A DNA stretch of 64,000 bases from Rhodococcus yunnanensis NBRC 103083 (GTDB taxonomy: Bacteria > Actinomycetota > Actinomycetes > Mycobacteriales > Mycobacteriaceae), in the NCBI RefSeq assembly GCF_001895005.1, contig NZ_BCXH01000009.1:1-64000 (forward strand), written 5' to 3'. A program made the translations under genes and the position numbers. How positions within the stretch are numbered: position 1 is the first letter of the stretch; every line of letters starts with the position of its first letter. Under the pieces are notes generated by a model. That model searched no databases, had not been told where the DNA came from, and was given only the letters and a program-made list of their open reading frames with translations. This document shows, one piece after another, positions 1 through 64,000 of this stretch.

Positions 1-3
1 AGA

Positions 4-275
4 GTGAGCGAGGGCGACATTCGGTCACCTTAAAGTGTGCGAATGTCACATTCGGTCACCCCAAAGTGAGCGAATGGCACACCCAGTCACTCAGAGTGTG
101 CGAGGGCGACATCCGGTCACCTCAGACTGAGCGAATGTCACATCCGGTCACCTCAGAGTGAGCGAATGGCACACCCAGTCACTCAGAGTGTGCGAGGGCG
201 ACATTCGGTCACCCCAAAGCGAGCGAAGGTGACATCCGGTCACCCCCAAAGCGAGCGAAGGTGACATTCGGTCCA
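4..275. repeat. Array of nine ~25-bp near-palindromic repeats (locus 1)
   Basis: Nine units of about 25 bp lie at a 30-31 bp period, separated by 5-6 bp. The best units read as arms GTGAGCGAATG and CATTCGGTCAC around a TCA centre, so each is an imperfect palindrome. Three subtypes are visible: A (core GAATGTCACAT), B (core GAGGGCGACAT) and C (core GAATGGCACAC ending CCCAGTCAC). Their order is B-A-C-B-A-C-B followed by two diverged units with GAAGGTGACAT. The array may extend left of the window. It lies just downstream of the TetR gene. The function is unknown. Confidence 0.9.
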
Positions 276-290
276 CCCCCCCCGAGGTGT

Positions 291-896
291 TCACACCGTC
301 GGCGCGGTTTTCTTGCCCGCGAGACCGCGCCAGGCGAGGTTTTCGAGCAGATCGGCAGCGGCGTCGACCTCGATTTCGCCACCGGCGACGCGGTCGGCGA
401 CGGCTTCACCGGCTCCGACGAGGGCGACGGCCATCAGTGCGAAATTCTGGCCCGGATCGGGGTCTTTGGTGCTCATTTCGAGCAGGCCCGCGGTGAGTTC
501 GATCAACCGATCACGGCTGCTCTGGACCTGCGAGGCGAAGGCCGTCTGACCGATCGCCTGGCGGTACAGCACCATCCACGATTTCCGGTGTTCACCGACG
601 AATCCGAGGAACCCGAGAAGTGCGCTGCGCAGCTGTTCGCGCGGGGTCAGCAACGGATCCGCGGCGGGTGTCATGGCTTCGACGAATTTGACGCCTTCGC
701 GGTGGATGCAGGCGGCGAACAGTTCGTCCTTGGATCCGTAGTAGAGGTACAGCATGGGCTTGGAGATCGCAGCCTTCTTGGCGATCGCGTCCATCGATGT
801 CTCGTGGAACCCGTTGTCGGAGAAGACATCGACCGCCGCGTCGAGCATCTGCTGCTCACGGACGGCACGGGGCAATCTTTTGGTGCCTCCAGCCAT
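291..896 (-). CDS. TetR/AcrR family transcriptional regulator
   Basis: This 201-residue protein has an N-terminal helix-turn-helix (about residues 10-55: AVREQQMLDAAVDVF, then TSMDAIAKKAAISKPMLYLYYGSKDEL), the classic TetR DNA-binding domain, followed by a helical ligand domain. The start was chosen at ATG 896 because GGAGG lies just upstream and because residues before it are unlike a TetR. It sits next to the lpqI-type gene on the same strand, as Rv0238 does beside lpqI in M. tuberculosis. It probably regulates itself and perhaps the neighbouring envelope genes. The ligand is unknown. Confidence 0.9.
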   Translation of the reverse strand: MAGGTKRLPRAVREQQMLDAAVDVFSDNGFHETSMDAIAKKAAISKPMLYLYYGSKDELFAACIHREGVKFVEAMTPAADPLLTPREQLRSALLGFLGFVGEHRKSWMVLYRQAIGQTAFASQVQSSRDRLIELTAGLLEMSTKDPDPGQNFALMAVALVGAGEAVADRVAGGEIEVDAAADLLENLAWRGLAGKKTAPTV

Positions 897-925
897 CTGT
901 CCTCCAAACCGATGTCGAACACACG

Positions 926-943
926 ATCTTACTCCACGGTAAG
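926..943 (-). promoter_or_regulatory. Putative TetR promoter/operator
   Basis: On the minus strand a TAAGAT -10-like hexamer (926-931) overlaps an inverted repeat CTTAC-N6-GTAAG (928-943), about 30 bp upstream of the TetR start. An operator on top of the -10 would fit autorepression. No convincing -35 is visible. This is inference from position and symmetry only. Confidence 0.35.
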
Positions 944-967
944 GACGCCGGAGGCGGCAACGGAAAT

Positions 968-2128
968 CTAGCAGGCGCCTTTGAACCGCGCGACTGTGGC
1001 AGCCGACGCGTCGACCTGCGCAGCTGGCAGCCTGCCGGTGGCGACGGCATCTTCGAGATTGTCGAGAACCTGCGGCACGTCGTCGGTCGTCAGCCACAGT
1101 GCAACGTCCGCGCCTGCCACCAGAGCCGCTTCGACGGCCGCGACGATTCCGAGCCGATCGGTGATCGCGGCCATGCCACTGAGATCGTCGGTGAAGATCG
1201 GTCCCGTGAACCGCGCGGCGCCGTAGCCGACGCCCTCGCGCAGCAACGACATCGCTGCAGGGCTGATGCTCGCCGGCACACCCGGATCCGTCAGTCCCGG
1301 CACGTCCAGATGCCCGACCATGATTCCCACACCCGTCTGCGACAGCGCGTTGTACGGAAGCAGATCGGATTGCCTGAGTTGCTCGATGGGAGGCGTCGTG
1401 ACCGCACCTGTGTGCGAGTCGCCCGAGCCCGATCCATGACCGGGGAAATGCTTGAGGACCGGTTGGATACCTGCATCGCGCAGTCCCTGTGCGTAGGCAC
1501 CGGCATACGCGATCACCTCCTTCGGATCGGAGGAGTAGGAACGGTCACCGATCACCGAGTCGTCGGGCTGGCTGCTGACATCGACGACCGGTGCGTAATC
1601 GACCGTCACCCCGAGATCCTTCAGACCGAGGCCACGTTCGAGAGCCATCTGGTACGTCTCGTCGACGCTCATCGTCTGGGCCGTCTCGCGAGCCGACGGG
1701 TCGGTTCCCAGCAGGTCTTCGACGCGGGAGACCCTGCCGCCCTCTTCGTCGATCGTCACCATCGGCGGCACCTGCGCTGCCTCGTCGATCTGGGGTACTT
1801 CACCGTTGGCCAGCGTCGACGAATCGGTCCAGCTACCGATGAAGATGCCGCCTACCTGTTCGCGTTCCATGATGTCGACGGCGTCCGCGGTTCCGGTGAC
1901 GCCGACGGTCAACAATTGGGCGAGCCGTTGCCGCTCGGTGAGCGTTCCGACGAAGCTCGCACAGGCGTCCACCGGGGGCGGAGGCAGTTCCGTCGTCGCC
2001 TGGGTGGTCGGTGCGGCAGCGGAGGTGGCTACCGGAGCCGCCTCGGGAGCCTTGCTACTGCACCCAGCGATGAACCCGACCCCCAACACCACGGCGAGGA
2101 CGGGAACGGGCGAACGGAACTTCATCAT
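968..2128 (-). CDS. lpqI: Glycoside hydrolase family 3 lipoprotein, LpqI-like beta-N-acetylglucosaminidase
   Basis: This is a 386-residue exported lipoprotein. The signal peptide ends in the lipobox GFIAGC (Cys about residue 23), followed by an Ala/Pro/Thr-rich linker. The GH3 (NagZ-type) barrel carries the family signature KHFPGHGSGSGDSHTG, which holds the catalytic His/Asp dyad loop. The Asp in FTDDLSGMA is the likely nucleophile. Family members remove N-acetylglucosamine from muropeptides during cell-wall recycling; in mycobacteria LpqI does this at the outer face of the membrane. ATG 2125 is an equally possible start. The gene is followed on the same strand by the TetR gene. Confidence 0.88.
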   Translation of the reverse strand: MMKFRSPVPVLAVVLGVGFIAGCSSKAPEAAPVATSAAAPTTQATTELPPPPVDACASFVGTLTERQRLAQLLTVGVTGTADAVDIMEREQVGGIFIGSWTDSSTLANGEVPQIDEAAQVPPMVTIDEEGGRVSRVEDLLGTDPSARETAQTMSVDETYQMALERGLGLKDLGVTVDYAPVVDVSSQPDDSVIGDRSYSSDPKEVIAYAGAYAQGLRDAGIQPVLKHFPGHGSGSGDSHTGAVTTPPIEQLRQSDLLPYNALSQTGVGIMVGHLDVPGLTDPGVPASISPAAMSLLREGVGYGAARFTGPIFTDDLSGMAAITDRLGIVAAVEAALVAGADVALWLTTDDVPQVLDNLEDAVATGRLPAAQVDASAATVARFKGAC

Positions 2129-2218
2129 GATGCTCGACCGTAGCCGACTGCCAACGTCCGCGAAATCGAGGCGCCTGGGACTAACCTAGGACAAAAGCGA
2201 CATCAGGAGGGACTTTCG

Positions 2219-2686
2219 ATGCCTGCAGACCTCATACTCATCGCCTACGACGGGTCCGACAACGCCAAGCGAGCCATCGAGTACGCCGGCCGATTCCTGA
2301 CGACGCATCGTGCCGTCGTCGTCACGGCATGGGAGCCGATGGTCCGTCAGGCAGCCCGCATGTCGGGGCTCTCCGGCGTCATGCAGCCGGAATGGGTTCC
2401 CGACGACACAGCCGAGGACGTAGCGCTGACCGACGCCAAGGTCACCAACAACGAGGGCGTCGCGCTCGCCGAACTGGCGGGCCTCGACGTGGAAGGCCAC
2501 TGCGCCGAATGTACGACGGCAATATGGAGCGCCATCGTCGAGAAGGCCGACGACGTGAACGCCGACATCATCGTCACCGGCACCCGCGGCACCACCGGAC
2601 TTCGTTCCTTACTCCAGAGTTCGGTCGCCGATCATGTGCTGCGCCACAGCCACCGGCCGGTCTTGATCGTTCCGCCCGGCAAGTAG
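2219..2686 (+). CDS. Universal stress protein (UspA family)
   Basis: This is a single-domain, 155-residue USP. The N-terminal strand LILIAYDGSDNAKRAIEYA has the conserved Asp that contacts ATP, and the C-terminal nucleotide motif reads GTRGTTGLRSLLQSSVADHVL followed by the VLIVP strand, matching the ATP-binding G-2x-G-9x-G(S/T) pattern. A strong AGGAGGG ribosome site precedes ATG 2219. It is divergent from lpqI, with about 90 bp between. USPs are cytoplasmic dimers induced by stress. No partner is apparent from context. Confidence 0.92.
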   Translation: MPADLILIAYDGSDNAKRAIEYAGRFLTTHRAVVVTAWEPMVRQAARMSGLSGVMQPEWVPDDTAEDVALTDAKVTNNEGVALAELAGLDVEGHCAECTTAIWSAIVEKADDVNADIIVTGTRGTTGLRSLLQSSVADHVLRHSHRPVLIVPPGK

Positions 2687-2793
2687 GGCGCGTGCACCCT
2701 GGCGCCGCGGCCTTCGGGTGATACCGTGATCCGCGCGCGGGGATTGCCGGCCGTCGCACCGTGAGTCCTTGTCGACGAAAGTGGAGAACCGAG

Positions 2794-2964
2794 ATGAAGT
2801 TCGCTGTCCCGGGAGTTGTTGCTGCGGTAGTCGGCGCGGTATTGGGTGCAGGCGTCGTGTTCGGAGTGACTGCGGCCGCGGCGGAGAACACTCGCCCCGA
2901 CATCGACCGTTCCGGAAACGCCGATTCCTCGTTGTTGAACCAGGTTGAGTACGGCAGCCGCTGA
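2794..2964 (+). CDS. Small DUF2613 family membrane/secreted protein
   Basis: This 56-residue protein begins MKFAVPGVVAAVVGAVLGAG and is a single hydrophobic N-terminal segment (residues 3-25) followed by a short polar tail (ENTRPDIDRSGNADSS). That is the layout of the DUF2613 proteins found directly upstream of aftD in mycobacteria (Rv0236A). ATG 2794 was chosen over the upstream GTG 2761 because the hydrophobic segment then starts at the N-terminus. Its 3' end overlaps the start of aftD by 20 bp, which suggests translational coupling. The molecular function is unknown; it may assist AftD. Confidence 0.8.
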   Translation: MKFAVPGVVAAVVGAVLGAGVVFGVTAAAAENTRPDIDRSGNADSSLLNQVEYGSR

Positions 2965-5900
2965 CGCTCCCGCATCGATCTCCACCGAACCACTCGGTCG
3001 TAGGTGGCTGCTCGGCGTCTCCGCCCTGGCGTTCGTTCTCACTTTTCTGCAGATTCCCGGATACACCGTTGCAGACACCAAGTACGACCTGACCCAGAAT
3101 CCTCTCGGTTTTCTGGCTCGTGCGTCGCATCAGTGGACATCTCAGGCACCGCTCGGCCAGGTGCAGAACCAGGCCTACGGCTACTTCTTCCCGCACGGAG
3201 CGTTCTTCGCGCTCGGTGACGTTCTGTCGATTCCGCCGTGGGTGACGCAGCGCATCTGGTGGGCTCTGCTGCTGATCGCCGGGTTCTGGGGCATCGTCCG
3301 GCTCGCCGAGGCTCTCGGAATCGGCAGCCGCAGTTCACGGATCATCGCCGCGTGCGCGTTCGCTCTTTCCCCCCGCGTCATCACCACGCTGGCGTCGATC
3401 TCCTCGGAGACGATGCCGATGATGCTGGCGCCGTGGGTGCTGATTCCCATCGTCCGCGCTTTCCAGAGCGAGTCACCGCCGCTTCGCCGACTCGCCGCCC
3501 AGTCCGCGCTCGCCGTCGCTCTGATGGGTGCGGTCAATGCGGTCGCCACCGCCGCGGCCTGCCTCGTCGGGGTGATCTGGGTGCTGTGTCACCGACCGAA
3601 CAGACGCTGGGTCGTCTTCTCCGGCTGGTGGGCCGGGTTCCTCGTGCTCGCGACGCTGTGGTGGATGGTTCCGCTTCTGCTTCTCGGGCGCGTCAGTCCG
3701 CCGTTCCTCGACTACATCGAATCCTCGGGTACCACGACGCAGTGGGCGTCGCTGGCGGAAATCCTTCGCGGAACCTCCAGTTGGACCCCGTTCGTCTCAC
3801 CCGAGCGCGTGGCGGGCGCAGTCCTGGTCACCCAGCCGGCCGCCGTCGTCGCTACCGGGGTCATCGCGGCAGCCGGTATCGCCGGATTGGCCATGCGATC
3901 GATGCCTGCGCGCGGACGCCTCACGATCATGCTCTTCGTCGGCATCCTCGGGCTGACGGCGGGATATGTCGGCGAGCTCGGCTCACCGGTCGCCGACACG
4001 GTCCGCATGTTCCTCGACACCGCAGGCGCTCCGCTGCGCAACGTCCACAAACTCGAGCCCGTCGTTCGAATTCCGTTGGTGCTCGGTCTGGCTCACCTTC
4101 TGGCACAAGTTCCGCTACCCGGTTCGGTGCCCGCAGCCCGATGGCGTCGGGCCATCGCACACCCGGAGCGCGAGAAGATGACGGCCGTCGCCGGTCTCGT
4201 GCTCGTCGCTCTGACGTTCTCGACCTCGCTCGCATGGACCGGCAAGCTCGCCCCTCGGGGAGCATACGAATCCATCCCGGACTACTGGCACGACGCCGCG
4301 GACTGGCTCACCGATCACGCGTCGGGATCATCGCCCGACGGGTCCGACGCCGAACGCGCGCTCGTCGTCCCCGGTGCGCCTTTCGCACTGCAGACGTGGG
4401 GCCTCACGCGCGACGAACCGTTGCAGGCGCTCGCGACCACTCCCTGGGCTGTTCGTGATTCGGTTCCACTGACCCCGCCCGGCGCCATTCGCGCACTGGA
4501 TTCGGTGCAACGACTCATCGCCGACGGCACCCCCTCGCTCGGGCTTGCCGATACGTTGCGGGGGCAGGGAATCGGGTACGTCGTGGTGCGCAACGATCTC
4601 GAACCAGAGACGTCACGATCGACGCGTCCGGTGCAGGTTCACGCCGCACTCGACGGCTCCCCCGGCCTCACGCGCGTCGCCGAGTTCGGCAAGGAGATCA
4701 CGACCGGCACGGTGGAGGGCTTCACCGTCGACGGTGATCTCCGACCGTCGTATCCCCCCGTCGAGATTTACGCCGTCGAATCGACTGCGTCGGTGTCCGG
4801 CCCGTACACCGTCGACCTCGATCGAGTCCCGTTCGTGCAGGGTGGACCGGAATCGCTGCAGCGCTTGAATTCCCAGCGGAACGCCGGCGTTCCGGACCCG
4901 GTTCCCGCCGGGCCAGTGCTGCTCGCGTCCGACGCTGCAGCCGCGGGGATCGACGTCGACAAGGTCACGGTGACGGACACTCCGATGAATCGGGAGACCG
5001 ATTTCGGGCAGGTCGACAACCACAGTTCGGCGTTGCGCTCGGTCGACGAGCCGAGGCGTTCGCTCAACGACGTCGCCGATTATCCGCTCTACGGCGCCGA
5101 CACCGTGAACGGCGAATGGGAAGGCGCCCGTATCACCGCGTCGAGTTCGGCGTCGGATTCCACCCAGATCGGCGGCACCAAACCGGGCAGTGGCGTCGCC
5201 GCCGTGGTCGACGGTGACCTGGCCACGGGCTGGGTGTCCAACGGCATCGAAAGCGCGGTCGGACAATGGATACAGCTCGACTTCGACACACCGGTGCGCG
5301 ACGGCCTGCTCCACCTACGTACCAGCCCCGGCACCATCGGGGATCCGGTGAAATGGCTCGAGATCACCACCCCCAACGGAAGCACTGCAGCACGGATCGA
5401 CAAACCGGGCGATCCGATCACGGTCTCGCTTCCGGGCGGTTCGACGCCGTGGCTGCGCGTGACGGCCAAGTCGACGGTCGATGGAACGAGGGGAAGCCAG
5501 TTCGGGATCAGCGAACTCTCGGTCGAGGACTATTCGAATCGTGATGCGCCCCAGCAGGTATCGATCGTCCACCGGGCCGTACTGCCCGCCGTACACGACG
5601 GCGCCGAGGTCACGGCATGGGAGCTCGGCCAGGAATTCCCCGGCCGGCCAGGATGCCTCGACACCGCCGATCGCATCCGCTGCAGCAGCGGACTGTCGCA
5701 GGCACCGGAGGAACTCGGTAGATTCTCCCGAACACTGTCGGTGCCCGAAGGTACCGCCGTGCTTCCCGAACTGACCTTGCGGACCCGGCAGAGCCCGGAG
5801 CTGGAAGCTCTTCTGTCCCAACCGGGAAGGCCGTCGGCGCGCGGTGCCTCGGACGTCGGCGATCTGCACGGGTCGGCGTTCGCGGCCACCGACGGCGACG

Positions 5901-7207
5901 AGCGCACCTCGTGGACCGCGCCGGAGAAGAGCATTCGGTCGCAGGCGGGGACACAACCGACACTGACCATCGATCTGCCCGAGCCGACACTCGTCGACGG
6001 CCTCACGTTGACACCGAGCCTCGGCACCTTGCCCGCCCACCCGACGACCGTCGCCGTCAATCTGGGCGGCGGACCGCAGGTTCGCGAGGTCGACGCCGAC
6101 GGCGCGACGACCGTCGAGCTCGAACCACGGGTGACGAGCCGCATCGTGCTCTCGCTCGTCGACTGGAAGGACGTGCTGGACAAGAATTCGCTCGGATTCG
6201 TTCTCCCCCAACCTCCCGGCCTCGCCGAGGTGACGGTTCTCTCCGGCGGGCGCGAGGTCGGAACTCCGCTGGACGAGAGCCGCGAAATCACCGTCGGATG
6301 CGACGTCGGCCCGGTCGTCTCGATCGCAGGCCAGACCGTCCGCGCATCGGTGACCGCGACGGCTGCGCAGTTCCGCTCGGGCGAGCCGCTGCAGGCGACG
6401 CTGTGCGAGGGCATCTTTCCCGTGCCGAACGAGACTCTGAACCCGATAGCACTGCCCCACGGCGAGCAGGACGTCGTCGTAGATCCTGGTGCTGCGTTCT
6501 TCGTCGACGGAATTCGGTTGCGCACCATGCCTGTTCCTGCGCTCAGTGCGACCAGCTCGGCACCCGTCGCCGCGTCGACCACCGCATGGACTGCCGACCA
6601 CCGCGAGATCGACATCGGCGAGGCGGCGACGGATCAGCTACTGGTGGTGCCGGAGAGCAACAACATCGGTTGGGTGGCAACGGCGTCCGACGGGACGGAG
6701 CTGAAGCCGGTCGTCGTGAACGGGTGGCAGCAGGGATGGGTCGTGCCCGCGGGAACCACGGGGACCGTCACACTCGATTTCCCGTCGGACACGTGGTACC
6801 GGCTCGGGATATTCGGCGGCCTGCTTCTGCTGATTCCGTTGACGTTCTTCGTGTTCCGTCGCAGTAGGCCGACCGGCGACCCGGCTCCGCGCGCATGGCG
6901 AGCGAGCGTGCTCGGATGGGTCGCGCTCGCGGCGGCGTCGTTCGTCGTCGCGGGCATCGCCGGAATCGTGGTCACCGCCGCCGTTGGCTCGATCGCCCGC
7001 GTCGCAGCGCACCGATACGGGCCTGCCGCCGAGGCCCGGGTTCTCGTCGGTACCGCAGGAACTGCGACCCTCCTCGCGATGGCCCTGCTGTCCAAGGGAC
7101 CCTGGCGCGCAGCCGACGGATACGTGGGCCATTCCTACCTGATCCAGCTGGCGGCACTGATCGCGCTGGTCGCGGTGGGCGTGGGTGCCCTACGGACCCG
7201 TACGTGA
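2945..7207 (+). CDS. aftD: Alpha-(1->3)-arabinofuranosyltransferase AftD (DUF3367)
   Basis: This very large membrane enzyme (1420 residues; the mycobacterial AftD is about 1400) has an N-terminal GT-C-type region. Many transmembrane segments fill residues 20-420, and the first exoplasmic loop holds TKYDLTQNPL and QNQAYGYFFPHGAFF. A long extracytoplasmic part follows. It includes at least two discoidin/F5-8-like carbohydrate-binding domains, at about 710-870 (AAVVDGDLATGWVSNG) and 970-1080 (AATDGDERTSWTAP), and the protein ends in four or five membrane segments from about 1280. AftD adds arabinofuranose from decaprenyl-phosphoryl-arabinose to arabinogalactan and lipoarabinomannan. The start is taken as TTG 2945, overlapping the small gene upstream. 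Confidence 0.95.
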   Translation: MSTAAADAPASISTEPLGRRWLLGVSALAFVLTFLQIPGYTVADTKYDLTQNPLGFLARASHQWTSQAPLGQVQNQAYGYFFPHGAFFALGDVLSIPPWVTQRIWWALLLIAGFWGIVRLAEALGIGSRSSRIIAACAFALSPRVITTLASISSETMPMMLAPWVLIPIVRAFQSESPPLRRLAAQSALAVALMGAVNAVATAAACLVGVIWVLCHRPNRRWVVFSGWWAGFLVLATLWWMVPLLLLGRVSPPFLDYIESSGTTTQWASLAEILRGTSSWTPFVSPERVAGAVLVTQPAAVVATGVIAAAGIAGLAMRSMPARGRLTIMLFVGILGLTAGYVGELGSPVADTVRMFLDTAGAPLRNVHKLEPVVRIPLVLGLAHLLAQVPLPGSVPAARWRRAIAHPEREKMTAVAGLVLVALTFSTSLAWTGKLAPRGAYESIPDYWHDAADWLTDHASGSSPDGSDAERALVVPGAPFALQTWGLTRDEPLQALATTPWAVRDSVPLTPPGAIRALDSVQRLIADGTPSLGLADTLRGQGIGYVVVRNDLEPETSRSTRPVQVHAALDGSPGLTRVAEFGKEITTGTVEGFTVDGDLRPSYPPVEIYAVESTASVSGPYTVDLDRVPFVQGGPESLQRLNSQRNAGVPDPVPAGPVLLASDAAAAGIDVDKVTVTDTPMNRETDFGQVDNHSSALRSVDEPRRSLNDVADYPLYGADTVNGEWEGARITASSSASDSTQIGGTKPGSGVAAVVDGDLATGWVSNGIESAVGQWIQLDFDTPVRDGLLHLRTSPGTIGDPVKWLEITTPNGSTAARIDKPGDPITVSLPGGSTPWLRVTAKSTVDGTRGSQFGISELSVEDYSNRDAPQQVSIVHRAVLPAVHDGAEVTAWELGQEFPGRPGCLDTADRIRCSSGLSQAPEELGRFSRTLSVPEGTAVLPELTLRTRQSPELEALLSQPGRPSARGASDVGDLHGSAFAATDGDERTSWTAPEKSIRSQAGTQPTLTIDLPEPTLVDGLTLTPSLGTLPAHPTTVAVNLGGGPQVREVDADGATTVELEPRVTSRIVLSLVDWKDVLDKNSLGFVLPQPPGLAEVTVLSGGREVGTPLDESREITVGCDVGPVVSIAGQTVRASVTATAAQFRSGEPLQATLCEGIFPVPNETLNPIALPHGEQDVVVDPGAAFFVDGIRLRTMPVPALSATSSAPVAASTTAWTADHREIDIGEAATDQLLVVPESNNIGWVATASDGTELKPVVVNGWQQGWVVPAGTTGTVTLDFPSDTWYRLGIFGGLLLLIPLTFFVFRRSRPTGDPAPRAWRASVLGWVALAAASFVVAGIAGIVVTAAVGSIARVAAHRYGPAAEARVLVGTAGTATLLAMALLSKGPWRAADGYVGHSYLIQLAALIALVAVGVGALRTRT

Positions 7208-7211
7208 GGGG

Positions 7212-8357
7212 TCAGGCCCGGCCGTTACCCATGCGCTCACGGGTGCGGAGCGCACGCCGCGACGGCTCCTCCACGAGCGCATAACTGGCGGCCGCGACGG
7301 GAATCGACAGCGCGGTGGTCACACACAGCACCAGCACGAAATGCCCGGAGAACGGGATGATGCCGAACACCGGGAACACCATCGCAAGTATCACCAGGTG
7401 CCAGATGAAGATTCCGTACGACCAGCGGCCGAGAGCAAGTGTCACCGGATGCTCGAGAATCCGGTGACGGTGCGTGTCGGCCAACACGAGCGGCGCCAAC
7501 AGTGCGAACGCGAGAATCGCGCCGAGCACGATCTTCACCTCGAACTGCCACGCCGCCGGACGCACCAGACCCTGTGGGCCGGCAAGGGCCGTCGCCGACA
7601 ATGCGAATGCCACGATCGCGATCGCCGCGCACAGTGCCCGACGCGCGGCGAGCCGGTGGGCCCATGTCTCCTCGCTCGTCGAGTACTCCGCCAACAACAT
7701 TCCTGCCGCGAACCAGGCGAAGTAACCCGGGAGCCAGTTGTCGTGATGGATCGCATCGGGCGTCGGTACCGGTACGAACGCCCAACACAGACTCGCTGCC
7801 GCCACCACGAACAACAGCGGCCGCCGCGCGCGTGCGGCGGCGCCGCGCAGGCGCAGCATCAGAAACGCGAACACGGGGAGAAGCAGGTAGAACGACACCT
7901 CGACCGACAGAGACCACATCTGCGTCATGCCCTCGGTCAACGTCAACGGCATGAACACCTGTGACAGCGACAGATTGGCCACCCACACCCGCCAACTGCT
8001 GCCGGTGTTCGGCAGGAACAACAGCACGAGCGTCACGACGACCCAGTAGGCGGGGAGAATGCGCACCGCCCTCGACCACAGGTATCGCAGCACCGGCTGA
8101 GCCTGCCCGAGCCCGCGCGCCTGGGCGGCGTGCGGTCGCCACAGCAGAAACCCCGACAACGCGAAGAACAGCGCGACGGTGAGGTCGAACCGACCCCAGA
8201 TTCGGCCCATGATCGGTGAACTCGCCACGCCGGTCTGAAAAGCCACGTGCGTGACGATGATCCCGAGAGCCGCGAACGCGCGCATCCCTTCGAGCGACGG
8301 TATGAAGCCACGAAGCGGCACGACGGCGCGCGGCAAGGCCTCGATCGATGTGTTCAT
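7212..8357 (-). CDS. Membrane acyltransferase (acyltransferase 3 family), TmaT-like
   Basis: This is an approximately 381-residue integral membrane protein with about ten transmembrane segments. The first carries the family His (IIVTHVAFQTG) after the signature LRGFIPSLEGMRAFAALG, and further family marks are FALSGFLLWRP and MWSLSVEVSFYLLLPVFAF. Its place between aftD and the DUF3068 gene matches Rv0228 and corynebacterial TmaT, reported to acetylate trehalose monomycolate so that MmpL transporters can flip it. That role is inferred here. The start is uncertain: ATG 8357 is used, with ATG 8375 and 8405 as alternatives; none has a strong ribosome site. It converges on aftD with only 4 bp between. 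Confidence 0.8.
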   Translation of the reverse strand: MNTSIEALPRAVVPLRGFIPSLEGMRAFAALGIIVTHVAFQTGVASSPIMGRIWGRFDLTVALFFALSGFLLWRPHAAQARGLGQAQPVLRYLWSRAVRILPAYWVVVTLVLLFLPNTGSSWRVWVANLSLSQVFMPLTLTEGMTQMWSLSVEVSFYLLLPVFAFLMLRLRGAAARARRPLLFVVAAASLCWAFVPVPTPDAIHHDNWLPGYFAWFAAGMLLAEYSTSEETWAHRLAARRALCAAIAIVAFALSATALAGPQGLVRPAAWQFEVKIVLGAILAFALLAPLVLADTHRHRILEHPVTLALGRWSYGIFIWHLVILAMVFPVFGIIPFSGHFVLVLCVTTALSIPVAAASYALVEEPSRRALRTRERMGNGRA

Positions 8358-8564
8358 CGTCGACCAGTACAGCATCCTGGTCGCTTCATGGTGAATGTCG
8401 ACCATCCTCGGGCGTGCCCGAGACTGCGCGACGTGATCACTGTTACTGTCACCAGCGACGTGGCGATTCCAATCGGACACTCCAGGTCGAGGTTTCGATT
8501 CTCCTCGACTTGTCGGGGGTGGAAGCAGGGGCGCGCCGGGACTTAAGACTAAGGAGATTCTCAC

Positions 8565-9698
8565 ATGGCGGAGCGCTCAGGGCCGAGCCGGATTCTCGCC
8601 CTCGCACTCGTTGGTTTGGGCGCATTCCTGCTGGTTGCGGCAATTCTCATTCCCACTTATACCGTCTCTCGCCTCGAGAAGACGCCGCTCGATCTGGAAG
8701 TCACGACGGTATCGACCGGCTCCGGCAGCGTGTTGAACGCGGCGTCGTTGGCGGCCGGCCGCGCACAGGTCGACGAGAACGTCCCCCTGGTGTCGCAGCG
8801 ATTCGTCACCGTCGAGGATCCGTCCAACGCGGACGAGATGACATTGCAGGCCGGACAGACGCTGCGCCGCAGTGACAAACAGGGCGACACCGGCCTCCTC
8901 ACCGCGAGCGTCGACCGCGTCACCATCGACCGCGTCAGCTCGCTTCCCGTGGAGGATCCCATCGGAACCATCCAGGTGCAGGGCGACAAGCCGGCCGAGG
9001 AAGTCCGCCACACCGGATTGCAGTACAAGTTCCCGTTCGGAGCCGAGCAGACCAGTTACCCGTTCTTCGATATCAATGCACGCGCATCGAAGGACATCGA
9101 CTTCGTCGAGGAGACGGAGATCAACGGCACCAAGGTGTACAAGTACGAGCAGACGGTCGGTCCCGTCGACCTGGCCTCGGTGGTCAACATTCCGACCAAC
9201 AGGGTCACACTGCCTGCCTCGACGTGGGGCGTCGAGGGCGGCGCAGACCCGGTCACGATGACTCGCTGGTACGAGAACAAGCGCACCGTGTGGGTCGAGC
9301 CGGAGACCGGCGTCATCGTCAAGGGTGAAGAGCAGGTGCACCAGTACTACTCGCGCACGGCGGGCACGTCCGAGGTCGACGTGCTCAACGCACCGATCAC
9401 GTTCGACGAGAACACTGTCGAGTACCAGATCCAGCAGGCCAAGGACGGTCAGGACACGCTCTCGCTGTTCGGTCGCACAGTGCCGATCATCGCGGCCGTT
9501 CTCGGTGTCATCGCGCTGATCGCCGGCATCATCCTCGGCGTGCGCGGCGGAAACGGCCCTCGTCGGCCGGCCACCACCGGCGGACCTCGCGAGACGGACG
9601 GCGGCGGCGGATACGCAGCTCCCACCGAACCACGAGGCCGCGACTGGACGACGGATCAGACCGAGGTCATCCCACGCACGAATCTCTCCAAGGACTGA
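8565..9698 (+). CDS. DUF3068 (porin PorA family) membrane-anchored protein
   Basis: This 377-residue protein has an N-terminal membrane segment (about residues 9-30, ILALALVGLGAFLLVAAILIP) and a second one near the C-terminus (about 308-332). A soluble extracytoplasmic domain lies between them, and the cytoplasmic tail is short, Gly- and Pro-rich. AAGGAG precedes the ATG. It matches the position and architecture of Rv0227c; the corynebacterial counterpart has been reported to be needed for lipomannan maturation and lipoarabinomannan synthesis. The family name PorA does not imply demonstrated porin activity here. It is divergent from the acyltransferase across about 200 bp. Confidence 0.85.
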   Translation: MAERSGPSRILALALVGLGAFLLVAAILIPTYTVSRLEKTPLDLEVTTVSTGSGSVLNAASLAAGRAQVDENVPLVSQRFVTVEDPSNADEMTLQAGQTLRRSDKQGDTGLLTASVDRVTIDRVSSLPVEDPIGTIQVQGDKPAEEVRHTGLQYKFPFGAEQTSYPFFDINARASKDIDFVEETEINGTKVYKYEQTVGPVDLASVVNIPTNRVTLPASTWGVEGGADPVTMTRWYENKRTVWVEPETGVIVKGEEQVHQYYSRTAGTSEVDVLNAPITFDENTVEYQIQQAKDGQDTLSLFGRTVPIIAAVLGVIALIAGIILGVRGGNGPRRPATTGGPRETDGGGGYAAPTEPRGRDWTTDQTEVIPRTNLSKD

Positions 9699-9710
9699 TC
9701 ACGAACAACC

Positions 9711-9761
9711 CCGGATGGCGCGGGGCGAGTGAATTTCACTCGCCCCGCGCCATCCGGTTTT
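9711..9761. terminator. Strong bidirectional intrinsic terminator
   Basis: A perfect 22-bp stem (9711-9732 with 9736-9757) with a three-base loop (ATT) is followed by TTTT on the plus strand. It lies between the convergent DUF3068 and flippase genes and would stop transcription from both sides. It is among the longest perfect hairpins seen in this window. Confidence 0.93.
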
Positions 9762-9792
9762 CGTAGGACCGACGACTCTCACGCCTGCAGTC

Positions 9793-10965
9793 TCAAGCCC
9801 GGGTCAGAGCCACGACGCTCATCACGACGGCGCAGGCAGAGGCAACCGATGCCGCGACGACGACGAACTGCAGCACCGTCGAGGCCACCGTCAGCAGCAG
9901 CACGACCTCGACGGCCAGACCGATCCACCCGATCATCGCCAGCCGAGTTCTGTTGCCCGCGATGGCCCACAGCATTCCGCTCTGCACCACCGCGAGAGCC
10001 GCGCCCTGCAACGCGAAGATCCACACATAGCCCTGCACCGGCGCGTATGCCTCCCCGACGACGACCGGCAACAGCGGCGCAGCCACGGCGCAGCCGGCGA
10101 CCAGCACCGCGCCGATTCCGGCCACCACGGCCAGCGCCGACCGGACAGCAGAGGCCGATTGCGCAGGATTCGCCATCCGCGGATACAGCACGACGCCGAC
10201 GGCCTGAGGCAGCCAGAACGCCGCCTTCGTCGCAACGGCGCCGAGTGCGTACAAGCCTGCTTGTTCGGCGTCGAGCAGCGCCTTGGCGAGCACGAGATCG
10301 ACTGCGGACAACCCGATCAGCGCCAACTGGACCTGCGACGCCCCGAGAACGGACGCGACGCTGAGCGTGGTCGTCGAGTGGCCCGGTGTCGCATCGGTTG
10401 CGAGCCGCGCCCCGATCGCCACCAACGCCGTCCCGACGGCGCTCGCCGCCAACACGATCCCCGGCCCGCCGCCGAACGCCAGTACGACGACCGCGGGTGC
10501 GACCTTGCCGACTCCGGCCGCGGCGAGAACGACACTCAGCCTGCCGAATCGAGCTGTGCCCTGCAGCAATCCCTGCTCCGTCGCGAGGAGCACCAGCACC
10601 GGTGCGACGACGAGCGCCGACGCGGTCGCCAGTACCCCGGTGTCCAGCGCGAAGGCCACGGCAGGCGCGAGCAGGAGTGCCAGCACCGCGACCACCGCGG
10701 CGGATCGGTATCCGAGAGTACGAAGTTCGGCGCTTCCCCGGCCGCGCACCACCTCACGCGCGACGACCGACTGCACGGCGAGCGCCGGAACAGCCAGCAC
10801 GAGTTGAGCTGCGAGAAGGCTGGCGAACTCGCCGTACCCCGTGACGCCGAGCAACCGACTGGCGGGCAAGTGGAGGAGGTACGAGGCGGCGTTGGCAGCC
10901 ATCGAACCGGCCGTGACCATCGTCATGCCCGCGACCGCCGAGGTACTGACGGTGCGAGACGGCAT
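9793..10965 (-). CDS. Wzx/MurJ-like polysaccharide flippase family membrane protein
   Basis: This 390-residue protein has about twelve predicted membrane segments. The N-terminus (SMAANAASYLLHLPASRLLGVTGYGEFASLLAAQLV) has the form typical of oligosaccharide flippases of the MOP superfamily: two helices around a G-x-x-x-Y/F-G turn. ATG 10965 was chosen because it places the first membrane segment near the N-terminus. Such proteins move lipid-linked glycans across the membrane. It is embedded in the aftD/DUF3068/GT locus and divergent from the 568-residue membrane protein, so a role in exporting an arabinan, mannan or surface glycan precursor is plausible but unproven. Confidence 0.75.
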   Translation of the reverse strand: MPSRTVSTSAVAGMTMVTAGSMAANAASYLLHLPASRLLGVTGYGEFASLLAAQLVLAVPALAVQSVVAREVVRGRGSAELRTLGYRSAAVVAVLALLLAPAVAFALDTGVLATASALVVAPVLVLLATEQGLLQGTARFGRLSVVLAAAGVGKVAPAVVVLAFGGGPGIVLAASAVGTALVAIGARLATDATPGHSTTTLSVASVLGASQVQLALIGLSAVDLVLAKALLDAEQAGLYALGAVATKAAFWLPQAVGVVLYPRMANPAQSASAVRSALAVVAGIGAVLVAGCAVAAPLLPVVVGEAYAPVQGYVWIFALQGAALAVVQSGMLWAIAGNRTRLAMIGWIGLAVEVVLLLTVASTVLQFVVVAASVASACAVVMSVVALTRA

Positions 10966-10991
10966 GTAGGACACGGTATAGGGTCCCGTGG
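10966..10991. promoter_or_regulatory. Short divergent promoter gap, possibly leaderless both ways
   Basis: Only 26 bp separate the flippase ATG (10965) from the GTG of the next gene (10992). On the plus strand TAGGGT (10979-10984) lies 7 bp before the GTG. On the minus strand TACCGT (reverse complement of 10973-10978) lies 7 bp before the ATG. Both have the TANNNT form of actinobacterial -10 boxes, at a spacing that would put the transcription start on or next to the start codon. Confidence 0.4.
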
Positions 10992-12698
10992 GTGGTGTGG
11001 ACGCAGCGCGGCCGGACGGTCGCACCGGCAGCGTTCAGCCTGATCCTCGCGCTCGCGATTCTCGGTCCCCTGCTCGGGCCCGGTTACCTCCTGCTGCGCG
11101 ACGCCGTCAGCACACCCCGCTCGTACCTGACCGACGCCGCGCTCGGCACCACCGATGCTGCGGCCCGTGCCGTCCCGCAGGATGCATTCGTGGCGGCGGC
11201 CTCGACCGTCGTCGACGGCGGCATCGTCGTCAAAGCGATTCTGCTGCTGGCGCTCTGGTTCGCCGGCTGGGGAGCCGCGAGGATGGCCCGCGCTGTGCTC
11301 CCGTCGTCGGGCACGCCTGCGCTGCTGACCGCCTCGGCGGTGGCGATCTGGAACCCCTACGTCGCCGAGCGGCTGCTGCAGGGGCATTGGAGCCTGCTGG
11401 TCGGGTACGCGGCTCTGCCGTGGACGGTCACCGCGGCGCTCACGCTCGTACGCACCGGCCGGTGGGCTCCGCTCGCGGTGTGTCTCGCGGTTGCCGGTCT
11501 CACGCCGACCGGTGTGCTGCTGTGCGGATTCGCCGCCGGTGTATGCGTGGCCTGTGTACGCGTGGCCGGCTCGGCCCGCAGACTTTCGATCGCGTTCGCG
11601 CTCACCGCCGCCGCGTCCCTGCCGTGGCTGGTCGCGACGGCGGTCTCGGGCGGCGGCGCAGTGGGCACCGACCCGGCCGGAGTCGCAGCGTTCGCCGCGC
11701 GAGCCGAACCGGGACTCGGGACGATCGGCAGCCTCGCGGGCCTCGGCGGAATCTGGAACGCCGACGCGGTACCGACGACGAGGACGTCGCTGTTCGCCGT
11801 CGTCGGCACAGTGCTGCTGCTGGCCGTCGTCGCGCTCGGAATCGTTCCGCTCTGGCGTCGCCGGCGACATCCCGTCGTTCTCGCGCTCGGTTCGATCGCC
11901 GTCGTCGCTGTCGTCGGTCCTGCGCTCGGGGCGACCGCGCTCGGTCTGCGGCTCGGCGAATGGGCGGCGACGGACGTGCCGGGGGCAGGGCTGCTGCGCG
12001 ACAGCCAGAAGTGGGTCGCGCTCGCCATGCCGTTCTACGCGCTCGCCGCGGCGGCAGGCGTCACCTGGGCCGGTGTGAAACTGCGCAACGCGTGGTTGCC
12101 TGCGGTCGCAGCGATCCTGGCAGTGGTGATCGCGCTTCCCGACCTGGTGTGGGGCGTCGCAGGGCAGTTGGAACCCGTCGAGTATCCGTCGTCGTGGGCA
12201 TCGGTCGCCGCCGAACTGGACGGCCGGAGCGGCGATGTCGCGGTTCTACCCGCGGGGACGTTTCGGCTCTTTCCGTACAGCGGCGACGTGCCCGTGCTCG
12301 ACCCGGCGCCGCGCATGCTCCCGCTCGACGTGCTGCAGACAGGCGAACTCGTCGTCGCGGGCGGGACCGTTCGCGGTGAAGGGGCGCGCGCCGAAGCCGT
12401 CGAAGCGGTCCTGTCGGCGGGCGGTGCGGCCGATCGTCTCACCGAGCTCGGCGTCGGCTGGGTCCTGGTGGAACGTACGACGCCGGGGCAGCTCGGCGAT
12501 TCGCAGGCGACTCTCGACCAGCTGGAGCCGGTGTTCGCCGACGACGAGTTGGCGCTCTACCGGGTCCCCGGCGACCCGGCGGATCAGGGATCGGGACAGG
12601 GTTCGGGACACGACTGGGCCGTGGGCGCAGCGCACATCGTCTGGATCGCGATGGTTGTCGGCGGGCTCGGCGTCCTCGCCTATCGCCGAATCGGCTGA
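10992..12698 (+). CDS. Large polytopic membrane protein, probable GT-C glycosyltransferase (Rv0226c-like)
   Basis: The protein has 568 residues. About ten to twelve membrane segments occupy residues 10-430, followed by an extracytoplasmic C-terminal region and a last membrane segment near residue 545. A conserved-looking stretch WNPYVAERLLQGHWSLLVGYAALPW lies in an early loop; GT-C enzymes use acidic residues in early loops, and the Glu here is a candidate. The size and order match Rv0226c. The GTG start at 10992 is accepted from spacing to the divergent promoter. Its 3' end overlaps the convergent GT4 gene by 19 bp. The substrate is unknown; an arabinan or mannan function would fit its neighbours. 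Confidence 0.7.
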   Translation: MVWTQRGRTVAPAAFSLILALAILGPLLGPGYLLLRDAVSTPRSYLTDAALGTTDAAARAVPQDAFVAAASTVVDGGIVVKAILLLALWFAGWGAARMARAVLPSSGTPALLTASAVAIWNPYVAERLLQGHWSLLVGYAALPWTVTAALTLVRTGRWAPLAVCLAVAGLTPTGVLLCGFAAGVCVACVRVAGSARRLSIAFALTAAASLPWLVATAVSGGGAVGTDPAGVAAFAARAEPGLGTIGSLAGLGGIWNADAVPTTRTSLFAVVGTVLLLAVVALGIVPLWRRRRHPVVLALGSIAVVAVVGPALGATALGLRLGEWAATDVPGAGLLRDSQKWVALAMPFYALAAAAGVTWAGVKLRNAWLPAVAAILAVVIALPDLVWGVAGQLEPVEYPSSWASVAAELDGRSGDVAVLPAGTFRLFPYSGDVPVLDPAPRMLPLDVLQTGELVVAGGTVRGEGARAEAVEAVLSAGGAADRLTELGVGWVLVERTTPGQLGDSQATLDQLEPVFADDELALYRVPGDPADQGSGQGSGHDWAVGAAHIVWIAMVVGGLGVLAYRRIG

Positions 12699-13873
12699 GG
12701 CAGCGCCTGCGACACCAGCCCCGACACGTGGGATCCCGACACCGATGCCTCCAGCACGCTGTGCACCTCGTTCGCGCACTGTTCCCACGAGAATTCGCGG
12801 GCACGGACCCGCGCCTTCTCACCCAGGTCGTCGCGTACCTCGGCGTCGAGCAGCAGCCCGGCGATGGCGTCGGTCAGCGCCGGCACGTCGCGGTCACGGC
12901 CTTCGGAACCGACGAGCAGGCCCGTCACGCCGTCGATGATCGAGTCGGTGAGTCCCTTGGAACTGCGGTATCCGACCGTCGGCACACCGTGCTGGGCCGC
13001 CTCGACGACCGCCAGCCCCCAACCCTCCTTGCGCGAGGGCATCACGTGCACCCAGGAACGTCCGAGCAGCTCGTGTTTGCGCCGCTCGTCGACGTGTCCG
13101 TGGAAGGTCACCGCGTCGGGAATGCCGAGCTCGTCGACGCGGTCTCGCAGATTCTCTTCCCACCAGCCGCCGCCGATGACGTCGAGATGGAGGTTCGGAA
13201 TGCGCAGCCGCAATGCGGCGACGGCAGCGAGGGCGTCCTCGATCTGCTTGTGCGGCACCAGGCGTGAGAGCACGGACAGCGACGGGTGCGCCGACCTGAC
13301 GTCCTCGGGCGTGGTCGCGGGTAGGGCGTCCACACCGTTGCGTACGACGGCCACGCGGCCGCGGTCCACCCCGAGCGTGACCAGCTCGTCCGCCGACGGC
13401 AGCGACACCGTCAGGTACTGGTTGCGGCGGTGCACCCGCGGCGACACCGCACTTTCGAGCCACCAGCCGAGCTTCGCCATCAGCGGACCTGCCACGGGCC
13501 ACTGTTCGCGGTGGCAATGGTGGACCAGCAGGGTCACCGGAGCACCCGAGACCAGACGCGAGAAGAAGGGAATGCCGTTCTGCGTGTCGACCACCGCGTC
13601 GGGCCTGATGCCGCGGAGAGGACCGAATCCGACGCGGCCTGCCAGAATCGCGGCCAACGCGCGGGGGTAGACGCCCAGCCGCCCGCCCGCCCGACTGATG
13701 CGAATGCCGTCGACCCATTCTTCCGCCGGAGCACCCGGATACGATGCCGTCCGCAGCGTCACCTTGACACCCAGCCTCGCCAGGCCCGCACCGACCTGCT
13801 CCAGATAACGCTCACTACCGCCCCCCTGTGGATGGCCGGTATCGCGCCAGCACAGCAACAACACCTCGCGCAC
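12680..13873 (-). CDS. Glycosyltransferase family 4 protein (Rv0225-like)
   Basis: This is a 397-residue GT-B fold enzyme. The N-terminal domain opens with LLLCWRDTGHPQGGGSERYLEQV, the Gly-rich acceptor-side loop seen in GT4. The C-terminal donor domain has a strand-loop LSVLSRLVPHKQIEDAL and the retaining-enzyme E-x7-E signature within PSRKEGWGLAVVEAAQHGVPTVG. It is a cytoplasmic or membrane-associated transferase using a nucleotide sugar. Position and length match Rv0225, in the conserved block for lipomannan/trehalose-mycolate functions. The C-terminal end overlaps the convergent membrane-protein gene. Donor and acceptor are not deducible. Confidence 0.88.
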   Translation of the reverse strand: MREVLLLCWRDTGHPQGGGSERYLEQVGAGLARLGVKVTLRTASYPGAPAEEWVDGIRISRAGGRLGVYPRALAAILAGRVGFGPLRGIRPDAVVDTQNGIPFFSRLVSGAPVTLLVHHCHREQWPVAGPLMAKLGWWLESAVSPRVHRRNQYLTVSLPSADELVTLGVDRGRVAVVRNGVDALPATTPEDVRSAHPSLSVLSRLVPHKQIEDALAAVAALRLRIPNLHLDVIGGGWWEENLRDRVDELGIPDAVTFHGHVDERRKHELLGRSWVHVMPSRKEGWGLAVVEAAQHGVPTVGYRSSKGLTDSIIDGVTGLLVGSEGRDRDVPALTDAIAGLLLDAEVRDDLGEKARVRAREFSWEQCANEVHSVLEASVSGSHVSGLVSQALPQPIRR

Positions 13874-13981
13874 AGAATCCGTCCCCCATCGCGGCCGTGT
13901 ACATGAACTTCGAAGACACCTTAGCGGTTCGCCCAGCCCCGCGACGGGCCGACATGGCGCCCTCGCCTAGTCTTCTTGCTC

Positions 13982-14755
13982 GTGCGCACAGTCCGGAACG
14001 TCACCAGGCTGTTCGCCGCGCGTGCGACGCTCGGCCGCTCGGTGAGCCTGCTCCGCGATTTCGGGCACGAACAGTCCGCCCCCGACATCTTCTACGGTGC
14101 ACTCGCTCGGGACTCCGTCGAGCTGATCGGCGACCTCTACAAGGGCCTGACCGGCGACGAGTTGCAGGGTCGCGTCGTAATGGACGTCGGCGGCGGGCCC
14201 GGGTACTTCGCCCAGGTGTTCCTGGGCCGCGGAGCTCGCTACATCCCGGTCGAGCCCGATGCGTCCGAGATGCACGCCGCAGGGTTGACGGTGCACGGCA
14301 GTGTGCGGGGTTCGGGAATGGCGCTGCCCTTCCTCGACGACAGCGTCGACATCTGCTTCTCGTCCAACGTCGCCGAGCACGTTCGCGAACCGTGGACGAT
14401 GGCCGAGGAAATGCTTCGCGTCACCAAGCCGGGCGGGTTGATGGTGTTGTCGTACACGCTGTGGCTGAGCCCGTTCGGCGGCCACGAAACCCGGCCGTGG
14501 CACTACCTCGGTGGCAAGTACGCCGCGGCGCGATACCTGCGCACGCACGGTCGTCCACCGAAGAATCTGTTCGGGGAATCGCTCTTCGACATCGGTGCTG
14601 CCGACGGATTACGGTGGGCGCGAAGCACTTCCGGTGGCACTCTGCTCGCGGCTTTCCCGCGTTATCACCCACGCTGGGCGTGGTGGCTCATCCGCATCCC
14701 CGGTGTGCGTGAACTACTCGCCAGCAATCTCGTGGTGGTTCTGCGCGCTCGGTGA
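13982..14755 (+). CDS. SAM-dependent class I methyltransferase (Rv0224c/MtrP-like)
   Basis: This approximately 257-residue Rossmann methyltransferase has motif I VVMDVGGGPGYFAQVF (about residues 58-73), an acidic residue after strand 2 (IPVEPD), and the post-I segment LPFLDDSVDICFSSNVAEHV of the Methyltransf_11 type. Its order in the locus corresponds to Rv0224c and to corynebacterial MtrP, reported to be needed for efficient transport of trehalose mycolates. The methyl acceptor is unknown. The start is ambiguous between TTG 13976 and GTG 13982; GTG is used. It is divergent from the GT4 gene and followed 22 bp later by the ROK kinase. Confidence 0.88.
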   Translation: MRTVRNVTRLFAARATLGRSVSLLRDFGHEQSAPDIFYGALARDSVELIGDLYKGLTGDELQGRVVMDVGGGPGYFAQVFLGRGARYIPVEPDASEMHAAGLTVHGSVRGSGMALPFLDDSVDICFSSNVAEHVREPWTMAEEMLRVTKPGGLMVLSYTLWLSPFGGHETRPWHYLGGKYAAARYLRTHGRPPKNLFGESLFDIGAADGLRWARSTSGGTLLAAFPRYHPRWAWWLIRIPGVRELLASNLVVVLRAR

Positions 14756-14777
14756 ACCGGGAAGCTACGTTGGAACG

Positions 14778-15668
14778 ATGACAGCGCTCGCATTGGACAT
14801 CGGGGGAACGAAGATGACCGCGGCGGTCGTCGGCCACGACGGACGCCCAGGCGAGGCACTGGCAGTCCCGACGCCGGAGAGCGACGTCTGGAATGCCTGC
14901 TCCGAACTTCTCGATGCGGTGGCCGTCGGCTCCGACGTCGACAGGATCGGCATCGCATGCGCAGGCCCGGTGGACACGCTCGCCGGCTCCGTCGCACCCA
15001 TCAACATTCCGGAGTGGAAGAACGGATTCGGCCTCGCCGACGCGGTTCGGCAACAGTTCCCCGACGCCTCGACGTCCATCGCGATGGACGGCGGGTGCGC
15101 GGCGCTCGGTGAGCACAAGTTCGGCGCAGCTCGCGGAGTCGACGACGTCCTCAGCCTCGTCGTGTCGACCGGTATCGGCGGCGGCCTGGTACTCGGCGGC
15201 GAGATCGTGCACGGCAGGAGCGGTAATGCGGGGCACATCGGGCACATGGTCGTCCCCGGTTCGACGACGCCTTGTACGTGCGGCGGCCTCGGCTGCGTGG
15301 AGACCGTGTCGAGCGGGCCGTCGGCGGTGCGCTGGGCGCAGGAGCAGGGGTGGCTCGGGTCCACCGGCGCCGAGCTGGCCAAGTCCGCCCAGGAAGGTGA
15401 CGTCGTCGCGATCACGACGTTGCAGCGAGCGGGCGTCGCTCTCGGCCAGGCGATTGCGTCGGCGGCAGCCCTGGTCGATGTGAACCTCGTCGTCATCGGT
15501 GGTGGGTTCGCGCAGGCAGGCCCGCCGCTGTGGGATCCGATCCAGGAGTCCGCCGCGCTGCATGCGCGTCTGAAGTTCTTGGTCGGCCTGGAGATCGTGC
15601 CTGCCGAACTCGGTGCGGTGGGGACGCTGACGGGGGCGGCCGTGCTTGCGACGTCGCCTCCCAGCTGA
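14778..15668 (+). CDS. ROK family protein, probable sugar kinase
   Basis: The protein has 296 residues. The phosphate-binding motif LALDIGGTKMTAAVV is at the very N-terminus, which sets the start at ATG 14778. The ROK signature region follows (VVSTGIGGGLVLGGEIVHGRSGNAGHIGHMVV), with the zinc-binding motif CTCGGLGCVE and the preceding His. There is no DNA-binding domain, so it is a kinase type (glucokinase, N-acetylglucosamine or allose kinase) rather than a ROK repressor. The exact sugar cannot be read from sequence. It lies between the methyltransferase and the aldehyde dehydrogenase on the same strand. Confidence 0.88.
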   Translation: MTALALDIGGTKMTAAVVGHDGRPGEALAVPTPESDVWNACSELLDAVAVGSDVDRIGIACAGPVDTLAGSVAPINIPEWKNGFGLADAVRQQFPDASTSIAMDGGCAALGEHKFGAARGVDDVLSLVVSTGIGGGLVLGGEIVHGRSGNAGHIGHMVVPGSTTPCTCGGLGCVETVSSGPSAVRWAQEQGWLGSTGAELAKSAQEGDVVAITTLQRAGVALGQAIASAAALVDVNLVVIGGGFAQAGPPLWDPIQESAALHARLKFLVGLEIVPAELGAVGTLTGAAVLATSPPS

Positions 15669-15706
15669 GGTCGTTTCGCACGCTCCACGCACACCTTCCC
15701 AATTTC

Positions 15707-15720
15707 TGTAACGTGTTCTA
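15707..15720 (+). promoter_or_regulatory. KstR-type operator upstream of aldehyde dehydrogenase
   Basis: The 14-mer TGTAACGTGTTCTA fits the published KstR consensus TNNAACNNGTTNNA at every fixed position. It ends 10 bp before the aldehyde dehydrogenase ATG. KstR is the TetR-type repressor of sterol catabolism in mycobacteria and rhodococci. The orthologous Rv0223c is, to my recollection, in the KstR regulon. The match is seen directly; binding is inferred. Confidence 0.65.
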
Positions 15721-15730
15721 GTGTCGTTTC

Positions 15731-17179
15731 ATGACCGACTTCACGAAGCTGTTCCTCGGCGGGCACTGGACCGCGCCGTCGACCGAGGAGACCGCGGAGG
15801 TCTTCTCACCCGCAACGGAAGAGCGCGTCGGGAGCACTCCCGTCGCCGCTCCCGCCGATATCGACGCTGCCGCAGCGGCAGCGCGTACGGCCTTCGAGTC
15901 GGGTCCGTGGGCCCGAACCTCACCCTCGAAACGAGCACAGGTTCTCGGTAGGGTCGCCGCGCTGATCGAGGAGCGTAGCGCCGCACTGACGGCCGTGACC
16001 TCCGACGAGATGGGCGCGCCTCACTCGATGGTCGGGATGCTGCAGCAGACCCCGGCGCTCGCGGTTCTGCAGTACTACACGCAGCTGGCCGAGTCGTTCC
16101 CGTGGACCGAGACGCGGCACGGCCCGTTCGGACAGACGCGGGTCACCCGCGAGCCCGTCGGCGTCGTTGCCGCCGTCATCGCCTGGAACGTCCCGCTGTT
16201 CCTCGCCGTCAACAAGCTGGCCCCCGCACTGCTCGCCGGATGCTCGGTACTGCTCAAGCCCGCACCGGAAACACCCCTCGGAGCCAATCTGCTCGCGGAC
16301 ATCTTCACCGAAGCGGGAGTCCCCGAAGGCGTGCTGTCGGTACTGCCCGGCGGCGCCGAGACCGGGGAGTACCTCGTCTCGCACCCCCTGGTGGACAAAG
16401 TGACCTTCACCGGCAGCACCGCCGTCGGCAGGTCCATCGGCACCATCGCAGCGCAGCAACTGAAGCGGTGCTCCCTCGAGCTCGGCGGCAAGTCCGCGGC
16501 AATCCTGCTGGAGGACATGGACATTGCGTCGACGATGCCGATGCTGCTGCTGTCGGGGTTGATGAACACCGGTCAGGCGTGCGTGGCGCAGACCCGCATT
16601 CTCGCGCCGCGTTCACGCTACGACGAGATCCTCGACGCCATGGCCCTCGGCGCCGGATCGATGAAGGTGGGAGATCCGACCGATCCTGCCACCCAACTCG
16701 GTCCGCTGATCTCGGAGAAGCAGCGGCGCCGTGTCGAGGGCTACATCGCGAAGGGCAAGGAGGAAGGTGCGCGCCTGGTCCTCGGCGGCGGCCGTCCCGA
16801 GGGCCTGACCACGGGGTGGTTCGTCGAACCGACCATCTTCGCCGACGTCGACAACTCGATGACCATCGCCCGCGAGGAGATCTTCGGGCCGGTCCTGGCG
16901 GTGATCCCGTACGACTCCGAGGACGAAGCGATCAAGATCGCCAACGATTCCGACTACGGTCTCGCGGGCTCGGTGTGGACCACCGACATCGATCACGGAC
17001 TCGACGTCGCCGCACAGATCAGGACGGGCACCTACGCGATCAACTGGTACGCCTTCGACCCCGGCTCACCGTTCGGCGGCTACAAGAACTCCGGCATTGG
17101 ACGCGAGAGCGGACCCGAAGGCCTCGACGGGTACTGCGAGCTCAAGTCGGTCCTGATGCCGCCGGGGTATGCGGGCTGA
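15731..17179 (+). CDS. NAD(P)-dependent aldehyde dehydrogenase (Rv0223c-like)
   Basis: This is a full-length, 482-residue ALDH. The nucleotide site lies in PWNV-type context (VIAWNVPLFLAVNKLAPALLAGC) and the glycine turn FTGSTAVGRSIG. The catalytic glutamate is Glu250 in LELGGKSA and the nucleophile is Cys284 in GQACVAQTR. EEIFGPVLAVIPY and the FGGYKNSGIGRE tail complete the family signature. It oxidises an aldehyde to the acid. A KstR-like site directly upstream suggests a role in sterol or side-chain catabolism. It is followed by a long hairpin and converges on pckG. Confidence 0.93.
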   Translation: MTDFTKLFLGGHWTAPSTEETAEVFSPATEERVGSTPVAAPADIDAAAAAARTAFESGPWARTSPSKRAQVLGRVAALIEERSAALTAVTSDEMGAPHSMVGMLQQTPALAVLQYYTQLAESFPWTETRHGPFGQTRVTREPVGVVAAVIAWNVPLFLAVNKLAPALLAGCSVLLKPAPETPLGANLLADIFTEAGVPEGVLSVLPGGAETGEYLVSHPLVDKVTFTGSTAVGRSIGTIAAQQLKRCSLELGGKSAAILLEDMDIASTMPMLLLSGLMNTGQACVAQTRILAPRSRYDEILDAMALGAGSMKVGDPTDPATQLGPLISEKQRRRVEGYIAKGKEEGARLVLGGGRPEGLTTGWFVEPTIFADVDNSMTIAREEIFGPVLAVIPYDSEDEAIKIANDSDYGLAGSVWTTDIDHGLDVAAQIRTGTYAINWYAFDPGSPFGGYKNSGIGRESGPEGLDGYCELKSVLMPPGYAG

Positions 17180-17194
17180 AGGGTGCCGACATAC

Positions 17195-17260
17195 ATCTGC
17201 ACCGGGATCTACCATTCTCATCCCACGTTTCGGGTGAGGACTGTAGATCCCGGTGCAGAT
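17195..17260. terminator. 18-bp perfect inverted repeat between convergent genes
   Basis: Arms 17195-17212 and 17243-17260 are perfect 18-bp complements (ATCTGCACCGGGATCTAC and its complement) around a 30-base loop. The loop itself can pair partly (CTCATCCC with GGGTGAG). No T-tract follows on either side. It probably ends transcription from both the aldehyde dehydrogenase and pckG, but the long loop is unusual for an intrinsic terminator. Confidence 0.6.
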
Positions 17261-17270
17261 TAGATGCTGG

Positions 17271-19103
17271 TTACGCTTCCAACCGCTGCTTCAGTGCGTC
17301 GAACTCGTCCTTGATACCGGTCGGCAGTTTCTCGCCGACGAAGTCGAACCACTCCTCGATCAGCGGGATCTCGGCCTTCCACTCGTCGACGTTCACCGCG
17401 AGAGCCTCGGCGACGTCTTCGACGGTGGTATCGAGTCCCGAGATGTCGAGTGCGTCGGCGGTGGGCACGACACCGATCGGAGTTTCGACGCCTGCAGCCT
17501 TGTGCTCGATGCGCTCCACGATCCATTTCAGGACGCGGGAGTTCTCACCGAATCCTGGCCAGAGGAAGCGCTTGTCGTCACCGCGGCGGAACCAGTTGAC
17601 GTAGAACACCTTCGGAAGCTTCGACTCGTCGGCGTTCTTGCCGAGGTCGATCCAGTGCTGGAAGTAGTCACCGACGTTGTAGCCGAGGAACGGCAGCATC
17701 GCCATCGGATCGCGGCGGATGGTGCCGACCTTGCCCTCGGCGGCCGCGGTCTGCTCCGAGCCGACGGTGGCGCCCATGAACACACCGTGCTGCCAGTCGC
17801 GAGCCTCGGTGACCAACGGGACGGTCGTCTTGCGACGTCCACCGAAGAGGATCGCCGAGATCGGCACGCCCTTGGGGTCGTCCCACTCGTCGGCCATCGA
17901 CGGGCACTGAGCCATCGGCACGCAGTACCGCGAGTTGGGGTGAGCGGCAAGCGAATCGGACTCCGGAGTCCAGTCGTTGCCCTTCCAGTCGATGAGGTGC
18001 TGCGGGTCGCCTTCGAGGCCTTCCCACCACACGTCGCCGTCGTCGGTCATCGCGACGTTGGTGAACACCGAGTTGCCCTGATCGATGGTCTTCATCGCGT
18101 TGGGGTTCGAGTCCCAGTTGGTGCCGGGTGCGACGCCGAAGAATCCGAACTCGGGGTTGACGGCGTAGAGGCGACCGTCCTCGCCGAAGCGCATCCAGGC
18201 GATGTCGTCGCCGATGGTCTCTGCGCGCCAGCCCGGAATGGTCGGCTGAATCATCGCGAGGTTGGTCTTGCCACATGCGGACGGGAACGCCGCCGCGATG
18301 TAGTACGCCTTGTCCTCCGGCGAGATGAGCTTGAGGATCAGCATGTGCTCGGCGAGCCAGCCCTCGTCGTGCGCCATGGCCGAGGCGATGCGCAACGAGT
18401 AGCACTTCTTACCGAGTAGAGCGTTGCCGCCGTAACCAGAGCCGAAGCTCCAGATCTCGCGGTCCTCCGGGTAGTGCGTGATGTATTTGGTGTCGTTGCA
18501 CGGCCATGCGACGTCGTCCTGGCCTTCGGCGAGCGGTGCGCCGAGCGAGTGCAGTGCTTTGACGAAGAATCCGTCGGTTCCGAGCTTCTCGAGTACCGCC
18601 GCACCCATACGAGTCATGACGCGCATCGACACCACGACGTATTCGGAATCGGTGATCTCGACGCCGAGCTTGGGGTCGTCCGCACCGAGCGGTCCCATAC
18701 AGAACGGGACGACGTACATGGTGCGTCCGCGCATGCTGCCGCGGTAGAGACCGGTCATGAGCTCACGCATCTCCGACGGGTCCATCCAATTGTTGGTGGG
18801 ACCGGCGTCGATTTCACGCTTGGAGCAGATATAGGTCCTCGACTCGACACGTGCGACGTCGGAGGGGTCGGAGTTGCCCAGGAACGAGTTCGGCTTCTTC
18901 TCGTCGTTCAGACGGGTGAACGTCCCGGCGTCGACCAACTGAGTGGTGAGTCGTTCCCACTCCTCGTCGGAACCGTCAGCAAAAACCACCCGATCCGGCT
19001 CGGTGAGTTCTGCTACCTCCTGAACCCAGGCAAGGAGCTCCCTGTGCTGGGTGGGAGGTGCGGCGTCAGTGCCGTTCAAACCGGGAATGGTCGCTGAGGT
19101 CAT
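17271..19103 (-). CDS. pckG: Phosphoenolpyruvate carboxykinase (GTP)
   Basis: This is a 610-residue enzyme of the GTP-dependent class. It converts oxaloacetate and GTP to phosphoenolpyruvate, CO2 and GDP, the first committed step of gluconeogenesis. Visible motifs are the P-loop-like [13 protein letters not shown] with its reactive Cys, the metal-site region [34 protein letters not shown], and [19 protein letters not shown] precedes ATG 19103. The length equals that of the mycobacterial enzyme (Rv0211). It is cytoplasmic and monomeric in its family. Confidence 0.97.
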
Positions 19104-19427
19104 CTAACTCTCCTGGGGTGAGCCGGAACCGGATCCAACGTCGTCCACTGCTGGGCAATACAGCGGCGCGACGCAGACCTGATTGTTCCCCTGGGTGGGG
19201 ACCTGCCCGATCACTCGATCTGCGTATACAGCATCATACTGGTCACGTCAAACCCAGGACACGGGCGCCGGGTGTCCTGGTCCCAGGTTAACGCCGGAAG
19301 TTGCCAAACCGGAATCAGGGTGTTGTCCGATTGGTCACAAGAACGATTCAGCTACTGGAAAGTAGGCGTTCAGATGCTCCGAGCTGCCATGATTCCATGT
19401 CTTGACATTAAATTCTTTCCGTGAATT
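19104..19427 (-). other. 324-bp intergenic region with putative pckG promoter
   Basis: There is no gene in this stretch. Read on the minus strand it holds TTGACG (complement of 19247-19252), an 18-bp spacer, and TATACG (complement of 19223-19228). This is a reasonable sigma-A-type promoter that would give a leader of about 110 bases for pckG. A TTGACA on the plus strand (19402-19407) has no suitable -10 and no gene to serve. I see no clear operator or riboswitch. Confidence 0.4.
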
Positions 19428-19733
19428 CTAGGGGAACAGCTCTTCTGAAGCCGATTGTTCCCACCGGGCGGTGCCGTCCGCGGCCCTGAATATGGCCCAG
19501 GATTCGTAATGACCACCACGTCCGAAACTGCTGAACGTATCCGTCACACCATCGGCATCTCGGTCGGTTGCCACCGTCACCCCGGCGTCGGTGGTGGACA
19601 CGCGCGTCTCGAACAGGCCGTCACCGTCCACGTCGAACAGTTCGACGACGGCAGCTACCGAATGCTCCTCGAAGGCACAAGCGTCGAGTCCGGATGAATG
19701 CAGGCCGGGAACGATTGCATCGTCGATATCCAT
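19428..19733 (-). CDS. Small protein with two DxDxDG calcium-type loops
   Basis: This is a 101-residue acidic protein with no signal peptide. Two EF-hand-like loops are visible: D34-V-D36-G-D38-G-L-F-E42 and D57-R-D59-A-D61-G. They are followed by an aromatic stretch (GGHYESWAIF) and an ADGTARWE segment. ATG 19733 shares one base with the TGA of the upstream GTPase gene (TGATG), and GGAG lies 9 bases before it, so it is probably translationally coupled to the two GTPase genes. Proteins with DxDxDG tandem loops bind calcium or are structural repeats. I do not recognise a named function. Confidence 0.7.
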   Translation of the reverse strand: MDIDDAIVPGLHSSGLDACAFEEHSVAAVVELFDVDGDGLFETRVSTTDAGVTVATDRDADGVTDTFSSFGRGGHYESWAIFRAADGTARWEQSASEELFP

Positions 19734-21274
19734 CAGCGAACACTCCGATCTTCTTTCATGACCCCGAAACCATCTATATGTTTCGACGCACGGAAGATGC
19801 CTACGGTTCCCCCCGAATGCGCGATCGGGAACTTCTCCACACCTCGGTCGAGGGCCGCCAGATCTCGATCGCACGCGGCCAACACACCGGCGCGGCGTTC
19901 GGCGGCAGATCGCAACTCGGCCTCCACCCGTTCGAGATCGGATTCGGCGGTGCGCAACGATGATCTGACCGATTCGCTCGACGCTGGTACGAACACCGAT
20001 TCCACGGCCAGAACCCGCGCAAGAGCTGCCTGCTCCCACGACGACTTGGCCGACGCGGCTGCGTCGGCGGACCACGTTCGAAGGTGCGCACGGTCGGCGA
20101 TCAGTGCCCTCGATCGCACCAGCCACCACGCCGACAGCGCTCCGACCAGCAGCGACATCGGTAGGATCACCAAGTCCAGGGCCGGCACCGTGGACAGCGG
20201 CGACACCGCAATTCGCCCCAGGCCCACACCCGCCGATGCTCCGACGACGACCATGACCCTGTCCTCGACGCCTTTCGTGCGCGCAGCGGGTTCGACCGAT
20301 TCGGCCGGCAAATCCTCGTGTGCGGGAATGTCGACGCCGAGCTCGAGGTCGTCGGCGATCGCCCGCATCCGCACCGTCAGTCGTGAGTCGACACGCTCGC
20401 GCCCCTGCGCGAGTTGCTCGATCAGGTGCGAGGACAGGTGCTTCGACTCCGACCTCGCCGCCGTGGCGATGGATTCCCGTGCCCGTGACGCGAATCCGCG
20501 CGTCTCCTCGTTGATGTCGTGGATCGACTCGGCCCTGGCGAGTTGCAGTCTGCTGCGCAGTGTCGCCGTGCGTTCGGCCCGCTCGCGGTCACGCCGGTCC
20601 GTCAGTCGCGCGCGTTCGGCTCGCAGACCCGCCGTGCTCGACGCGCTCGTCACGGCACGCGCCTTGTTCACGATCTCGTGTCTCGCCCCAGCGGCCGCAG
20701 CATGCACCGACGCGTGGAATTTCCGTCGACGCGCCACATCGATGGACTGCGCAGACGCCGAGACGACGAACGCAGCGAGCTCCTCGATTCCCGATTCCTC
20801 GTACAGTTCGCGTCGAACATCGGGGTCCACGGCGATGCGGGAGCGTTCGGCGAGTGCGGCAGAGGTGGCCCAGAACGACACGTCCACCGCCCGCGGAACC
20901 AGCTCTGCGATGGAGGACGCCACCACACGTGCGACCGAACGCCACTCGCGGTGCACGTCGATCTTGTTGACGACGACGGCCACGGCGGTCGACTCCAGCG
21001 CGGGTGTCAGTTCCGCCAATGCGCGACGACCGATCGGCGCCGCAGCGTCGAGAACGAACACCACCGCCGCAGCGGATGCGACATCGGGACTGTGTTCGAG
21101 TGCGTCGCCTGCGCTGCGCTCGAGCTGAGTGCGCAGCGCCGACACTCCTGATCCGGCGATGCCCGTGATGTGCACACCGCGCGGCGTCACGCGCGCGGCG
21201 CGGGCGATCCCGTCGAGGCCCGCCGGGTTCCACCGCCGTAGAACACTGTTCAGGTCGGCGGGAACGTCGATCAC
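19733..21274 (-). CDS. Dynamin-like GTPase family membrane protein with degenerate P-loop (Rv0210-like)
   Basis: The protein has 513 residues from GTG 21274, which overlaps the upstream stop as GTGA with GAGGA before it. The nucleotide-binding region is atypical: in HITGIAGSGVSALRT the P-loop Lys is Val44 (GIAGSG-V-S), whereas the base-specificity motif NKID (103-106) is intact. The long helical central part is rich in Arg, Glu and Ala. A hydrophobic hairpin (VMVVVGASAGVGLG, then VILPMSLLVGALSAWWLV) lies near residues 340-400, and more helices follow. This is the layout of bacterial dynamin-like proteins that act on membranes. GTP hydrolysis by this copy is doubtful; it may pair with the intact upstream partner. 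Confidence 0.78.
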   Translation of the reverse strand: MIDVPADLNSVLRRWNPAGLDGIARAARVTPRGVHITGIAGSGVSALRTQLERSAGDALEHSPDVASAAAVVFVLDAAAPIGRRALAELTPALESTAVAVVVNKIDVHREWRSVARVVASSIAELVPRAVDVSFWATSAALAERSRIAVDPDVRRELYEESGIEELAAFVVSASAQSIDVARRRKFHASVHAAAAGARHEIVNKARAVTSASSTAGLRAERARLTDRRDRERAERTATLRSRLQLARAESIHDINEETRGFASRARESIATAARSESKHLSSHLIEQLAQGRERVDSRLTVRMRAIADDLELGVDIPAHEDLPAESVEPAARTKGVEDRVMVVVGASAGVGLGRIAVSPLSTVPALDLVILPMSLLVGALSAWWLVRSRALIADRAHLRTWSADAAASAKSSWEQAALARVLAVESVFVPASSESVRSSLRTAESDLERVEAELRSAAERRAGVLAACDRDLAALDRGVEKFPIAHSGGTVGIFRASKHIDGFGVMKEDRSVR

Positions 21275-22287
21275 GCGCGCATCCTCAGGTAGCCCCTCGA
21301 TACCGCGAAGAAGGCCCGGCGGTGACTGGGGTCGACCGCCGAACACGCGCGTCGATGCCATTCCAGAGCCGCATCCACCGGAGAGCCGACGGGCTCCGCC
21401 ACGTTCGTCGTACGTAGGGCCGACCGCATGATGACGAGCACTGCCTCGTCGGACGCGAGGTACTCCTCCAGTCTCTCGCTCACCGCCGGGAACTGGACGG
21501 CGAGCTCGGTCAGCCGGTGCGCCAGCCTGCCCGCTCGATCGACACGAACACCGTCGATGCTCGATCGAACTGCGTCCATCATCGGCGCGAGACCGCTGAC
21601 CTCGGCCAGCCTGCGGCGCAGAAAAACATCGTTGCGAGCCGGATCCTCTCGAAGCGCCTCGACGACGGTACGGACCCCGAGCATCTCGATCGCGTCGACG
21701 AGATCGTGCCTGTCCTGCCTCGACAACGACGAGTCGGCGAGCTCGAACCGCTCGGGCGTCAGCAGCGCGGACTCGGCGATGGCCACGAGACCGTCGCGTA
21801 GCCCCGCGAACGTGACAGGTCGGCCGCCGAGCACCGTCCGCGCGATGGTGCCCGTCAACGGCAGGACCGGAACCCCTACGGCCTCCGTCAGTCGCTCGAC
21901 CGCACCGGGGACGTCGTCGACGGTGTCGGCCTTGGCCAGTACGACCACCGGGCACGATGCAGCCGCGATGACGTCGACGTCGGCGGCCTGCACGCCACCG
22001 GCGAGCACATGGATCAGTACGTCGCCGTCGAGAATCGGATCGGGTGACCGCGGAACGTCGACGGCCGCGGACTCGGTGGTCTCCACGTCCGGGCCCGTCA
22101 GTTCCTCGTGGTGATCGAGGACGGCACGCACCGTCGACTTCCCGACACCCACGCGACCCGTCACTTGCACGCGGATCCGCGTGAAACACCGATCGAGCGC
22201 CGTGGACACCTGATGGCCGAGCTCGCCGTCGCGTACCGACAGCTCCGAAGCCAGCCGTCGTAGACGCCCCTGATCCACACCGTTCAT
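21271..22287 (-). CDS. Dynamin-like / P-loop GTPase (Rv0209-like)
   Basis: This 338-residue protein has a good P-loop VTGRVGVGKSTV (44-51) and a G4-type motif AKAD (118-121). Between them, SPDPILDGDVLIHVL stands where the DxxG switch is expected. The C-terminal two thirds are helical with many Arg and Glu residues. It has no obvious membrane segment, unlike its downstream partner. It is the first gene of a three-gene coupled operon (4-bp overlap with the second). Bacterial dynamin pairs in which one partner is catalytic are known; a role in membrane remodelling or division is inference from the family. Confidence 0.8.
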   Translation of the reverse strand: MNGVDQGRLRRLASELSVRDGELGHQVSTALDRCFTRIRVQVTGRVGVGKSTVRAVLDHHEELTGPDVETTESAAVDVPRSPDPILDGDVLIHVLAGGVQAADVDVIAAASCPVVVLAKADTVDDVPGAVERLTEAVGVPVLPLTGTIARTVLGGRPVTFAGLRDGLVAIAESALLTPERFELADSSLSRQDRHDLVDAIEMLGVRTVVEALREDPARNDVFLRRRLAEVSGLAPMMDAVRSSIDGVRVDRAGRLAHRLTELAVQFPAVSERLEEYLASDEAVLVIMRSALRTTNVAEPVGSPVDAALEWHRRACSAVDPSHRRAFFAVSRGYLRMRA

Positions 22288-22468
22288 CGAGATCCCCCCG
22301 GTGCGGCTTCGGGCCGCGAACGACAGGTCCCCACCCGTCGCGGCATCGCACCGGTGGCAATTCTGACATACGACGCCGACAGAATTCCTGCCGTGGAGGG
22401 GCCCTGGCCTGCACCGACATCAGAAGTCTCAACTTCAACTCGAGACCCATCTGTCACACACTCGCTCG

Positions 22469-23224
22469 ATGGGCGACAATGGACCCGTGAACGACGCACG
22501 GAGCACCACCCAGAACCTCCAGCCGGGGGACGAGACGGCCCCCGAACGAGGGTCCCGGCTCTACCCACGAGTGACGAGTTTCAGGTCGAGACGTGGTGCT
22601 CTGACCGAGGCCCAGCAGACCACCTGGGACGCACTGTGGCCGACCATCGGCCGCGACGTCGCCGACGACAAGATCGACGTCGACGCCTGGTTCGGCAGGT
22701 CCGCGCCGGCAATTCTCGAGATCGGATCCGGAACCGGCACCGCCACCACCGCGATGGCGACGGCCGAGCCGCACGTCAATCTCATGGCCGTCGAGGTCTA
22801 CCGCCCAGGTCTCGCGCAGACACTGCAGCAGATCGAACGCCAGCACATCGACAACATCCGCCTTCTGCGGGGTGATGCGATGGACGTTCTCGAGAACATG
22901 CTGACCTCGGAGTCGTTGACCGGAGTCCGCGTATTCTTTCCTGATCCGTGGCCCAAGGTTCGCCACCACAAGAGGCGGCTGCTGCAGGGACCGACGTTCG
23001 CGATGATCGCCGACCGGTTGAAGCCGGGCGGCGTTCTGCATGTCGCGACCGATCACGCGGAGTACGCGGAATGGATTGCCGAGGCCGGGAACGCCGAACC
23101 GGCCCTGTCCGTTCTCGACTGGGAATCTCCGATGACACACGAGCGTCCGGTCACCAAGTTCGAGGGCAAAGCCCAGCTTGTCGGCAGTTCGGTGACGGAG
23201 CTTATTTGGGGGAAGAGCAGATGA
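22469..23224 (+). CDS. trmB: tRNA (guanosine(46)-N7)-methyltransferase TrmB
   Basis: This 251-residue SAM enzyme forms m7G46 in the variable loop of tRNA. The SAM motif is ILEIGSGTGTATTAMA, motif IV is VFFPDPWPKVRHHKRRL and the C-terminal substrate loop is HVATDHAEYAEW, all diagnostic of TrmB. The N-terminal basic stretch LYPRVTSFRSRRGALTEAQ contacts tRNA in the family. ATG 22469 is used; GTG 22487 is an alternative. It is divergent from the GTPase operon and overlaps the NYN gene by 4 bp, the same order as in mycobacteria (Rv0208c-Rv0207c-Rv0206c). Confidence 0.95.
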   Translation: MGDNGPVNDARSTTQNLQPGDETAPERGSRLYPRVTSFRSRRGALTEAQQTTWDALWPTIGRDVADDKIDVDAWFGRSAPAILEIGSGTGTATTAMATAEPHVNLMAVEVYRPGLAQTLQQIERQHIDNIRLLRGDAMDVLENMLTSESLTGVRVFFPDPWPKVRHHKRRLLQGPTFAMIADRLKPGGVLHVATDHAEYAEWIAEAGNAEPALSVLDWESPMTHERPVTKFEGKAQLVGSSVTELIWGKSR

Positions 23225-23928
23225 TGAGCGCCAGCGCAGACGTTTCGGAGACCACGCTCGACCCGATACCCGCACTCGACACAGGTGATTCTCGACACAC
23301 CAAACGTGTCCTTCTGGTGTGGGACGCACCGAATCTCGACATGGGACTCGGCGCCATTCTGGGCGGACGCCCGACGGCCGCGTACCGGCCTCGCTTCGAT
23401 GCGCTGGGGCGATGGCTTCTGCAGCGAACGGCCGAACTGTCCGCGAACGGCACGACGACGCTCGAACCCGAGGCAACGGTGTTCACCAACATCGCGCCCG
23501 GCAGCGCCGACGTCGTTCGCCCGTGGGTCGAGGCGTTGCGTAACGTGGGATTCGCGGTGTTCGCGAAGCCGAAGGTCGACGAGGACAGCGACGTCGACGC
23601 CGACATGCTCGACCACATCGAGTTGCGTAATCGTGGTGGCGGGCTTGCCGGTGTCATGGTCGCGTCCGCGGACGGCCAAGCGTTCCGCGAACCGTTGGAA
23701 AGCATTGCCGCAACGGGTGTACCCGTCCATGTGCTCGGATTCCGCGAGCACGCAAGCTGGGCGGTCACCTCGGAGACCTTGGATTTCCTCGACCTGGAGG
23801 ACATTCCCGGGGTCTTCCGCGAGCCATTGCCGCGGGTGAGTCTCGACTCCCTGCCGGACGAGGGCGCGTGGTTGCAGCCGTTCCGCCCACTGTCCGCCCT
23901 GCTCGTCGGGCGCCAAGGAGTTTCTTAA
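23221..23928 (+). CDS. NYN-domain (PIN-like) protein, Rv0207c-like
   Basis: This 235-residue protein has the NYN/LabA-like PIN-fold features. An N-terminal strand with an acidic metal ligand (VLLVWDAPNLDMGLGAIL) is followed by a middle DEDSDVDADMLDHIEL and the strand AGVMVASADGQAF, giving clustered Asp residues as in Mg-dependent ribonucleases. ATG 23221 overlaps the trmB stop (ATGATGA). The GTG of mmpL3 follows immediately after its TAA, so trmB, this gene and mmpL3 are very likely cotranscribed. The RNA target, if any, is unknown. Its strict linkage to mmpL3 across mycolate-producing genera is notable. Confidence 0.85.
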   Translation: MMSASADVSETTLDPIPALDTGDSRHTKRVLLVWDAPNLDMGLGAILGGRPTAAYRPRFDALGRWLLQRTAELSANGTTTLEPEATVFTNIAPGSADVVRPWVEALRNVGFAVFAKPKVDEDSDVDADMLDHIELRNRGGGLAGVMVASADGQAFREPLESIAATGVPVHVLGFREHASWAVTSETLDFLDLEDIPGVFREPLPRVSLDSLPDEGAWLQPFRPLSALLVGRQGVS

Positions 23929-26900
23929 GTGTTCGCCAGATGGGGAGATCTCGTGTACCGCTTGCGGTTCACGGTCATCGGAGTCATGGTGGCGGGGCTT
24001 CTCGGCTTCGCTGCGTACGGGCTGGATCTGAACGATCATTTGAGCCAGAGCGGCTGGGACGACCCCGGATCCGAGTCGGTGCAAGCATCCCGGCTCGCCG
24101 ATCAGACCTTCGGGCGGGACACTCAGGGCGACGTCATCGTCCTGTACTCGGCGCCCGCGGGTAAGACGGTCGACGACCCCGAGTTCAACTCCAAGGTCGT
24201 CGGCAGTCTCAACTCGCTCGTCGCCGATCACCCCGACCAGATCGCCAAGATCAACGGCACCTACTTCAAGGTGGACGGTGCAGTCAGCGTCGGAGCCCTG
24301 GCAACCCAGGACAAGACGCACGCCATCGCCAGCATCGCCATCGTCGGCGACGACGACACGCAGCTGACCAACAACTTTCAAGAAATCAAGGACGTCTTCT
24401 ACATTGACGGCGTCGACGTCCAGGTGACCGGCCTCCAAGCTGTCGCAGGGGCGTTGCAGTCGACCATGGCCGGTGACATCCACCGCATGGAGCTTCTCGC
24501 CATCCCCGCCGTCGCGGTGCTGCTGTTCTTCATCTTCGGCGGCGTCGTGGCCGCCGCGCTACCGCTCATCGTCGGCGGTCTCACCGTCGTCGGCGCCAAC
24601 GGCATCGTGAAGGTGTTCACCAACTTCACCGAGGTCAACAGCTTCGTCGCGCCCGTTGTCTCTCTCGTCGGGCTCGGACTTGCCATCGATTACGGGCTCT
24701 TCATCGTGTCGAGATTCCGAGAAGAGCTGGGCGACGGCTATTCGACCAAGCAAGCCGTGCGCCGATCGGTCATGACCGCAGGCCGAACGGTCGTCTTCTC
24801 GGCGACGATGATCGTCGCTTCGCTCGGTGGCCTGTTGCTCTTCCCTCAGGGTTTCCTGAAATCCGTCGCCTACGGGTCGATCGCCACGGTCGCCCTCGCC
24901 GCGCTGACCGCGATCACGATCCTGCCCGCGATGCTCGCCATCCTCGGCCCACGCGTCGATGCACTCGGCCTCAAGTTCATGCGCAAGACCAAGTCGTCCG
25001 AGGAAATCGAGAACGGCATGTGGGGCAAGCTGACCCGCTGGGTCATGCGCAACCCGCTCAAGGTCACCATCCCCATCGTCCTCGGCCTCGTGCTGCTGAC
25101 GCTGCCGGTCGGCAACATCAAGTTCGGCGGCATCAACGAGACGTACCTCCCGCCGGACAACGTCACTCGACAGGCTCAGGGTGAGTTCGACGAACTCTTC
25201 CCGGGCCAGCGCACCGAGCCGCTCAAACTCGTCATCGAGAACGCGCAGGGAGCCAACCTCGCCGCGATCACCAAGCAGGCCAACCAAGCGCCTGGACTCG
25301 TGGAATCGTTCTCCCCCACCGGCGCCAGCAAAGACGGAGTCATCGTCTTCAAGGCAGGCCTCGTCGACCGCAACGACTCCAAACCTGCGATCGACTACCT
25401 GCGCAGCATCGACGTCCCCGACGGCGCGACCGTGTCCGTCACCGGAACCCCGGCGATCGAGCAGGACAGCATCGCCGCGCTGATCGACAACCTCCCGCTC
25501 ATGGCGATCCTGGTCGTCTTCGTCGTCACATTGCTGATGTTCCTGACGTTCGGATCGTTGGTGTTGCCGATCAAGGCCGTCCTGATGACGACGCTCGGAC
25601 TCGGCGCGACGATGGGCATCCTGACGTGGATCTTCATCGACGGCAACGGTGCGAGCTTCATGAACTTCACACCGGGGCCGATCATGGCACCCGTATTGGT
25701 GCTGATCATCTCGATTGTGTTCGGGCTCTCCACGGATTACGAAGTCTTCCTGCTCTCCCGCATGGTCGAGGCGCGCGAGAAAGGCGCGTCGACGAGCGAA
25801 GCCATCCGCATCGGGACCTCACACACCGGCCGCATCATCACCGCAGCGGCGCTCATCCTCATCGTGGTGACCGGGGCATTCGCGTTCTCCGATCTGGTGA
25901 TGATGAAGTACATCGCCTACGGCATGATCGCCGCACTGATCATCGATGCGACCCTCATTCGCATGTTCCTCGTCCCCGCGACGATGAAACTGCTCGGTGA
26001 CGACTGCTGGTGGGCACCGCAGTGGATGAAGCGGATCCAGCAACGACTCGGACTCGGCGAGACCATCCTCGAGGACGAGTTGATGCCGCAGGACGTTCCC
26101 GAACTCGCGACCGTGGGAGCAGCGCGGACATCGACCGTCCGTCCCCCTGTGCGCACGGCACCACGGCCGGACGAGCCGCTGACCGAGCCGATTCCCGTCG
26201 TCGCGCCGTCGGGTTCCGGGCCGATCCGTGCCACTCACGTGGCCAAGGAAACCGAACGACGATCGGTCACCGGCAAGCCTGAGAAGGCACCGCAAGAACA
26301 ACCGCAGGCCCAGGTGGTCCGTCCCAGCACACCGATCGCACCGCCCGTCCCCGACGAGCAGCCTCCAGCGCGGACGCAAGCACCCACCACGCGGGAGACC
26401 GTGCAGCCGACTCGCGCATCCGGTGTGGGGCGCCCGACCAGCCCGGACCCTCGCTCCATCGAGAGTTGGCTCGCGGACCTCCGGGCACCGTCGGAGAAGC
26501 CCCGCACATCCGCAACCCCGACCGACGCTCCCTCGAACAACGACCAGGTAGTGGCCAACGGTTCTTCCGCGCGCAACGGGTACGGGCACGCAGGCACCAA
26601 CGGGCACTCGCCGTACACGAACGGTTCCTCGAACGGCAGTGCAGCCAACGGCAGTGCAGCCAACGGCAGTGCGACCAACGGCAGTGGCACCAACGGCAGT
26701 GGCACCAACGGCAGTGGCACCAACGGCAGTGGCACCAACGGCAGTGGCACCAACGGCAGTGGCACCAACGGCAGTGGCACCAACGGCAGTGGCACGAATG
26801 GCAGTGCAACCAACGGCCGCGGGGCCACCACGAACGGCACCGGCGGTCTGCGCGGATACAGCACCGGTTCGAGCGGATCTTCCGATGCGGGCTCGGAGTC

Positions 26901-27216
26901 CACACGGAGGAGCACCCCGAGCGAACCGCAACCGCGGTACGACGCGTCGACGCGCAATGCGCCACCGCGCCGGCCCGAGCCTCCCCGCCAGGCCGAGCCA
27001 CCTGCTAGGTCCGAGCAGCCTGCTCGGCCCGCCGAGCCGACGCGTCGGGAACCGGAACCCGGCAACGCCGAGAGCACTCCGTTGCCGACGTCGCGCGCAA
27101 GTCGCCGAGCCAACCCCGAGACACCGGAGTCGGATGACGAGGATCGCGGGCGTCACCGCGGTGGTCAGCAGGCGTTGAGCGTCAGTGAGTTGCTGGCGCG
27201 AGAGCGAAGGAAATAG
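23929..27216 (+). CDS. mmpL3: MmpL3-type RND transporter (trehalose monomycolate flippase)
   Basis: This 1095-residue RND protein has two homologous halves of about six membrane segments, each with a periplasmic porter domain. The proton-relay Asp-Tyr pairs are at D254-Y255 (LAIDYGLFIVSRF) and D603-Y604 (LSTDYEVFLLSRM), the equivalents of D256/Y257 and D645/Y646 of the M. tuberculosis protein. MmpL3 moves trehalose monomycolate across the inner membrane and is essential in mycobacteria. The cytoplasmic tail from about residue 710 is unusually long, rich in Pro, Arg, Asn, Gly and Ser, and contains a pentapeptide repeat block. The GTG start directly abuts the NYN gene. Confidence 0.95.
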   Translation: MFARWGDLVYRLRFTVIGVMVAGLLGFAAYGLDLNDHLSQSGWDDPGSESVQASRLADQTFGRDTQGDVIVLYSAPAGKTVDDPEFNSKVVGSLNSLVADHPDQIAKINGTYFKVDGAVSVGALATQDKTHAIASIAIVGDDDTQLTNNFQEIKDVFYIDGVDVQVTGLQAVAGALQSTMAGDIHRMELLAIPAVAVLLFFIFGGVVAAALPLIVGGLTVVGANGIVKVFTNFTEVNSFVAPVVSLVGLGLAIDYGLFIVSRFREELGDGYSTKQAVRRSVMTAGRTVVFSATMIVASLGGLLLFPQGFLKSVAYGSIATVALAALTAITILPAMLAILGPRVDALGLKFMRKTKSSEEIENGMWGKLTRWVMRNPLKVTIPIVLGLVLLTLPVGNIKFGGINETYLPPDNVTRQAQGEFDELFPGQRTEPLKLVIENAQGANLAAITKQANQAPGLVESFSPTGASKDGVIVFKAGLVDRNDSKPAIDYLRSIDVPDGATVSVTGTPAIEQDSIAALIDNLPLMAILVVFVVTLLMFLTFGSLVLPIKAVLMTTLGLGATMGILTWIFIDGNGASFMNFTPGPIMAPVLVLIISIVFGLSTDYEVFLLSRMVEAREKGASTSEAIRIGTSHTGRIITAAALILIVVTGAFAFSDLVMMKYIAYGMIAALIIDATLIRMFLVPATMKLLGDDCWWAPQWMKRIQQRLGLGETILEDELMPQDVPELATVGAARTSTVRPPVRTAPRPDEPLTEPIPVVAPSGSGPIRATHVAKETERRSVTGKPEKAPQEQPQAQVVRPSTPIAPPVPDEQPPARTQAPTTRETVQPTRASGVGRPTSPDPRSIESWLADLRAPSEKPRTSATPTDAPSNNDQVVANGSSARNGYGHAGTNGHSPYTNGSSNGSAANGSAANGSATNGSGTNGSGTNGSGTNGSGTNGSGTNGSGTNGSGTNGSGTNGSATNGRGATTNGTGGLRGYSTGSSGSSDAGSESTRRSTPSEPQPRYDASTRNAPPRRPEPPRQAEPPARSEQPARPAEPTRREPEPGNAESTPLPTSRASRRANPETPESDDEDRGRHRGGQQALSVSELLARERRK
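26632..26811 (+). repeat. Twelve 15-bp tandem repeats inside mmpL3 (NGSGT block)
   Basis: Twelve in-frame copies of a 15-bp unit (AACGGCAGTGGCACC and close variants) encode NGSAA twice, NGSAT, eight times NGSGT, and NGSAT. The central copies are near-identical, which suggests recent slippage expansion. The block lies in the cytoplasmic tail, so length changes would keep the frame. It is a likely site of strain-to-strain length variation. Confidence 0.95.
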
Positions 27217-27232
27217 GCGCGACACATACATG

Positions 27233-27268
27233 AGAGCGGTCACTCCGAATCATCGGAGTGGCCGCTCT
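27233..27268 (+). terminator. Intrinsic terminator after mmpL3
   Basis: A 16-bp stem (27233-27248 with 27253-27268, one G-U pair) and a four-base loop stand 16 bp after the mmpL3 stop. Only a weak T-rich tail follows. It separates mmpL3 from the second mmpL gene, which would therefore need its own promoter or readthrough. Confidence 0.75.
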
Positions 27269-27317
27269 TCGTGTGGCCCGGCACGATCGACAACCGTATC
27301 CAGACACGGGGGGAAGC

Positions 27318-29462
27318 ATGTTCGCGAAGTGGGGAGATCTGGTTCATCGGCTGCGATTCACGGTCATCGCAGTGATGGTGGCGGGATTGCTGGGCTTGGC
27401 TGTCTACGGCATAGGCGTCGAGAATCATCTGAGCCAGAGCGGTTTCGACGACCCTGGATCGGAGTCGGTCGAGGCCGCAGCACTCGCCGATGCCACGTTC
27501 GGTCGCGACAGTCAGGGCGACGTGCTCGTCCTCTACACCGCGCCGGAGGGCAAGACCGTCGACGATCCCGATTTCTCTGCAGCGGTCACCGGGAGCTTGA
27601 ACTCGCTGGTCGCCGATCACCCTGATCGGATCGCCGCGATCAACGGCACCTATTTCAAGGTCGACGGCGTCGTCAGTGTCGCGGCCCTGGCCACCGAGGA
27701 CAAGATGCACGCGGTCGCCAGCATCGCGATCGTGGGCGACGACGACACGCAGCTGACCAACAACTTTCAGGACGTCGAGGACGCCTTCTACATCGACGGC
27801 GTCGACGTTCAGGTGGCCGGTCTGCAGGCCGTCGCAGGAGCGTTGCAGTCCACGATGTCCGAGGACATTCACCGCATGGAAGTACTCGCGATTCCTGCCG
27901 TCGCGGTGTTGTTGTTCTTCGTCTTCGGCGGTGTCGTTGCCGCCGCGCTGCCGCTGATCGTCGGTGGACTCACCGTCGTCGGCGCCAACGGTGTGGTCAG
28001 GATGTTCACCAATTTCACCGAGGTCAACACATTCGTGGCGCCTGTGGTCTCGATGGTCGGACTGGGGCTCGCGATCGACTACGGATTGTTCGTCGTCTCC
28101 AGGTTCCGCGAAGAACTCGGAGACGGCCGCACGCCGCAGGAAGCCGTTCGCCGTACCGTCATGACAGCGGGTCGCACCGTCGTGTTCTCGGCCACGATGA
28201 TCGTGGCGTGCCTCGGTGGCCTGCTGCTGTTTCCGCACGGATTCCTCAAATCGGTTGCCTACGGATCCATCACGACCGTCGCACTGGCCGCACTCACTGC
28301 GGTGACGGTTCTCCCGGCGATCCTGGCGGTTCTCGGCTCCCGCGTCGACGCCCTCGGCTTGAAGTTCATGCGGAAGACGAAGTCCTCCGAGGAAATCGAG
28401 AACGGTATGTGGGGCAGGCTGACTCGATGGGTCATGCGGCGTCCGGTCAAGGTTGCCGCCGTGATCGTGTTGGGCTTGCTCGTACTGACTCTGCCCGTCG
28501 GCCGAATCGAATTCGGCGGTATCAACGAGACCTACCTGCCACCGGACAATCCCACGCGCGTCGCGCAGGCGCAGTTCGACGAACTGTTCCCCGGTCAGCG
28601 AGCCGAACCGCTGAAGCTGGTCATCGAGGGTGCCCAAGGTGCCGCGCTCGGCCAGATCACGAGCCAGGCCAACGACGCTCCCGGTCTGGTCGAGAAATTC
28701 TCGGCGACCGGGGCCAGCAAGGACGGCATCATCGTCTTCAAGGCCGGGCTGGTCGATCGGAACGATGCAGGCCCGGCCATCGACCATCTACGCAGCATCG
28801 ACGTCCCCGACGGCGCAACCGTGCAGGTCACGGGAACCCCTGCCATCGAGAAGGATTCGATCGCGGCGCTGGTCGATCTGCTTCCGTTGACCGCGATCCT
28901 CGTGGTGTGCATCGTGACACTCCTGATGTTCCTGACATTCGGATCGTTGGTGCTACCGATCAAGGCCGTCCTGATGACGACACTCGGCCTCGGTGCGACG
29001 ATGGGGATACTGACGTGGATCTTCATCGACGGGCACGGGGCGGGTCTGTTGAACTTCACTCCCGGTCCGATCATGGCGATGATTCTGTTGCTGATCGCCG
29101 CGATCGTGTTCGGCCTGTCGACCGACTACGAGGTGTTCCTGCTCTCCCGCATGCTCGAAGCGCGCGAAAAAGGCGCCAGCACAACCGATGCCATCCGGAT
29201 CGGAACTGCGCATTCGGGTCGGATCATCACCGCGGCCGCGCTGATCCTGATCGTCGTCACGGGTTCGTTCGCCTTCTCGGATCTGGTGATGATGAAGTAC
29301 ATCGCCTACGGAATGATTGCCGCACTCATCATCGACGCCACGGTGATCCGCATGTTCCTGGTGCCCGCGACGATGAAGCTGCTCGGTGACGACTGCTGGT
29401 GGGCTCCGCAGTGGATGAAGCGGATTCAGCAGAAACTCGGGCTCGGCGAGACGTTCCTGTAG
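27318..29462 (+). CDS. Second MmpL3-like RND transporter lacking the C-terminal tail
   Basis: This 714-residue protein is closely similar to the upstream MmpL3 along its whole membrane and porter core. Both Asp-Tyr pairs fall at the same residue numbers (D254-Y255 and D603-Y604). It stops near the point where the long tail of the first copy begins (common end QKLGLGETFL versus QRLGLGETILEDEL). ATG 27318 was chosen to align with the GTG start of the first copy (MFAKWGDLVHRLRF). It is best explained as a tandem duplicate. It could move mycolates of other lengths or act without tail-mediated partner binding; both ideas are inference. Confidence 0.92.
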   Translation: MFAKWGDLVHRLRFTVIAVMVAGLLGLAVYGIGVENHLSQSGFDDPGSESVEAAALADATFGRDSQGDVLVLYTAPEGKTVDDPDFSAAVTGSLNSLVADHPDRIAAINGTYFKVDGVVSVAALATEDKMHAVASIAIVGDDDTQLTNNFQDVEDAFYIDGVDVQVAGLQAVAGALQSTMSEDIHRMEVLAIPAVAVLLFFVFGGVVAAALPLIVGGLTVVGANGVVRMFTNFTEVNTFVAPVVSMVGLGLAIDYGLFVVSRFREELGDGRTPQEAVRRTVMTAGRTVVFSATMIVACLGGLLLFPHGFLKSVAYGSITTVALAALTAVTVLPAILAVLGSRVDALGLKFMRKTKSSEEIENGMWGRLTRWVMRRPVKVAAVIVLGLLVLTLPVGRIEFGGINETYLPPDNPTRVAQAQFDELFPGQRAEPLKLVIEGAQGAALGQITSQANDAPGLVEKFSATGASKDGIIVFKAGLVDRNDAGPAIDHLRSIDVPDGATVQVTGTPAIEKDSIAALVDLLPLTAILVVCIVTLLMFLTFGSLVLPIKAVLMTTLGLGATMGILTWIFIDGHGAGLLNFTPGPIMAMILLLIAAIVFGLSTDYEVFLLSRMLEAREKGASTTDAIRIGTAHSGRIITAAALILIVVTGSFAFSDLVMMKYIAYGMIAALIIDATVIRMFLVPATMKLLGDDCWWAPQWMKRIQQKLGLGETFL

Positions 29463-29485
29463 CCGGGCAGATAGGCGGGGCTATA

Positions 29486-29545
29486 TGACGGCAGGGGTTG
29501 TGACGGCAGGAGTTGTGACGGCAGGAGTTGTGACGGCACGGGTTA
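29486..29545. repeat. Four 15-bp tandem repeats at a convergent gene end
   Basis: Four copies of TGACGGCAGGAGTTG (first and last diverged) run from 29486 to 29545 between the tailless mmpL gene and the convergent DUF2339 gene. The last copy ends in TTA, which is the reverse complement of the DUF2339 stop codon. No function is apparent. Confidence 0.9.
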
Positions 29546-31435
29546 TGTGGCGGCGGGTGCCTTCTCCCGTTCGGCGAAGACCTTGGCGTATCGAGTTCCG
29601 GCGAACAGCAGCAGAAGTCCGACGACGATGAACGCTCCCACTCGGAACAGCCCGTCCAGTGCGACGAGATCGAACAGAAACAGCTTCGTCACTGCCGCGG
29701 CGGTCAGGGACAATCCCGTCAACAGTGCGGTGTGCGCGTACTTCTCGCTCCTGAGACCGAGGACGAGCAAAGCCATTGCCACGACCATCCATTCGATCGT
29801 CGCGAGGCACTGCCCGGCAACAAAACCGGTGGCGCCGCCGAATGTCGCGACACCGAGGGTCACCGTGGCCGAGGTGAGCGCATACAGCGACACGATCCCC
29901 GCGATCACCCAGCACGATCGAAGATTCGGGCCCACGATCGACAGCGTCGACGCGACGGTCACCAGTCCGACTGCGGTGACGGCCAACAGGACACCTGCGA
30001 TCACCACGCCGAATTGCCCTGTCGCATAATCGGAGTCCATCAACGATGCAGGTGGGGAGACGACGAGGAACCCGAGCGCCCCGAGCATTCCGAACGCCGC
30101 ACCGATCCAGTAGAGCAGCCTGGACGACATCTGCTGCGCTGCAGCAACAGCGCCCAATGCGATCACCAAGAGCGCAAGCGGGCGAAGGTCGACCGACGTC
30201 GGCACCAGTACGGCCTGCAGCAACGCGAGCGACCCGGCGACCGACAGCACGATCCTGGCGCGGGCGGGCAACCATGCAGCCAGGGCGATGGTCAGGACGC
30301 AGGCCACGGCGACCACGCCCTCGATCAGCGACTGCGTCCATGGCTCGAACACGGCGCCGATCGACAGAACAGGCACTGCGACGATGCCCATCGTGACCGT
30401 TGCCATCGAGTCGGCACTGTTCCGGCGCAGTAGTTCTGCAGCGCTTGCCACACCGAACACGAAGACGATTCCCGCAATGACGAGGAGCTGGATCGCGTCG
30501 GACGAGGGAAGTGTCCACATCGCCGCGCGTGCGATGCCGACGAGGAGGACGATGACGATCGGCACGGTGCGCACGAGTTCGAGAATCGGCCAGTGCCTCC
30601 CCAGCTGCGCAGGGAAGCTCGCGACGAACATGGCCGTGAAGAATGCGATGAGCGGCAACGTTATTCCGCCGGTGACGAACGGCGCGCACCCCGCAACGCC
30701 GATCAGGATCAACGACGCCATCGGCTGCGAGCGCCAGGAGACGGCCAATGCGACGCCTGCCGCGGCGATGCCGAACGCCACGATCAATCCGAGTGCCGGT
30801 TCGAGCCAACCGTAGATCACGGTCACCGCAACGACATCGAGGTACAGCCCGGCAATTCCGGTCGCTGCGACAGCGATCCCGCCCACACGCCCACCGGGCC
30901 TGCCGAACACGCGAGTCCCCACGAACACCAGCGCGGCCGAGAAGATCGCGCCTGCGCCGACGCGCAACTCCGGTCCGAACCACCCTGCCTGGGCCGCCAA
31001 CACCAGCAGCATCACGACGCCGACGAGTGTGACGCCTGCACCTGCGACGGCCAGCAGTCTGCTGATCACCCCGTCCCGCTGCCACCAGGGGTCCTTGGCA
31101 GCAGGTGGGACCGGCCGAGGCGGCCGGGGTGGCAGGGTGTGCACCTGCCTCTGGGGCTGGGGCTGGGGCTGGGGCTGCCGCACGGGTTGGGGCTGGGGCT
31201 GCCGCACGGGCTGGGGTTGGGGCTGCGGTTGAAACTGCGACTGCGGTTGAAACTGCGACTGGGGTTGAAACTGCGGCTGAGATTGGAACTGCGGCTGGGA
31301 CTGGGTCGCCAGCTGGGCGTGCAGAGCGCCCAGGTCGCCCGAAGCTTGACGCAGGTGCTCACCGAGGGACGCGAACTGGCCGGAGAGCCTGGCCACCAAC
31401 TGCGGGTCGATGCCGGAACTACGCGGAGTTGTCAT
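29543..31435 (-). CDS. DUF2339 family polytopic membrane protein with Gln/Pro-rich N-terminus
   Basis: The protein has 630 residues. Residues 1-40 form a helical start and about 45-105 are a low-complexity Gln-Pro stretch with repeated QPQ, QFQ and PVRQPQPQ units. From about residue 120 there are many (about 15 or more) membrane segments. The end carries the DUF2339-type signature TKLFLFDLVALDGLFRVGAFIVVGLLLLFAG. The role of DUF2339 proteins is unknown; they are integral membrane proteins sometimes linked to envelope functions. It converges on the second mmpL gene. The Gln-rich stretch is encoded by a GGGCTG-type hexamer repeat and may vary in length. Confidence 0.75.
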   Translation of the reverse strand: MTTPRSSGIDPQLVARLSGQFASLGEHLRQASGDLGALHAQLATQSQPQFQSQPQFQPQSQFQPQSQFQPQPQPQPVRQPQPQPVRQPQPQPQPQRQVHTLPPRPPRPVPPAAKDPWWQRDGVISRLLAVAGAGVTLVGVVMLLVLAAQAGWFGPELRVGAGAIFSAALVFVGTRVFGRPGGRVGGIAVAATGIAGLYLDVVAVTVIYGWLEPALGLIVAFGIAAAGVALAVSWRSQPMASLILIGVAGCAPFVTGGITLPLIAFFTAMFVASFPAQLGRHWPILELVRTVPIVIVLLVGIARAAMWTLPSSDAIQLLVIAGIVFVFGVASAAELLRRNSADSMATVTMGIVAVPVLSIGAVFEPWTQSLIEGVVAVACVLTIALAAWLPARARIVLSVAGSLALLQAVLVPTSVDLRPLALLVIALGAVAAAQQMSSRLLYWIGAAFGMLGALGFLVVSPPASLMDSDYATGQFGVVIAGVLLAVTAVGLVTVASTLSIVGPNLRSCWVIAGIVSLYALTSATVTLGVATFGGATGFVAGQCLATIEWMVVAMALLVLGLRSEKYAHTALLTGLSLTAAAVTKLFLFDLVALDGLFRVGAFIVVGLLLLFAGTRYAKVFAEREKAPAAT

Positions 31436-31716
31436 GCAGACGATCCTGGAAGATCGGTCGCCCTAGCGCGTGAGTAGTACTACCCGGTTGTCACCAGGGG
31501 TTTTGTCTTCGCCCTGGCCACGGTATGTGTGTTCGCCGAAACATCGAGGTGGTCAGCCCGCCTGCGCGATGCGCCACCGTATGTCGATGCTTGCCTTCGT
31601 CGGCACGTCTGGATGACGCCACAGGTGGGCCCCGCTCGCATCGCCGACCCCGACCCCGACCCCGACCAACAGCCGACCCCGATCAAACACTGGCCGGAGA
31701 ATCAGCGAGCGATCCG
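31436..31716. other. 281-bp intergenic region
   Basis: No gene is supported here. The plus strand has a run of CGACCC hexamers around 31648-31672 and a GTAGTACTAC palindrome near 31472. The stretch separates the divergently positioned 5' end of the DUF2339 gene from the 3' end of the ABC importer operon, so it probably holds the DUF2339 promoter. I cannot place one convincingly. Confidence 0.4.
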
Positions 31717-32565
31717 TCACGACGCAGTCTGCCCCGCCAGCGCGAGTCTGAGTTCGCGACGCCGTTCGCGGCTGACCCGCCCACCGGACAGTGTCGGAGC
31801 CGAACCGAGCAGCAATGCCGTGTACGGGTGCGTCGGAGCATTGACGACACTGGCGGTCGGGCCCACCTCGACGATCTTGCCCTCATACAACACCGCGATG
31901 CGATCGACCAGTGATGCCACCGCCCCGAGATCATGGGAGATGAACAGCTGCGCGATGTTTCGAGACCGCCCGAGTTCACCCAGTAGTTTCAGGATCTGAA
32001 TTCTGTTCACCGAATCGAGTGCACTGACCGGCTCGTCGAGCAGCAGCAGTGATGGATCGAGCACGAGCGCTCGCGCCACCGCGACGCGTTGACGCTGCCC
32101 GCCCGAGAGCTCCGCAGGTCGCCTCGACGCGATCGCTCGATCCAGGCCGACACTGTCCACCACGTCGGCGACTCTGGCGCGAATATCGCTGCGCTCCAGA
32201 CCACCTCGGACCACGAGCCCTTCAGCGATCGATTCACCCACCTCGATGTCCGGGTCGAGGCTCGCGAGAGGGTCCTGAAACACGTACTGCACCGAACCGG
32301 TGCGTCGGTGCGCCCTGAGCTCGCTCGTGCTCAGTGAGTCGATTCGCTGCCCACGAAGTTCGACCGTCCCGGACGTCGGAGTGATCAAGCCGAGCACAGT
32401 TCGCGCGAGAGTCGTTTTTCCGGAACCGCTTTCGCCGATCAGTCCGACCTTTTCGCCTGCTTCGATCTCCAGGTCGATTCCGTGCAGGATCGTCTTGCGC
32501 TTCGATCGGACACCACGATCGACACGCAGGTTGTTCAGCCGCAGCAGCGGCGGACTATCGGGCAC
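31717..32565 (-). CDS. ABC transporter ATPase, oligopeptide type (DppF-like)
   Basis: This 282-residue nucleotide-binding subunit has Walker A GLIGESGSGKTTLAR, Q-loop YVFQDPLASLDP, signature LSGGQRQRVAVARAL, Walker B LLLLDEPVSALD, H-loop ISHDLG, and the C-terminal oligopeptide-ABC tail (THPYTALLLGSAP). The start is set at GTG 32565, which has GAAGGAG upstream and overlaps the preceding ATPase gene by 11 bp. It is the last gene of the importer operon and works with the other ATPase to power uptake. Confidence 0.92.
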   Translation of the reverse strand: MPDSPPLLRLNNLRVDRGVRSKRKTILHGIDLEIEAGEKVGLIGESGSGKTTLARTVLGLITPTSGTVELRGQRIDSLSTSELRAHRRTGSVQYVFQDPLASLDPDIEVGESIAEGLVVRGGLERSDIRARVADVVDSVGLDRAIASRRPAELSGGQRQRVAVARALVLDPSLLLLDEPVSALDSVNRIQILKLLGELGRSRNIAQLFISHDLGAVASLVDRIAVLYEGKIVEVGPTASVVNAPTHPYTALLLGSAPTLSGGRVSRERRRELRLALAGQTAS

Positions 32566-33418
32566 CTGCGTTCTCCTTCTCCAGCACGGCTTCCAAGCCG
32601 TAGTCACGATGGTTGTTCACCAGGTGGCGCGTGTACTCGTGGCGAGGTTCATTCAGAAGTCTCTCCGCTGTTCCCGCCTCGACGACGGCGCCGTCACGCA
32701 TGACGATCACGTCGTCGCACACCTGCGCGACCACGGCCAAGTCGTGCGAGACCAGAACGAGCGCCAGCCCGAGTTCGATTCGCAGATCGTCGATCAGGTC
32801 CAGGACGGCGGCTTGCACGGTGACATCGAGCGCGGTCGTCGCTTCGTCGGCGATGAGCAGTTCCGGTTCTGCGCACACTGCGATCGCGATCAGAACACGC
32901 TGGAGCATGCCACCCGAGAGTTCGTACGGATGCTGCCGGTAGACCGACTCGGGGTCCCGCAGACCCATCTTGGCGAACAGTTCGACAGCACGTCGCTTGG
33001 CATCTTTCCGCGACAGCCCCGCGGTCGCCCGCAGCGCCTCGGCAAGCTGCTCGCCGACGCGTATCGACGGGTTGAGATACGCCGACGGGTCCTGAAACAC
33101 CGCCGAAATGCGCGTCCCGCGGAGCGGACGCCACTGCTTGCTCGTCAGCTCGGTCAGCTCGACACCGCCGAAATCGATCGATCCGGACGACACTGCGATG
33201 CCGTCGGGCAGAATCCCGAGAATGGAACGGCAGGTCAACGACTTTCCACTTCCGGACTCGCCGACGATTCCGAGCGCACCACCCTTGTTCAGCACGAAAT
33301 CGACGCCGCGTACCAGCTCGGTGCCGTCGGCCAGAGCGATGTGAAGATCGCTGACCGTCAGGACCGGGACCCGCTCCGATGCAGTACTTTTCGTCAGTTC
33401 GACCGTTTCAGTGGACAT
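32555..33418 (-). CDS. ABC transporter ATPase, oligopeptide type (DppD-like)
   Basis: The subunit has 287 residues from ATG 33418 (MSTETVELT). It shows Walker A GIVGESGSGKSLTCR, Q-loop AVFQDPSAYLNP, a slightly altered signature LSGGMLQRVLIAIA, Walker B LLIADEATTALD, and H-loop VSHDLA. The tail NEPRHEYTRHLVNNH has the oligopeptide-type pattern. It overlaps the upstream permease gene by 11 bp and the downstream ATPase gene by 11 bp, a tightly packed operon. Together with the other ATPase it forms the heterodimeric motor. Confidence 0.92.
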   Translation of the reverse strand: MSTETVELTKSTASERVPVLTVSDLHIALADGTELVRGVDFVLNKGGALGIVGESGSGKSLTCRSILGILPDGIAVSSGSIDFGGVELTELTSKQWRPLRGTRISAVFQDPSAYLNPSIRVGEQLAEALRATAGLSRKDAKRRAVELFAKMGLRDPESVYRQHPYELSGGMLQRVLIAIAVCAEPELLIADEATTALDVTVQAAVLDLIDDLRIELGLALVLVSHDLAVVAQVCDDVIVMRDGAVVEAGTAERLLNEPRHEYTRHLVNNHRDYGLEAVLEKENAGAR

Positions 33419-34268
33419 CGTGGTCGACCTTCTTCGTCTCGGTGTTCGTACGGGCCCTCGGGGCACTGCTGGCATCCCGTACGGCGTCGGCGAGGGCATT
33501 GAGTGCCCACACGGTCGCCACGATCAGCAGCGCGGGGACGACGGGTGACCACGGCGCCTGGTAGAGATACTGCAGACCGCCGGCCAGTAGGCCGCCCCAC
33601 GTCGGATCCGGTGGTACGACGCCGATTCCGAGGAATGTCAGCGACGAGACGATGACGAGGCTCGCTCCGGTCATCGTGGCGAACGTGACACCGACGGCCG
33701 GTGCGACCTTGCGGACCGCGTGCCGCACGATGATCCATCGCGTCGTCGCCCCCATGAGCGCTGCCGCCTCGACGTACTGCGAGTTCGCGACCGTCATCGC
33801 TGCCGCTCTGGTGACTCGGTAGAAAGCGGGGGCGATGAGGATTCCGACCGCGAACATCGCCTGCGTCAAACCGTTGCCCAGCAGCGCCGTCATCGCCACG
33901 GCGAACACCAGGAAGGGCAGTGTGATGAGTGCGTCCATCAGACGCAGCGTGAACCATTCGACTCCGCGCCCCAGGTACACCGACAGGAATCCGGGAGTGA
34001 CACCGAGAAGAAACCCGACGACGACGGCTTGCAGCGCGGACAGCACCGACACGGTGGATCCGGAGAGCACACGGCTGAACACATCTCGGCCGACGCTGTC
34101 GGTGCCGAGCCAGTGCGCAGCACTCGGACCGTCGAGGATGGCAGAGCTGTTCTGCTCCAACGGATCGAACGGCGCAAGCAGCGGCCCGAGGACAGCGAGG
34201 AGGACCACGATCGCCAAGACGACGAACGCGAGCTGCACCGAGCGGTACCGCACCAGTGTCGAGAACAT
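33408..34268 (-). CDS. ABC transporter permease, DppC-like
   Basis: This 286-residue membrane subunit has about six transmembrane segments. It opens with the typical DppC/OppC region (FDPLEQNSS, HWLGTDSVGRDVFSRVLSG) and carries the EAA loop YVEAAALMGATTRWIIVRHAVRKV that docks on the ATPases. ATG 34268 is used; GTG 34280, which overlaps the upstream stop as GTGA, is a real alternative that would add four residues. It is the second permease of the importer. Confidence 0.9.
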   Translation of the reverse strand: MFSTLVRYRSVQLAFVVLAIVVLLAVLGPLLAPFDPLEQNSSAILDGPSAAHWLGTDSVGRDVFSRVLSGSTVSVLSALQAVVVGFLLGVTPGFLSVYLGRGVEWFTLRLMDALITLPFLVFAVAMTALLGNGLTQAMFAVGILIAPAFYRVTRAAAMTVANSQYVEAAALMGATTRWIIVRHAVRKVAPAVGVTFATMTGASLVIVSSLTFLGIGVVPPDPTWGGLLAGGLQYLYQAPWSPVVPALLIVATVWALNALADAVRDASSAPRARTNTETKKVDHDVH

Positions 34269-34276
34269 GTCTGTTT

Positions 34277-35302
34277 TCACTCTCTCCGTTTGGCTGCAGG
34301 TTGGAGCATGCCCTGGGTGATGTTGACGACGACGTTGCACACCAGAACGAACACGATGGCAACGACGAGTGCACCCTGAACGATGGGTACGTCTCCGCGC
34401 AGCGCCGAATCGGCTGCCAACCGGCCGAATCCGGGCATCGAGAACATTGTCTCCATCACGACGGCCCCACCGATGAGCGTCGGAATCTTCATGCCGAGAA
34501 TTGCCAGTGCCGGCCCGGCACCGTTACGCAGGGCATGGACGAGAAGGATCCTTCTCGGGCTGATCCCGCGAACGACGGCTCCGACGATGTAATCCTGCTC
34601 CAGTTCGGCGACCATCCCGGTACGCAACTGGCGCGCGACGTCGGCGACGACATCCATGCTCAGCGCCACGGCCGGCATGATCACGAGCATCAGCCATCGG
34701 TCTGGATCTTCTTCCAGCGGAACATATCCGGCCGACGGGAGCCAGCCGAGCCACACACTGAAGACCAGAATCAGACCGATCGAGATGACGAACGGTGGAA
34801 GTGTGGACACCACGGAGGTGTAGGCGGTGACCGCCCGATCGAACAGACTCCCCCGGTACACCGCGGCGAGCAGGCCGAGGCTCACTCCCGCGACCAGACC
34901 GATGAGCAACGCCAGACCCGCGATCGAGGCACTGACGGCGAGCCGCTGCTCGATGAGTTCCGACACCGGAATCTTGTTGAACCACGACACGCCGAGGTCG
35001 CCCGTCAGAACTCCCGACATCCAGTCGAGGTACTGAGACCACACCGGTTTGTCCAAACCGAATTCGGCGTCGATCCGCGCGATCGCCTCGGGAGTCGCTG
35101 CATCTCCCGCGATTCCAGCGGCGGGATTGAGCCCACTCGTCGCGCCCAGCAGGAACGTGATGAGCGTCGAGAACAGGAAGACCGGAACCACGATGAGCAC
35201 GGTGCCGAGAACAACGCGGGCAACGCCGCGCAGCCGCGCCCCCCACACCGACGGAGCCGGTGCTCCGTCGATGTGGGGGGTCTCGATCGCGGTTGTCGTC
35301 AT
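34277..35302 (-). CDS. ABC transporter permease, DppB-like
   Basis: This 341-residue membrane subunit of the DppB/OppB type has an N-terminal membrane segment followed by a large loop (AEFGLDKPVWSQYLDWMSGVLTGDLGVSW). It carries the EAA-type loop DYIVGAVVRGISPRRILLVHALRNG and the C-terminal GGAVVMETMFSMPGFGRL segment. ATG 35302 overlaps the stop of the binding-protein gene (ATGA), so translation is coupled. It forms the channel with the second permease. Confidence 0.92.
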   Translation of the reverse strand: MTTTAIETPHIDGAPAPSVWGARLRGVARVVLGTVLIVVPVFLFSTLITFLLGATSGLNPAAGIAGDAATPEAIARIDAEFGLDKPVWSQYLDWMSGVLTGDLGVSWFNKIPVSELIEQRLAVSASIAGLALLIGLVAGVSLGLLAAVYRGSLFDRAVTAYTSVVSTLPPFVISIGLILVFSVWLGWLPSAGYVPLEEDPDRWLMLVIMPAVALSMDVVADVARQLRTGMVAELEQDYIVGAVVRGISPRRILLVHALRNGAGPALAILGMKIPTLIGGAVVMETMFSMPGFGRLAADSALRGDVPIVQGALVVAIVFVLVCNVVVNITQGMLQPAAKRRE

Positions 35303-36822
35303 GAGACGGTGACGCCTTCCCACCGAACCTGGGACGGAAGGATGTTCAGGTTCTGCAGATCAGGATTGGACACGATGACCCACGGCTTGCTGAACAGGTA
35401 GTTCGTCGGCGACTGCTCGACTCCGACCTTCACCGCGTTCCACAGAACGCTCTGGTACTCGGGATCTTCCAGCGGCGTACTGCGAACCTGTTCGAGGGCG
35501 GCGAGGAACTCCGGGGAGGAGTGCGGTCCACTCAGATTCATGATTCCCTGCGGACCGTAGGTGGCGAGCAGATTCTGCACCGGGGACTCACGGCCGATGG
35601 TTCCGTCGGTGGCCAACTGCGGGTTCTTCGCGATGTAGACCTCGCTCTGCCACGTCGACGATCCCGGCGGCACGACGGAGATGGTCGACTCGACGCCGAT
35701 CTTCTTCAGTTGTGCCTGAGCGAGTTCCGCGTGGCTGGACTCTGCCGACGAGGTGGTGATCTCGATCGACAACTGCCCTGGGCCGTAGCCTGCATCCTTC
35801 AGCAAGCTCACTGCACGGTCCGGGTCGTAGCTCCACAGGTTCTCGATCTCGGGGTTGAACGCGAGGTATCCCTTCGGGAACGGCTGGTTGGTGGTGCTGC
35901 CGAGTCCGCCGGTGACGACGTCGACGAACGCCTGCCGATCGAAGGCGTACCGGAATGCCTCGACGACCTTGGGATTGTCGAACGGAGCTTTGTTCAGGTT
36001 GATCGACACATCGGTCACCGCGAGCGAAGGCTCGACCGTCACATTCAGTCCGGCGGCTTTTGCTGCGTCGGCCTGCAGCGCAGGCAGTGTCGCGAAATCG
36101 ATCGCACCGGACTGGACTCCGGCGACGAGCGTTGCCGGGTCGCCTACGACGCTCAACTCGAACCGATCGATGTCGATGTTCTCCGCATCCCAGTAGTCCG
36201 GGTTCTTCTCGAAGTACGCGTGATCCTCGGCGACGAAATCGGTGATCTTGAACGGGCCTGCTCCGACCGGCCACACGCTGAGCTTCTGAGTGTCCGACGC
36301 GGCCGCCGGGCTCGAGATCGCACCGGTGCGTCCCGCTACCAGGTACGGAATCTGATAGTCCGGGTACGCGAGCTTCAACGTGACATCGGTTGGGCTGTCG
36401 GCGGTCACCTCGGTGACGTCGGCCAACTGATCCTTGAGGAACGAATCTTCCTGCGTCTTACCGCGATCGAAGAATGCCTTGACGGCGGTCGCATCGAGTG
36501 CGGTGCCGTCGGTGAACGTCAGTCCGTCACGCAGTGTGAACGTGACTGCGGTTCCCGATGGGTCGTACTCCCAGCTCTCGGCCAACGACGGTTCGACGTT
36601 GCCGCTCTCGTCGAGCCGAGTGAGCGAGGCGTATGCGAGGCTGATGGTGTTGATGTCGTTGCCGGTGCGGCTGGTCACCGGATCCCAGGAGGTGGGGAGA
36701 TAGAACGCCCACTTCACCTCGGATCCGTCTGCGCTGCTGCTGCCGCCGCAGGCTGTGGCGATGAGCGAGACGATCAAACCGAGTGTTACTACGCCGGCGG
36801 TCCGCCGACCTGTCTTGCTCAC
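35299..36822 (-). CDS. ABC transporter substrate-binding lipoprotein (family 5)
   Basis: This 507-residue lipoprotein has signal peptide and lipobox LIATAC (Cys about residue 26) followed by a Gly-Ser linker. The SBP_bac_5 fold shows in LAESWEYDPSGTAVTFTLRDGLTFTDGTALDATAVKAFFDR and the later FRYAFDRQAFVDVV. This family binds peptides, nickel, opines, sugars and other solutes. Since the gene just upstream is an NtaA/DszA-type monooxygenase, the ligand may be a small organosulfur or organonitrogen compound rather than a peptide; that is inference. Confidence 0.9.
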   Translation of the reverse strand: MSKTGRRTAGVVTLGLIVSLIATACGGSSSADGSEVKWAFYLPTSWDPVTSRTGNDINTISLAYASLTRLDESGNVEPSLAESWEYDPSGTAVTFTLRDGLTFTDGTALDATAVKAFFDRGKTQEDSFLKDQLADVTEVTADSPTDVTLKLAYPDYQIPYLVAGRTGAISSPAAASDTQKLSVWPVGAGPFKITDFVAEDHAYFEKNPDYWDAENIDIDRFELSVVGDPATLVAGVQSGAIDFATLPALQADAAKAAGLNVTVEPSLAVTDVSINLNKAPFDNPKVVEAFRYAFDRQAFVDVVTGGLGSTTNQPFPKGYLAFNPEIENLWSYDPDRAVSLLKDAGYGPGQLSIEITTSSAESSHAELAQAQLKKIGVESTISVVPPGSSTWQSEVYIAKNPQLATDGTIGRESPVQNLLATYGPQGIMNLSGPHSSPEFLAALEQVRSTPLEDPEYQSVLWNAVKVGVEQSPTNYLFSKPWVIVSNPDLQNLNILPSQVRWEGVTVS

Positions 36823-36855
36823 TGGATACTCCTGAAGAGGATGTCGATTGGGGTT

Positions 36856-38238
36856 TCAGACACTTGCCGGCAGCGCGCCGGGAAGTGGCGGTGGAGCAAT
36901 TCCGTCACGGGAGGCACGCGTGTGCCGATTCTCCGCGAACGGGATCCCGAGATTGCCGCGCAGCGTGTTCTCCTCGTAGTCCGCGCGGACGACGCCGCGC
37001 TCGCGCAGGATCGGCAATACCTCGTCGACGAATCGCTGAAATTGCGCCGGGTGGCCGATGTGGATGTTGATACCGTCCAACGCCCGCCCGTCGAGCCAGC
37101 GCTGCAGCTCGTCGGCCACGGTCACAGCAGTGCCGGTGAACGGCGACAACTTGGGCGCGTTCAACGCCTCGACCGTCTGGCGCAGCGTCAGCCCCCGCTC
37201 GACTGCAAGCTCGGTGATCTTCTTGGCCTGGGTGTAGAAGCTGCGTTCGGCGTACTGCAGCGCCGAGGTCGGGAACGGCGCATCCAGATCGTACTGGGTG
37301 AAATCGTGCCACCCGAACGGTCGACCCAGCTCTTCGACGGATTTGCCGAAGTCGTTGTCGGCCAACTGCGTCGCACGTTCGATCTCGCGCGCGTCGGCGT
37401 CGGTGTCACCCACCGTCACCGACGCCCCTGGCAGTACGACGATGTCCTCCGGATCTCGGCCGTATGCCGCGGCGCGGGTCTTGATGTCGGTGTAGAAGGC
37501 AACACCGGCCTCGAAAGTGGGAGCGTGCGTGAAGATTCCGTCGGCGATGCGGGCGCCCAGGTCGCGGCCCTGCTCGGAGTCACCGGCCTGAAAGATGACC
37601 GGTTGGCCCTGACGTGAGCGCTCGAGGTTGAGCGGACCGACGACGGAGAAGTAGTCGCCGCGATGATCGAGGGTGTGGAGCTTGCTCGGATCGAGGAACG
37701 TCCGCGCCTGCTTGTCACGAGGAAACGCGTCGTCCTCGTACGAATCCCACAGTGCCTTGACGACCTCGACGTGCTCGAGCGCGCGCCCGTAGCGGGTTGC
37801 ATAGTCGTAGTGCTCGTCGAGACTGTAATTGCCTGCGGTGCCCGCGTCACCGCTGGTGACGACGTTCCATCCGGCACGGCCCTTGCTGATCAGATCCAGC
37901 GATCCGAAACGGCGGGCGACGTTGAACGGCTGGTTGAACGACGTGGTGAGTGTTCCGACGAGCCCGATATGTTCGGTGGCGACGGCCAGCGCGGACAGCA
38001 GTGTCAGCGGCTCGAGCCGGTTCAGGTAGTGGGGCGGCGAGGACGGGGTGATGAACTGGCTGTCCACGATGAACACCAGGTCGAATCGTGCCTGCTCGGC
38101 CAGACGTGCGTAACGGATGTACCAATCGATGTCGACACTGGCGTCGCCGGGGATCTCGGGGTCGAGCCAGGAGTAGGGATGACCAGGGCCACCGGTCGGG
38201 GTGAGAACTGCCCCCAGCTTCAGTTGCCGTTTCGTCAT
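36856..38238 (-). CDS. FMN-dependent monooxygenase, NtaA/SnaA/DszA family
   Basis: This 460-residue luciferase-like TIM-barrel enzyme belongs to the large-subunit class that uses FMNH2 supplied by a separate reductase. Family marks are LLSALAVATEHIGLVGTLTTSFNQPFNVARRFGSLD, SKGRAGWNVVTSGD, and YDYATRYGRALEHVEVVKALWDS. The start ATG 38238 has AAAGGAG upstream. Relatives act on nitrilotriacetate, EDTA, dibenzothiophene sulfone or dimethyl sulfide. No reductase gene is adjacent. It heads the importer operon, with 33 bp to the binding-protein gene, so import and oxidative breakdown of one compound are likely linked. Confidence 0.9.
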   Translation of the reverse strand: MTKRQLKLGAVLTPTGGPGHPYSWLDPEIPGDASVDIDWYIRYARLAEQARFDLVFIVDSQFITPSSPPHYLNRLEPLTLLSALAVATEHIGLVGTLTTSFNQPFNVARRFGSLDLISKGRAGWNVVTSGDAGTAGNYSLDEHYDYATRYGRALEHVEVVKALWDSYEDDAFPRDKQARTFLDPSKLHTLDHRGDYFSVVGPLNLERSRQGQPVIFQAGDSEQGRDLGARIADGIFTHAPTFEAGVAFYTDIKTRAAAYGRDPEDIVVLPGASVTVGDTDADAREIERATQLADNDFGKSVEELGRPFGWHDFTQYDLDAPFPTSALQYAERSFYTQAKKITELAVERGLTLRQTVEALNAPKLSPFTGTAVTVADELQRWLDGRALDGINIHIGHPAQFQRFVDEVLPILRERGVVRADYEENTLRGNLGIPFAENRHTRASRDGIAPPPLPGALPASV

Positions 38239-38370
38239 GGATGTACTCCTTTGTCGTGTGCCACAAGTCGTTGTTCGGCACGCTTCGTGGAAGTGTATGA
38301 AACAAACGAGCGCGTGCAGAGAGTTAAATTCTCGATGGTTTGAAACATATTTTTTTGTTGCACCAGGTGG

Positions 38371-38379
38371 TTCGAACAA
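38371..38379 (-). promoter_or_regulatory. Candidate MocR operator element
   Basis: The 9-mer TTCGAACAA occurs here, upstream of the monooxygenase-importer operon, and again at 40580-40588 upstream of the hydrolase-MocR operon. Two related AC-rich stretches (GAAACAAACGAG near 38299-38310 and GAACAAAACTCG near 40605-40616) accompany them. A shared motif upstream of both units fits control by the MocR regulator encoded between them. This was seen by eye only. Confidence 0.35.
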
Positions 38380-38386
38380 ACATGGG

Positions 38387-39751
38387 TCAGTCGAAGTACT
38401 CGCGTGCCGACTCCGCTACCGCGGTGGCCACGAGATCGGCCAATTGATCGATTCCCTCTGACTCGTCGGGCAATTGGGTCGCCGAGATGCGCAGCAGATT
38501 CAGTCCTGACGGTTCGACGAACGAGCGCGATCCGGCTCCGACGGAGATCCCTTGCCGTGCCAACGCGACGAGCGCCGCCGTCTCGTCCGACACCGCAACC
38601 CACACGACCAGACTGTGCTCACCTGCGTACGCATCGATACCACGCGCGCCGAGAGCGTCGAGAAGCGCTGTCCGCCTGGAGGTGTACCGATCTCGGGCGA
38701 TGTCCACCGAACGCTGCGCGTCGTCGCTTCCGATCAGGAATGCGAGGGTGTTCTGCAGAATTCGACTGTTCGATCCGACACCGTGGCTCCGAAGTTTCAT
38801 CGCGTTCTCTATCAGGTCGCGCGAACCCCCGAGAACCGACGTTCGTACATCGATGCCGTATGCCTTGCAGTAGCTTCTGATTCGGATCACCCGGTCGGGA
38901 AGAACCGCGCCCATCGACGGCAGCGGTTCGGCTTCGAGGGGTCCTATCGAATCGTCCTCGATGACCCACACACCCTCGTGTCGACCGAGGACTTCCGCGA
39001 GTTCGGACGTCCTCGCCGCGGTCACGACGTGATCGACGGCGAACGGCGCACCGGGCTGGAAGACGAATGCGACTGCACCGGAACGTAATGCAGCGTCGAG
39101 CGCGTCGGGTCGGGGCCCGTCCGAATCCGCGCCGACGCCGATGGCATGCAGCCCCAGGTCCCGAATGGTATCGAGCACACCTGGTCCGAGCGGTTCGTCG
39201 ACGGCGATCGTCGATCCGGGTGGCGCGGCGGCTTCGACGGCGAGCAGGAGCGCTTCGGTTCCGCCTCCTGCTGTCGCCCACGCCTGCGGCTCGAACGGCC
39301 AGCCGTCGGCGACTGCGGCACGCAGCCGCTCGGTCATGAGTTCTCGACCGAATACATTGAGCGTCTCGGCACCCAGACTCGACATCAGCGCGTCCGACAG
39401 CGACGGCTGCAGCGAGAGGTCGGGCGCGTTCTGCGCCAGATCGACGCCTCGCCAGTCCGGGATTCCGCGCTCGGGCACACTGTCCCGCGGCGGCAGCACG
39501 ACGGTTCCGCCGCGCCGTCTGGTCTGCACGAATCCCTGCTCCTGCAGATGACTCCACGCGTTGACGATCGAGCCGACCGTGAGGTCCCCCGACTTCGCGA
39601 GTGCCCGAACCGTCGGCAGCCTGTCACCTGGGGCGAGCTCACCCGACCGAATCAGGTCGGCGACCGCGTCGGCCAGATCGCCTGTGCGGCCTGCGATGCG
39701 CTCGACGAGCCATTCGGGGGTTATGGCACCCGTCTCCAGCAGCGTTCCCAT
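38387..39751 (-). CDS. MocR-type GntR/aminotransferase transcriptional regulator
   Basis: This 454-residue fusion regulator has an N-terminal GntR winged helix (about residues 15-85: DAVADLIRSGELAPGDRLPTVRALAKSG, then SIVNAWSHLQEQGFVQTRRRGGTVV) joined to a class I aminotransferase-like domain. The latter has WVIEDDSIG and a PLP-lysine candidate in IRSYCKAYGIDVRTSVLGGS. It probably senses an amino or PLP-reactive metabolite and controls the adjacent monooxygenase-importer operon. The start ATG 39751 has no strong ribosome site; it lies 11 bp after the hydrolase stop, so reinitiation is possible. Confidence 0.88.
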   Translation of the reverse strand: MGTLLETGAITPEWLVERIAGRTGDLADAVADLIRSGELAPGDRLPTVRALAKSGDLTVGSIVNAWSHLQEQGFVQTRRRGGTVVLPPRDSVPERGIPDWRGVDLAQNAPDLSLQPSLSDALMSSLGAETLNVFGRELMTERLRAAVADGWPFEPQAWATAGGGTEALLLAVEAAAPPGSTIAVDEPLGPGVLDTIRDLGLHAIGVGADSDGPRPDALDAALRSGAVAFVFQPGAPFAVDHVVTAARTSELAEVLGRHEGVWVIEDDSIGPLEAEPLPSMGAVLPDRVIRIRSYCKAYGIDVRTSVLGGSRDLIENAMKLRSHGVGSNSRILQNTLAFLIGSDDAQRSVDIARDRYTSRRTALLDALGARGIDAYAGEHSLVVWVAVSDETAALVALARQGISVGAGSRSFVEPSGLNLLRISATQLPDESEGIDQLADLVATAVAESAREYFD

Positions 39752-39762
39752 CGGGTGGCGAT

Positions 39763-40506
39763 CTAACTCGCCGCGAGAGCGCCGACTGCGCTCCGCACCA
39801 GGATGTCCGGCGCACCGGGCAGTCGCAGGCGCTCGAGGAACTGGACCGTCTCGGCGGCAACCGATCGATGCGAGACGTCGTTGAGGATGTCGTGCCTGCC
39901 GCCGTCGACGAGCACGACCCGAGCGTCGGGCAACGAGTCCGCGACCCGAACGACGCCGTCCACCGGGCTGACCACGTCGGCTGTTCCGTGCACCACGAGG
40001 GCGGGTACCCGCACCACGGAGAGAACGTCCGTGGTCGCTCCGGGAGCGCGTGTCGCCAGCGCATCTCGGTCCAGGTTGGCGGCGGCATCGAGGACGCCTC
40101 GGTGAACCGGGCATGCCGATCGCAGTTCCAGCTCGTCGGTCCAGTCGGCCGTCGTCGCAGCGTTGCTCGTCGCAGCGTTGCTCGTCGCAGAGTTGCTCGT
40201 CGCGGCGGCGTCGACGAGCAGCCCTGCCGCCACGACCCCGGTGACGTCTCCTCGGGACGAGGCAACCGTCAGTGCCGTCAGTGCTCCACTGTCGGAGCCT
40301 GCGAGAACGATCGGGAGCGCACCATCTGCGTCGTCGACGGCCGCGGAAGCAGAAGTCGGGTCGTTTTCCACAACAGCTACCCGGTACCCGTCGAACGCGA
40401 TCCGCCGGGCGAACCGGCCGTACACCCCTGCATGCTCGCCTCGGCCGGCCACTACTACCACCGAGCCGCGCACAGTCGTTTCGGGTTCCAGCCAGTCGAT
40501 GCTCAC
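39763..40506 (-). CDS. Alpha/beta hydrolase
   Basis: This approximately 247-residue protein is of the monoglyceride-lipase/thioesterase type. The nucleophile elbow is LAGSDSGALTAL (GxSxG), the acid is in ALVVHGTADVVSP, and the His is in VDGGRHDILND, so the triad is complete. An unusual insert SNSATSNAATSNAATT in the cap region is encoded by 15-bp tandem repeats. GTG 40506 was chosen because GAGGAC precedes it; upstream starts exist at GTG 40518 and ATG 40548. It is cotranscribed with mocR and likely hydrolyses an intermediate of the same pathway. Confidence 0.8.
   Translation of the reverse strand: MSIDWLEPETTVRGSVVVVAGRGEHAGVYGRFARRIAFDGYRVAVVENDPTSASAAVDDADGALPIVLAGSDSGALTALTVASSRGDVTGVVAAGLLVDAAATSNSATSNAATSNAATTADWTDELELRSACPVHRGVLDAAANLDRDALATRAPGATTDVLSVVRVPALVVHGTADVVSPVDGVVRVADSLPDARVVLVDGGRHDILNDVSHRSVAAETVQFLERLRLPGAPDILVRSAVGALAAS
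40161..40205 (-). repeat. Three 15-bp tandem repeats within the hydrolase gene
   Basis: Three copies of CGTTGCTCGTCGCAG (last one diverged) encode an Ala-Thr-Ser-Asn repeat on the minus strand. The frame is preserved. It looks like a recent slippage insertion in a surface loop of the hydrolase, between the nucleophile elbow and the acid. Confidence 0.88.
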
Positions 40507-40579
40507 AGATGTCCTCACTCGAGATGTTTGCGCAGCGCGTCCGGTCACCGCTTCACGTCACTGTGGCCGCTGGAAACAA

Positions 40580-40662
40580 TTCGAACAAGAGTAAAAATCG
40601 GGCAGAACAAAACTCGTGCAATATCGACTACCTCGTGTTTTGTTCCGAACATATCTGTTCGG
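40580..40662 (-). promoter_or_regulatory. Operator region upstream of hydrolase-mocR operon
   Basis: Three elements lie in 83 bp. They are TTCGAACAA (40580-40588), an inverted repeat AACAAAACTCG / CGTGTTTTGTT (40606-40616 and 40634-40644, one mismatch), and a perfect palindrome CCGAACA-TATC-TGTTCGG (40645-40662). The stretch is AT-richer than its surroundings and is the obvious control region for the minus-strand operon. Which protein binds is not shown; MocR is the natural candidate. Confidence 0.5.
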
Positions 40663-40741
40663 CCCATCGCACAAACCTGGTCGACATCGATCGACACCTA
40701 CATGCCTCAGCCTCTCCACAGCCTTCCGGCTTCGTGGTTTG

Positions 40742-41371
40742 TCAGGATCCGAACATTCGACGGAGCGAGGTGCCGAGTGGGTGTTTGGCCGTGATCGAGC
40801 CGAAACGGATCTTTCCCCGGACCACGATGTGGAGTGGGCCGATCGGCGGGCCGGTGCGGACCTTGTTGTTCGCGCTCCCGCCGACGGTCTCGACGCCGTT
40901 GAGGTCGACCGTCGCCTCCGGAGGCAGCACGAGGGTGATGGAACTGCAGTAGTCGTCCACGGAAATCTCGACGACCTGGCTCGACATCACCGCCTGCGTG
41001 AAGTCCAAGGTCACACTCGACATCTTGCTGGTCACCGACAGCCGCGGCGGCACGGTCCACCGACCCTTGCGCGTGACCGTCGACATGGTGCCCCTGATGT
41101 CGCTGCTGCCGTTGCCGTCCCAGGGCGCCTGCGGGCGGGCCTGCGGCGGAGCGGCGAGCGAGTGCACCGGTCGATGCTCCTCGGCGATCCGCATGCCGGG
41201 AAGGTCGGCGAGGACGGAATTGAGTTCGCCGCGGGTCTTCGCCGCGAGGGCCGTGTCCATGCGTTCGGTGAACTCACCCAGAGACAACATCCCGAGCCCG
41301 ACCGCACGCTGCAACAATTGGCCCACGTGTTCCTTCTCCGCATCGGACACCCGCAGATTCCGCTCCTCCAT
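40742..41371 (-). CDS. DUF1707 and LiaF-like C-terminal domain protein
   Basis: This is a 209-residue cytoplasmic protein. The N-terminal DUF1707 domain (residues 3-55: LRVSDAEKEHVGQLLQRAVGLGMLSLGEFTERMDTALAAKTRGEL) is joined by a Pro-rich linker to a beta-rich domain (about 90-200) resembling the cell-wall-active-antibiotic-response/LiaF C-terminal domain (SSVTLDFTQAV, SSITLVLPPEATVDLNGV). ATG 41371 fits the domain start. DUF1707 proteins are common in actinomycetes, and the role is unknown. It lies 17 bp after the GT4 gene and is probably cotranscribed with it. Confidence 0.82.
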   Translation of the reverse strand: MEERNLRVSDAEKEHVGQLLQRAVGLGMLSLGEFTERMDTALAAKTRGELNSVLADLPGMRIAEEHRPVHSLAAPPQARPQAPWDGNGSSDIRGTMSTVTRKGRWTVPPRLSVTSKMSSVTLDFTQAVMSSQVVEISVDDYCSSITLVLPPEATVDLNGVETVGGSANNKVRTGPPIGPLHIVVRGKIRFGSITAKHPLGTSLRRMFGS

Positions 41372-41388
41372 GACTGCCAGGATAGGGG

Positions 41389-42507
41389 TCAGACCGATCG
41401 GAGACCACGTTCGAGGACACCGAGCATGCCCTCGATCGATGCAGGCCACCCGAATTCCTCGGCCCGGCTGCGGGCGGCACCGCGTCGGGCCTCGGTGGGG
41501 AGTGCGAGCACCCGCGAGATCGCCGACGCGAATCCGTCGGGCGTGTCGTCGAACTGTCCCCCGCAGGCGGGGGTGACGATGTGCGCGAGCGCGGACGAGC
41601 GCGATACGACGACGGGTGTTCCCGCAGCGAGTGATTCGAGGGCCGCGAGCCCGAATGTCTCGTGCGGCCCCGGGGCCAACGCCACGTCGGCCGATGCCAG
41701 CAGCGACGCGAGTTCCGCTCGGCCGTCGACGAATCCGAGGAAATCGATCGGCAATCCGCGCGCACGACGTTCGAGGGCGAGCCGGCGCGGCCCGTCCCCG
41801 GCGATCACCAGACGAGCATCGACTCCCGAATCACGCAGTGCCGCAACGGAATCGATGCTCCGTTCGACCCGCTTCTCCACTGAGAGCCGCCCGCAGTGCA
41901 CGAGGAGCTGTTCGGCACCGCCGTGCCACGCCGAGGCAGGGCCGTGGTGTCGTCGAGCCGGACTGAACATGTCCAGATCGACCCCGAGCGGCACTTCGGT
42001 GACATTGTTCGCGCCGATTCTGTCGAACTCTTTCCTGGCGAACGTCGTCGTGCACACGACGGCGTCGTACGACTCCGCTGTTCGCCGATTCGCGGCGTCG
42101 GCGATTGCACGAGCAGCAGTCGAGGGCAAGGCCTGCGCGAGCAGCCGGTCGAGCCGCTCGTGCGAGATCATCACACTTCCCACGCCGCGGCGACCGGCCC
42201 ACGCACCCATCCCGCGAAGGGTCAACCGGTCCGACACTTCGAGGACATCGGGGCGTAGCGCGGCGGCGATGTCGGTGACCGTCCTGGGATCGGCGGCCCG
42301 GTACCCACCGGTCAGCGGGATACGTACCGCCGGAACCGTGATGCGGAGAACACCGGTCGGCAGAATCTGCTCTGTTCGCGCCGCTCCCGGCACGACGAGA
42401 ACGACCTCGTGCCCACGCGCGCTGTAGCCGGCCCCGAGCTGATCCACGGCAGTACGCAGCCCTCCCGAGCGTGGCCCGTAGAAGTTCGCGAGTTGCACGA
42501 TACGCAT
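41389..42507 (-). CDS. Glycosyltransferase family 4 protein
   Basis: This 372-residue GT-B enzyme has an N-terminal acceptor loop IVQLANFYGPRSGGLRTAVDQLGAGYSARGHEVVLVVPG and donor-domain strands LVHCGRLSVEKRVERSIDS and LVIAGDGPRRLALERRA. The E-x7-E motif lies in GPHETFGLAALESLAAGTPVVV. ATG 42507 gives the normal GT4 N-terminus. It is a retaining transferase, probably mannosyl- or glucosyl- in view of its similarity in form to actinobacterial phosphatidylinositol or glucolipid enzymes; the substrate is not deducible. The SRPBCC gene is divergent. Confidence 0.88.
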   Translation of the reverse strand: MRIVQLANFYGPRSGGLRTAVDQLGAGYSARGHEVVLVVPGAARTEQILPTGVLRITVPAVRIPLTGGYRAADPRTVTDIAAALRPDVLEVSDRLTLRGMGAWAGRRGVGSVMISHERLDRLLAQALPSTAARAIADAANRRTAESYDAVVCTTTFARKEFDRIGANNVTEVPLGVDLDMFSPARRHHGPASAWHGGAEQLLVHCGRLSVEKRVERSIDSVAALRDSGVDARLVIAGDGPRRLALERRARGLPIDFLGFVDGRAELASLLASADVALAPGPHETFGLAALESLAAGTPVVVSRSSALAHIVTPACGGQFDDTPDGFASAISRVLALPTEARRGAARSRAEEFGWPASIEGMLGVLERGLRSV

Positions 42508-42620
42508 ACGACCAGTCTCGTGCGTGGCCATGACCGGCGGACCAATGGACGACGAACAGTCGATCCATCGGAAATCGACACGGTCGGTTCGTCGAGTGCC
42601 AATCGGGGTAGCCACGGGAG

Positions 42621-43010
42621 ATGAAGCTGACGTTGGCCGCGACCGGAACGGCTACCCCCGAACTCGCGTGGGAGCGCTACATGGACACGCGGCTGTGGCC
42701 GGTCTGGGCGCCTCAGATCCAGGGCGTCGAAAGCAGCGGTGACCGATTGGCCGCCGGTGTCACCGGACGAGTCGTCGGGCCGATCGGGTTCGCAGTGAAC
42801 TTCGTCGTCGACGACGTCGACGAGCACGCGCGCATCTGGACATGGCACGCCTGGTGGCAGACGCATTTTCTGGGTCTTCGCCTGCGCCACAGCGTCGCCG
42901 ACGACCCTCGGGGCAGTCGCACCACCCTGCAGATCGACGGGACTCCGCCTCTCGTCCTGCCGTACGCGCCGGTAGTCCGGTTCGCGCTCACGCAGCTGGT
43001 GAAGGGCTGA
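42621..43010 (+). CDS. SRPBCC (START-like) family protein
   Basis: This 129-residue single-domain protein has a typical opening strand (MKLTLAATGTATPELAWERYMDTRLWPVWAPQIQGVE) and later beta strands with RTTLQIDG. The helix-grip fold holds a hydrophobic ligand in the polyketide cyclase/dehydrase branch. GGGAG lies directly before the ATG. The ligand is unknown. It is divergent from the GT4 gene and may share its promoter region. Confidence 0.8.
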   Translation: MKLTLAATGTATPELAWERYMDTRLWPVWAPQIQGVESSGDRLAAGVTGRVVGPIGFAVNFVVDDVDEHARIWTWHAWWQTHFLGLRLRHSVADDPRGSRTTLQIDGTPPLVLPYAPVVRFALTQLVKG

Positions 43011-43011
43011 C

Positions 43012-43059
43012 TACACAGTGCGCGTCCTACACAGGCCGCGTCCCCCACAGTGCGAGTCC
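43012..43059. repeat. Three 16-bp tandem repeats at a convergent gene end
   Basis: Three copies of a 16-bp unit (TACACAGTGCGCGTCC with variants) fill the gap between the SRPBCC stop and the end of the convergent small acidic gene. The last base of the third copy is the start of that gene's stop codon on the opposite strand. No hairpin is evident. Confidence 0.85.
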
Positions 43060-43283
43060 TACTCGGTGCGGGTTGTCGTCTTCGGGTCGGTCGGGGTGTC
43101 GGTGACGTCGTCGGCATCGGGTGTCGGCAGCGACGGCGTGTCGCCCGACCCGTCCAGGTGATCGTCGAACTCCCCGATGGCCTCGTCACGCTCGGCGGCG
43201 TTCTGCTCGGTGTCGGCGCCCAGTCCACGAGACTTCTCGGTCGGGTCGACGGTGGTGTCCACTGGCTTGTCGGTGTCGGTCAT
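43059..43283 (-). CDS. Small acidic hypothetical protein
   Basis: This approximately 74-residue protein is very rich in Asp, Thr and Pro (for example DTTVDPTEKS, DDHLDGSGD, DVTDTPTDPKTTT). It has no membrane segment or recognisable domain and is probably disordered. ATG 43283 is used; GTG 43289 is an alternative. It lies 27 bp upstream of the response-regulator stop region on the same strand. I do not recognise a family, and it could be a non-functional open frame, though the composition is protein-like. Confidence 0.45.
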   Translation of the reverse strand: MTDTDKPVDTTVDPTEKSRGLGADTEQNAAERDEAIGEFDDHLDGSGDTPSLPTPDADDVTDTPTDPKTTTRTE

Positions 43284-43310
43284 GCCCACAGGGTTGCCCG
43301 CCGCCTACTG

Positions 43311-43964
43311 TCACAAACCCTGCTCGATCGCGTAGCGGGTCAACTCGACCCGATTGGCCAGGTGCAGTTTTCGCAGAGTCGCCTGAACATGGTTCTCGAC
43401 GGTCCGGTGGCTCAACGTCAGCTTGGTGGCAATCTGTTTGGCGCTCAATCCCTTTGCGACAAGTCGGAGAACCTCGGTCTCCCGATCCGTCAGAGTGGGC
43501 CTGGCATCGAGCTCGGCGGTGGCGGGGCCTGCGGAGATTCGGCGATATTCACCGAGAACCAGACCGGCAAGGCCCGGAGTGAACACGGCCTGACCTGCTG
43601 CGGTAGCCCGAACCGCATCGAAGAGCTCCTCCGCCGATGCACTCTTGACGAGGTAGCCCGACGCGCCCGCCTTGATGGCGTCGAGCACATCGTCTCGTTC
43701 CGCCGACGCCGACAGCACGAGGATGCAACTGTTCGGCGACCCTGCCAGCACCTGCGCGGTGGCGTCGGCGCCGTTGCCGTCGGGAAGGTGCATGTCCATC
43801 AGTACGACGTCGGGCAGCGTCGCGGTCGCCCGTCGCCGCGCGGCCGCGACCCCGTCCGCAGTGGCCACGACGTGGAAACCCGCGGCGTCGAGATCCCTGG
43901 CGACGCCGTCGCGCCACATCGGGTGGTCGTCGACGACCATGATCGAAATCGGATTGTCCGTCAC
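43311..43964 (-). CDS. NarL/LuxR-family response regulator
   Basis: The protein has 217 residues. The receiver domain has the acidic pair D12-D13, phospho-acceptor D57 (VVLMDMHLPDG) and Lys in GYLVKSASAEELFDAV. The C-terminal LuxR helix-turn-helix is TLTDRETEVLRLVAKGLSAKQIATKLTLSHRTVENHVQATLRKL. GTG 43964 overlaps the kinase stop as GTGA with GGGAAG upstream, so the pair is translationally coupled. It would bind DNA after phosphorylation by the kinase encoded just upstream. Targets are unknown; the coupled AI-2E transporter gene is a candidate. Confidence 0.94.
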   Translation of the reverse strand: MTDNPISIMVVDDHPMWRDGVARDLDAAGFHVVATADGVAAARRRATATLPDVVLMDMHLPDGNGADATAQVLAGSPNSCILVLSASAERDDVLDAIKAGASGYLVKSASAEELFDAVRATAAGQAVFTPGLAGLVLGEYRRISAGPATAELDARPTLTDRETEVLRLVAKGLSAKQIATKLTLSHRTVENHVQATLRKLHLANRVELTRYAIEQGL

Positions 43965-45082
43965 TTCTTCCCTTTCGGTACGCGAATCTCCCACTCGGTT
44001 CCCATGTCTTCTCCGGTGTCGAGAACCGCCGAACCGCCGAGGGTGTCGACACGTCCGAGAATCGACTTGGCCACACCCATTCTGCCCTCCGCTTCCGCTT
44101 CAGCGAGGCGACCTGCAGGGATTCCGCGGCCGTCGTCACGGACACACACCACTATCTCCTCGCCGACATCCTCGACCAGGACGTACGCGCGTGCACCGTC
44201 CCCGGCATGAAGTGCGACGTTCGACAGGGCCGTCGCGACGACGGCGGACAGCTCGTAGGCGGTATCGGGATGCAGCAGAACAGGATCGGCGGGTGCGGAC
44301 AACGAGACCGTCGTCGACGTCTGCTGCCGGAGCAGGCTGCGAAGGTCGACGTCGCCACCGGCGCGGCTCGGCTCGGCCTGCTCCGAGATCAACATTCGAA
44401 GGGCGACCTCCTGCTCACCGGCCAGGTCGGCGAGTTCTGCTGCAGCACCGCCGATCTCGCCACCGCGCCGACGGACGAGCGCGAGGACCTGCAGAACGCC
44501 GTCGTGCACCTGCCTGGCGAGGCGCTCGCGCTCCTCGGTGATCGCAGCCAGACGAGCAGCGCGTTCGAGTTCTGCATGTGCACGCCTGGCAGTGTTGCTC
44601 GCCAGCCCGAGGGCCAGACCCACCGACACCAGGACCGGCGCCGTGGCGTCGGTCCACAGGTCGAGGTTCACCTGATCTCGCACGATCGCACTGACCGCCG
44701 ACAGCAACACGCCCGACGCGATTCCGCCCTTGGGCCCGAACAGAATTGCCGCGGAGATGACTGCATTGGTGGCCCACAGCGTCGTCGGCAAGGTCTGGTG
44801 GGTGCTGTACCACTCGTGGTCCGATACCAGGCGCGTCGAGGCCATGAGACCGATCACCACGAGCTGATCGGCGAGTACGACCTTCCAACGCTCCACCGTC
44901 GCCCGGGACAACAGTATCGCCGATGCGCCGGTCCACACTGCCATCAGCGCCACGAAGAACCAGCTCAGCCGTTGCTCGGTGTAGTTGGACATCGAGGCGA
45001 GCTGATAGCTGATCGCATACAGAAGCGTGATCAGACGGAATGCCTGTGACGCCCGCCAGAGTGGGCCGACGGCGTCAGTCAT
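43961..45082 (-). CDS. NarL-type sensor histidine kinase (MacS-like)
   Basis: This 373-residue membrane kinase has four to six transmembrane segments (about residues 15-160) without a large outside sensor loop. The HisKA_3 dimerisation helix follows, with phospho-His193 in ERERLARQVHDGVLQVL, and then the HATPase domain (VVATALSNVALHAGDGA, VCVRDDGRGIP, GMGVAKSI-type G2 box). ATG 45082 overlaps the AI-2E transporter stop by 8 bp. The architecture suggests sensing within the membrane, as in envelope-stress kinases. It forms one unit with the response regulator and the transporter. Confidence 0.92.
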   Translation of the reverse strand: MTDAVGPLWRASQAFRLITLLYAISYQLASMSNYTEQRLSWFFVALMAVWTGASAILLSRATVERWKVVLADQLVVIGLMASTRLVSDHEWYSTHQTLPTTLWATNAVISAAILFGPKGGIASGVLLSAVSAIVRDQVNLDLWTDATAPVLVSVGLALGLASNTARRAHAELERAARLAAITEERERLARQVHDGVLQVLALVRRRGGEIGGAAAELADLAGEQEVALRMLISEQAEPSRAGGDVDLRSLLRQQTSTTVSLSAPADPVLLHPDTAYELSAVVATALSNVALHAGDGARAYVLVEDVGEEIVVCVRDDGRGIPAGRLAEAEAEGRMGVAKSILGRVDTLGGSAVLDTGEDMGTEWEIRVPKGKK

Positions 45083-46313
45083 GCTCGGGCTTGCGCAGTG
45101 AGCCCGGGTCGAGTTCTCGGTTGCGTGCATGCGGGCTGTCCGGTGCAGCAGGGAATCTCGGCTCTGCGGGATCGTGCTCTTCGAGTTCCTCGTACACCTC
45201 GTCCGGATCGTCGGCGAGCAGCGATCGGATAGCGGTGTTGAGCACGGCGACGATCGGGACCGCCAGCAATCCGCCGACGATCCCGGCGAGCAGAATGCCG
45301 ACCGTGATCGCGAGCACCACCGCCAGCGGGTGCAGGCGCACTGCCCGCCCCAGCAGAAGCGGTTGCAGCACATGGCCTTCCAGCTGCATGACCGCGACGA
45401 CGATGCCCAGCGTTATCAACGCGGTGATCAAGCCCTTGGTGACCAGCGCGATGAACACCGCGACGAACCCGGTGAGAAACGCACCGACGATCGGTATGAA
45501 GGCACCGATGAACACGAGGGACGCCAACGGCAATGCGAGCGGGACGCCGAGAATGGCGAGACCTGCTCCGATTCCGATCGCGTCGGCGGCGGCGACGGCG
45601 ACCGTCGCGCGGACGTAACCGACGAGCGAGCCGAATCCCTGACTTCCCGCCAGACGAATTCGACGACGCGCCGACGTCGGGGCCAAACGGGTCACGAACT
45701 CCCAGATCTGATCGCCGCCGTAGAGAAAGAAGATGAGTGCGAACAGCGTCAGCAATGCACCGGTCAGGATTTCGCCGATGACCGTCGCGGTCGTCAGCGC
45801 GCCACTGGTGACGGCGGCTTGATTGTCCTGGATGACCTTGACGACGTTGTCGCTCGCCTGCCGGATCTGGTCCTCGCTGATATGCAGCGGGCCGTCGGTG
45901 AGCCATTGCTGGACGTCGTTGATCGATGTCGTGAACTGGTCACCGAGCTGCGGCAACCCATGGATGAACTGTTCGACGACGAACGTCATGATGCCCGCGA
46001 CCACACCGATGCTCGCGATGATGACGATGACGACGGCCGCAGCTCGCGGGACACCGCGTCGTTGCATCCAGTCCACCAGCGGCACGAGCATCGCCGACGC
46101 GAGCAGCGCAAGACCGAGAGGAATGATCACCGTGTCCAGGCGAGCGACGACGTAGCAGAAGGTGATGAACGCGGCGAAGAGCACCAGCAGCCGCCACGCC
46201 CATTCGGCGCCGACCCGGACGAGCGGGTGAACCGAATCCGCCGCGGTGGAGCGCGCCTGAGGTGTGCCCGAGGGCACTCTTGGTGCTTCTGCCCGCGGCT
46301 CGTCTTCGGTCAC
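45075..46313 (-). CDS. AI-2E family transporter (PerM-like)
   Basis: This 412-residue membrane protein of the AI-2E/PerM family has about eight membrane segments. The family-typical long amphipathic loop lies after the third (QLGDQFTTSINDVQQWLTDG), and IGAFIPIVGAFLTGFVAVFIALV and LAITVGILLAGIVGGLLAVPIVAV are in the core. N- and C-terminal tails are charged and cytoplasmic. GTG 46313 appears leaderless. Members export autoinducer-2 or support ion/pH homeostasis and division; in mycobacteria a PerM homologue (Rv0955) matters under stress. The substrate here is unknown. It leads an operon with the two-component system. Confidence 0.88.
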   Translation of the reverse strand: MTEDEPRAEAPRVPSGTPQARSTAADSVHPLVRVGAEWAWRLLVLFAAFITFCYVVARLDTVIIPLGLALLASAMLVPLVDWMQRRGVPRAAAVVIVIIASIGVVAGIMTFVVEQFIHGLPQLGDQFTTSINDVQQWLTDGPLHISEDQIRQASDNVVKVIQDNQAAVTSGALTTATVIGEILTGALLTLFALIFFLYGGDQIWEFVTRLAPTSARRRIRLAGSQGFGSLVGYVRATVAVAAADAIGIGAGLAILGVPLALPLASLVFIGAFIPIVGAFLTGFVAVFIALVTKGLITALITLGIVVAVMQLEGHVLQPLLLGRAVRLHPLAVVLAITVGILLAGIVGGLLAVPIVAVLNTAIRSLLADDPDEVYEELEEHDPAEPRFPAAPDSPHARNRELDPGSLRKPEHD

Positions 46314-46329
46314 CCGGTAAATTTAACCT
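46314..46329. promoter_or_regulatory. 16-bp bidirectional promoter, apparently leaderless on both sides
   Basis: The gap between two divergent GTG starts holds the near-palindrome GGTAAATTTAACC (46316-46328). It contains TAAATT on the plus strand (46318-46323), ending 6 bp before GTG 46330, and TAAATT on the minus strand (complement of 46320-46325), also ending 6 bp before GTG 46313. Both fit a TANNNT -10 box with transcription starting at the first base of the start codon. Confidence 0.6.
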
Positions 46330-47841
46330 GTGCTGGCATCTTTGAGAGCGGTCTCGCTCACCCTGAAGAGTCGCTGGCCTCTCTATATGTTGTCGATGCT
46401 GCTGGCCAATCTGTTCGGTGCGGTGTTGGTTTTCGCGTTCGTGCGCTACGGATTGCCGATCGCCGAATCGCAGTCCATCGTCGCGGACCGTGTGCGCAAC
46501 GTCTATGTTTTCGGTGCTTATCTGGCGTTGGCGGGTCTGGTCAGTCTGTATTACGCGGCCAGGATGCTGCGCTCGGTCGTGCGGTGGCAGTTGCGCGGTG
46601 GCCCGCCGACTCGCCAAGAGCAGATGACGGCGTTGCACGCGCCGCTGCGTCAGGCCATCGTCCATCTTGTTCTGTGGGTCATCGGCGGTGTTCTGTTCGT
46701 CGTTCTCACGGTCACCGAGATGCCGTCGCTGTCGGTGGCCGTCATCGTCACTGTCGTCATGGCCGCCACGGTGACGTTCGGTTTCACGTACATGCTCGGC
46801 GAGCGCATCTTGCGACCCGTTGCGGCGATGGCGCTCAGCGAGGGCCGTTTCGATCGGACCATGACTCCCGGCGTCGGAACTCGCATGGCGATGACGTGGG
46901 GTCTGGGGACGTTGATGCCAGTCATCGGCATCATCTTGTTGTGCGCGACGCAGTTGACGACCGATCTGGTGTTCTCGCCGAATTCGCTCGCCATTGCGAT
47001 CATCCTGCTCAGCGTTCTCGCGATCGGGCAGGCGTTCATTCTGTCGATGCTGACCGCGAGCCAGATCTCGGATCCGATCCGCCAGCTCAGGCGCGCCATC
47101 GAACGTGTGCAGCGCGGTGACAACGACGTCGAGGTCGATGTCTTCGACGGCAGCGAGATCGGCCGATTGCAGGTCGGCTTCAACCGCATGATGGAGGAGT
47201 CGGCCGAACGACGCGTCCTACGTGAGCTCTTCGGCCAACATGTGGGCGAGGACGTGGCGCGTCGCGCGTTGCAATTCGGTACCGAATTGGGCGGGGAAAC
47301 GCGCTTCGTGGCGGTGCTCTTCGTGGACATGGTCGGTTCGACGGCGACGGCGTCGGAGCGCCCTCCCGGTGAGGTCGTCGTCCTCCTCAACGAATTCTTT
47401 CGCGTGGTCGTCGACGTCATCGACGAGCACCACGGTTTTGTCAACAAATTCATGGGCGACGCCGCACTCGCTATTTTCGGGGCCCCGCTGGATCGTCCCG
47501 ATGCGCCGACGGCGGCGCTCGCTGCGGCCCGTGACCTGCGGTTCGCTCTCGACGACATCACCGGGCTCGATATCGGGATCGGCGTGTCGGCCGGTCTCGC
47601 AGTCGCCGGAAACATCGGAGCCAAGGAGCGGTTCGAGTACACGGTGATCGGCGATCCCGTGAACGAGGCGTCGCGTTTGACCGAATTATCCAAATTGCGG
47701 CCAGGTCGAGTATTGGCGTCGACGTCGGCCCTCTACTTCGCCAGCGACGAGGAACAGGAGCACTGGGAGCTCGGGGACCAGGTCCAATTGCGTGGACGAC
47801 GACGCCCCACTCACCTTGCGTGGCCCATCGAGCATCCGTGA
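46330..47841 (+). CDS. Membrane adenylate cyclase with HAMP domain (class III)
   Basis: The enzyme has 503 residues. Six membrane segments (about 15-270) are followed by a HAMP domain (SQISDPIRQLRRAIERVQRGD) and a class III cyclase domain. Metal-binding Asp333 (FVDMVGST) and Asp377 (FMGDAALAIFG) and substrate-selecting Lys373 and Asp442 (VIGDPVNEASRL) are all present, so adenylate is the expected substrate. Asn445 and Arg449 fit the transition-state pair. The architecture equals the Rv1318c-Rv1320c/Rv3645 group of mycobacteria. GTG 46330 appears leaderless and is divergent from the AI-2E transporter operon. Confidence 0.94.
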   Translation: MLASLRAVSLTLKSRWPLYMLSMLLANLFGAVLVFAFVRYGLPIAESQSIVADRVRNVYVFGAYLALAGLVSLYYAARMLRSVVRWQLRGGPPTRQEQMTALHAPLRQAIVHLVLWVIGGVLFVVLTVTEMPSLSVAVIVTVVMAATVTFGFTYMLGERILRPVAAMALSEGRFDRTMTPGVGTRMAMTWGLGTLMPVIGIILLCATQLTTDLVFSPNSLAIAIILLSVLAIGQAFILSMLTASQISDPIRQLRRAIERVQRGDNDVEVDVFDGSEIGRLQVGFNRMMEESAERRVLRELFGQHVGEDVARRALQFGTELGGETRFVAVLFVDMVGSTATASERPPGEVVVLLNEFFRVVVDVIDEHHGFVNKFMGDAALAIFGAPLDRPDAPTAALAAARDLRFALDDITGLDIGIGVSAGLAVAGNIGAKERFEYTVIGDPVNEASRLTELSKLRPGRVLASTSALYFASDEEQEHWELGDQVQLRGRRRPTHLAWPIEHP

Positions 47842-47866
47842 TCGTGTCGGAGGGTGTGGTTACCCT

Positions 47867-49021
47867 GTGAAGGTGCCCGAACCGACACCCGAGGCCGCGG
47901 CCACAGTTCCGCGCCGCCGGAACCGGCTCCGCCTGTTGAAGTGGGTTGCAGCATTCGCCCTCGTCGCATTGTTGATCGGCGAGGGGATCTACCTGTGGCC
48001 GAGACTGCACGAATCGTGGACAGCGCTCACCGAGATTCACTGGGGCTGGCTCGCGGCGTGCATCTTCGCGCAAGCTGTGTCTCTGAGTGCGTTCGCTCGG
48101 GTGCAGAAGCAGCTCCTTCAGGCCGGCGGCGTGCGCGTCAGGCAATCCAAATCGGTTTCCGTGATCTACGGCAGCACCGCGATGTCCTTGACGCTCCCCG
48201 CGGGACAGGTCTTCTCCACCGCCTTCACCTACCGCGAGACCCGGCGGTGGGGTGCCAGTCCCGTCGTCGCGTCCTGGCAGTTGGCCATCTCGGGCGTCAT
48301 TGCAGCGGCAGGGCTCGCCGCGCTCGGCGTCGGCGGCGCGCTGCTAGTCGGCGGCTCGGTCAGCACGTTCACGCTGGTCCTACCCATCGTCGGTGTCGCG
48401 GCCATCGTGTTCGGCGTCCGCTACATCTCTGCGCACCCGCAAAGCATCAGGGCGTCTGCGGGCTGGGTTCTGCACAGGGTCAACAACTTTCGCAACCAAC
48501 CTCCCGACGCCGGCCAGGGACGGATCGACGAGGTCATCGAACAGATCCAGTCGGTTCGACTCGGCAAGCAGGACGCGGCGCTGACTCTGTCCTGGTCGGC
48601 GGTCCACCGTCTCGCCGACGTCGCCTGCCTCGGCTTCGCATGCTTCGCCGTCGGCTCCGACCCTCGACTGTCCGGCCTGTTGATCGCCTTCGCCGCGGGC
48701 AAAGCCGTCGGATCCGTCCCACTGGCACCCGGTGGCCTCGTCATCGTCGACGCCACCCTCATCGCCTTTCTCACCAGCGCTGCCAGCATCAGCGCCTCGC
48801 AGGCCGTCGCCGCCGCGTTCGTGTACCGAGGCGTCAGCTTCATCCTCGTCGCCATCGTCGGCTGGATCGTCTTCCTCGTCCTGTTCCGCAAGCACCAACA
48901 CGAGGACCTGCACTACGACATCGCGATGGAACAGCGCGAGACCCAAGAACTCCACAAGGGTGCCCAAGCCGCCCGCGAGGGTAATCCAGAAGTCGACTCG
49001 TCGGACCCCGAATCCGCCTGA
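47867..49021 (+). CDS. Lysylphosphatidylglycerol synthase-like / UPF0104 membrane protein
   Basis: This approximately 384-residue membrane protein resembles the flippase half of MprF/AglD (LPG_synthase_TM). About eight membrane segments are visible, with family motifs RVQKQLLQAGGVRVRQSKSVSVIYGSTAMSLTLPAG near the N-terminus and GKAVGSVPLAPGGLVIVDATLIAFL toward the C-terminus. The second is the PxxPGGxGxxE-like segment, with Asp in place of Glu. The start is uncertain: GTG 47867 lies 12 bases after GGAGGG; GTG 47873 or the upstream 47792 are possible. It probably moves a lipid or a lipid-linked sugar. It ends before a repeat array. Confidence 0.75.
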   Translation: MKVPEPTPEAAATVPRRRNRLRLLKWVAAFALVALLIGEGIYLWPRLHESWTALTEIHWGWLAACIFAQAVSLSAFARVQKQLLQAGGVRVRQSKSVSVIYGSTAMSLTLPAGQVFSTAFTYRETRRWGASPVVASWQLAISGVIAAAGLAALGVGGALLVGGSVSTFTLVLPIVGVAAIVFGVRYISAHPQSIRASAGWVLHRVNNFRNQPPDAGQGRIDEVIEQIQSVRLGKQDAALTLSWSAVHRLADVACLGFACFAVGSDPRLSGLLIAFAAGKAVGSVPLAPGGLVIVDATLIAFLTSAASISASQAVAAAFVYRGVSFILVAIVGWIVFLVLFRKHQHEDLHYDIAMEQRETQELHKGAQAAREGNPEVDSSDPESA

Positions 49022-49037
49022 CTTCCCCCTGCCCGGA

Positions 49038-49308
49038 GTGACCGAATGTCACCCTCGCGCACTCTGGGGGGGTGACCGAATGTCGCCCTCGCGCACCTGA
49101 CCACACCGAATGTCGCCCTCGCTCACTCAGAGTGACCGAATGTCGCCCTCGCTCACTCAGAGTGACCGAATGTCGCCCTCGCACACCGCGGAGTGACCGA
49201 ATGCGACATTCGCTCACCTGACCACACCGAATGTCGCCCTCGCTCACTCAAAGTGACCGAATGTGACATTCGCACACCGCGGAGTGACCGAATGTGACAT
49301 TCGCTCAC
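49038..49308. repeat. Array of nine ~25-bp near-palindromic repeats (locus 2, inverted)
   Basis: These are the same repeat family as locus 1 but in the opposite orientation: units read GTGACCGAATG..., with either CATTCGCTCAC or CCCTCGCTCAC as the right arm. Nine units are present. Two are joined to the next by an identical abnormal junction (ACCTGACCACACCGAATG), which points to duplication of a block within the array. It lies between the membrane protein stop and the yceI promoter. Confidence 0.9.
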
Positions 49309-49311
49309 CCA

Positions 49312-49343
49312 AACCCCCGAACCCCCGAACCCCCGAACCCCCG
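49312..49343. repeat. Four perfect AACCCCCG tandem repeats
   Basis: Four identical 8-bp units immediately follow the palindromic array. A related C-rich, A-punctuated tail (ACACCCCCAAACCCG, around 59839-59854) follows array locus 4. These flanks may be part of the same element. Confidence 0.85.
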
Positions 49344-49411
49344 ACCGCCAGTGAGTGGGCTGAATCACATAACAATCCGGGGGAATAGATGCGGACCCCG
49401 GTCCGCTTGTG

Positions 49412-49434
49412 TAGTATGCAACTTGAACCTTCAA
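49412..49434 (+). promoter_or_regulatory. yceI promoter with palindromic operator
   Basis: A TAGTAT -10-like hexamer (49412-49417) is followed about 5 bp later by the perfect palindrome TTGAA-CC-TTCAA (49423-49434), which would sit at the transcription start. A repressor of the MarR type could block initiation there. No strong -35 is visible. GGAG lies 6 bp before the yceI ATG. Confidence 0.5.
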
Positions 49435-49450
49435 CCAATCAGGAGCTGCC

Positions 49451-50002
49451 ATGACTACCGCGATCGCATTGCCCGAACTGTCCGCAGGAACCTGGAACAT
49501 CGACGCCACGCACTCGACCGTCGGATTCACCGTCCGCCACCTGGTCGTCAGCAAGGTCCGTGGCCGTTTCCAGACCTTCAGCGGTGCCATCACCGTTGCC
49601 GCCGACGGAACGCCTTCCGTGAAGGCCGAAATCGACGTCACCTCCATCACCACCGACAACGAGCAGCGTGACGGCCACCTCAAGACCGCTGACTTCTTCG
49701 AGGTCGAGAAGTACCCGACCGCTACCTTCACCTCCACCTCCGTCAAGGCCGACGGCGGCGACTTCATCGTGACCGGTGACTTCACCCTGCACGGTGTGAC
49801 CAGGCCCGTCGACCTGAAGCTCGAGTTCAACGGCGTCAACCCGGGCATGGGCAACGGACCGGTTGCAGGCTTCGAGGCCAGCACCGTCATCAACCGCAAG
49901 GACTTCGGCATCAGCATCGACATGCCCCTCGAAGGCGGCGGCGCTGTCGTCGGCGACAAGATCGTGCTGAACCTCGACATCGAAGCAGGCCTGGCTGCCT
50001 GA
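49451..50002 (+). CDS. YceI family lipocalin-like protein
   Basis: This 183-residue protein has the complete YceI signature. The opening GTWNIDATHSTVGFTVRHLVVSKVRGRFQTFSG is followed by ITTDNEQRDGHLKTADFFEVEKYPTATFTSTSV, then DFTLHGVTRPVDLKLEFNG. There is no signal peptide, so this copy is cytoplasmic. The family forms an elongated beta barrel that binds polyisoprenoid-type lipids. AGGAG precedes the ATG. Homologues in actinobacteria are often stress- or alkaline-induced, and the operator-like palindrome upstream would fit regulated expression. Confidence 0.93.
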   Translation: MTTAIALPELSAGTWNIDATHSTVGFTVRHLVVSKVRGRFQTFSGAITVAADGTPSVKAEIDVTSITTDNEQRDGHLKTADFFEVEKYPTATFTSTSVKADGGDFIVTGDFTLHGVTRPVDLKLEFNGVNPGMGNGPVAGFEASTVINRKDFGISIDMPLEGGGAVVGDKIVLNLDIEAGLAA

Positions 50003-50044
50003 TCTTGCTTCGCGCCCGTGAGCGCGAATCGAAGCCGAGAACAA

Positions 50045-50086
50045 CTGTGCGCGCAGGGGTATGGGAAACCAACCCTGCGCGCACAG
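50045..50086 (+). terminator. Hairpin terminator after yceI
   Basis: A perfect 14-bp stem, CTGTGCGCGCAGGG (50045-50058) with its complement (50073-50086), has a 14-base loop. It lies 43 bp after the yceI stop. A T-tract is absent, as is usual for actinobacterial terminators. Confidence 0.7.
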
Positions 50087-50153
50087 TCGTATCCACCATC
50101 GCACAGCCGTATCCGATACCGCACGGTCGGCGGAGCCGCATAGGGTGGGTCCG

Positions 50154-50531
50154 GTGAACAAGCGCAGCCCGATCATCGCCGCCGTCATAGACCTCGTTGC
50201 GGTCCTGATCTTCTGTGCAATCGGCAGACGCAGCCACGACGAGGCGAATGCCCTGACGGGGCTCGCGCACACCGCGTGGCCGTTCGTCGCCGCTGCCGTC
50301 ATCGGGTGGGGTCTGACGATTGCGCTCTACCGCGACAAGTTCGACGCGTTCCTGATCCTCCCGACGGGGATCGTCGTCTGGGTGTCGACGGTTCTGTTCG
50401 GCATGATTCTTCGGGTCGTCAGCGGTCAAGGGACAGCGTTCAGTTTTGTCGTCGTCGCGACGATCGTGTTGGCCGTATTCCTCATCGGATGGCGTGCGCT
50501 TGCCAAGTTGGTACCGATCCCGAAAAACTGA
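50154..50531 (+). CDS. DUF3054 family membrane protein
   Basis: This 125-residue protein has four membrane segments (about residues 8-25, 40-58, 68-88, 92-114). The DUF3054 pattern includes DLVAVLIFCAIGRRSHDEA after the first segment and a WP-type second segment (AWPFVAAAVIGWGL). GTG 50154 is used because the first membrane segment then starts at residue 7. The family is common in actinobacteria with unknown role. It is followed by the peptide transporter gene 45 bp later. Confidence 0.8.
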   Translation: MNKRSPIIAAVIDLVAVLIFCAIGRRSHDEANALTGLAHTAWPFVAAAVIGWGLTIALYRDKFDAFLILPTGIVVWVSTVLFGMILRVVSGQGTAFSFVVVATIVLAVFLIGWRALAKLVPIPKN

Positions 50532-50576
50532 CGCCATCGTCCCGAATTTCGCCCCCTCACATGGGACAGTTCACAT

Positions 50577-52025
50577 ATGGCCGATGTGAAAGACAAGCAG
50601 GACACCGGGTTCTTCGGGCAGCCGTTCGCGCTCGCGAATCTGTTCGGTGTGGAGATGTGGGAGCGCTTCTCCTTCTACGGGATGCAAGGCATCCTCATCT
50701 ACTACCTGTACTACTCGGTGGCCGACGGCGGACTCGGTATAGCGGAGAGTTCGGCGACGTCGATCGTCGGCGCATACGGCGGAACCGTGTATCTGTCCAC
50801 CATTCTGGGCGCGTGGATCGCCGACCGACTTCTCGGCTCCGAACGCACACTGTTCTACAGCGCGGTCCTGATCATGTTCGGTCACATCGCCTTGGCCGTT
50901 CTGCCCGGATTTCTCGGTGTCGGAGTCGGTCTGGTTCTCGTCGCATTCGGTAGCGGTGGTCTCAAGGCCAACGCGACGTCGTTGGTCGGTGATCTGTACG
51001 GCGAGCACGACACCAGACGAGATGCGGGCTTCTCGCTGTTCTACATGGGCATCAACATCGGTGCGTTCATCGGTCCACTCCTCACCGGCCTCGCGTGGGA
51101 CAAATTCGGTTTCCATGCCGGATTCGGGCTCGCTGCAATCGGTATGGCGCTCGGGCTGATTCAGTACACCCTCGGCCGCAAGCACCTGCACGGCATCGGT
51201 GCGACGCCGCCCAACCCATTGCCCGCTTCGGAGCGAATCAAATGGTCCGCAATCGGTGTCGCGGCCATCGCCGTCGTCGCACTGTTGTCGATCTTCGGTG
51301 CGATCCAGGCGTCGAACCTGTCCGACATCGTCGTCGGCGTCACCATCGTTGCCGCCGTCGGATACTTCGCACTCATTCTCTCCAGCAAGAAGATCACACG
51401 GATCGAACGCCGGCGGGTCATCTCGTTCATCCCGATGTTCATTGCAAGCGCCGCATTCTGGTCGCTGTTCCAGCAACAGTTCACGACGGTACCGCTCATC
51501 GCGGACACCAAACTCGACCGCAACCTGTTCGGGTGGGACTTCCCTCCGTCGTGGGTACAGTCGATCAATCCGGTGTTCATCATCATCTTCGCGGGAGTGT
51601 TCGCGGCGATGTGGACCAAGCTCGGCACACGGCAGCCGTCGACACCGCTGAAATTCGTTGCGGGCGTGTCGATCATGGGCCTGGCATTCCTGGCATTCGT
51701 TCCTTCGCTGGCGGGAACCAGCATGCCGCTGCTCGCCCTCGTCGGCATTCTGCTGCTGTTCACGTTCGCCGAGCTGTTTCTTTCACCCGTCGGGCTGTCG
51801 CTGTCCACCAAGCTCGCACCGGAGAACTTCCACACGCAGATGGTGGCGCTGTTCTTCCTGTCCGTCGCGCTCGGCTCGGCGATGGCGGGCACACTCGCGG
51901 GCTACTACGACGAGGACGATCCCAACCCGTTCTTCCTGACGGTCGGCCTGGCGTCGATCGGGGTCGGCGTCGTTCTCCTACTGCTGACGCCGTGGATCAA
52001 GAAGATGATGAGCGGCGTGCAGTAG
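50577..52025 (+). CDS. POT/PTR2 family proton-dependent peptide transporter
   Basis: This 482-residue MFS protein of the POT branch carries the proton-coupling ExxER motif in VEMWERFSFYGMQGILIYYL, the PTR2 signature FSLFYMGINIGAFIGPLLTG, and the second-half SPVGLSLSTKLAP. About fourteen membrane segments are expected. It imports di- and tripeptides with protons. It ends one base before the convergent TauE gene, with no terminator in between, so antisense readthrough is possible. Confidence 0.95.
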   Translation: MADVKDKQDTGFFGQPFALANLFGVEMWERFSFYGMQGILIYYLYYSVADGGLGIAESSATSIVGAYGGTVYLSTILGAWIADRLLGSERTLFYSAVLIMFGHIALAVLPGFLGVGVGLVLVAFGSGGLKANATSLVGDLYGEHDTRRDAGFSLFYMGINIGAFIGPLLTGLAWDKFGFHAGFGLAAIGMALGLIQYTLGRKHLHGIGATPPNPLPASERIKWSAIGVAAIAVVALLSIFGAIQASNLSDIVVGVTIVAAVGYFALILSSKKITRIERRRVISFIPMFIASAAFWSLFQQQFTTVPLIADTKLDRNLFGWDFPPSWVQSINPVFIIIFAGVFAAMWTKLGTRQPSTPLKFVAGVSIMGLAFLAFVPSLAGTSMPLLALVGILLLFTFAELFLSPVGLSLSTKLAPENFHTQMVALFFLSVALGSAMAGTLAGYYDEDDPNPFFLTVGLASIGVGVVLLLLTPWIKKMMSGVQ

Positions 52026-52763
52026 CTATTTCCACAACAGCCACGCGGCAAGACCGAGACCGCATATTCCGACGGCGATACGCAGGACCGTCGGCGGGAT
52101 GACCTTTACCACCGGTGGTCCGCAGTACCCGCCTGCGAACGCGCCGAGGGCGAGGGCCAGCGCCGCGAGCCAGTTCACTTCCCCGGAGAACGCGAAGATC
52201 ACCGCGGCGACGAGATTCGCGACACCGAGGAAGAAGCTCTTCAGAACGCTTGCGCGCCAGATCGAATCGGACGTACACACGAGCGCGAGGGCCAGAAAGA
52301 TGACACCTGCACCGGCGCCGAAATATCCGCCGTAGATCGCGACGAAGAACAGCGCGATCGGATACAGGGTCGGAAACTCTCTGTGCCCCGACATCTTTCG
52401 CAACTTCGGTTGCAGAAGCAGTGCAACAGCGGCGAAGGCCACCAGAAACGGCACGACGACCTCGAAAGAACCGGGCGGAGCCAGCAGCAGTACAGCTGCA
52501 CCGATCAGACCGCCGAGGCCCGAGTAGATGGCGAACCGAACCAGCTGCTTTCCGTCCTTCGCCAGTTCGGACGACGCATTGGTCGTGGCTCCCACGCCGA
52601 CTGCAACCATCGCCACGGTGTTGGTGACGTTCGCTGCGACCGGTGGCAGCCCGGCAGCCAACAGTGCCGGATAGGACACCAGCGAGGCCATACCGGTCAC
52701 GAACCCGACGAGGCCGGCGAAGAAACCGGCGACGACGAGCAGACCGAATTCGAGCAGAGTCAC
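52026..52763 (-). CDS. TauE/SafE (sulfite exporter) family permease
   Basis: This 245-residue protein has about eight membrane segments in two repeats. The family opening GFFAGLVGFVTGMASLVSYPALLAAGLPPVAANVTNTVAM and the later FFVAIYGGYFGAGAGVIFLALALV and GAFAGGYCGPPVVKVI show the repeated G-x-x-G-x-G pattern. Members transport sulfite, sulfoacetate or other organosulfur anions. GTG 52763 is the start. The 7-bp perfect hairpin GGGTAGT-AAA-ACTACCC (52764-52780) directly precedes it and could act as an operator. A link to the sulfonate-type monooxygenases elsewhere in the window is possible but not shown. Confidence 0.88.
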   Translation of the reverse strand: MTLLEFGLLVVAGFFAGLVGFVTGMASLVSYPALLAAGLPPVAANVTNTVAMVAVGVGATTNASSELAKDGKQLVRFAIYSGLGGLIGAAVLLLAPPGSFEVVVPFLVAFAAVALLLQPKLRKMSGHREFPTLYPIALFFVAIYGGYFGAGAGVIFLALALVCTSDSIWRASVLKSFFLGVANLVAAVIFAFSGEVNWLAALALALGAFAGGYCGPPVVKVIPPTVLRIAVGICGLGLAAWLLWK

Positions 52764-52787
52764 GGGTAGTAAAACTACCCTTGCTCA

Positions 52788-54437
52788 CTACTCGGCTCTG
52801 CCGGAGTCCATTTCGCGAATCAGGTGGGTGCTCATCTTCACTGCCTGGTCGGTACCGTCGGCGTTCTCGATGTACACCGCGAACGCGAGATCACCGCGAT
52901 TGGCGATGAACCAGCGATCGTCACCGCTGTTACCGGCGAATCCGGTCAGCCCGCCGTAGGAGTCGAGGCCCTCGGCATGGGCCGAGTTCTGCAGCATCTC
53001 CCGCAGGCGTGCCAACGCGTCGGGTGCGATCGAGTCACTCGTCTTGTCGGCGACGGCTGTCTGACCCGCAACGATGAACGGCAGCGGGGCGGCACCACGA
53101 GCTATCGACGCACCGATCTGCGCGAGACCGAACGGTGTGACGGCGCTGTCCGTGGTTTCGTTGCCCACGGTGCGGATGCGATCGATCGAGTTGTTGCCCG
53201 ACGGAATCTGTCCGGTGTACGCGTCGAGCCCGGGCATCGCGTAGTTGACGCCGAGACCCAGCTGCGTTGCATTGTCGCTGTCACCCGAGCGGACGACGTC
53301 GAGCAGGTCTTTCGCCGAACCCAGTGGATACATCCCGGAGAACGCGATCTGTCCCTGCTCGTTCGCGTAGCTGTTCTGCGCCGCTGCGACGACCGCACCG
53401 GTCGAGGGAACGATCGCGACGATCGACGCGGGTGTCCCGACGCTGACCACTGCTTCCTCTGCCGCCAACTGAATTCGCGGGTCGAGCGTCGAGTGCAGGT
53501 CGGGACCTGCGGGTCCCTGGAATCCGGCTTGACGGGTCACCGAGCCGTCGGGCCCGGTGACGTCGATGCCCCATCCGGCGGTCGAGTCGCGATTCTCCTG
53601 CCACGCGTTTCGCAGCGAATCCAGCAGAGGCGAGGTGATACGACGGTCACCGGCGATCAACTTGGGCGTCTGTGCGACGACCACACCGGGGATCGCACGT
53701 AGATCCTCCTCGAGGACGGCGAAATCGTCGTCGCGCAGATTGACCGCGAGGATCGAGCTACCCGGCGTCGCAGCGAGCTCGTCCTGCAGCGAGCCTGCGG
53801 TGATCAACGGTGCAACGACATCGATGACGTCGGCCAACCGCGCTGTGGACGCGGCGGGATCCTGCATACGGGTGGGATCGAGCAGGATCGCGTTGATGGT
53901 CCGTTCGTTCATGAGGACGTTCTGAGCGGCGTCGAACACCAATGGTGGTGGCGCATCGGTGCGCACATAACGGACGGACCCACCACCAGGCAGGTCCGGT
54001 GCGAGAATGTCGGGCTCCCAGCTGATGCGCCACCCGACGCTGAGTTTCTTGGCGGTGCCGCGGGTGGAGTACGCCCAGTCCTTGCCGTCGCCGAAGTTCC
54101 AGTCCGAGGCGAGGGTGAAGAATCCGGAGGAGTCGTCGAGACCGATGAACTGCGAGACCTCGAATTCGCCCGTCGGTGGCCCGCCTCCCGCCAGACCGTC
54201 GAACATCTGCGAGATGCTCGACGCCGCGGCGTTGGGATAGGACGTCAGATCGGCTGCTGCCTGGACGTCACGATCGTTGAGTGCTGCGACGAAGTCGTCG
54301 ATCAACGCGGCGCCTTCGCTCGGCGGTTTTTCGAGCATCCACACCGCACCGGTAGCGGTCAGCGCAAGACTCGCCCCCACAGCAACTACATAACGTCCCC
54401 GTATCGCACCCACGCGCGCCGCCCTCCCAGAACCCAT
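52788..54437 (-). CDS. Penicillin-binding protein-like transpeptidase paralogue with lost catalytic motifs
   Basis: The protein has 549 residues with an N-terminal membrane anchor (about 14-36), then an NTF2/MecA_N-like domain (VAALNDRDVQAAADLTSYP), a dimer domain, and a transpeptidase domain (from about 330). It is clearly homologous to the neighbouring 607-residue PBP. The active-site serine motif is S374-A-K-D instead of SxxK. The stretch that holds SxN in the neighbour (FARSCNTT) is missing, and KTG is replaced by FAG (GLTGFAGNSGDD). It therefore cannot be an active transpeptidase and is probably a regulatory or scaffold pseudo-enzyme. The frame is intact, which argues for selection. Confidence 0.85.
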   Translation of the reverse strand: MGSGRAARVGAIRGRYVVAVGASLALTATGAVWMLEKPPSEGAALIDDFVAALNDRDVQAAADLTSYPNAAASSISQMFDGLAGGGPPTGEFEVSQFIGLDDSSGFFTLASDWNFGDGKDWAYSTRGTAKKLSVGWRISWEPDILAPDLPGGGSVRYVRTDAPPPLVFDAAQNVLMNERTINAILLDPTRMQDPAASTARLADVIDVVAPLITAGSLQDELAATPGSSILAVNLRDDDFAVLEEDLRAIPGVVVAQTPKLIAGDRRITSPLLDSLRNAWQENRDSTAGWGIDVTGPDGSVTRQAGFQGPAGPDLHSTLDPRIQLAAEEAVVSVGTPASIVAIVPSTGAVVAAAQNSYANEQGQIAFSGMYPLGSAKDLLDVVRSGDSDNATQLGLGVNYAMPGLDAYTGQIPSGNNSIDRIRTVGNETTDSAVTPFGLAQIGASIARGAAPLPFIVAGQTAVADKTSDSIAPDALARLREMLQNSAHAEGLDSYGGLTGFAGNSGDDRWFIANRGDLAFAVYIENADGTDQAVKMSTHLIREMDSGRAE

Positions 54438-54596
54438 GCCCCATCTTAGTCACTCCAGTCACACGCGTAACAAGCACGGGATACACACACTCTGGTCACG
54501 ATTGCGCTACACCCCACCGCCCGCCACGAAATGCGTGACCATATGTTGACCAATCGTGACTGCCATTACAAGGGTATGAATGCCTCGAATATGCAG

Positions 54597-56420
54597 TCAG
54601 CGCAGGAACCTCCCCGCGGCCTCGAGCGCAGGGGCCGAACTCTGACCGCCCGCCACGAACACCGCGAACGCAAGATCGCCCTGAATCCCGACGAACCAGC
54701 CGTGCGCGCCTTCGTTGTTCGGCCCGAATTCTGCGGTGCCCGTCTTACCCAGCAGCCCGGGAATGTCCTGGAGCTGCGTCGCGGTCCCGCCGGTCACCGT
54801 CTCACGCATCATCGTCCGAATCTGCTCGGCAACCTGGGCGTCCACGGGAGGCGGGGTCGTATCCGCCGTTCCCGGCTGCCCGCTGACCAGCGTCGGCGCC
54901 GTCAGCGCACCACGTGCGATCGACGACGCCACCAGCGCCATCCCGAACGGCGACGCCGTCACCTGCCCCTGCCCGATGGCCGATTCGACGCGTTGCGCCG
55001 GGGTGTCGGCGAGAGGGACGCTGCCGGTGACGGTGGTCAGGCCAGGGGTCACGTAGTCGACGCCGAGGCCGTACTGCAACGCGGTCTGCTGCAACCCGTC
55101 GGCCGGGAGCCCGACGCCGAGGCGTCCCATCGTCGTATTGCACGACCGCGCGAAGGCCGTGTGCAGCGGAACGGCACCGAGGTCGAAGTTGTCGTCGTTC
55201 GGGATCTGCCGTCCTTCGATGTTCTCGGTGCCCGGGCACGGGAGGATCGTGTCGGGGGTGGCGGTACCCGCTTCGAGAGCCGCCGAGGTGGTCACCGTCT
55301 TGAACGTCGATCCAGGCGGATACAGACCGGTCAAAGCGATGGGACCTTCGGCGTCGGCCGCGGCGTTCTGCGCCACGGCGAGAACGTTGCCGGTCGACGG
55401 CTGCACAGCGACGATCGCGGACTGCTGCGGCAACGACGCCAACGCGTTCTCGGCTTTCAGCTGCAGGCCGGTGTCGAGCGTCGTGGCGATGTCGGGGGCC
55501 GCTGTGGCGTCGATACCCGCCAGCTGTTCGACGGTTCCGTCGGCTTTCACCGCTTGAATCGCCCACCCCCTGTTCTCGACGAGCTGCTGCTGCCACAGAT
55601 CGGATACGCCGGCCAACGCGGGCGAGGCCAGGGTGCGGTCGGTCGTCAGCAACCGTGTCTGCGGGGCGAGCGTGACGCCGGGCAGTGCAGCGAGCGGCGC
55701 CGCGATCGGATCGACGTCGGACTGCCGCAGCGGTACCACCGTCACGGTCTTTCCTTGTGCGGCAGCTAGATCCGAGGCAATCGACTCGGCGGTGATCGTG
55801 GGCACGACCCTGCCGATGTACGACGCGACAGCGGCAGGGTCGGCCGCGGCGTCGACGTTCACCAGGGTCACGACCTGTTGCGACATCAGTTCACCACCTG
55901 CGCGGTCGAACACCTTCGGGGTGACGAGTGCATCGGTCGGGGTGTATCGAATCGTGGTGTCGGCAGCCAATCCCGGAGCCAGAACGGCGGGATCCCAGTC
56001 GATCTTCCAGCCCTGATCGGTCTCGGTCGCCGTTGCCTGCGTGTCGTACTGCCACTGCTTGGGTTCGCCGTCAGGCTCCTCGGTGCCGTCGGTCGTCGTC
56101 GAGAAACGCCACGTCGCATCGAGTGTCACCTCTGCACCCTCCTCGGAGGTGGATGCGACGGCGAAGTCCGGGGTGGCGGTGACGGTTCCGCCTGCACTCA
56201 AGCCGTCGTACAGGCCGGTGAGCGCCGCGGACGCGGCGGCAGGATCGGTGGTGAGCGCCGCGGCTGCGTCGGCGGCGCCGCTGTTGACGGCATCGACGAA
56301 CTGCTGAGCTGTGGTCTGTGGTTCGGGTGGACCGTCGTCGCTGCATCCGGCGAGGACCAGTGCCACGGCAGCTACGAGGGCGGAAACCGTCTTCTTCGAT
56401 GTGCGCACAAACCCGATCAT
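54597..56420 (-). CDS. Penicillin-binding transpeptidase lipoprotein (PBP-lipo type)
   Basis: This is a 607-residue lipoprotein class B PBP. The lipobox is LVLAGC (Cys about residue 26). An NTF2/MecA_N-like domain (about 35-150) precedes the dimerisation domain, and the transpeptidase domain has complete catalytic motifs: S371-T-F-K374 (YPPGSTFKTVT), S426-C-N428 (ARSCNTTMG) and K559-T-G561 (LLGKTGTAEFG). It would cross-link peptidoglycan outside the membrane and bind beta-lactams. The layout equals mycobacterial Rv2864c. It lies upstream of the inactive paralogue on the same strand, 159 bp away. Confidence 0.93.
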   Translation of the reverse strand: MIGFVRTSKKTVSALVAAVALVLAGCSDDGPPEPQTTAQQFVDAVNSGAADAAAALTTDPAAASAALTGLYDGLSAGGTVTATPDFAVASTSEEGAEVTLDATWRFSTTTDGTEEPDGEPKQWQYDTQATATETDQGWKIDWDPAVLAPGLAADTTIRYTPTDALVTPKVFDRAGGELMSQQVVTLVNVDAAADPAAVASYIGRVVPTITAESIASDLAAAQGKTVTVVPLRQSDVDPIAAPLAALPGVTLAPQTRLLTTDRTLASPALAGVSDLWQQQLVENRGWAIQAVKADGTVEQLAGIDATAAPDIATTLDTGLQLKAENALASLPQQSAIVAVQPSTGNVLAVAQNAAADAEGPIALTGLYPPGSTFKTVTTSAALEAGTATPDTILPCPGTENIEGRQIPNDDNFDLGAVPLHTAFARSCNTTMGRLGVGLPADGLQQTALQYGLGVDYVTPGLTTVTGSVPLADTPAQRVESAIGQGQVTASPFGMALVASSIARGALTAPTLVSGQPGTADTTPPPVDAQVAEQIRTMMRETVTGGTATQLQDIPGLLGKTGTAEFGPNNEGAHGWFVGIQGDLAFAVFVAGGQSSAPALEAAGRFLR

Positions 56421-56494
56421 GCCTGAGTCGTGGCGAATTTCTCAGTATCGGTGTAATTGTGTAAGTGTGTAATCAATCAACCTCAGGAGATGTC

Positions 56495-57040
56495 ATGAGA
56501 CAGCACGGAAGAAAATTCGGGCGCCCCGGCGGCTGGCAACAGGCCGATGTTCCCGACGCGGTCGACGCAGGCGAATGGTTCAGCGGCAGGCTTCCCGACA
56601 GCTGGTTCGCAGGTGACGCCACCGTCGAGATCGACCGCGAGGAAATCGTCGTCATCGGCGAACTGCCCACCCCCGAGGACGCGTCGACGGCGTCGACCGA
56701 AGGCCGGATCGCGCGGTTCCGAGAGACCACACGCCAGGAGAGAATGCAGATCGCTGACGAGGCAGAGGCTCGATACGGACGCAAGGTCGCGTGGGGCGTC
56801 GCCGTCGACGGTGAAGCAGTGCTCTTCACTCACCTGGCAGTGCCGGTGATGACGAGGCTTCGTCAGCCCGAGCGCAAAGTGCTCGACACTCTGGTCGACG
56901 CCGGTGTGGCGCGCTCGCGTGCCGATGCACTGTCCTGGGCCGTCAAACTCGTCGGCGAACACACCGAGGAGTGGCTCGGCGAGTTGCGTGAGGCCATGAG
57001 CAAGGTCGACGACCTGCGCAAGAAAGGCCCCGCGTCGTAA
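56495..57040 (+). CDS. Conserved-looking hypothetical protein
   Basis: The protein has 181 residues with a good AGGAG before ATG 56495. The N-terminal 25 residues are basic and Gly-rich (RQHGRKFGRPGGWQQADV). A middle acidic beta-like part contains EEIVVIGELPTP, and the C-terminal helical half (KVLDTLVDAGVARSRADALSWAVKLVGEHTEEWLGELREAM) resembles a ribbon-helix-helix or helical dimer in form. No signal peptide or membrane segment is seen. I do not recognise the family. A GTGTAA-like triplet repeat precedes it (about 56455-56473). It is divergent from the PBP gene. Confidence 0.7.
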   Translation: MRQHGRKFGRPGGWQQADVPDAVDAGEWFSGRLPDSWFAGDATVEIDREEIVVIGELPTPEDASTASTEGRIARFRETTRQERMQIADEAEARYGRKVAWGVAVDGEAVLFTHLAVPVMTRLRQPERKVLDTLVDAGVARSRADALSWAVKLVGEHTEEWLGELREAMSKVDDLRKKGPAS

Positions 57041-57101
57041 ATCAGTTGCGCAAGGACCGCGGCGGGGTTTAACGTTGCTTTCGCCTTGTTGCCAACAGAA
57101 T

Positions 57102-57169
57102 CGGAGAGGCCGTTGCTCTTCTAGAGGTCAGTTCGCTTGCTTGTACGCACGCACACCTCTGGAGCAATC
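57102..57169 (+). promoter_or_regulatory. Possible attenuator leader of the ABC-F gene
   Basis: GGAGAGG (57102-57108) is followed by a three-codon frame TTG CTC TTC TAG (57112-57123). Its stop codon runs into AGAGGT (57123-57128), which is complementary to ACCTCT (57155-57160) directly before the GGAG ribosome site of the ABC-F gene. Ribosome-controlled leaders are common for ABC-F antibiotic-resistance genes. The stem is short and the reading frame minimal, so this is only a candidate. Confidence 0.3.
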
Positions 57170-58747
57170 ATGTCTACTTCTTCACTGCGCATTTCCGATC
57201 TTTCGTTCACCTGGCCCGACGGCGATCCGGTTTTCGACGGCCTCGATGCCGTGTTCCCCAGCAGCAGAACAGGTCTCGTCGGATCGAACGGTTCAGGCAA
57301 GTCCACTCTGCTCAAACTCGTAGCCGGGGAGTTGATCGCACAGAGCGGATCGATCACCGTTCCCGGCACGCTCGGCTACCTTCCCCAGGACATCGCACTG
57401 CGGGCGGGCCGACGCGTCGACGAGATCCTGCGGTTGCGCGAGCTGCGAGAGGCGTTGCACCGCATCGAGTCCGGCACTTCGAGCGAGGACGACTTCGCGA
57501 CAGTCGGTTCGCGATGGGATGCCGAGGAGCGTGCGGTCGCCCTGCTGGACAAGCTCGGTCTCGGCCACATCGTCTCCGAGCGCGCCGATCTGGATCGGGT
57601 GGTCGGGTCGTTGTCCGGTGGTGAATCGATGCTGCTCGCGCTCACGGCGGAACTGCTGGCCGAGCCCGATGTCCTGCTGCTCGACGAGCCGACCAACAAT
57701 CTCGACATCGACGCCCGCCGTCACCTCCACCAGGCGATCACAGCGTTCAGCGGCGTACTGATCGTGACGAGCCATGACCTCGAACTTCTCGAGATCATGG
57801 ACGGCACGGCGGAAGTGCGCGCCGAGCGTGACGGCATCACGCGGTTGCGAATGTTCGGCGGCAACTACGCCCACTATCGCGACGTCGTCGATGCGGAACA
57901 GGAGGCAGCACGCGCGGCACTGCACGACGCGAAAAACGATGTGCGCAAGCAGGAACGCGAACTGGTAGAAACACGAACCAAGCTCGACCGACGCCTGCGG
58001 TACGGCAAGAAGATGGCCGAACAGAAGCGGGAGCCCAAGATAGTCATGGGCAATCGCAAACGGGCGGCGCAGGTTTCGGCCGGCAAGTTGCGCAACAACC
58101 ATCTGGAGAAGGTCGACGACGCCCAAGCCGCACTCGCATCCGCCGAGGATCGACTGCGTGACGACAGACAGGTACGCGTCGACCTGCCTGCGACCGAGGT
58201 CCATGCGGGGCAGAAGATCGTCGAGATCGACGAGCTCGACATCGTGGGACCGGAGCGGATCGCGCTGATCGGCCCGAACGGCAGCGGCAAGACGACGTTG
58301 TTGCGTGCACTCGAATCGGCAGGGCCATCGGTGCCGTGGCGGTATCTACCCCAGCGGCTCGACGTGTTCGACGAGTCGAAGACGGTCGCGGAGAATGTCG
58401 CCGACGTCGCCGAACACGCGTCGAACGAGCAGATTCGAGCACAGTTGGCGCGCTTCCTCTTCCGCGGAAACGACGCCGATGCCGTCGTGGCAACCCTGTC
58501 CGGCGGTGAACGATTGCGGGCCGCACTCGCCCGGATCCTGCTCGCCGAGCCTGCGCCGAGATTCCTCATGCTCGACGAGCCGACCAACAACCTCGACCTC
58601 GCCAGCAGAGCACACCTCACCGAGGCCCTCGCGGGGTATCGGGGTGCCCTGATCGTCGCGAGCCACGACCTGGCGTTCCTGCGCGATCTCGGGCCGACGA
58701 GGTGGGTGGAGTTGGAGCGAATGTCACATTCAGTCACCTCGGAGTGA
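57170..58747 (+). CDS. ABC-F family ATP-binding protein
   Basis: This 525-residue soluble protein has two ATPase domains. The first has Walker A GLVGSNGSGKSTLLK, signature LSGGESMLLAL and Walker B LLLDEPTNNLD. The second has Walker A ALIGPNGSGKTTLLR, signature LSGGERLRAAL and Walker B LMLDEPTNNLD. They are joined by a charged coiled linker (about 240-330, KRELVETRTKLDRRLRYGKKMAEQKREPK). There are no membrane segments. Such proteins act on the ribosome; several actinobacterial members protect it from antibiotics. ATG 57170 with GGAG upstream is chosen. Its last residues (ERMSHSVTSE) are encoded by a unit of the intergenic repeat family. Confidence 0.92.
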   Translation: MSTSSLRISDLSFTWPDGDPVFDGLDAVFPSSRTGLVGSNGSGKSTLLKLVAGELIAQSGSITVPGTLGYLPQDIALRAGRRVDEILRLRELREALHRIESGTSSEDDFATVGSRWDAEERAVALLDKLGLGHIVSERADLDRVVGSLSGGESMLLALTAELLAEPDVLLLDEPTNNLDIDARRHLHQAITAFSGVLIVTSHDLELLEIMDGTAEVRAERDGITRLRMFGGNYAHYRDVVDAEQEAARAALHDAKNDVRKQERELVETRTKLDRRLRYGKKMAEQKREPKIVMGNRKRAAQVSAGKLRNNHLEKVDDAQAALASAEDRLRDDRQVRVDLPATEVHAGQKIVEIDELDIVGPERIALIGPNGSGKTTLLRALESAGPSVPWRYLPQRLDVFDESKTVAENVADVAEHASNEQIRAQLARFLFRGNDADAVVATLSGGERLRAALARILLAEPAPRFLMLDEPTNNLDLASRAHLTEALAGYRGALIVASHDLAFLRDLGPTRWVELERMSHSVTSE

Positions 58748-58828
58748 GCGAATGTCACATCCGGTCACTTAGAGTGAGCGAGGGCGTCATCCGGTCACTC
58801 AGGGTGCGCGACTGGGCCATTCGCTCAC
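58713..58828. repeat. Array of four ~25-bp near-palindromic repeats (locus 3)
   Basis: There are four units in the same orientation as locus 1. The first (58713-58737) lies inside the ABC-F coding region, and the second overlaps its stop codon. The fourth is diverged (GTGCGCGACTGGGCCATTCGCTCAC core region). The array separates the ABC-F gene from the alpha/beta hydrolase gene by only about 110 bp. Confidence 0.9.
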
Positions 58829-58857
58829 CGGGTTACTGCCGGGTGCATGATGGACGG

Positions 58858-59655
58858 GTGGACTTCGCAACCAACCCGAACGACGGCATCCGGATCGCGT
58901 ATCAGGTCGTCGGCTCCGGACCGCCGCTGCTGCTGGTACATGGGAGCCTGCTGACGCACACGATCTGGCGAACATTCGGATACGTCAAGGCCTTACGCCC
59001 GAGCCGCGCGCTCATTCTCGTCGACATGCGTGGGCACGGTCGCAGTGACAAGCCGCACGAGATCGACGCATACCGAATGGACACCGTCACCGACGATCTC
59101 GTGGCGGTACTCGACGCAGCCGGAATCGCCAGGACCGACTACTGGGGATACTCGTACGGCGGCCGCGCTGGTCTGTCGCTGACGGCGAAAGCTCCCGAAC
59201 GGATCAGCAGCCTCATCGTCGGGGGTGGATCGCACGGGCCGCAGGCGGGCGCGTTCGATCGCCTGTTCTTCCCCGGGTGCGCGGACGTACTGGAAACACG
59301 CGGCATGGACGGCTTCATCGACGAGTGGAACAAGCACCGACTGTTCCCGGTGGATGCAGCCACCCGGGCGGTGTTTTCGGCGAACGACGCCTCCGCGATG
59401 GCAGCCTACTTTCGTGCATCCGACGTCGAACCGGGATTGTCCGACGAAGCACTGCGGCAGTTCACCGTCCCCAGTCTGTTCTATGTGGGGTCGCAAGATC
59501 ACACCCGTTTGGACGACGCGCACGCGGCAGCCGACCTGGTCCCCGGCGCTGAACTCCACCTCATCGACGGTTTCGACCACTCGACGACTCCCGCCGCGAG
59601 CACCGAGGTCCTCAGCGTCGTCCACCCCTTCCTTACAGTGCATCCTCAGGCATGA
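58858..59655 (+). CDS. Alpha/beta hydrolase
   Basis: The protein has 265 residues. The opening GIRIAYQVVGSGPPLLLVHGSLL contains the oxyanion HG. The nucleophile elbow is YWGYSYGGRAGL (GYSYGG), the acid is in VGSQDHTRLDDA, and the His is in LIDGFDHSTTP. This is the general hydrolase fold with complete triad candidates. GTG 58858 was chosen because upstream residues are only translated repeat units. The substrate is unknown. The gene is bracketed by repeat arrays at both ends, in the same orientation. Confidence 0.85.
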   Translation: MDFATNPNDGIRIAYQVVGSGPPLLLVHGSLLTHTIWRTFGYVKALRPSRALILVDMRGHGRSDKPHEIDAYRMDTVTDDLVAVLDAAGIARTDYWGYSYGGRAGLSLTAKAPERISSLIVGGGSHGPQAGAFDRLFFPGCADVLETRGMDGFIDEWNKHRLFPVDAATRAVFSANDASAMAAYFRASDVEPGLSDEALRQFTVPSLFYVGSQDHTRLDDAHAAADLVPGAELHLIDGFDHSTTPAASTEVLSVVHPFLTVHPQA

Positions 59656-59682
59656 CGGCGATCGGGTTCCGGTAACCTCGGC

Positions 59683-59833
59683 GTGAGCGAATGTCACATC
59701 TGGTCACCCCCGAGTGAGCGAGGGCGACATCCGGTCACTCAGAGTGAGCGAGGGCGACATCCGGTCACCCCCAAGTGAGCGAAAGCCACATCCGGTCACC
59801 ACCCCAACGTGAGCGAATGTCACATCCGGTCAC
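59683..59833. repeat. Array of five ~25-bp near-palindromic repeats (locus 4)
   Basis: Five units in the same orientation as loci 1 and 3 lie at 59683, 59714, 59744, 59775 and 59809. Subtypes A, B, B, a GAAAGCCACAT variant, and A follow one another. It fills the space between the hydrolase stop and the leader of the monooxygenase gene, and ends in a C-rich tail. Confidence 0.9.
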
Positions 59834-59894
59834 ACCCAAACACCCCCAAACCCGCGAACTCAGACCGAACCAGCAGAATACGCGATTGAATCAT

Positions 59895-59906
59895 CTTGAT
59901 TTCAAG
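59895..59906 (+). promoter_or_regulatory. Palindrome upstream of the SsuD-type gene
   Basis: CTTGA-TT-TCAAG is a perfect 12-bp palindrome 21 bp before the TTG start and 9 bp before the ribosome site. It resembles the TTGAA-CC-TTCAA element at the yceI promoter. It may be an operator in the 5' leader. Confidence 0.4.
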
Positions 59907-59927
59907 TCTGGCGCCGGGAGGGAAGAC

Positions 59928-61097
59928 TTGCCACAATCGGTCAACATGTCCCTGCGTTTTCACTGGTTCCTGCCCACGTACGGCGACTCGCGCAACCTGA
60001 TGGCCGGTGGCCACGGATCGTCGATGTCCGGTGATCGGCCGGCGACGCTGAAGTATCTGAACCAGATCGGCGCTGCGGCCGAGAACAATGGCTTCGAAGC
60101 AGTGCTCACCCCGACAGGTGCGTGGTGTGAGGACGCGTGGCTGACGACGGCCATGATGATCGACACCACCGAGACTCTCAAGTTCCTCGTAGCGCTACGG
60201 CCCGGTTTGCTCAGCCCGACTCTCGCGGCGCAGATGGCCGCAACTTTCCAGTGGCAGTCCGGCGGCCGGCTGCTGCTCAATGTCGTCACAGGCGGCGAGG
60301 ACCACGAGCAACGACGGTTCGGCGACTTTCTCGACAAGAACGAGCGTTACGCGCGCTGCGGCGAGTTCCTCGACGTGACCCGGAGGTTGTGGGCGAACGA
60401 TGGCCCGGTCAGCTTCGAGGGCAAGTACATCAAGGTCGAAGATGCTGCGCTGCAACGACATCCGAATCCGGTGCCGCCGATCTTCTTCGGCGGTTCCTCG
60501 CCCGCGGCAGGCACCGTCGCGTCGCAGTTCGCCGATACGTATCTGACGTGGGGTGAACCACCCGCCGCAGTGGCGTCGAAGATCGCGTGGATTCGGGATC
60601 TGGCCGAGGTACAGGGTCGCACACTCGATTACGGCATTCGCCTGCACGTCATTTCACGCGATACCTCCGAGCAGGCGTGGGCCGAGGCAGATCGCCTGCT
60701 CGGCAATCTCGATCCGCAGACGGTCGCGTCGGCGCAGGAAAGTCTGTCTCGCTCGGTCTCCGAGGGGCAGCGCCGTATGCGTGAACTTCACGGCGGCGGT
60801 GAGGCATACGTCAGCGGTGCCGATGCCCGCACCCTCGAGGTTGCACCGAATCTGTGGACCGGTGTCGGCTTGGTCCGCGGCGGAGCGGGCACCGCGCTCG
60901 TCGGTTCGCACGAGGAGGTGGCCGATCGTATCGCCGAGTACAGCTCCATCGGGCTCGACCACTTCGTGCTGTCCGGCTACCCACATCTCGAGGAGGCATA
61001 CCATTTCGGCGAGGGTGTCCGGCCCATCCTCGAAAAGCGTGGGCTCGTTCGCTCACGCGCCCGCGAAAACGCCTCTACAGGAACACCGTTCCTGTAG
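59928..61097 (+). CDS. FMNH2-dependent alkanesulfonate monooxygenase family protein (SsuD-like)
   Basis: This approximately 389-residue luciferase-fold enzyme carries the marks RFHWFLPTYGDSRNL at the N-terminus, NNGFEAVLTPTGAWCEDAWL, MAATFQWQSGGRLLLNVVTGGEDHEQRRFGD, and PPIFFGGSSPAAG, all of the SsuD/dimethyl-sulfone monooxygenase branch. It releases sulfite from sulfonates with reduced flavin. TTG 59928 was chosen because GGGAGGG lies 5 bases before it; ATG 59946 has no ribosome site, and upstream codons only translate repeat units. No transporter or reductase gene is adjacent. It converges on the acyl-CoA synthetase gene. Confidence 0.88.
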   Translation: MPQSVNMSLRFHWFLPTYGDSRNLMAGGHGSSMSGDRPATLKYLNQIGAAAENNGFEAVLTPTGAWCEDAWLTTAMMIDTTETLKFLVALRPGLLSPTLAAQMAATFQWQSGGRLLLNVVTGGEDHEQRRFGDFLDKNERYARCGEFLDVTRRLWANDGPVSFEGKYIKVEDAALQRHPNPVPPIFFGGSSPAAGTVASQFADTYLTWGEPPAAVASKIAWIRDLAEVQGRTLDYGIRLHVISRDTSEQAWAEADRLLGNLDPQTVASAQESLSRSVSEGQRRMRELHGGGEAYVSGADARTLEVAPNLWTGVGLVRGGAGTALVGSHEEVADRIAEYSSIGLDHFVLSGYPHLEEAYHFGEGVRPILEKRGLVRSRARENASTGTPFL

Positions 61098-61102
61098 AGG
61101 CG
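61070..61102 (-). terminator. Terminator overlapping the SsuD-type gene's 3' end
   Basis: A perfect 15-bp stem (61070-61084 with 61088-61102) has a three-base loop. Read on the minus strand it is followed by GTTTTC, so it fits termination of the acyl-CoA synthetase transcript. It contains the stop codon of the convergent monooxygenase gene and may terminate that too. Confidence 0.8.
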
Positions 61103-61107
61103 AGTCC

Positions 61108-62796
61108 CTACTTCAGTCCGGTGAACTGGTCGTCTCGCCATTCGCCGGACAGGATCTCACCGGAATCCTCCCGCGCACGCAGTTCGACGCGCCGAATCTT
61201 GCCCGAAATGGTTTTCGGCAACTCGAAGAACTCGATGCGTCGCACGCGCAGGTACGGTGCGAGGTGTTCGCGAGCATACTTCAGAATCTGAAATGCCGTC
61301 TCCTCGTTCGGCTCCCAGCCTGCCGCCAACGCGACGTACGCCTTCGGCACCGCCAGTCGTGTCTCGTCCGGAGCCGGGACGACCGCAGCCTCGGCGACTG
61401 CGGGGTGCTCGATCAGGACGCTTTCGAGTTCGAACGGCGACACCTTGTAGTCGGATGCCTTGAACACGTCGTCGGTACGCCCGACATACGTGATGTAGCC
61501 GTCGTCGTCGCGGGAGGCGACGTCGCCGGTGTGGTAGTACCCACCGGACATCACCTCCGCATTGCGAGCCGGGTCGCCGAGATATCCGGTCATCAGATTG
61601 AACGGCTTCGCCGCGAGATCGAGGCAGATTTCACCCTCGTCCGCGAGCTCACCGGACACCGGGTCGACGATGACGACGGGCACACCGGGCAGCGGCCTGC
61701 CCATCGAACCGAACTTGAGCTCGGCACCCGGCGTATTGGCCACCAGCGCAGTGGTTTCCGTCTGACCGAATCCGTCGCGGATGTTCAGACCCCACTGCTT
61801 CTGTACGTGCGAGATGACCTCGGGATTGAGAGGTTCGCCTGCACCGATCGCCTCACGCAACGCACCTCTGCCGCCGGAGATGTCTGCCTGAATCAGCATG
61901 CGCCACACCGTCGGAGGGGCGCAGAAGGTGGTCACCTCCGCCCGTCGAATCTGCTTCAGCAGGGCCGAGGCGTCGAACCGGGTGTAGTTGTAGATGAAGA
62001 TGGTCGCCTCGGCGATCCAGGGTGCGAAGAAGCAGCTCCACGCATGCTTGGCCCACCCCGGCGAACTGATGTTCAGGTGCACATCTCCCGGCCGAAGTCC
62101 GAGGAAGTACATCGTGCTCAGGTGCCCGACCGGATAGGAGACCTGCGTGTGCTCGACCAGCTTCGGCTTGCTCGTCGTGCCCGAGGTGAAGTAGAGCAGC
62201 ATGCGGTCTTCGGAGTCGGTCTCGGCGCTGAACGGCTGCGCACCCTCGACCTCGTACGCGCTGCGGAAGTCGATCCATCCTTCGGACTCGCCGATCGAGA
62301 TCTTCAGATAGTCCCCCGGCACCTCGTCGAACTTCGGGGCGTCGGCAGGGTTGACGATGACAGCACGCGCACCGCCGCGTTCGACGCGGTCGGCGAGGTC
62401 GACGGAACCGATCGCGGTGGTGGTCGGCATGAGGACGGCGCCGAGCTTCATGACGGCCAGCATCGATTCCCACAGTTCGACCTGATTGCCGAGCATGAGG
62501 AGCACCGAGTCGCCGCGGCCGATCCCCTGGGACTCGAGCCATCGGGCAACCTGGTCGGAGCGATGCGCGACGGTGTCGAAACTGTACTTCGCCTCCGAAC
62601 CGTCTTCCTCGACGATCCACAGCGCCGTGGTGTCGTTGCCGCGGGCGATCGCGTCGAACCAGTCGACGGCCCAGTTGAATTTGCCGTCGAACGAGGGCCA
62701 CTCGAACGTGGACAGAGCCTTGTCGTAATCGCCGTACGCATCCAGTAGCAGGTCTCTGGCCTGCTTGAATGCGGCGTGGGCGGTTCCATCCGTCAT
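61108..62796 (-). CDS. AMP-dependent acyl-CoA synthetase, medium-chain type
   Basis: This is a 562-residue ANL-superfamily ligase. It shows the P-loop YFTSGTTSKPKLVEHT, the medium-chain-type segment ISSPGWAKHAWSCFFAPW, and the adenylate motif DGFGQTETTALVA. The hinge region YHTGDVASRDDDGYITYVGRTDDVFKASDYKVSPFELE and the catalytic lysine segment KTISGKIRRVELR complete it. It activates a carboxylic acid to an acyl-adenylate and then to the CoA thioester. AAGGAG precedes ATG 62796. The exact acid is unknown; medium-chain or aromatic acids are typical for this branch. Confidence 0.93.
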   Translation of the reverse strand: MTDGTAHAAFKQARDLLLDAYGDYDKALSTFEWPSFDGKFNWAVDWFDAIARGNDTTALWIVEEDGSEAKYSFDTVAHRSDQVARWLESQGIGRGDSVLLMLGNQVELWESMLAVMKLGAVLMPTTTAIGSVDLADRVERGGARAVIVNPADAPKFDEVPGDYLKISIGESEGWIDFRSAYEVEGAQPFSAETDSEDRMLLYFTSGTTSKPKLVEHTQVSYPVGHLSTMYFLGLRPGDVHLNISSPGWAKHAWSCFFAPWIAEATIFIYNYTRFDASALLKQIRRAEVTTFCAPPTVWRMLIQADISGGRGALREAIGAGEPLNPEVISHVQKQWGLNIRDGFGQTETTALVANTPGAELKFGSMGRPLPGVPVVIVDPVSGELADEGEICLDLAAKPFNLMTGYLGDPARNAEVMSGGYYHTGDVASRDDDGYITYVGRTDDVFKASDYKVSPFELESVLIEHPAVAEAAVVPAPDETRLAVPKAYVALAAGWEPNEETAFQILKYAREHLAPYLRVRRIEFFELPKTISGKIRRVELRAREDSGEILSGEWRDDQFTGLK

Positions 62797-62937
62797 AGTC
62801 ACTCCTTGCTGTGGCACACGTCTCACTACAATGGCCCAACGCTAGGTGTCTGCGCGCGCGCCGCGCTACCCCCGAACAGGGGTAGTCGCCAGTCGGCGTT
62901 AAGTGCGCGCCAAGTGGCCAACGGCACCCTTCGATGC

Positions 62938-63579
62938 ATGAACACGACACAGAAGATCACCACCGACGCCGACCTGCTCGGCATCCGACTCGCGCATCGG
63001 GTCATGCGACGCGATGCGACGCGGCTCGTCGAATTGACCTCCGGTCTGGCCGACCCGTCGCCCGAGCGGCTCGCTGCCGTCACCGAGTACATCCACCTGT
63101 TCGCCGACAGCATCCACCATCACCACACCACCGAGGACGACGTCCTGTGGCCGAAGATCCAGGCATCCGTCGGACCGCACCTCGATCTGAGCGATCTGAC
63201 CGAGGACCACCAGGCGCTCGATCCGCTGCTCGACGAACTGCGGACCGCCGCCGACGGCCTTCCCGGCAGCATTCCTCTGTTGGTCGCAGCACTGACTCGA
63301 TTGAACAGTGAGCTCGACGAACACATCGAGGACGAGGAACGGACCATCTTCCCGCTCATCACCGAGCACTTGCCCCTCACCGAGTGGGAAGCCGTCGAGA
63401 CCATCGCTCGTAAGGGCGGAAGAACAGATTTCGAACTACCCCGAATGGTCGCTGTGCTCAGCCCGGCGGAGTCGGTACGCATGAAGAAGGAGGGCGGCCT
63501 GGCACTGCGCATCATGCTGCCGTTCCTCTGCCGCAGATATCGACGACGCGAGCAGGCCTGCGGTCTTCCTGTCGGGTAG
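62938..63579 (+). CDS. Hemerythrin domain protein
   Basis: This 213-residue protein has a four-helix HHE/hemerythrin domain with iron-ligand candidates in LAHRVMRRD, FADSIHHHHTTEDDVLWP, LTEDHQALD and LDEHIEDEERTIFP. The C-terminal 60 residues are helical and basic. ATG 62938 begins the domain region. Family members bind oxygen or nitric oxide or react to oxidative stress. It is divergent from the acyl-CoA synthetase gene and lies 49 bp before hypA. An oxygen- or redox-related role next to hydrogenase maturation genes is suggestive only. Confidence 0.9.
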   Translation: MNTTQKITTDADLLGIRLAHRVMRRDATRLVELTSGLADPSPERLAAVTEYIHLFADSIHHHHTTEDDVLWPKIQASVGPHLDLSDLTEDHQALDPLLDELRTAADGLPGSIPLLVAALTRLNSELDEHIEDEERTIFPLITEHLPLTEWEAVETIARKGGRTDFELPRMVAVLSPAESVRMKKEGGLALRIMLPFLCRRYRRREQACGLPVG

Positions 63580-63628
63580 CGCTCCCGATTCGGTCCCACC
63601 CGACGCGCCGGAGGCGCACTATGAAACG

Positions 63629-63958
63629 GTGCACGAACTTGCGATAACGCAGTGCATCGTCGACGCCGCATGTGAGCGAGCCGACGGAAGGCCCGTGAGC
63701 CGAGTTCGCGTCCGGGTGGGACGGTTGTGCGCGGTGGTCCCCGACTCGATGCTGTTCTGTTTCGAACTCGTCACCGAGGGCACGGTCATGGAAGGCGCTC
63801 TGCTCGAGATCGACGAGGAAGACGCGCGGGCACACTGCAACTCGTGCGACCGCGAATTCGTCATGCCCGACGCAATCCTGCTGTGCCCCTGCGGCAGTGC
63901 CGACGTGGAGGTTCTCACCGGCCGCGACCTTCGAATTCTCTCGATGGAAACGAGGTGA
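63629..63958 (+). CDS. hypA: Hydrogenase nickel-incorporation protein HypA
   Basis: The protein has 109 residues. The N-terminal MHELAITQCIV carries the nickel ligand His2. The zinc site is C70-N-S-C73 and C86-P-C88, so the second pair is CPC where most HypA proteins have CxxC. HypA delivers nickel, with HypB, to the large subunit of NiFe hydrogenase. The GTG start is fixed by the need for MHE at the N-terminus; the nearest ribosome site (GGAGG at 63611) is rather far away. hypB follows 7 bp later. Confidence 0.92.
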   Translation: MHELAITQCIVDAACERADGRPVSRVRVRVGRLCAVVPDSMLFCFELVTEGTVMEGALLEIDEEDARAHCNSCDREFVMPDAILLCPCGSADVEVLTGRDLRILSMETR

Positions 63959-63965
63959 CGTTCAG

Positions 63966-64000
63966 ATGTGCGCAACCTGCGGATGCCAAGGTGACGGCGG
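63966..64000 (+). CDS. hypB: Hydrogenase nickel-incorporation GTPase HypB, N-terminal fragment (cut by window edge)
   Basis: Only the first eleven codons are in the window (MCATCGCQGDG). The CxxCGC metal-binding N-terminus is typical of HypB. With hypA directly before it, this marks the start of a NiFe-hydrogenase maturation operon that continues to the right. No GTPase motif can be checked here. Confidence 0.8.
   Translation, partial: MCATCGCQGDG

Follow-up and report, generated by a model that had tools for sequence, protein, structure and literature searches.

Tandem arrays of a short palindromic repeat behind genes in a clade of Rhodococcoides: a probable mobile REP-like family without a RAYT transposase

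MIRU elements of mycobacteria are arranged in tandem with variable copy number. Passages of a published account describe them as short intergenic repeats that are apparently mobile and have inserted at overlapping stop and start codons (PMC12548453). REP/BIME elements, and REPINs with their RAYT, are portrayed in excerpts from the literature as short extragenic palindromes that are present in many copies, clustered, and lineage-specific (PMC3116915, PMC3733652, PMC6006769, PMC2817692). One of these sources reports, in the sections available, untagged REP-like families from M. tuberculosis, D. radiodurans and others; these sections do not mention the genus studied here, and the term 'actinobacteria' occurs nowhere in the text (PMC3733652). 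Searches of the literature by repeat sequence, or by Rhodococcus/Rhodococcoides combined with repeat terms, yielded nothing relevant by title among the matches listed; the passages of the one Rhodococcus/Rhodococcoides candidate paper speak of CRISPR only. RAYT transposases are the usual explanation for REP-like repeats; the actinobacterial palindromic family reported here turns over between species, with no RAYT detected in their genomes.

The window, by which we mean the entire 64,000-nt stretch of DNA that was analyzed, possesses four loci built from the 25-bp near-palindrome GTGASCGAATGNNNCATTCGSTCAC, the family A unit, which recurs with a period of 30/31 bp. Locus 1 (positions 4..275, plus strand, higher-order period of 92 bp) begins 3 nt from the start of its contig (window position 1 is C9:1) and is therefore cut by the assembly, so that its 8-9 units represent a lower bound. 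The nine units of locus 2 (49038..49308, minus strand, higher-order periods of 91 and 121 bp) lie 16 nt past the stop codon of a gene for a membrane protein (Pfam LPG_synthase_TM) and ahead of yceI. Locus 3 (58713..58828, plus strand, four units) is situated between an ATPase gene with two ABC_tran stretches, which we read as ABC-F-type (57170..58747, plus strand), and an alpha/beta hydrolase gene (58843..59655, plus strand, as delimited by our own gene caller); locus 4 (59683..59833, plus strand, five units) follows 27 nt past the hydrolase stop. Asymmetry of G and C at unit positions 5 and 21 places loci 1, 3, and 4 in the same orientation and locus 2 in the opposite one, which confirms the initial annotation of one palindromic repeat at four intergenic loci, with loci 3 and 4 direct and locus 2 inverted. 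A degenerate pattern allowing up to three mismatches matched 67 times in the window (19.2 expected), a value reached in none of 100 shuffles.

In the genome harboring the window (G000), units within arrays are on average 84% identical, and spacings are mostly 30-31, so that the linkers amount to 5-6 nt; such variable units and such short linkers do not fit a CRISPR. Sampled arrays contain 1-13 units, many of them degenerate. Nearly all half-sites sit within palindromes, the exceptions numbering 1 of 93 in the stretches from G000 and 2 of 54 in those from a second genome (G006), and single half-sites of the kind seen in uptake signals were thus rejected. Higher-order periods of 91-121 bp occur in the arrays, and blocks of several units have been duplicated together. 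Identical linkers made up 16.5% of the pairs within arrays vs. 2.6% between arrays in G000, and 17.9% vs. 7.1% in G006.

With REP, BIME, and REPIN elements, as far as the passages cited above portray them, family A shares short extragenic palindromes in many copies, clustering, and restriction to a lineage, and two genomes (G006 and G032) carry composites that may be comparable doublets; it differs in having neither a GTAG/CGTC tag nor a Y1/RAYT gene, and in forming tandem 30/31-bp arrays. The CGTC-tagged and untagged repeats without a dedicated transposase that appear in the sections available of PMC3733652 are likewise palindromic, dispersed, and without a known mobilizer; family A, however, lacks the CGTC tag and is organized in tandem arrays. 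MIRU, as portrayed in the excerpted account, come from a related order and are, like family A, short, intergenic, and apparently mobile; their insertion at overlapping codons may be compared with the empty site corresponding to locus 3 (PMC12548453). Family A, too, is tandem with a variable number of copies. Unlike MIRU, its 30/31-bp unit is palindromic and lies mostly past stop codons, often between convergent genes. An internal MIRU-like ORF coupled to the next gene was not found at locus 3, where the ABC-F stop occupies 58745-58747 and the hydrolase starts at 58843.

A looser palindrome pattern had 65 matches per strand in the whole G000 genome and none when reversed as a control; with up to three mismatches, 108 and 144 matches per strand were found in G006 and G032, respectively. 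By the strict pattern, on which this count rests and which could miss diverged copies, family A is present in 11 of 37 genomes of the genus and in none of 114 sampled outside it. In a tree built from 30 of the 37 genomes, a branch with 92/87 support separates all 11 repeat-bearing genomes from the rest. Taken as a whole, these observations are best read as a family that probably arose within Rhodococcoides and is restricted to one clade. An origin from phages or plasmids was rejected: a strict two-unit pattern had no match in viral contigs, and a locus 4 query had none in plasmids at E 0.01. No known RNA family was detected between positions 48900 and 60000 up to E 1.

None of 44 sampled arrays is located inside a called gene. 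Their median distances to gene 3' ends are 26 and 53 nt, compared to 129 and 172 nt for 5' ends (p 0.003 and 5e-5), and most sites lie past stop codons or between convergent genes. Gaps between convergent genes are significantly enriched in G006 (10 of 24 arrays vs. 15% of gaps); the corresponding value in G000 is 3 of 14 (p 0.43 by gap number, p 0.05 by length). No functional theme was evident among 20 scanned neighbor genes. General insertion into terminator loops was rejected, since 46 arrays showed no enrichment over permuted flanks (mean score 12.86 vs. 12.93). Three arrays scored 24 or higher (1.1 expected) and look real by eye, two of them representing a single orthologous site in G006 and G032.

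In the three further genomes that carry the repeat and have the ABC-F and hydrolase genes as neighbors, locus 3 is absent. Two R. kyotonense strains lack precisely positions 58720..58843 (about 124 bp, no strand assigned), and these are base-exact empty sites for one insertion only; G021 is also devoid of the array, and its junction differs. In the empty sites L006 and L007 the two genes overlap. An array is thus able to arise cleanly next to a stop codon. An insertion of about 124 bp is the best reading of locus 3; deletion in the three relatives is compatible with the locus-3 comparison taken alone. A second site is filled in G006 and G032 and empty in G000, G003, G010, and G021, and sites turn over between species in these alignments. 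At locus 2, an array is present in all six genomes examined; in each of the five relatives it lies behind the orthologue of the upstream gene. The unit numbers are 9, 7, 1, 4, and 4, along with three or four degenerate units in G010; the array filter scored this last site as empty, and we counted it as filled because these degenerate units were seen there. With 1 to 9 units at an orthologous site, arrays evidently change length.

We consider it probable that the arrays constitute an untagged, RAYT-less, mobile REP-like palindromic repeat that has inserted behind genes. The suggestion of REP-like elements in the initial annotation is borne out by their spread over genome and clade, by their intergenic and gene-end sites, and by array lengths that vary among relatives. 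New sites would be seeded by a trans-acting enzyme other than a Y1/RAYT transposase, tandem growth would proceed via slippage or unequal recombination, and gene ends may be favored because insertions there would cost least. The host would mostly tolerate the arrays; as side effects, the 3' untranslated region would become structured and proteins would gain short C-terminal tails. Counting against a mobile repeat are the persistence of locus 2 in six of six genomes, which is more than a drifting insertion need show, the failure to identify a mobilizing enzyme for family A, the restriction of base-exact empty sites to a single insertion, the enrichment between convergent genes in G006, and the lack of any target-site duplication seen by eye around 58720..58843 in comparison with the two R. 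kyotonense empty sites. Since a clean present/absent site is available together with a sister family that has the same core, what moves or maintains such repeats is testable.

This sister family (B), found in the sister clade, consists of 31-bp palindromic doublets with the same 11-bp core as family A, AATGTSACATT, and bears on a second explanation, possible though not probable, in which the palindromes are candidate sites for a dimeric DNA-binding protein of the nucleoid or origin domain, the arrays would provide high local occupancy, and the arms would diverge with the protein. A near-fixed 30/31-bp period, symmetric half-sites, the use of both orientations, and the lack of RNA-type covariation would all suit such a protein. 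In G022, the sole genome mapped, 12 of 16 family B doublets are found no more than 200 kb from dnaA (1.2 expected; this count excludes seven single family B matches), and the doublets are 93% identical between orthologues compared to 75-79% for their flanks. Family A, in contrast, is not tightly clustered at the origin or terminus and has only a mild origin-side bias: in each of G006 and G032, 5 of the 35 loci listed are at most 200 kb from dnaA (2.3-2.4 expected, p 0.08-0.09). Turnover of sites, degenerate units that vary in number from 1 to 13 per array, and the failure to identify a candidate protein also speak against binding sites. At two junctions, separated by 1.9 kb, G000 has family A where the sister clade has family B; this points to retention or a hot spot and counts against a mobile repeat. 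Because of the common core, the neighboring clades, and this one shared junction pair, both families may descend from one palindromic site system, the outer arms having changed in concert with a putative recognizer, so that B would now form origin-domain doublets and A tandem arrays behind genes; we regard this as a tentative and rather doubtful scenario. If true, a dispersed repeat would have turned into an origin-domain mark. Whether palindromic repeats can develop into sites of chromosome domains is concretely testable through the crowding of family B near the origin.

That the repeats are kept as bidirectional transcription terminators or as protectors of mRNA 3' ends is unlikely, even though arrays lie close behind stop codons, are enriched between convergent genes in G006, and fold better than shuffles in five of six strands (z -3.3 to -8.0; -1.4 for the sixth; pieces of up to 150 nt). 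In four genomes, pairing is lower than expected from shuffled columns (in G000, 7.82 of 11 vs. 8.09, sd 0.06), and 70 of 90 distinct G000 units carry a G.G mismatch at positions 5-21. The paired positions do not covary, which makes a maintained RNA hairpin unlikely, and such maintenance was rejected. Inspection by eye revealed no U-tract behind loci 2-4, so that, without compensatory changes either, the arrays do not appear to be intrinsic terminators. Furthermore, some of them (L020, L023) follow a terminator that looks complete by eye, and orthologous gene ends do without arrays.

It is very improbable that a RAYT transposase moves these repeats as a classical REP/REPIN system. In its favor, the 25-bp unit is a many-copy extragenic palindrome within the 20-40 bp size of REPs, and GTGG, a tag variant of some REPs, occurs within 6 nt of unit ends 17 times among 140 G000 units and four times among 48 G006 units, a minority. 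Eight dispersed composites of about 133-143 bp, in which two palindromes surround a related spacer, were found in the stretches of G006 (seven) and G032 (one), none being present in those of G000; the palindrome masks unit orientation in them, and they would seem, by their build, to resemble a replicating unit, which also speaks for a mobile repeat. GTAG, however, occurs within 6 nt of the ends of none of the 188 units from G000 and G006, and CGTC or the complementary tag at five at the most. A search for the REP-associated transposase, which the initial annotation had proposed as a check, found the Pfam model Y1_Tnp in none of the 11 genomes with repeats and in one of the 37 of the genus, the model being detected in 5 of 14 known genomes as a control; a RAYT/IS200 mobilizer was accordingly rejected.

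The idea that loci 3 and 4, as direct arrays with 87% identity over 84 bp that flank the hydrolase gene alone, make it a cassette to be excised or duplicated by recombination can be largely dismissed, given that 32 of 37 genomes of the genus, with or without repeats, have a close homologue (E 2e-91 or better), that in 30 of 30 genomes checked this gene adjoins the same ABC-F gene or lies no more than 3.1 kb away from it, that locus 3 is absent in three relatives, and that loci 3 and 4 have no exact stretch in common longer than 25 bp. The hydrolase gene is a bystander between two arrays; of the combination that would have told against the initial annotation, a stable hydrolase gene together with invariant array length, the former was encountered and the latter was not. 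Its statement that copies run over gene ends holds at locus 3, where the TGA of the ABC-F gene lies inside unit 2, and unit 1 therefore encodes the last residues of the protein (RMSHSVTSE). Arrays add short C-terminal tails to proteins; they also reach contig ends and probably fragment draft assemblies.

The palindromic repeat of the window (family A) is a real, clade-specific, REP-like element that is turning over at gene ends. Its unit is a 25-bp near-palindrome, GTGASCGAATGNNNCATTCGSTCAC, and in the four window arrays these units are joined by linkers of mostly 5-6 nt, giving a period of 30 or 31 nt. Locus 1 (4-275), locus 3 (58713-58828, between an ABC-F gene at 57170..58747 and an alpha/beta hydrolase gene at 58843..59655) and locus 4 (59683-59833, behind the hydrolase gene) share one orientation, as judged by whether unit positions 5 and 21 hold G or C, while locus 2 (49038-49308) is inverted relative to them. 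Array mapping and this positional asymmetry bear out the four-locus repeat with an inverted locus 2 described in the initial annotation. Immediately next to the locus 2 array, at 49308-49344, an 8-nt unit (CCCGAACC) is repeated in tandem 4.6 times. Chance is ruled out, since the degenerate pattern matched 67 times in the window against 19.2 expected matches, and the palindrome pattern matched 65 times per strand in the whole Rhodococcus yunnanensis genome against none for the reversed control. Higher-order periods of 91, 92, and 121 bp within the arrays, together with array-specific linkers, point to growth of the arrays by local duplication of blocks. Six of the 67 contigs (C9, which carries the window, C10, C11, C12, C16, and C17) begin or end within an array that reaches to within a few bases of the contig end; hence, the draft assembly probably breaks at arrays, and locus 1 is truncated.

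The strict family A pattern, which would miss diverged copies, matched in 11 of 37 genomes from the genus and in none of 114 sampled elsewhere in the family and order. A hydrolase tree that includes 30 of the 37 places the 11 carriers together on one side of a branch with a support of 92/87. Judged by the places listed, tandem arrays dominate in R. yunnanensis, and lone perfect palindromes are common in four other carriers (G006, G004, G018, and G028).

That copies are intergenic or run over gene ends was upheld by the stretches of R. yunnanensis and of the carrier G006, which were picked around known copies and annotated with our own gene caller: none of 44 arrays (20 and 24, respectively) lies inside a called gene, though intergenic DNA makes up only 10-12% of these stretches. 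Three R. yunnanensis arrays overlap a 3' end and one a 5' end. Arrays lie at a median of 26 nt (R. yunnanensis) and 53 nt (G006) from flanking 3' ends, and at 129 and 172 nt, respectively, from flanking 5' ends. G006 has an excess of convergent junctions (10 of 24 arrays vs 15% of the gaps); the corresponding count in R. yunnanensis was 3 of 14, for which p is 0.43 when gaps are counted and 0.05 when their length is used. In two R. yunnanensis genes, the ABC-F gene (...ERMSHSVTSE) and an ABC-3 permease gene (...ERMSPSLTLG), the coding sequence terminates within a unit that both read in one and the same frame, and the R. kyotonense hydrolase C-terminus, read by eye, likewise ends in ...ERMSPSVT. 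No common theme was evident among 20 scanned flanking proteins, two of which are PNPOx-like and two hydrolases.

The proposal that loci 3 and 4 permit excision or duplication of the hydrolase gene fails: 32 of the 37 genomes encode a close homologue (E at most 2e-91), the ABC-F gene lies on the same contig in 29 of 29 relatives' loci examined, and the longest identical run common to both arrays is 25 bases at most. The ABC-F gene adjoins the hydrolase gene in 22 of these loci and lies 1.7-3.1 kb from it in the remaining seven (L162, L164-L169), all from clade-A genomes; at the two junctions read among these seven (G028 and G004), a gene that by eye resembles a SulP transporter gene intervenes. 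Units occur at the hydrolase 3' end in five of the 11 clade-A genomes at up to five mismatches. The bracketing of this gene by arrays is most likely a coincidence.

Turnover is visible at orthologous sites. The nearest named relatives of the hydrolase, at 78-80% identity, are those of Rhodococcoides kyotonense JCM 23211 and KB10 and of the MAG nzgw98; on matching flanking sequence, these are taken here as the genomes G003, G010, and G021, respectively. At the R. kyotonense locus 3 site, where the ABC-F and hydrolase genes overlap, 'ttggagcg' or 'ctggagcg' abuts 'tgcatgatgg'; in R. yunnanensis, about 124 bp (58720-58843) separate these words, and no target duplication is visible. The MAG relative G021 also lacks the locus 3 array and has a 29-nt gap, but its junction sequence differs. 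An array stands behind the orthologue of the gene upstream of locus 2 in all six genomes examined, with nine units in R. yunnanensis, seven in G003, one in G021, three or four degenerate ones in G010, and four each in G006 and G032; in the last two, the gene beyond the array differs. Conversely, one array site of G006 and G032 is empty in R. yunnanensis, G003, G010, and G021.

Of the suggestion that these are REP-like elements moved by a transposase, the REP-like part stands, as the repeat is dispersed, clade-specific, and placed at gene ends. For its other part, a RAYT transposase was looked for and not found: the Pfam Y1_Tnp profile of the RAYT transposases that move classical REPs matched in none of the 11 repeat-bearing genomes (its one match in the genus is in a clade-B genome), and among the REP end tags GTAG was absent from the units, CGTC hardly occurred, and GTGG marked a minority. 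In a test for an RNA hairpin, arm pairing in 90 distinct R. yunnanensis units was lower than in column shuffles (7.82 vs 8.09 of 11 positions), with the same result in G006, G032, and G003 (67, 11, and 9 units); folded arrays were nonetheless structured in five of six tests. A strict two-unit pattern had no match in viral contigs, nor did locus 4 in plasmids at E 0.01, and there was no general enrichment for insertion into terminator loops. By eye, the loops of some intrinsic terminator-like hairpins, such as ACGCCCGCCGG ... CCGGCGGGCGT, contain an element, as though it had been inserted there (family B, the sister-clade palindrome: L121, L137, L150, L152; family A: C1 at ~5254.3 kb in G006 and ~1271.9 kb in G032; also L081). 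G006 and G032 hold eight composites of ~133-143 bp in which two palindromes flank a related spacer (mean identity 71%, seven aligned); in the ~134-bp form (L072, L076, L078, L088, and others), the structured spacer between two family A palindromes carries GCGCAGGTT.CAGC and GGTTGCAAC motifs.

Family B was detected at up to one mismatch in 14 other genomes of the genus, none of them a family A carrier; a branch with 100/99 support sets these 14 apart, and on the midpoint-rooted drawing of the hydrolase tree they are sister to clade A. Its unit is a doublet of near-palindromes 31 bp apart, built around CACTCAATGTGACATTCAGTGG-CCTTTTCGGGG-GTCAATGTCACATCGAGTGGACT. Both families have the 11-bp core AATGTSACATT, which in family A occurs in R. 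yunnanensis and others and reads AATGASACATT or similar in G006. Orthologous doublets are 93% identical against 75-79% for their flanks (74 pairs, each required to show 60% identity or more in one flank), and paralogous doublets 90% (127 pairs). For eight of 13 family B sites of G024, the stretches of G006 and G032 contain an orthologue of a flanking gene, and two of the eight carry a family A array there. Two adjacent junctions hold family A in R. yunnanensis and family B in G024 and G022; the first has family A also in G006 and G032, the second also in G032 (one flanking gene only). This pair lies at a pyridoxamine-oxidase-like gene and its neighbors (L065:5431-8076; L154:3214-5521; L240). 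The ABC-F/hydrolase junction likewise carries family A in R. yunnanensis and family B in clade B. Judged from the common core, the sister branches, and such junctions, a common origin of the two families is likely but not proven.

The most surprising by-product was the clustering of family B at the origin. In G022, 51 places matched at up to three mismatches, compared to one for the control; they comprise 16 doublet loci and seven single places, the latter being excluded. Twelve of the 16 doublet loci lie within 200 kb of dnaA against 1.2 expected (p 5e-11), clustered at C1:3712015-3958946 of a 5.3-Mb chromosome (equivalents L152-L156, L206-L224). Many listed doublets of G024, G012, G013, and G035 are about as far from dnaA. 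The bias of family A towards the origin is no more than mild: among the loci listed, 23 of 35 and 25 of 35 fall within the origin half, with p values of 0.09 and 0.017.
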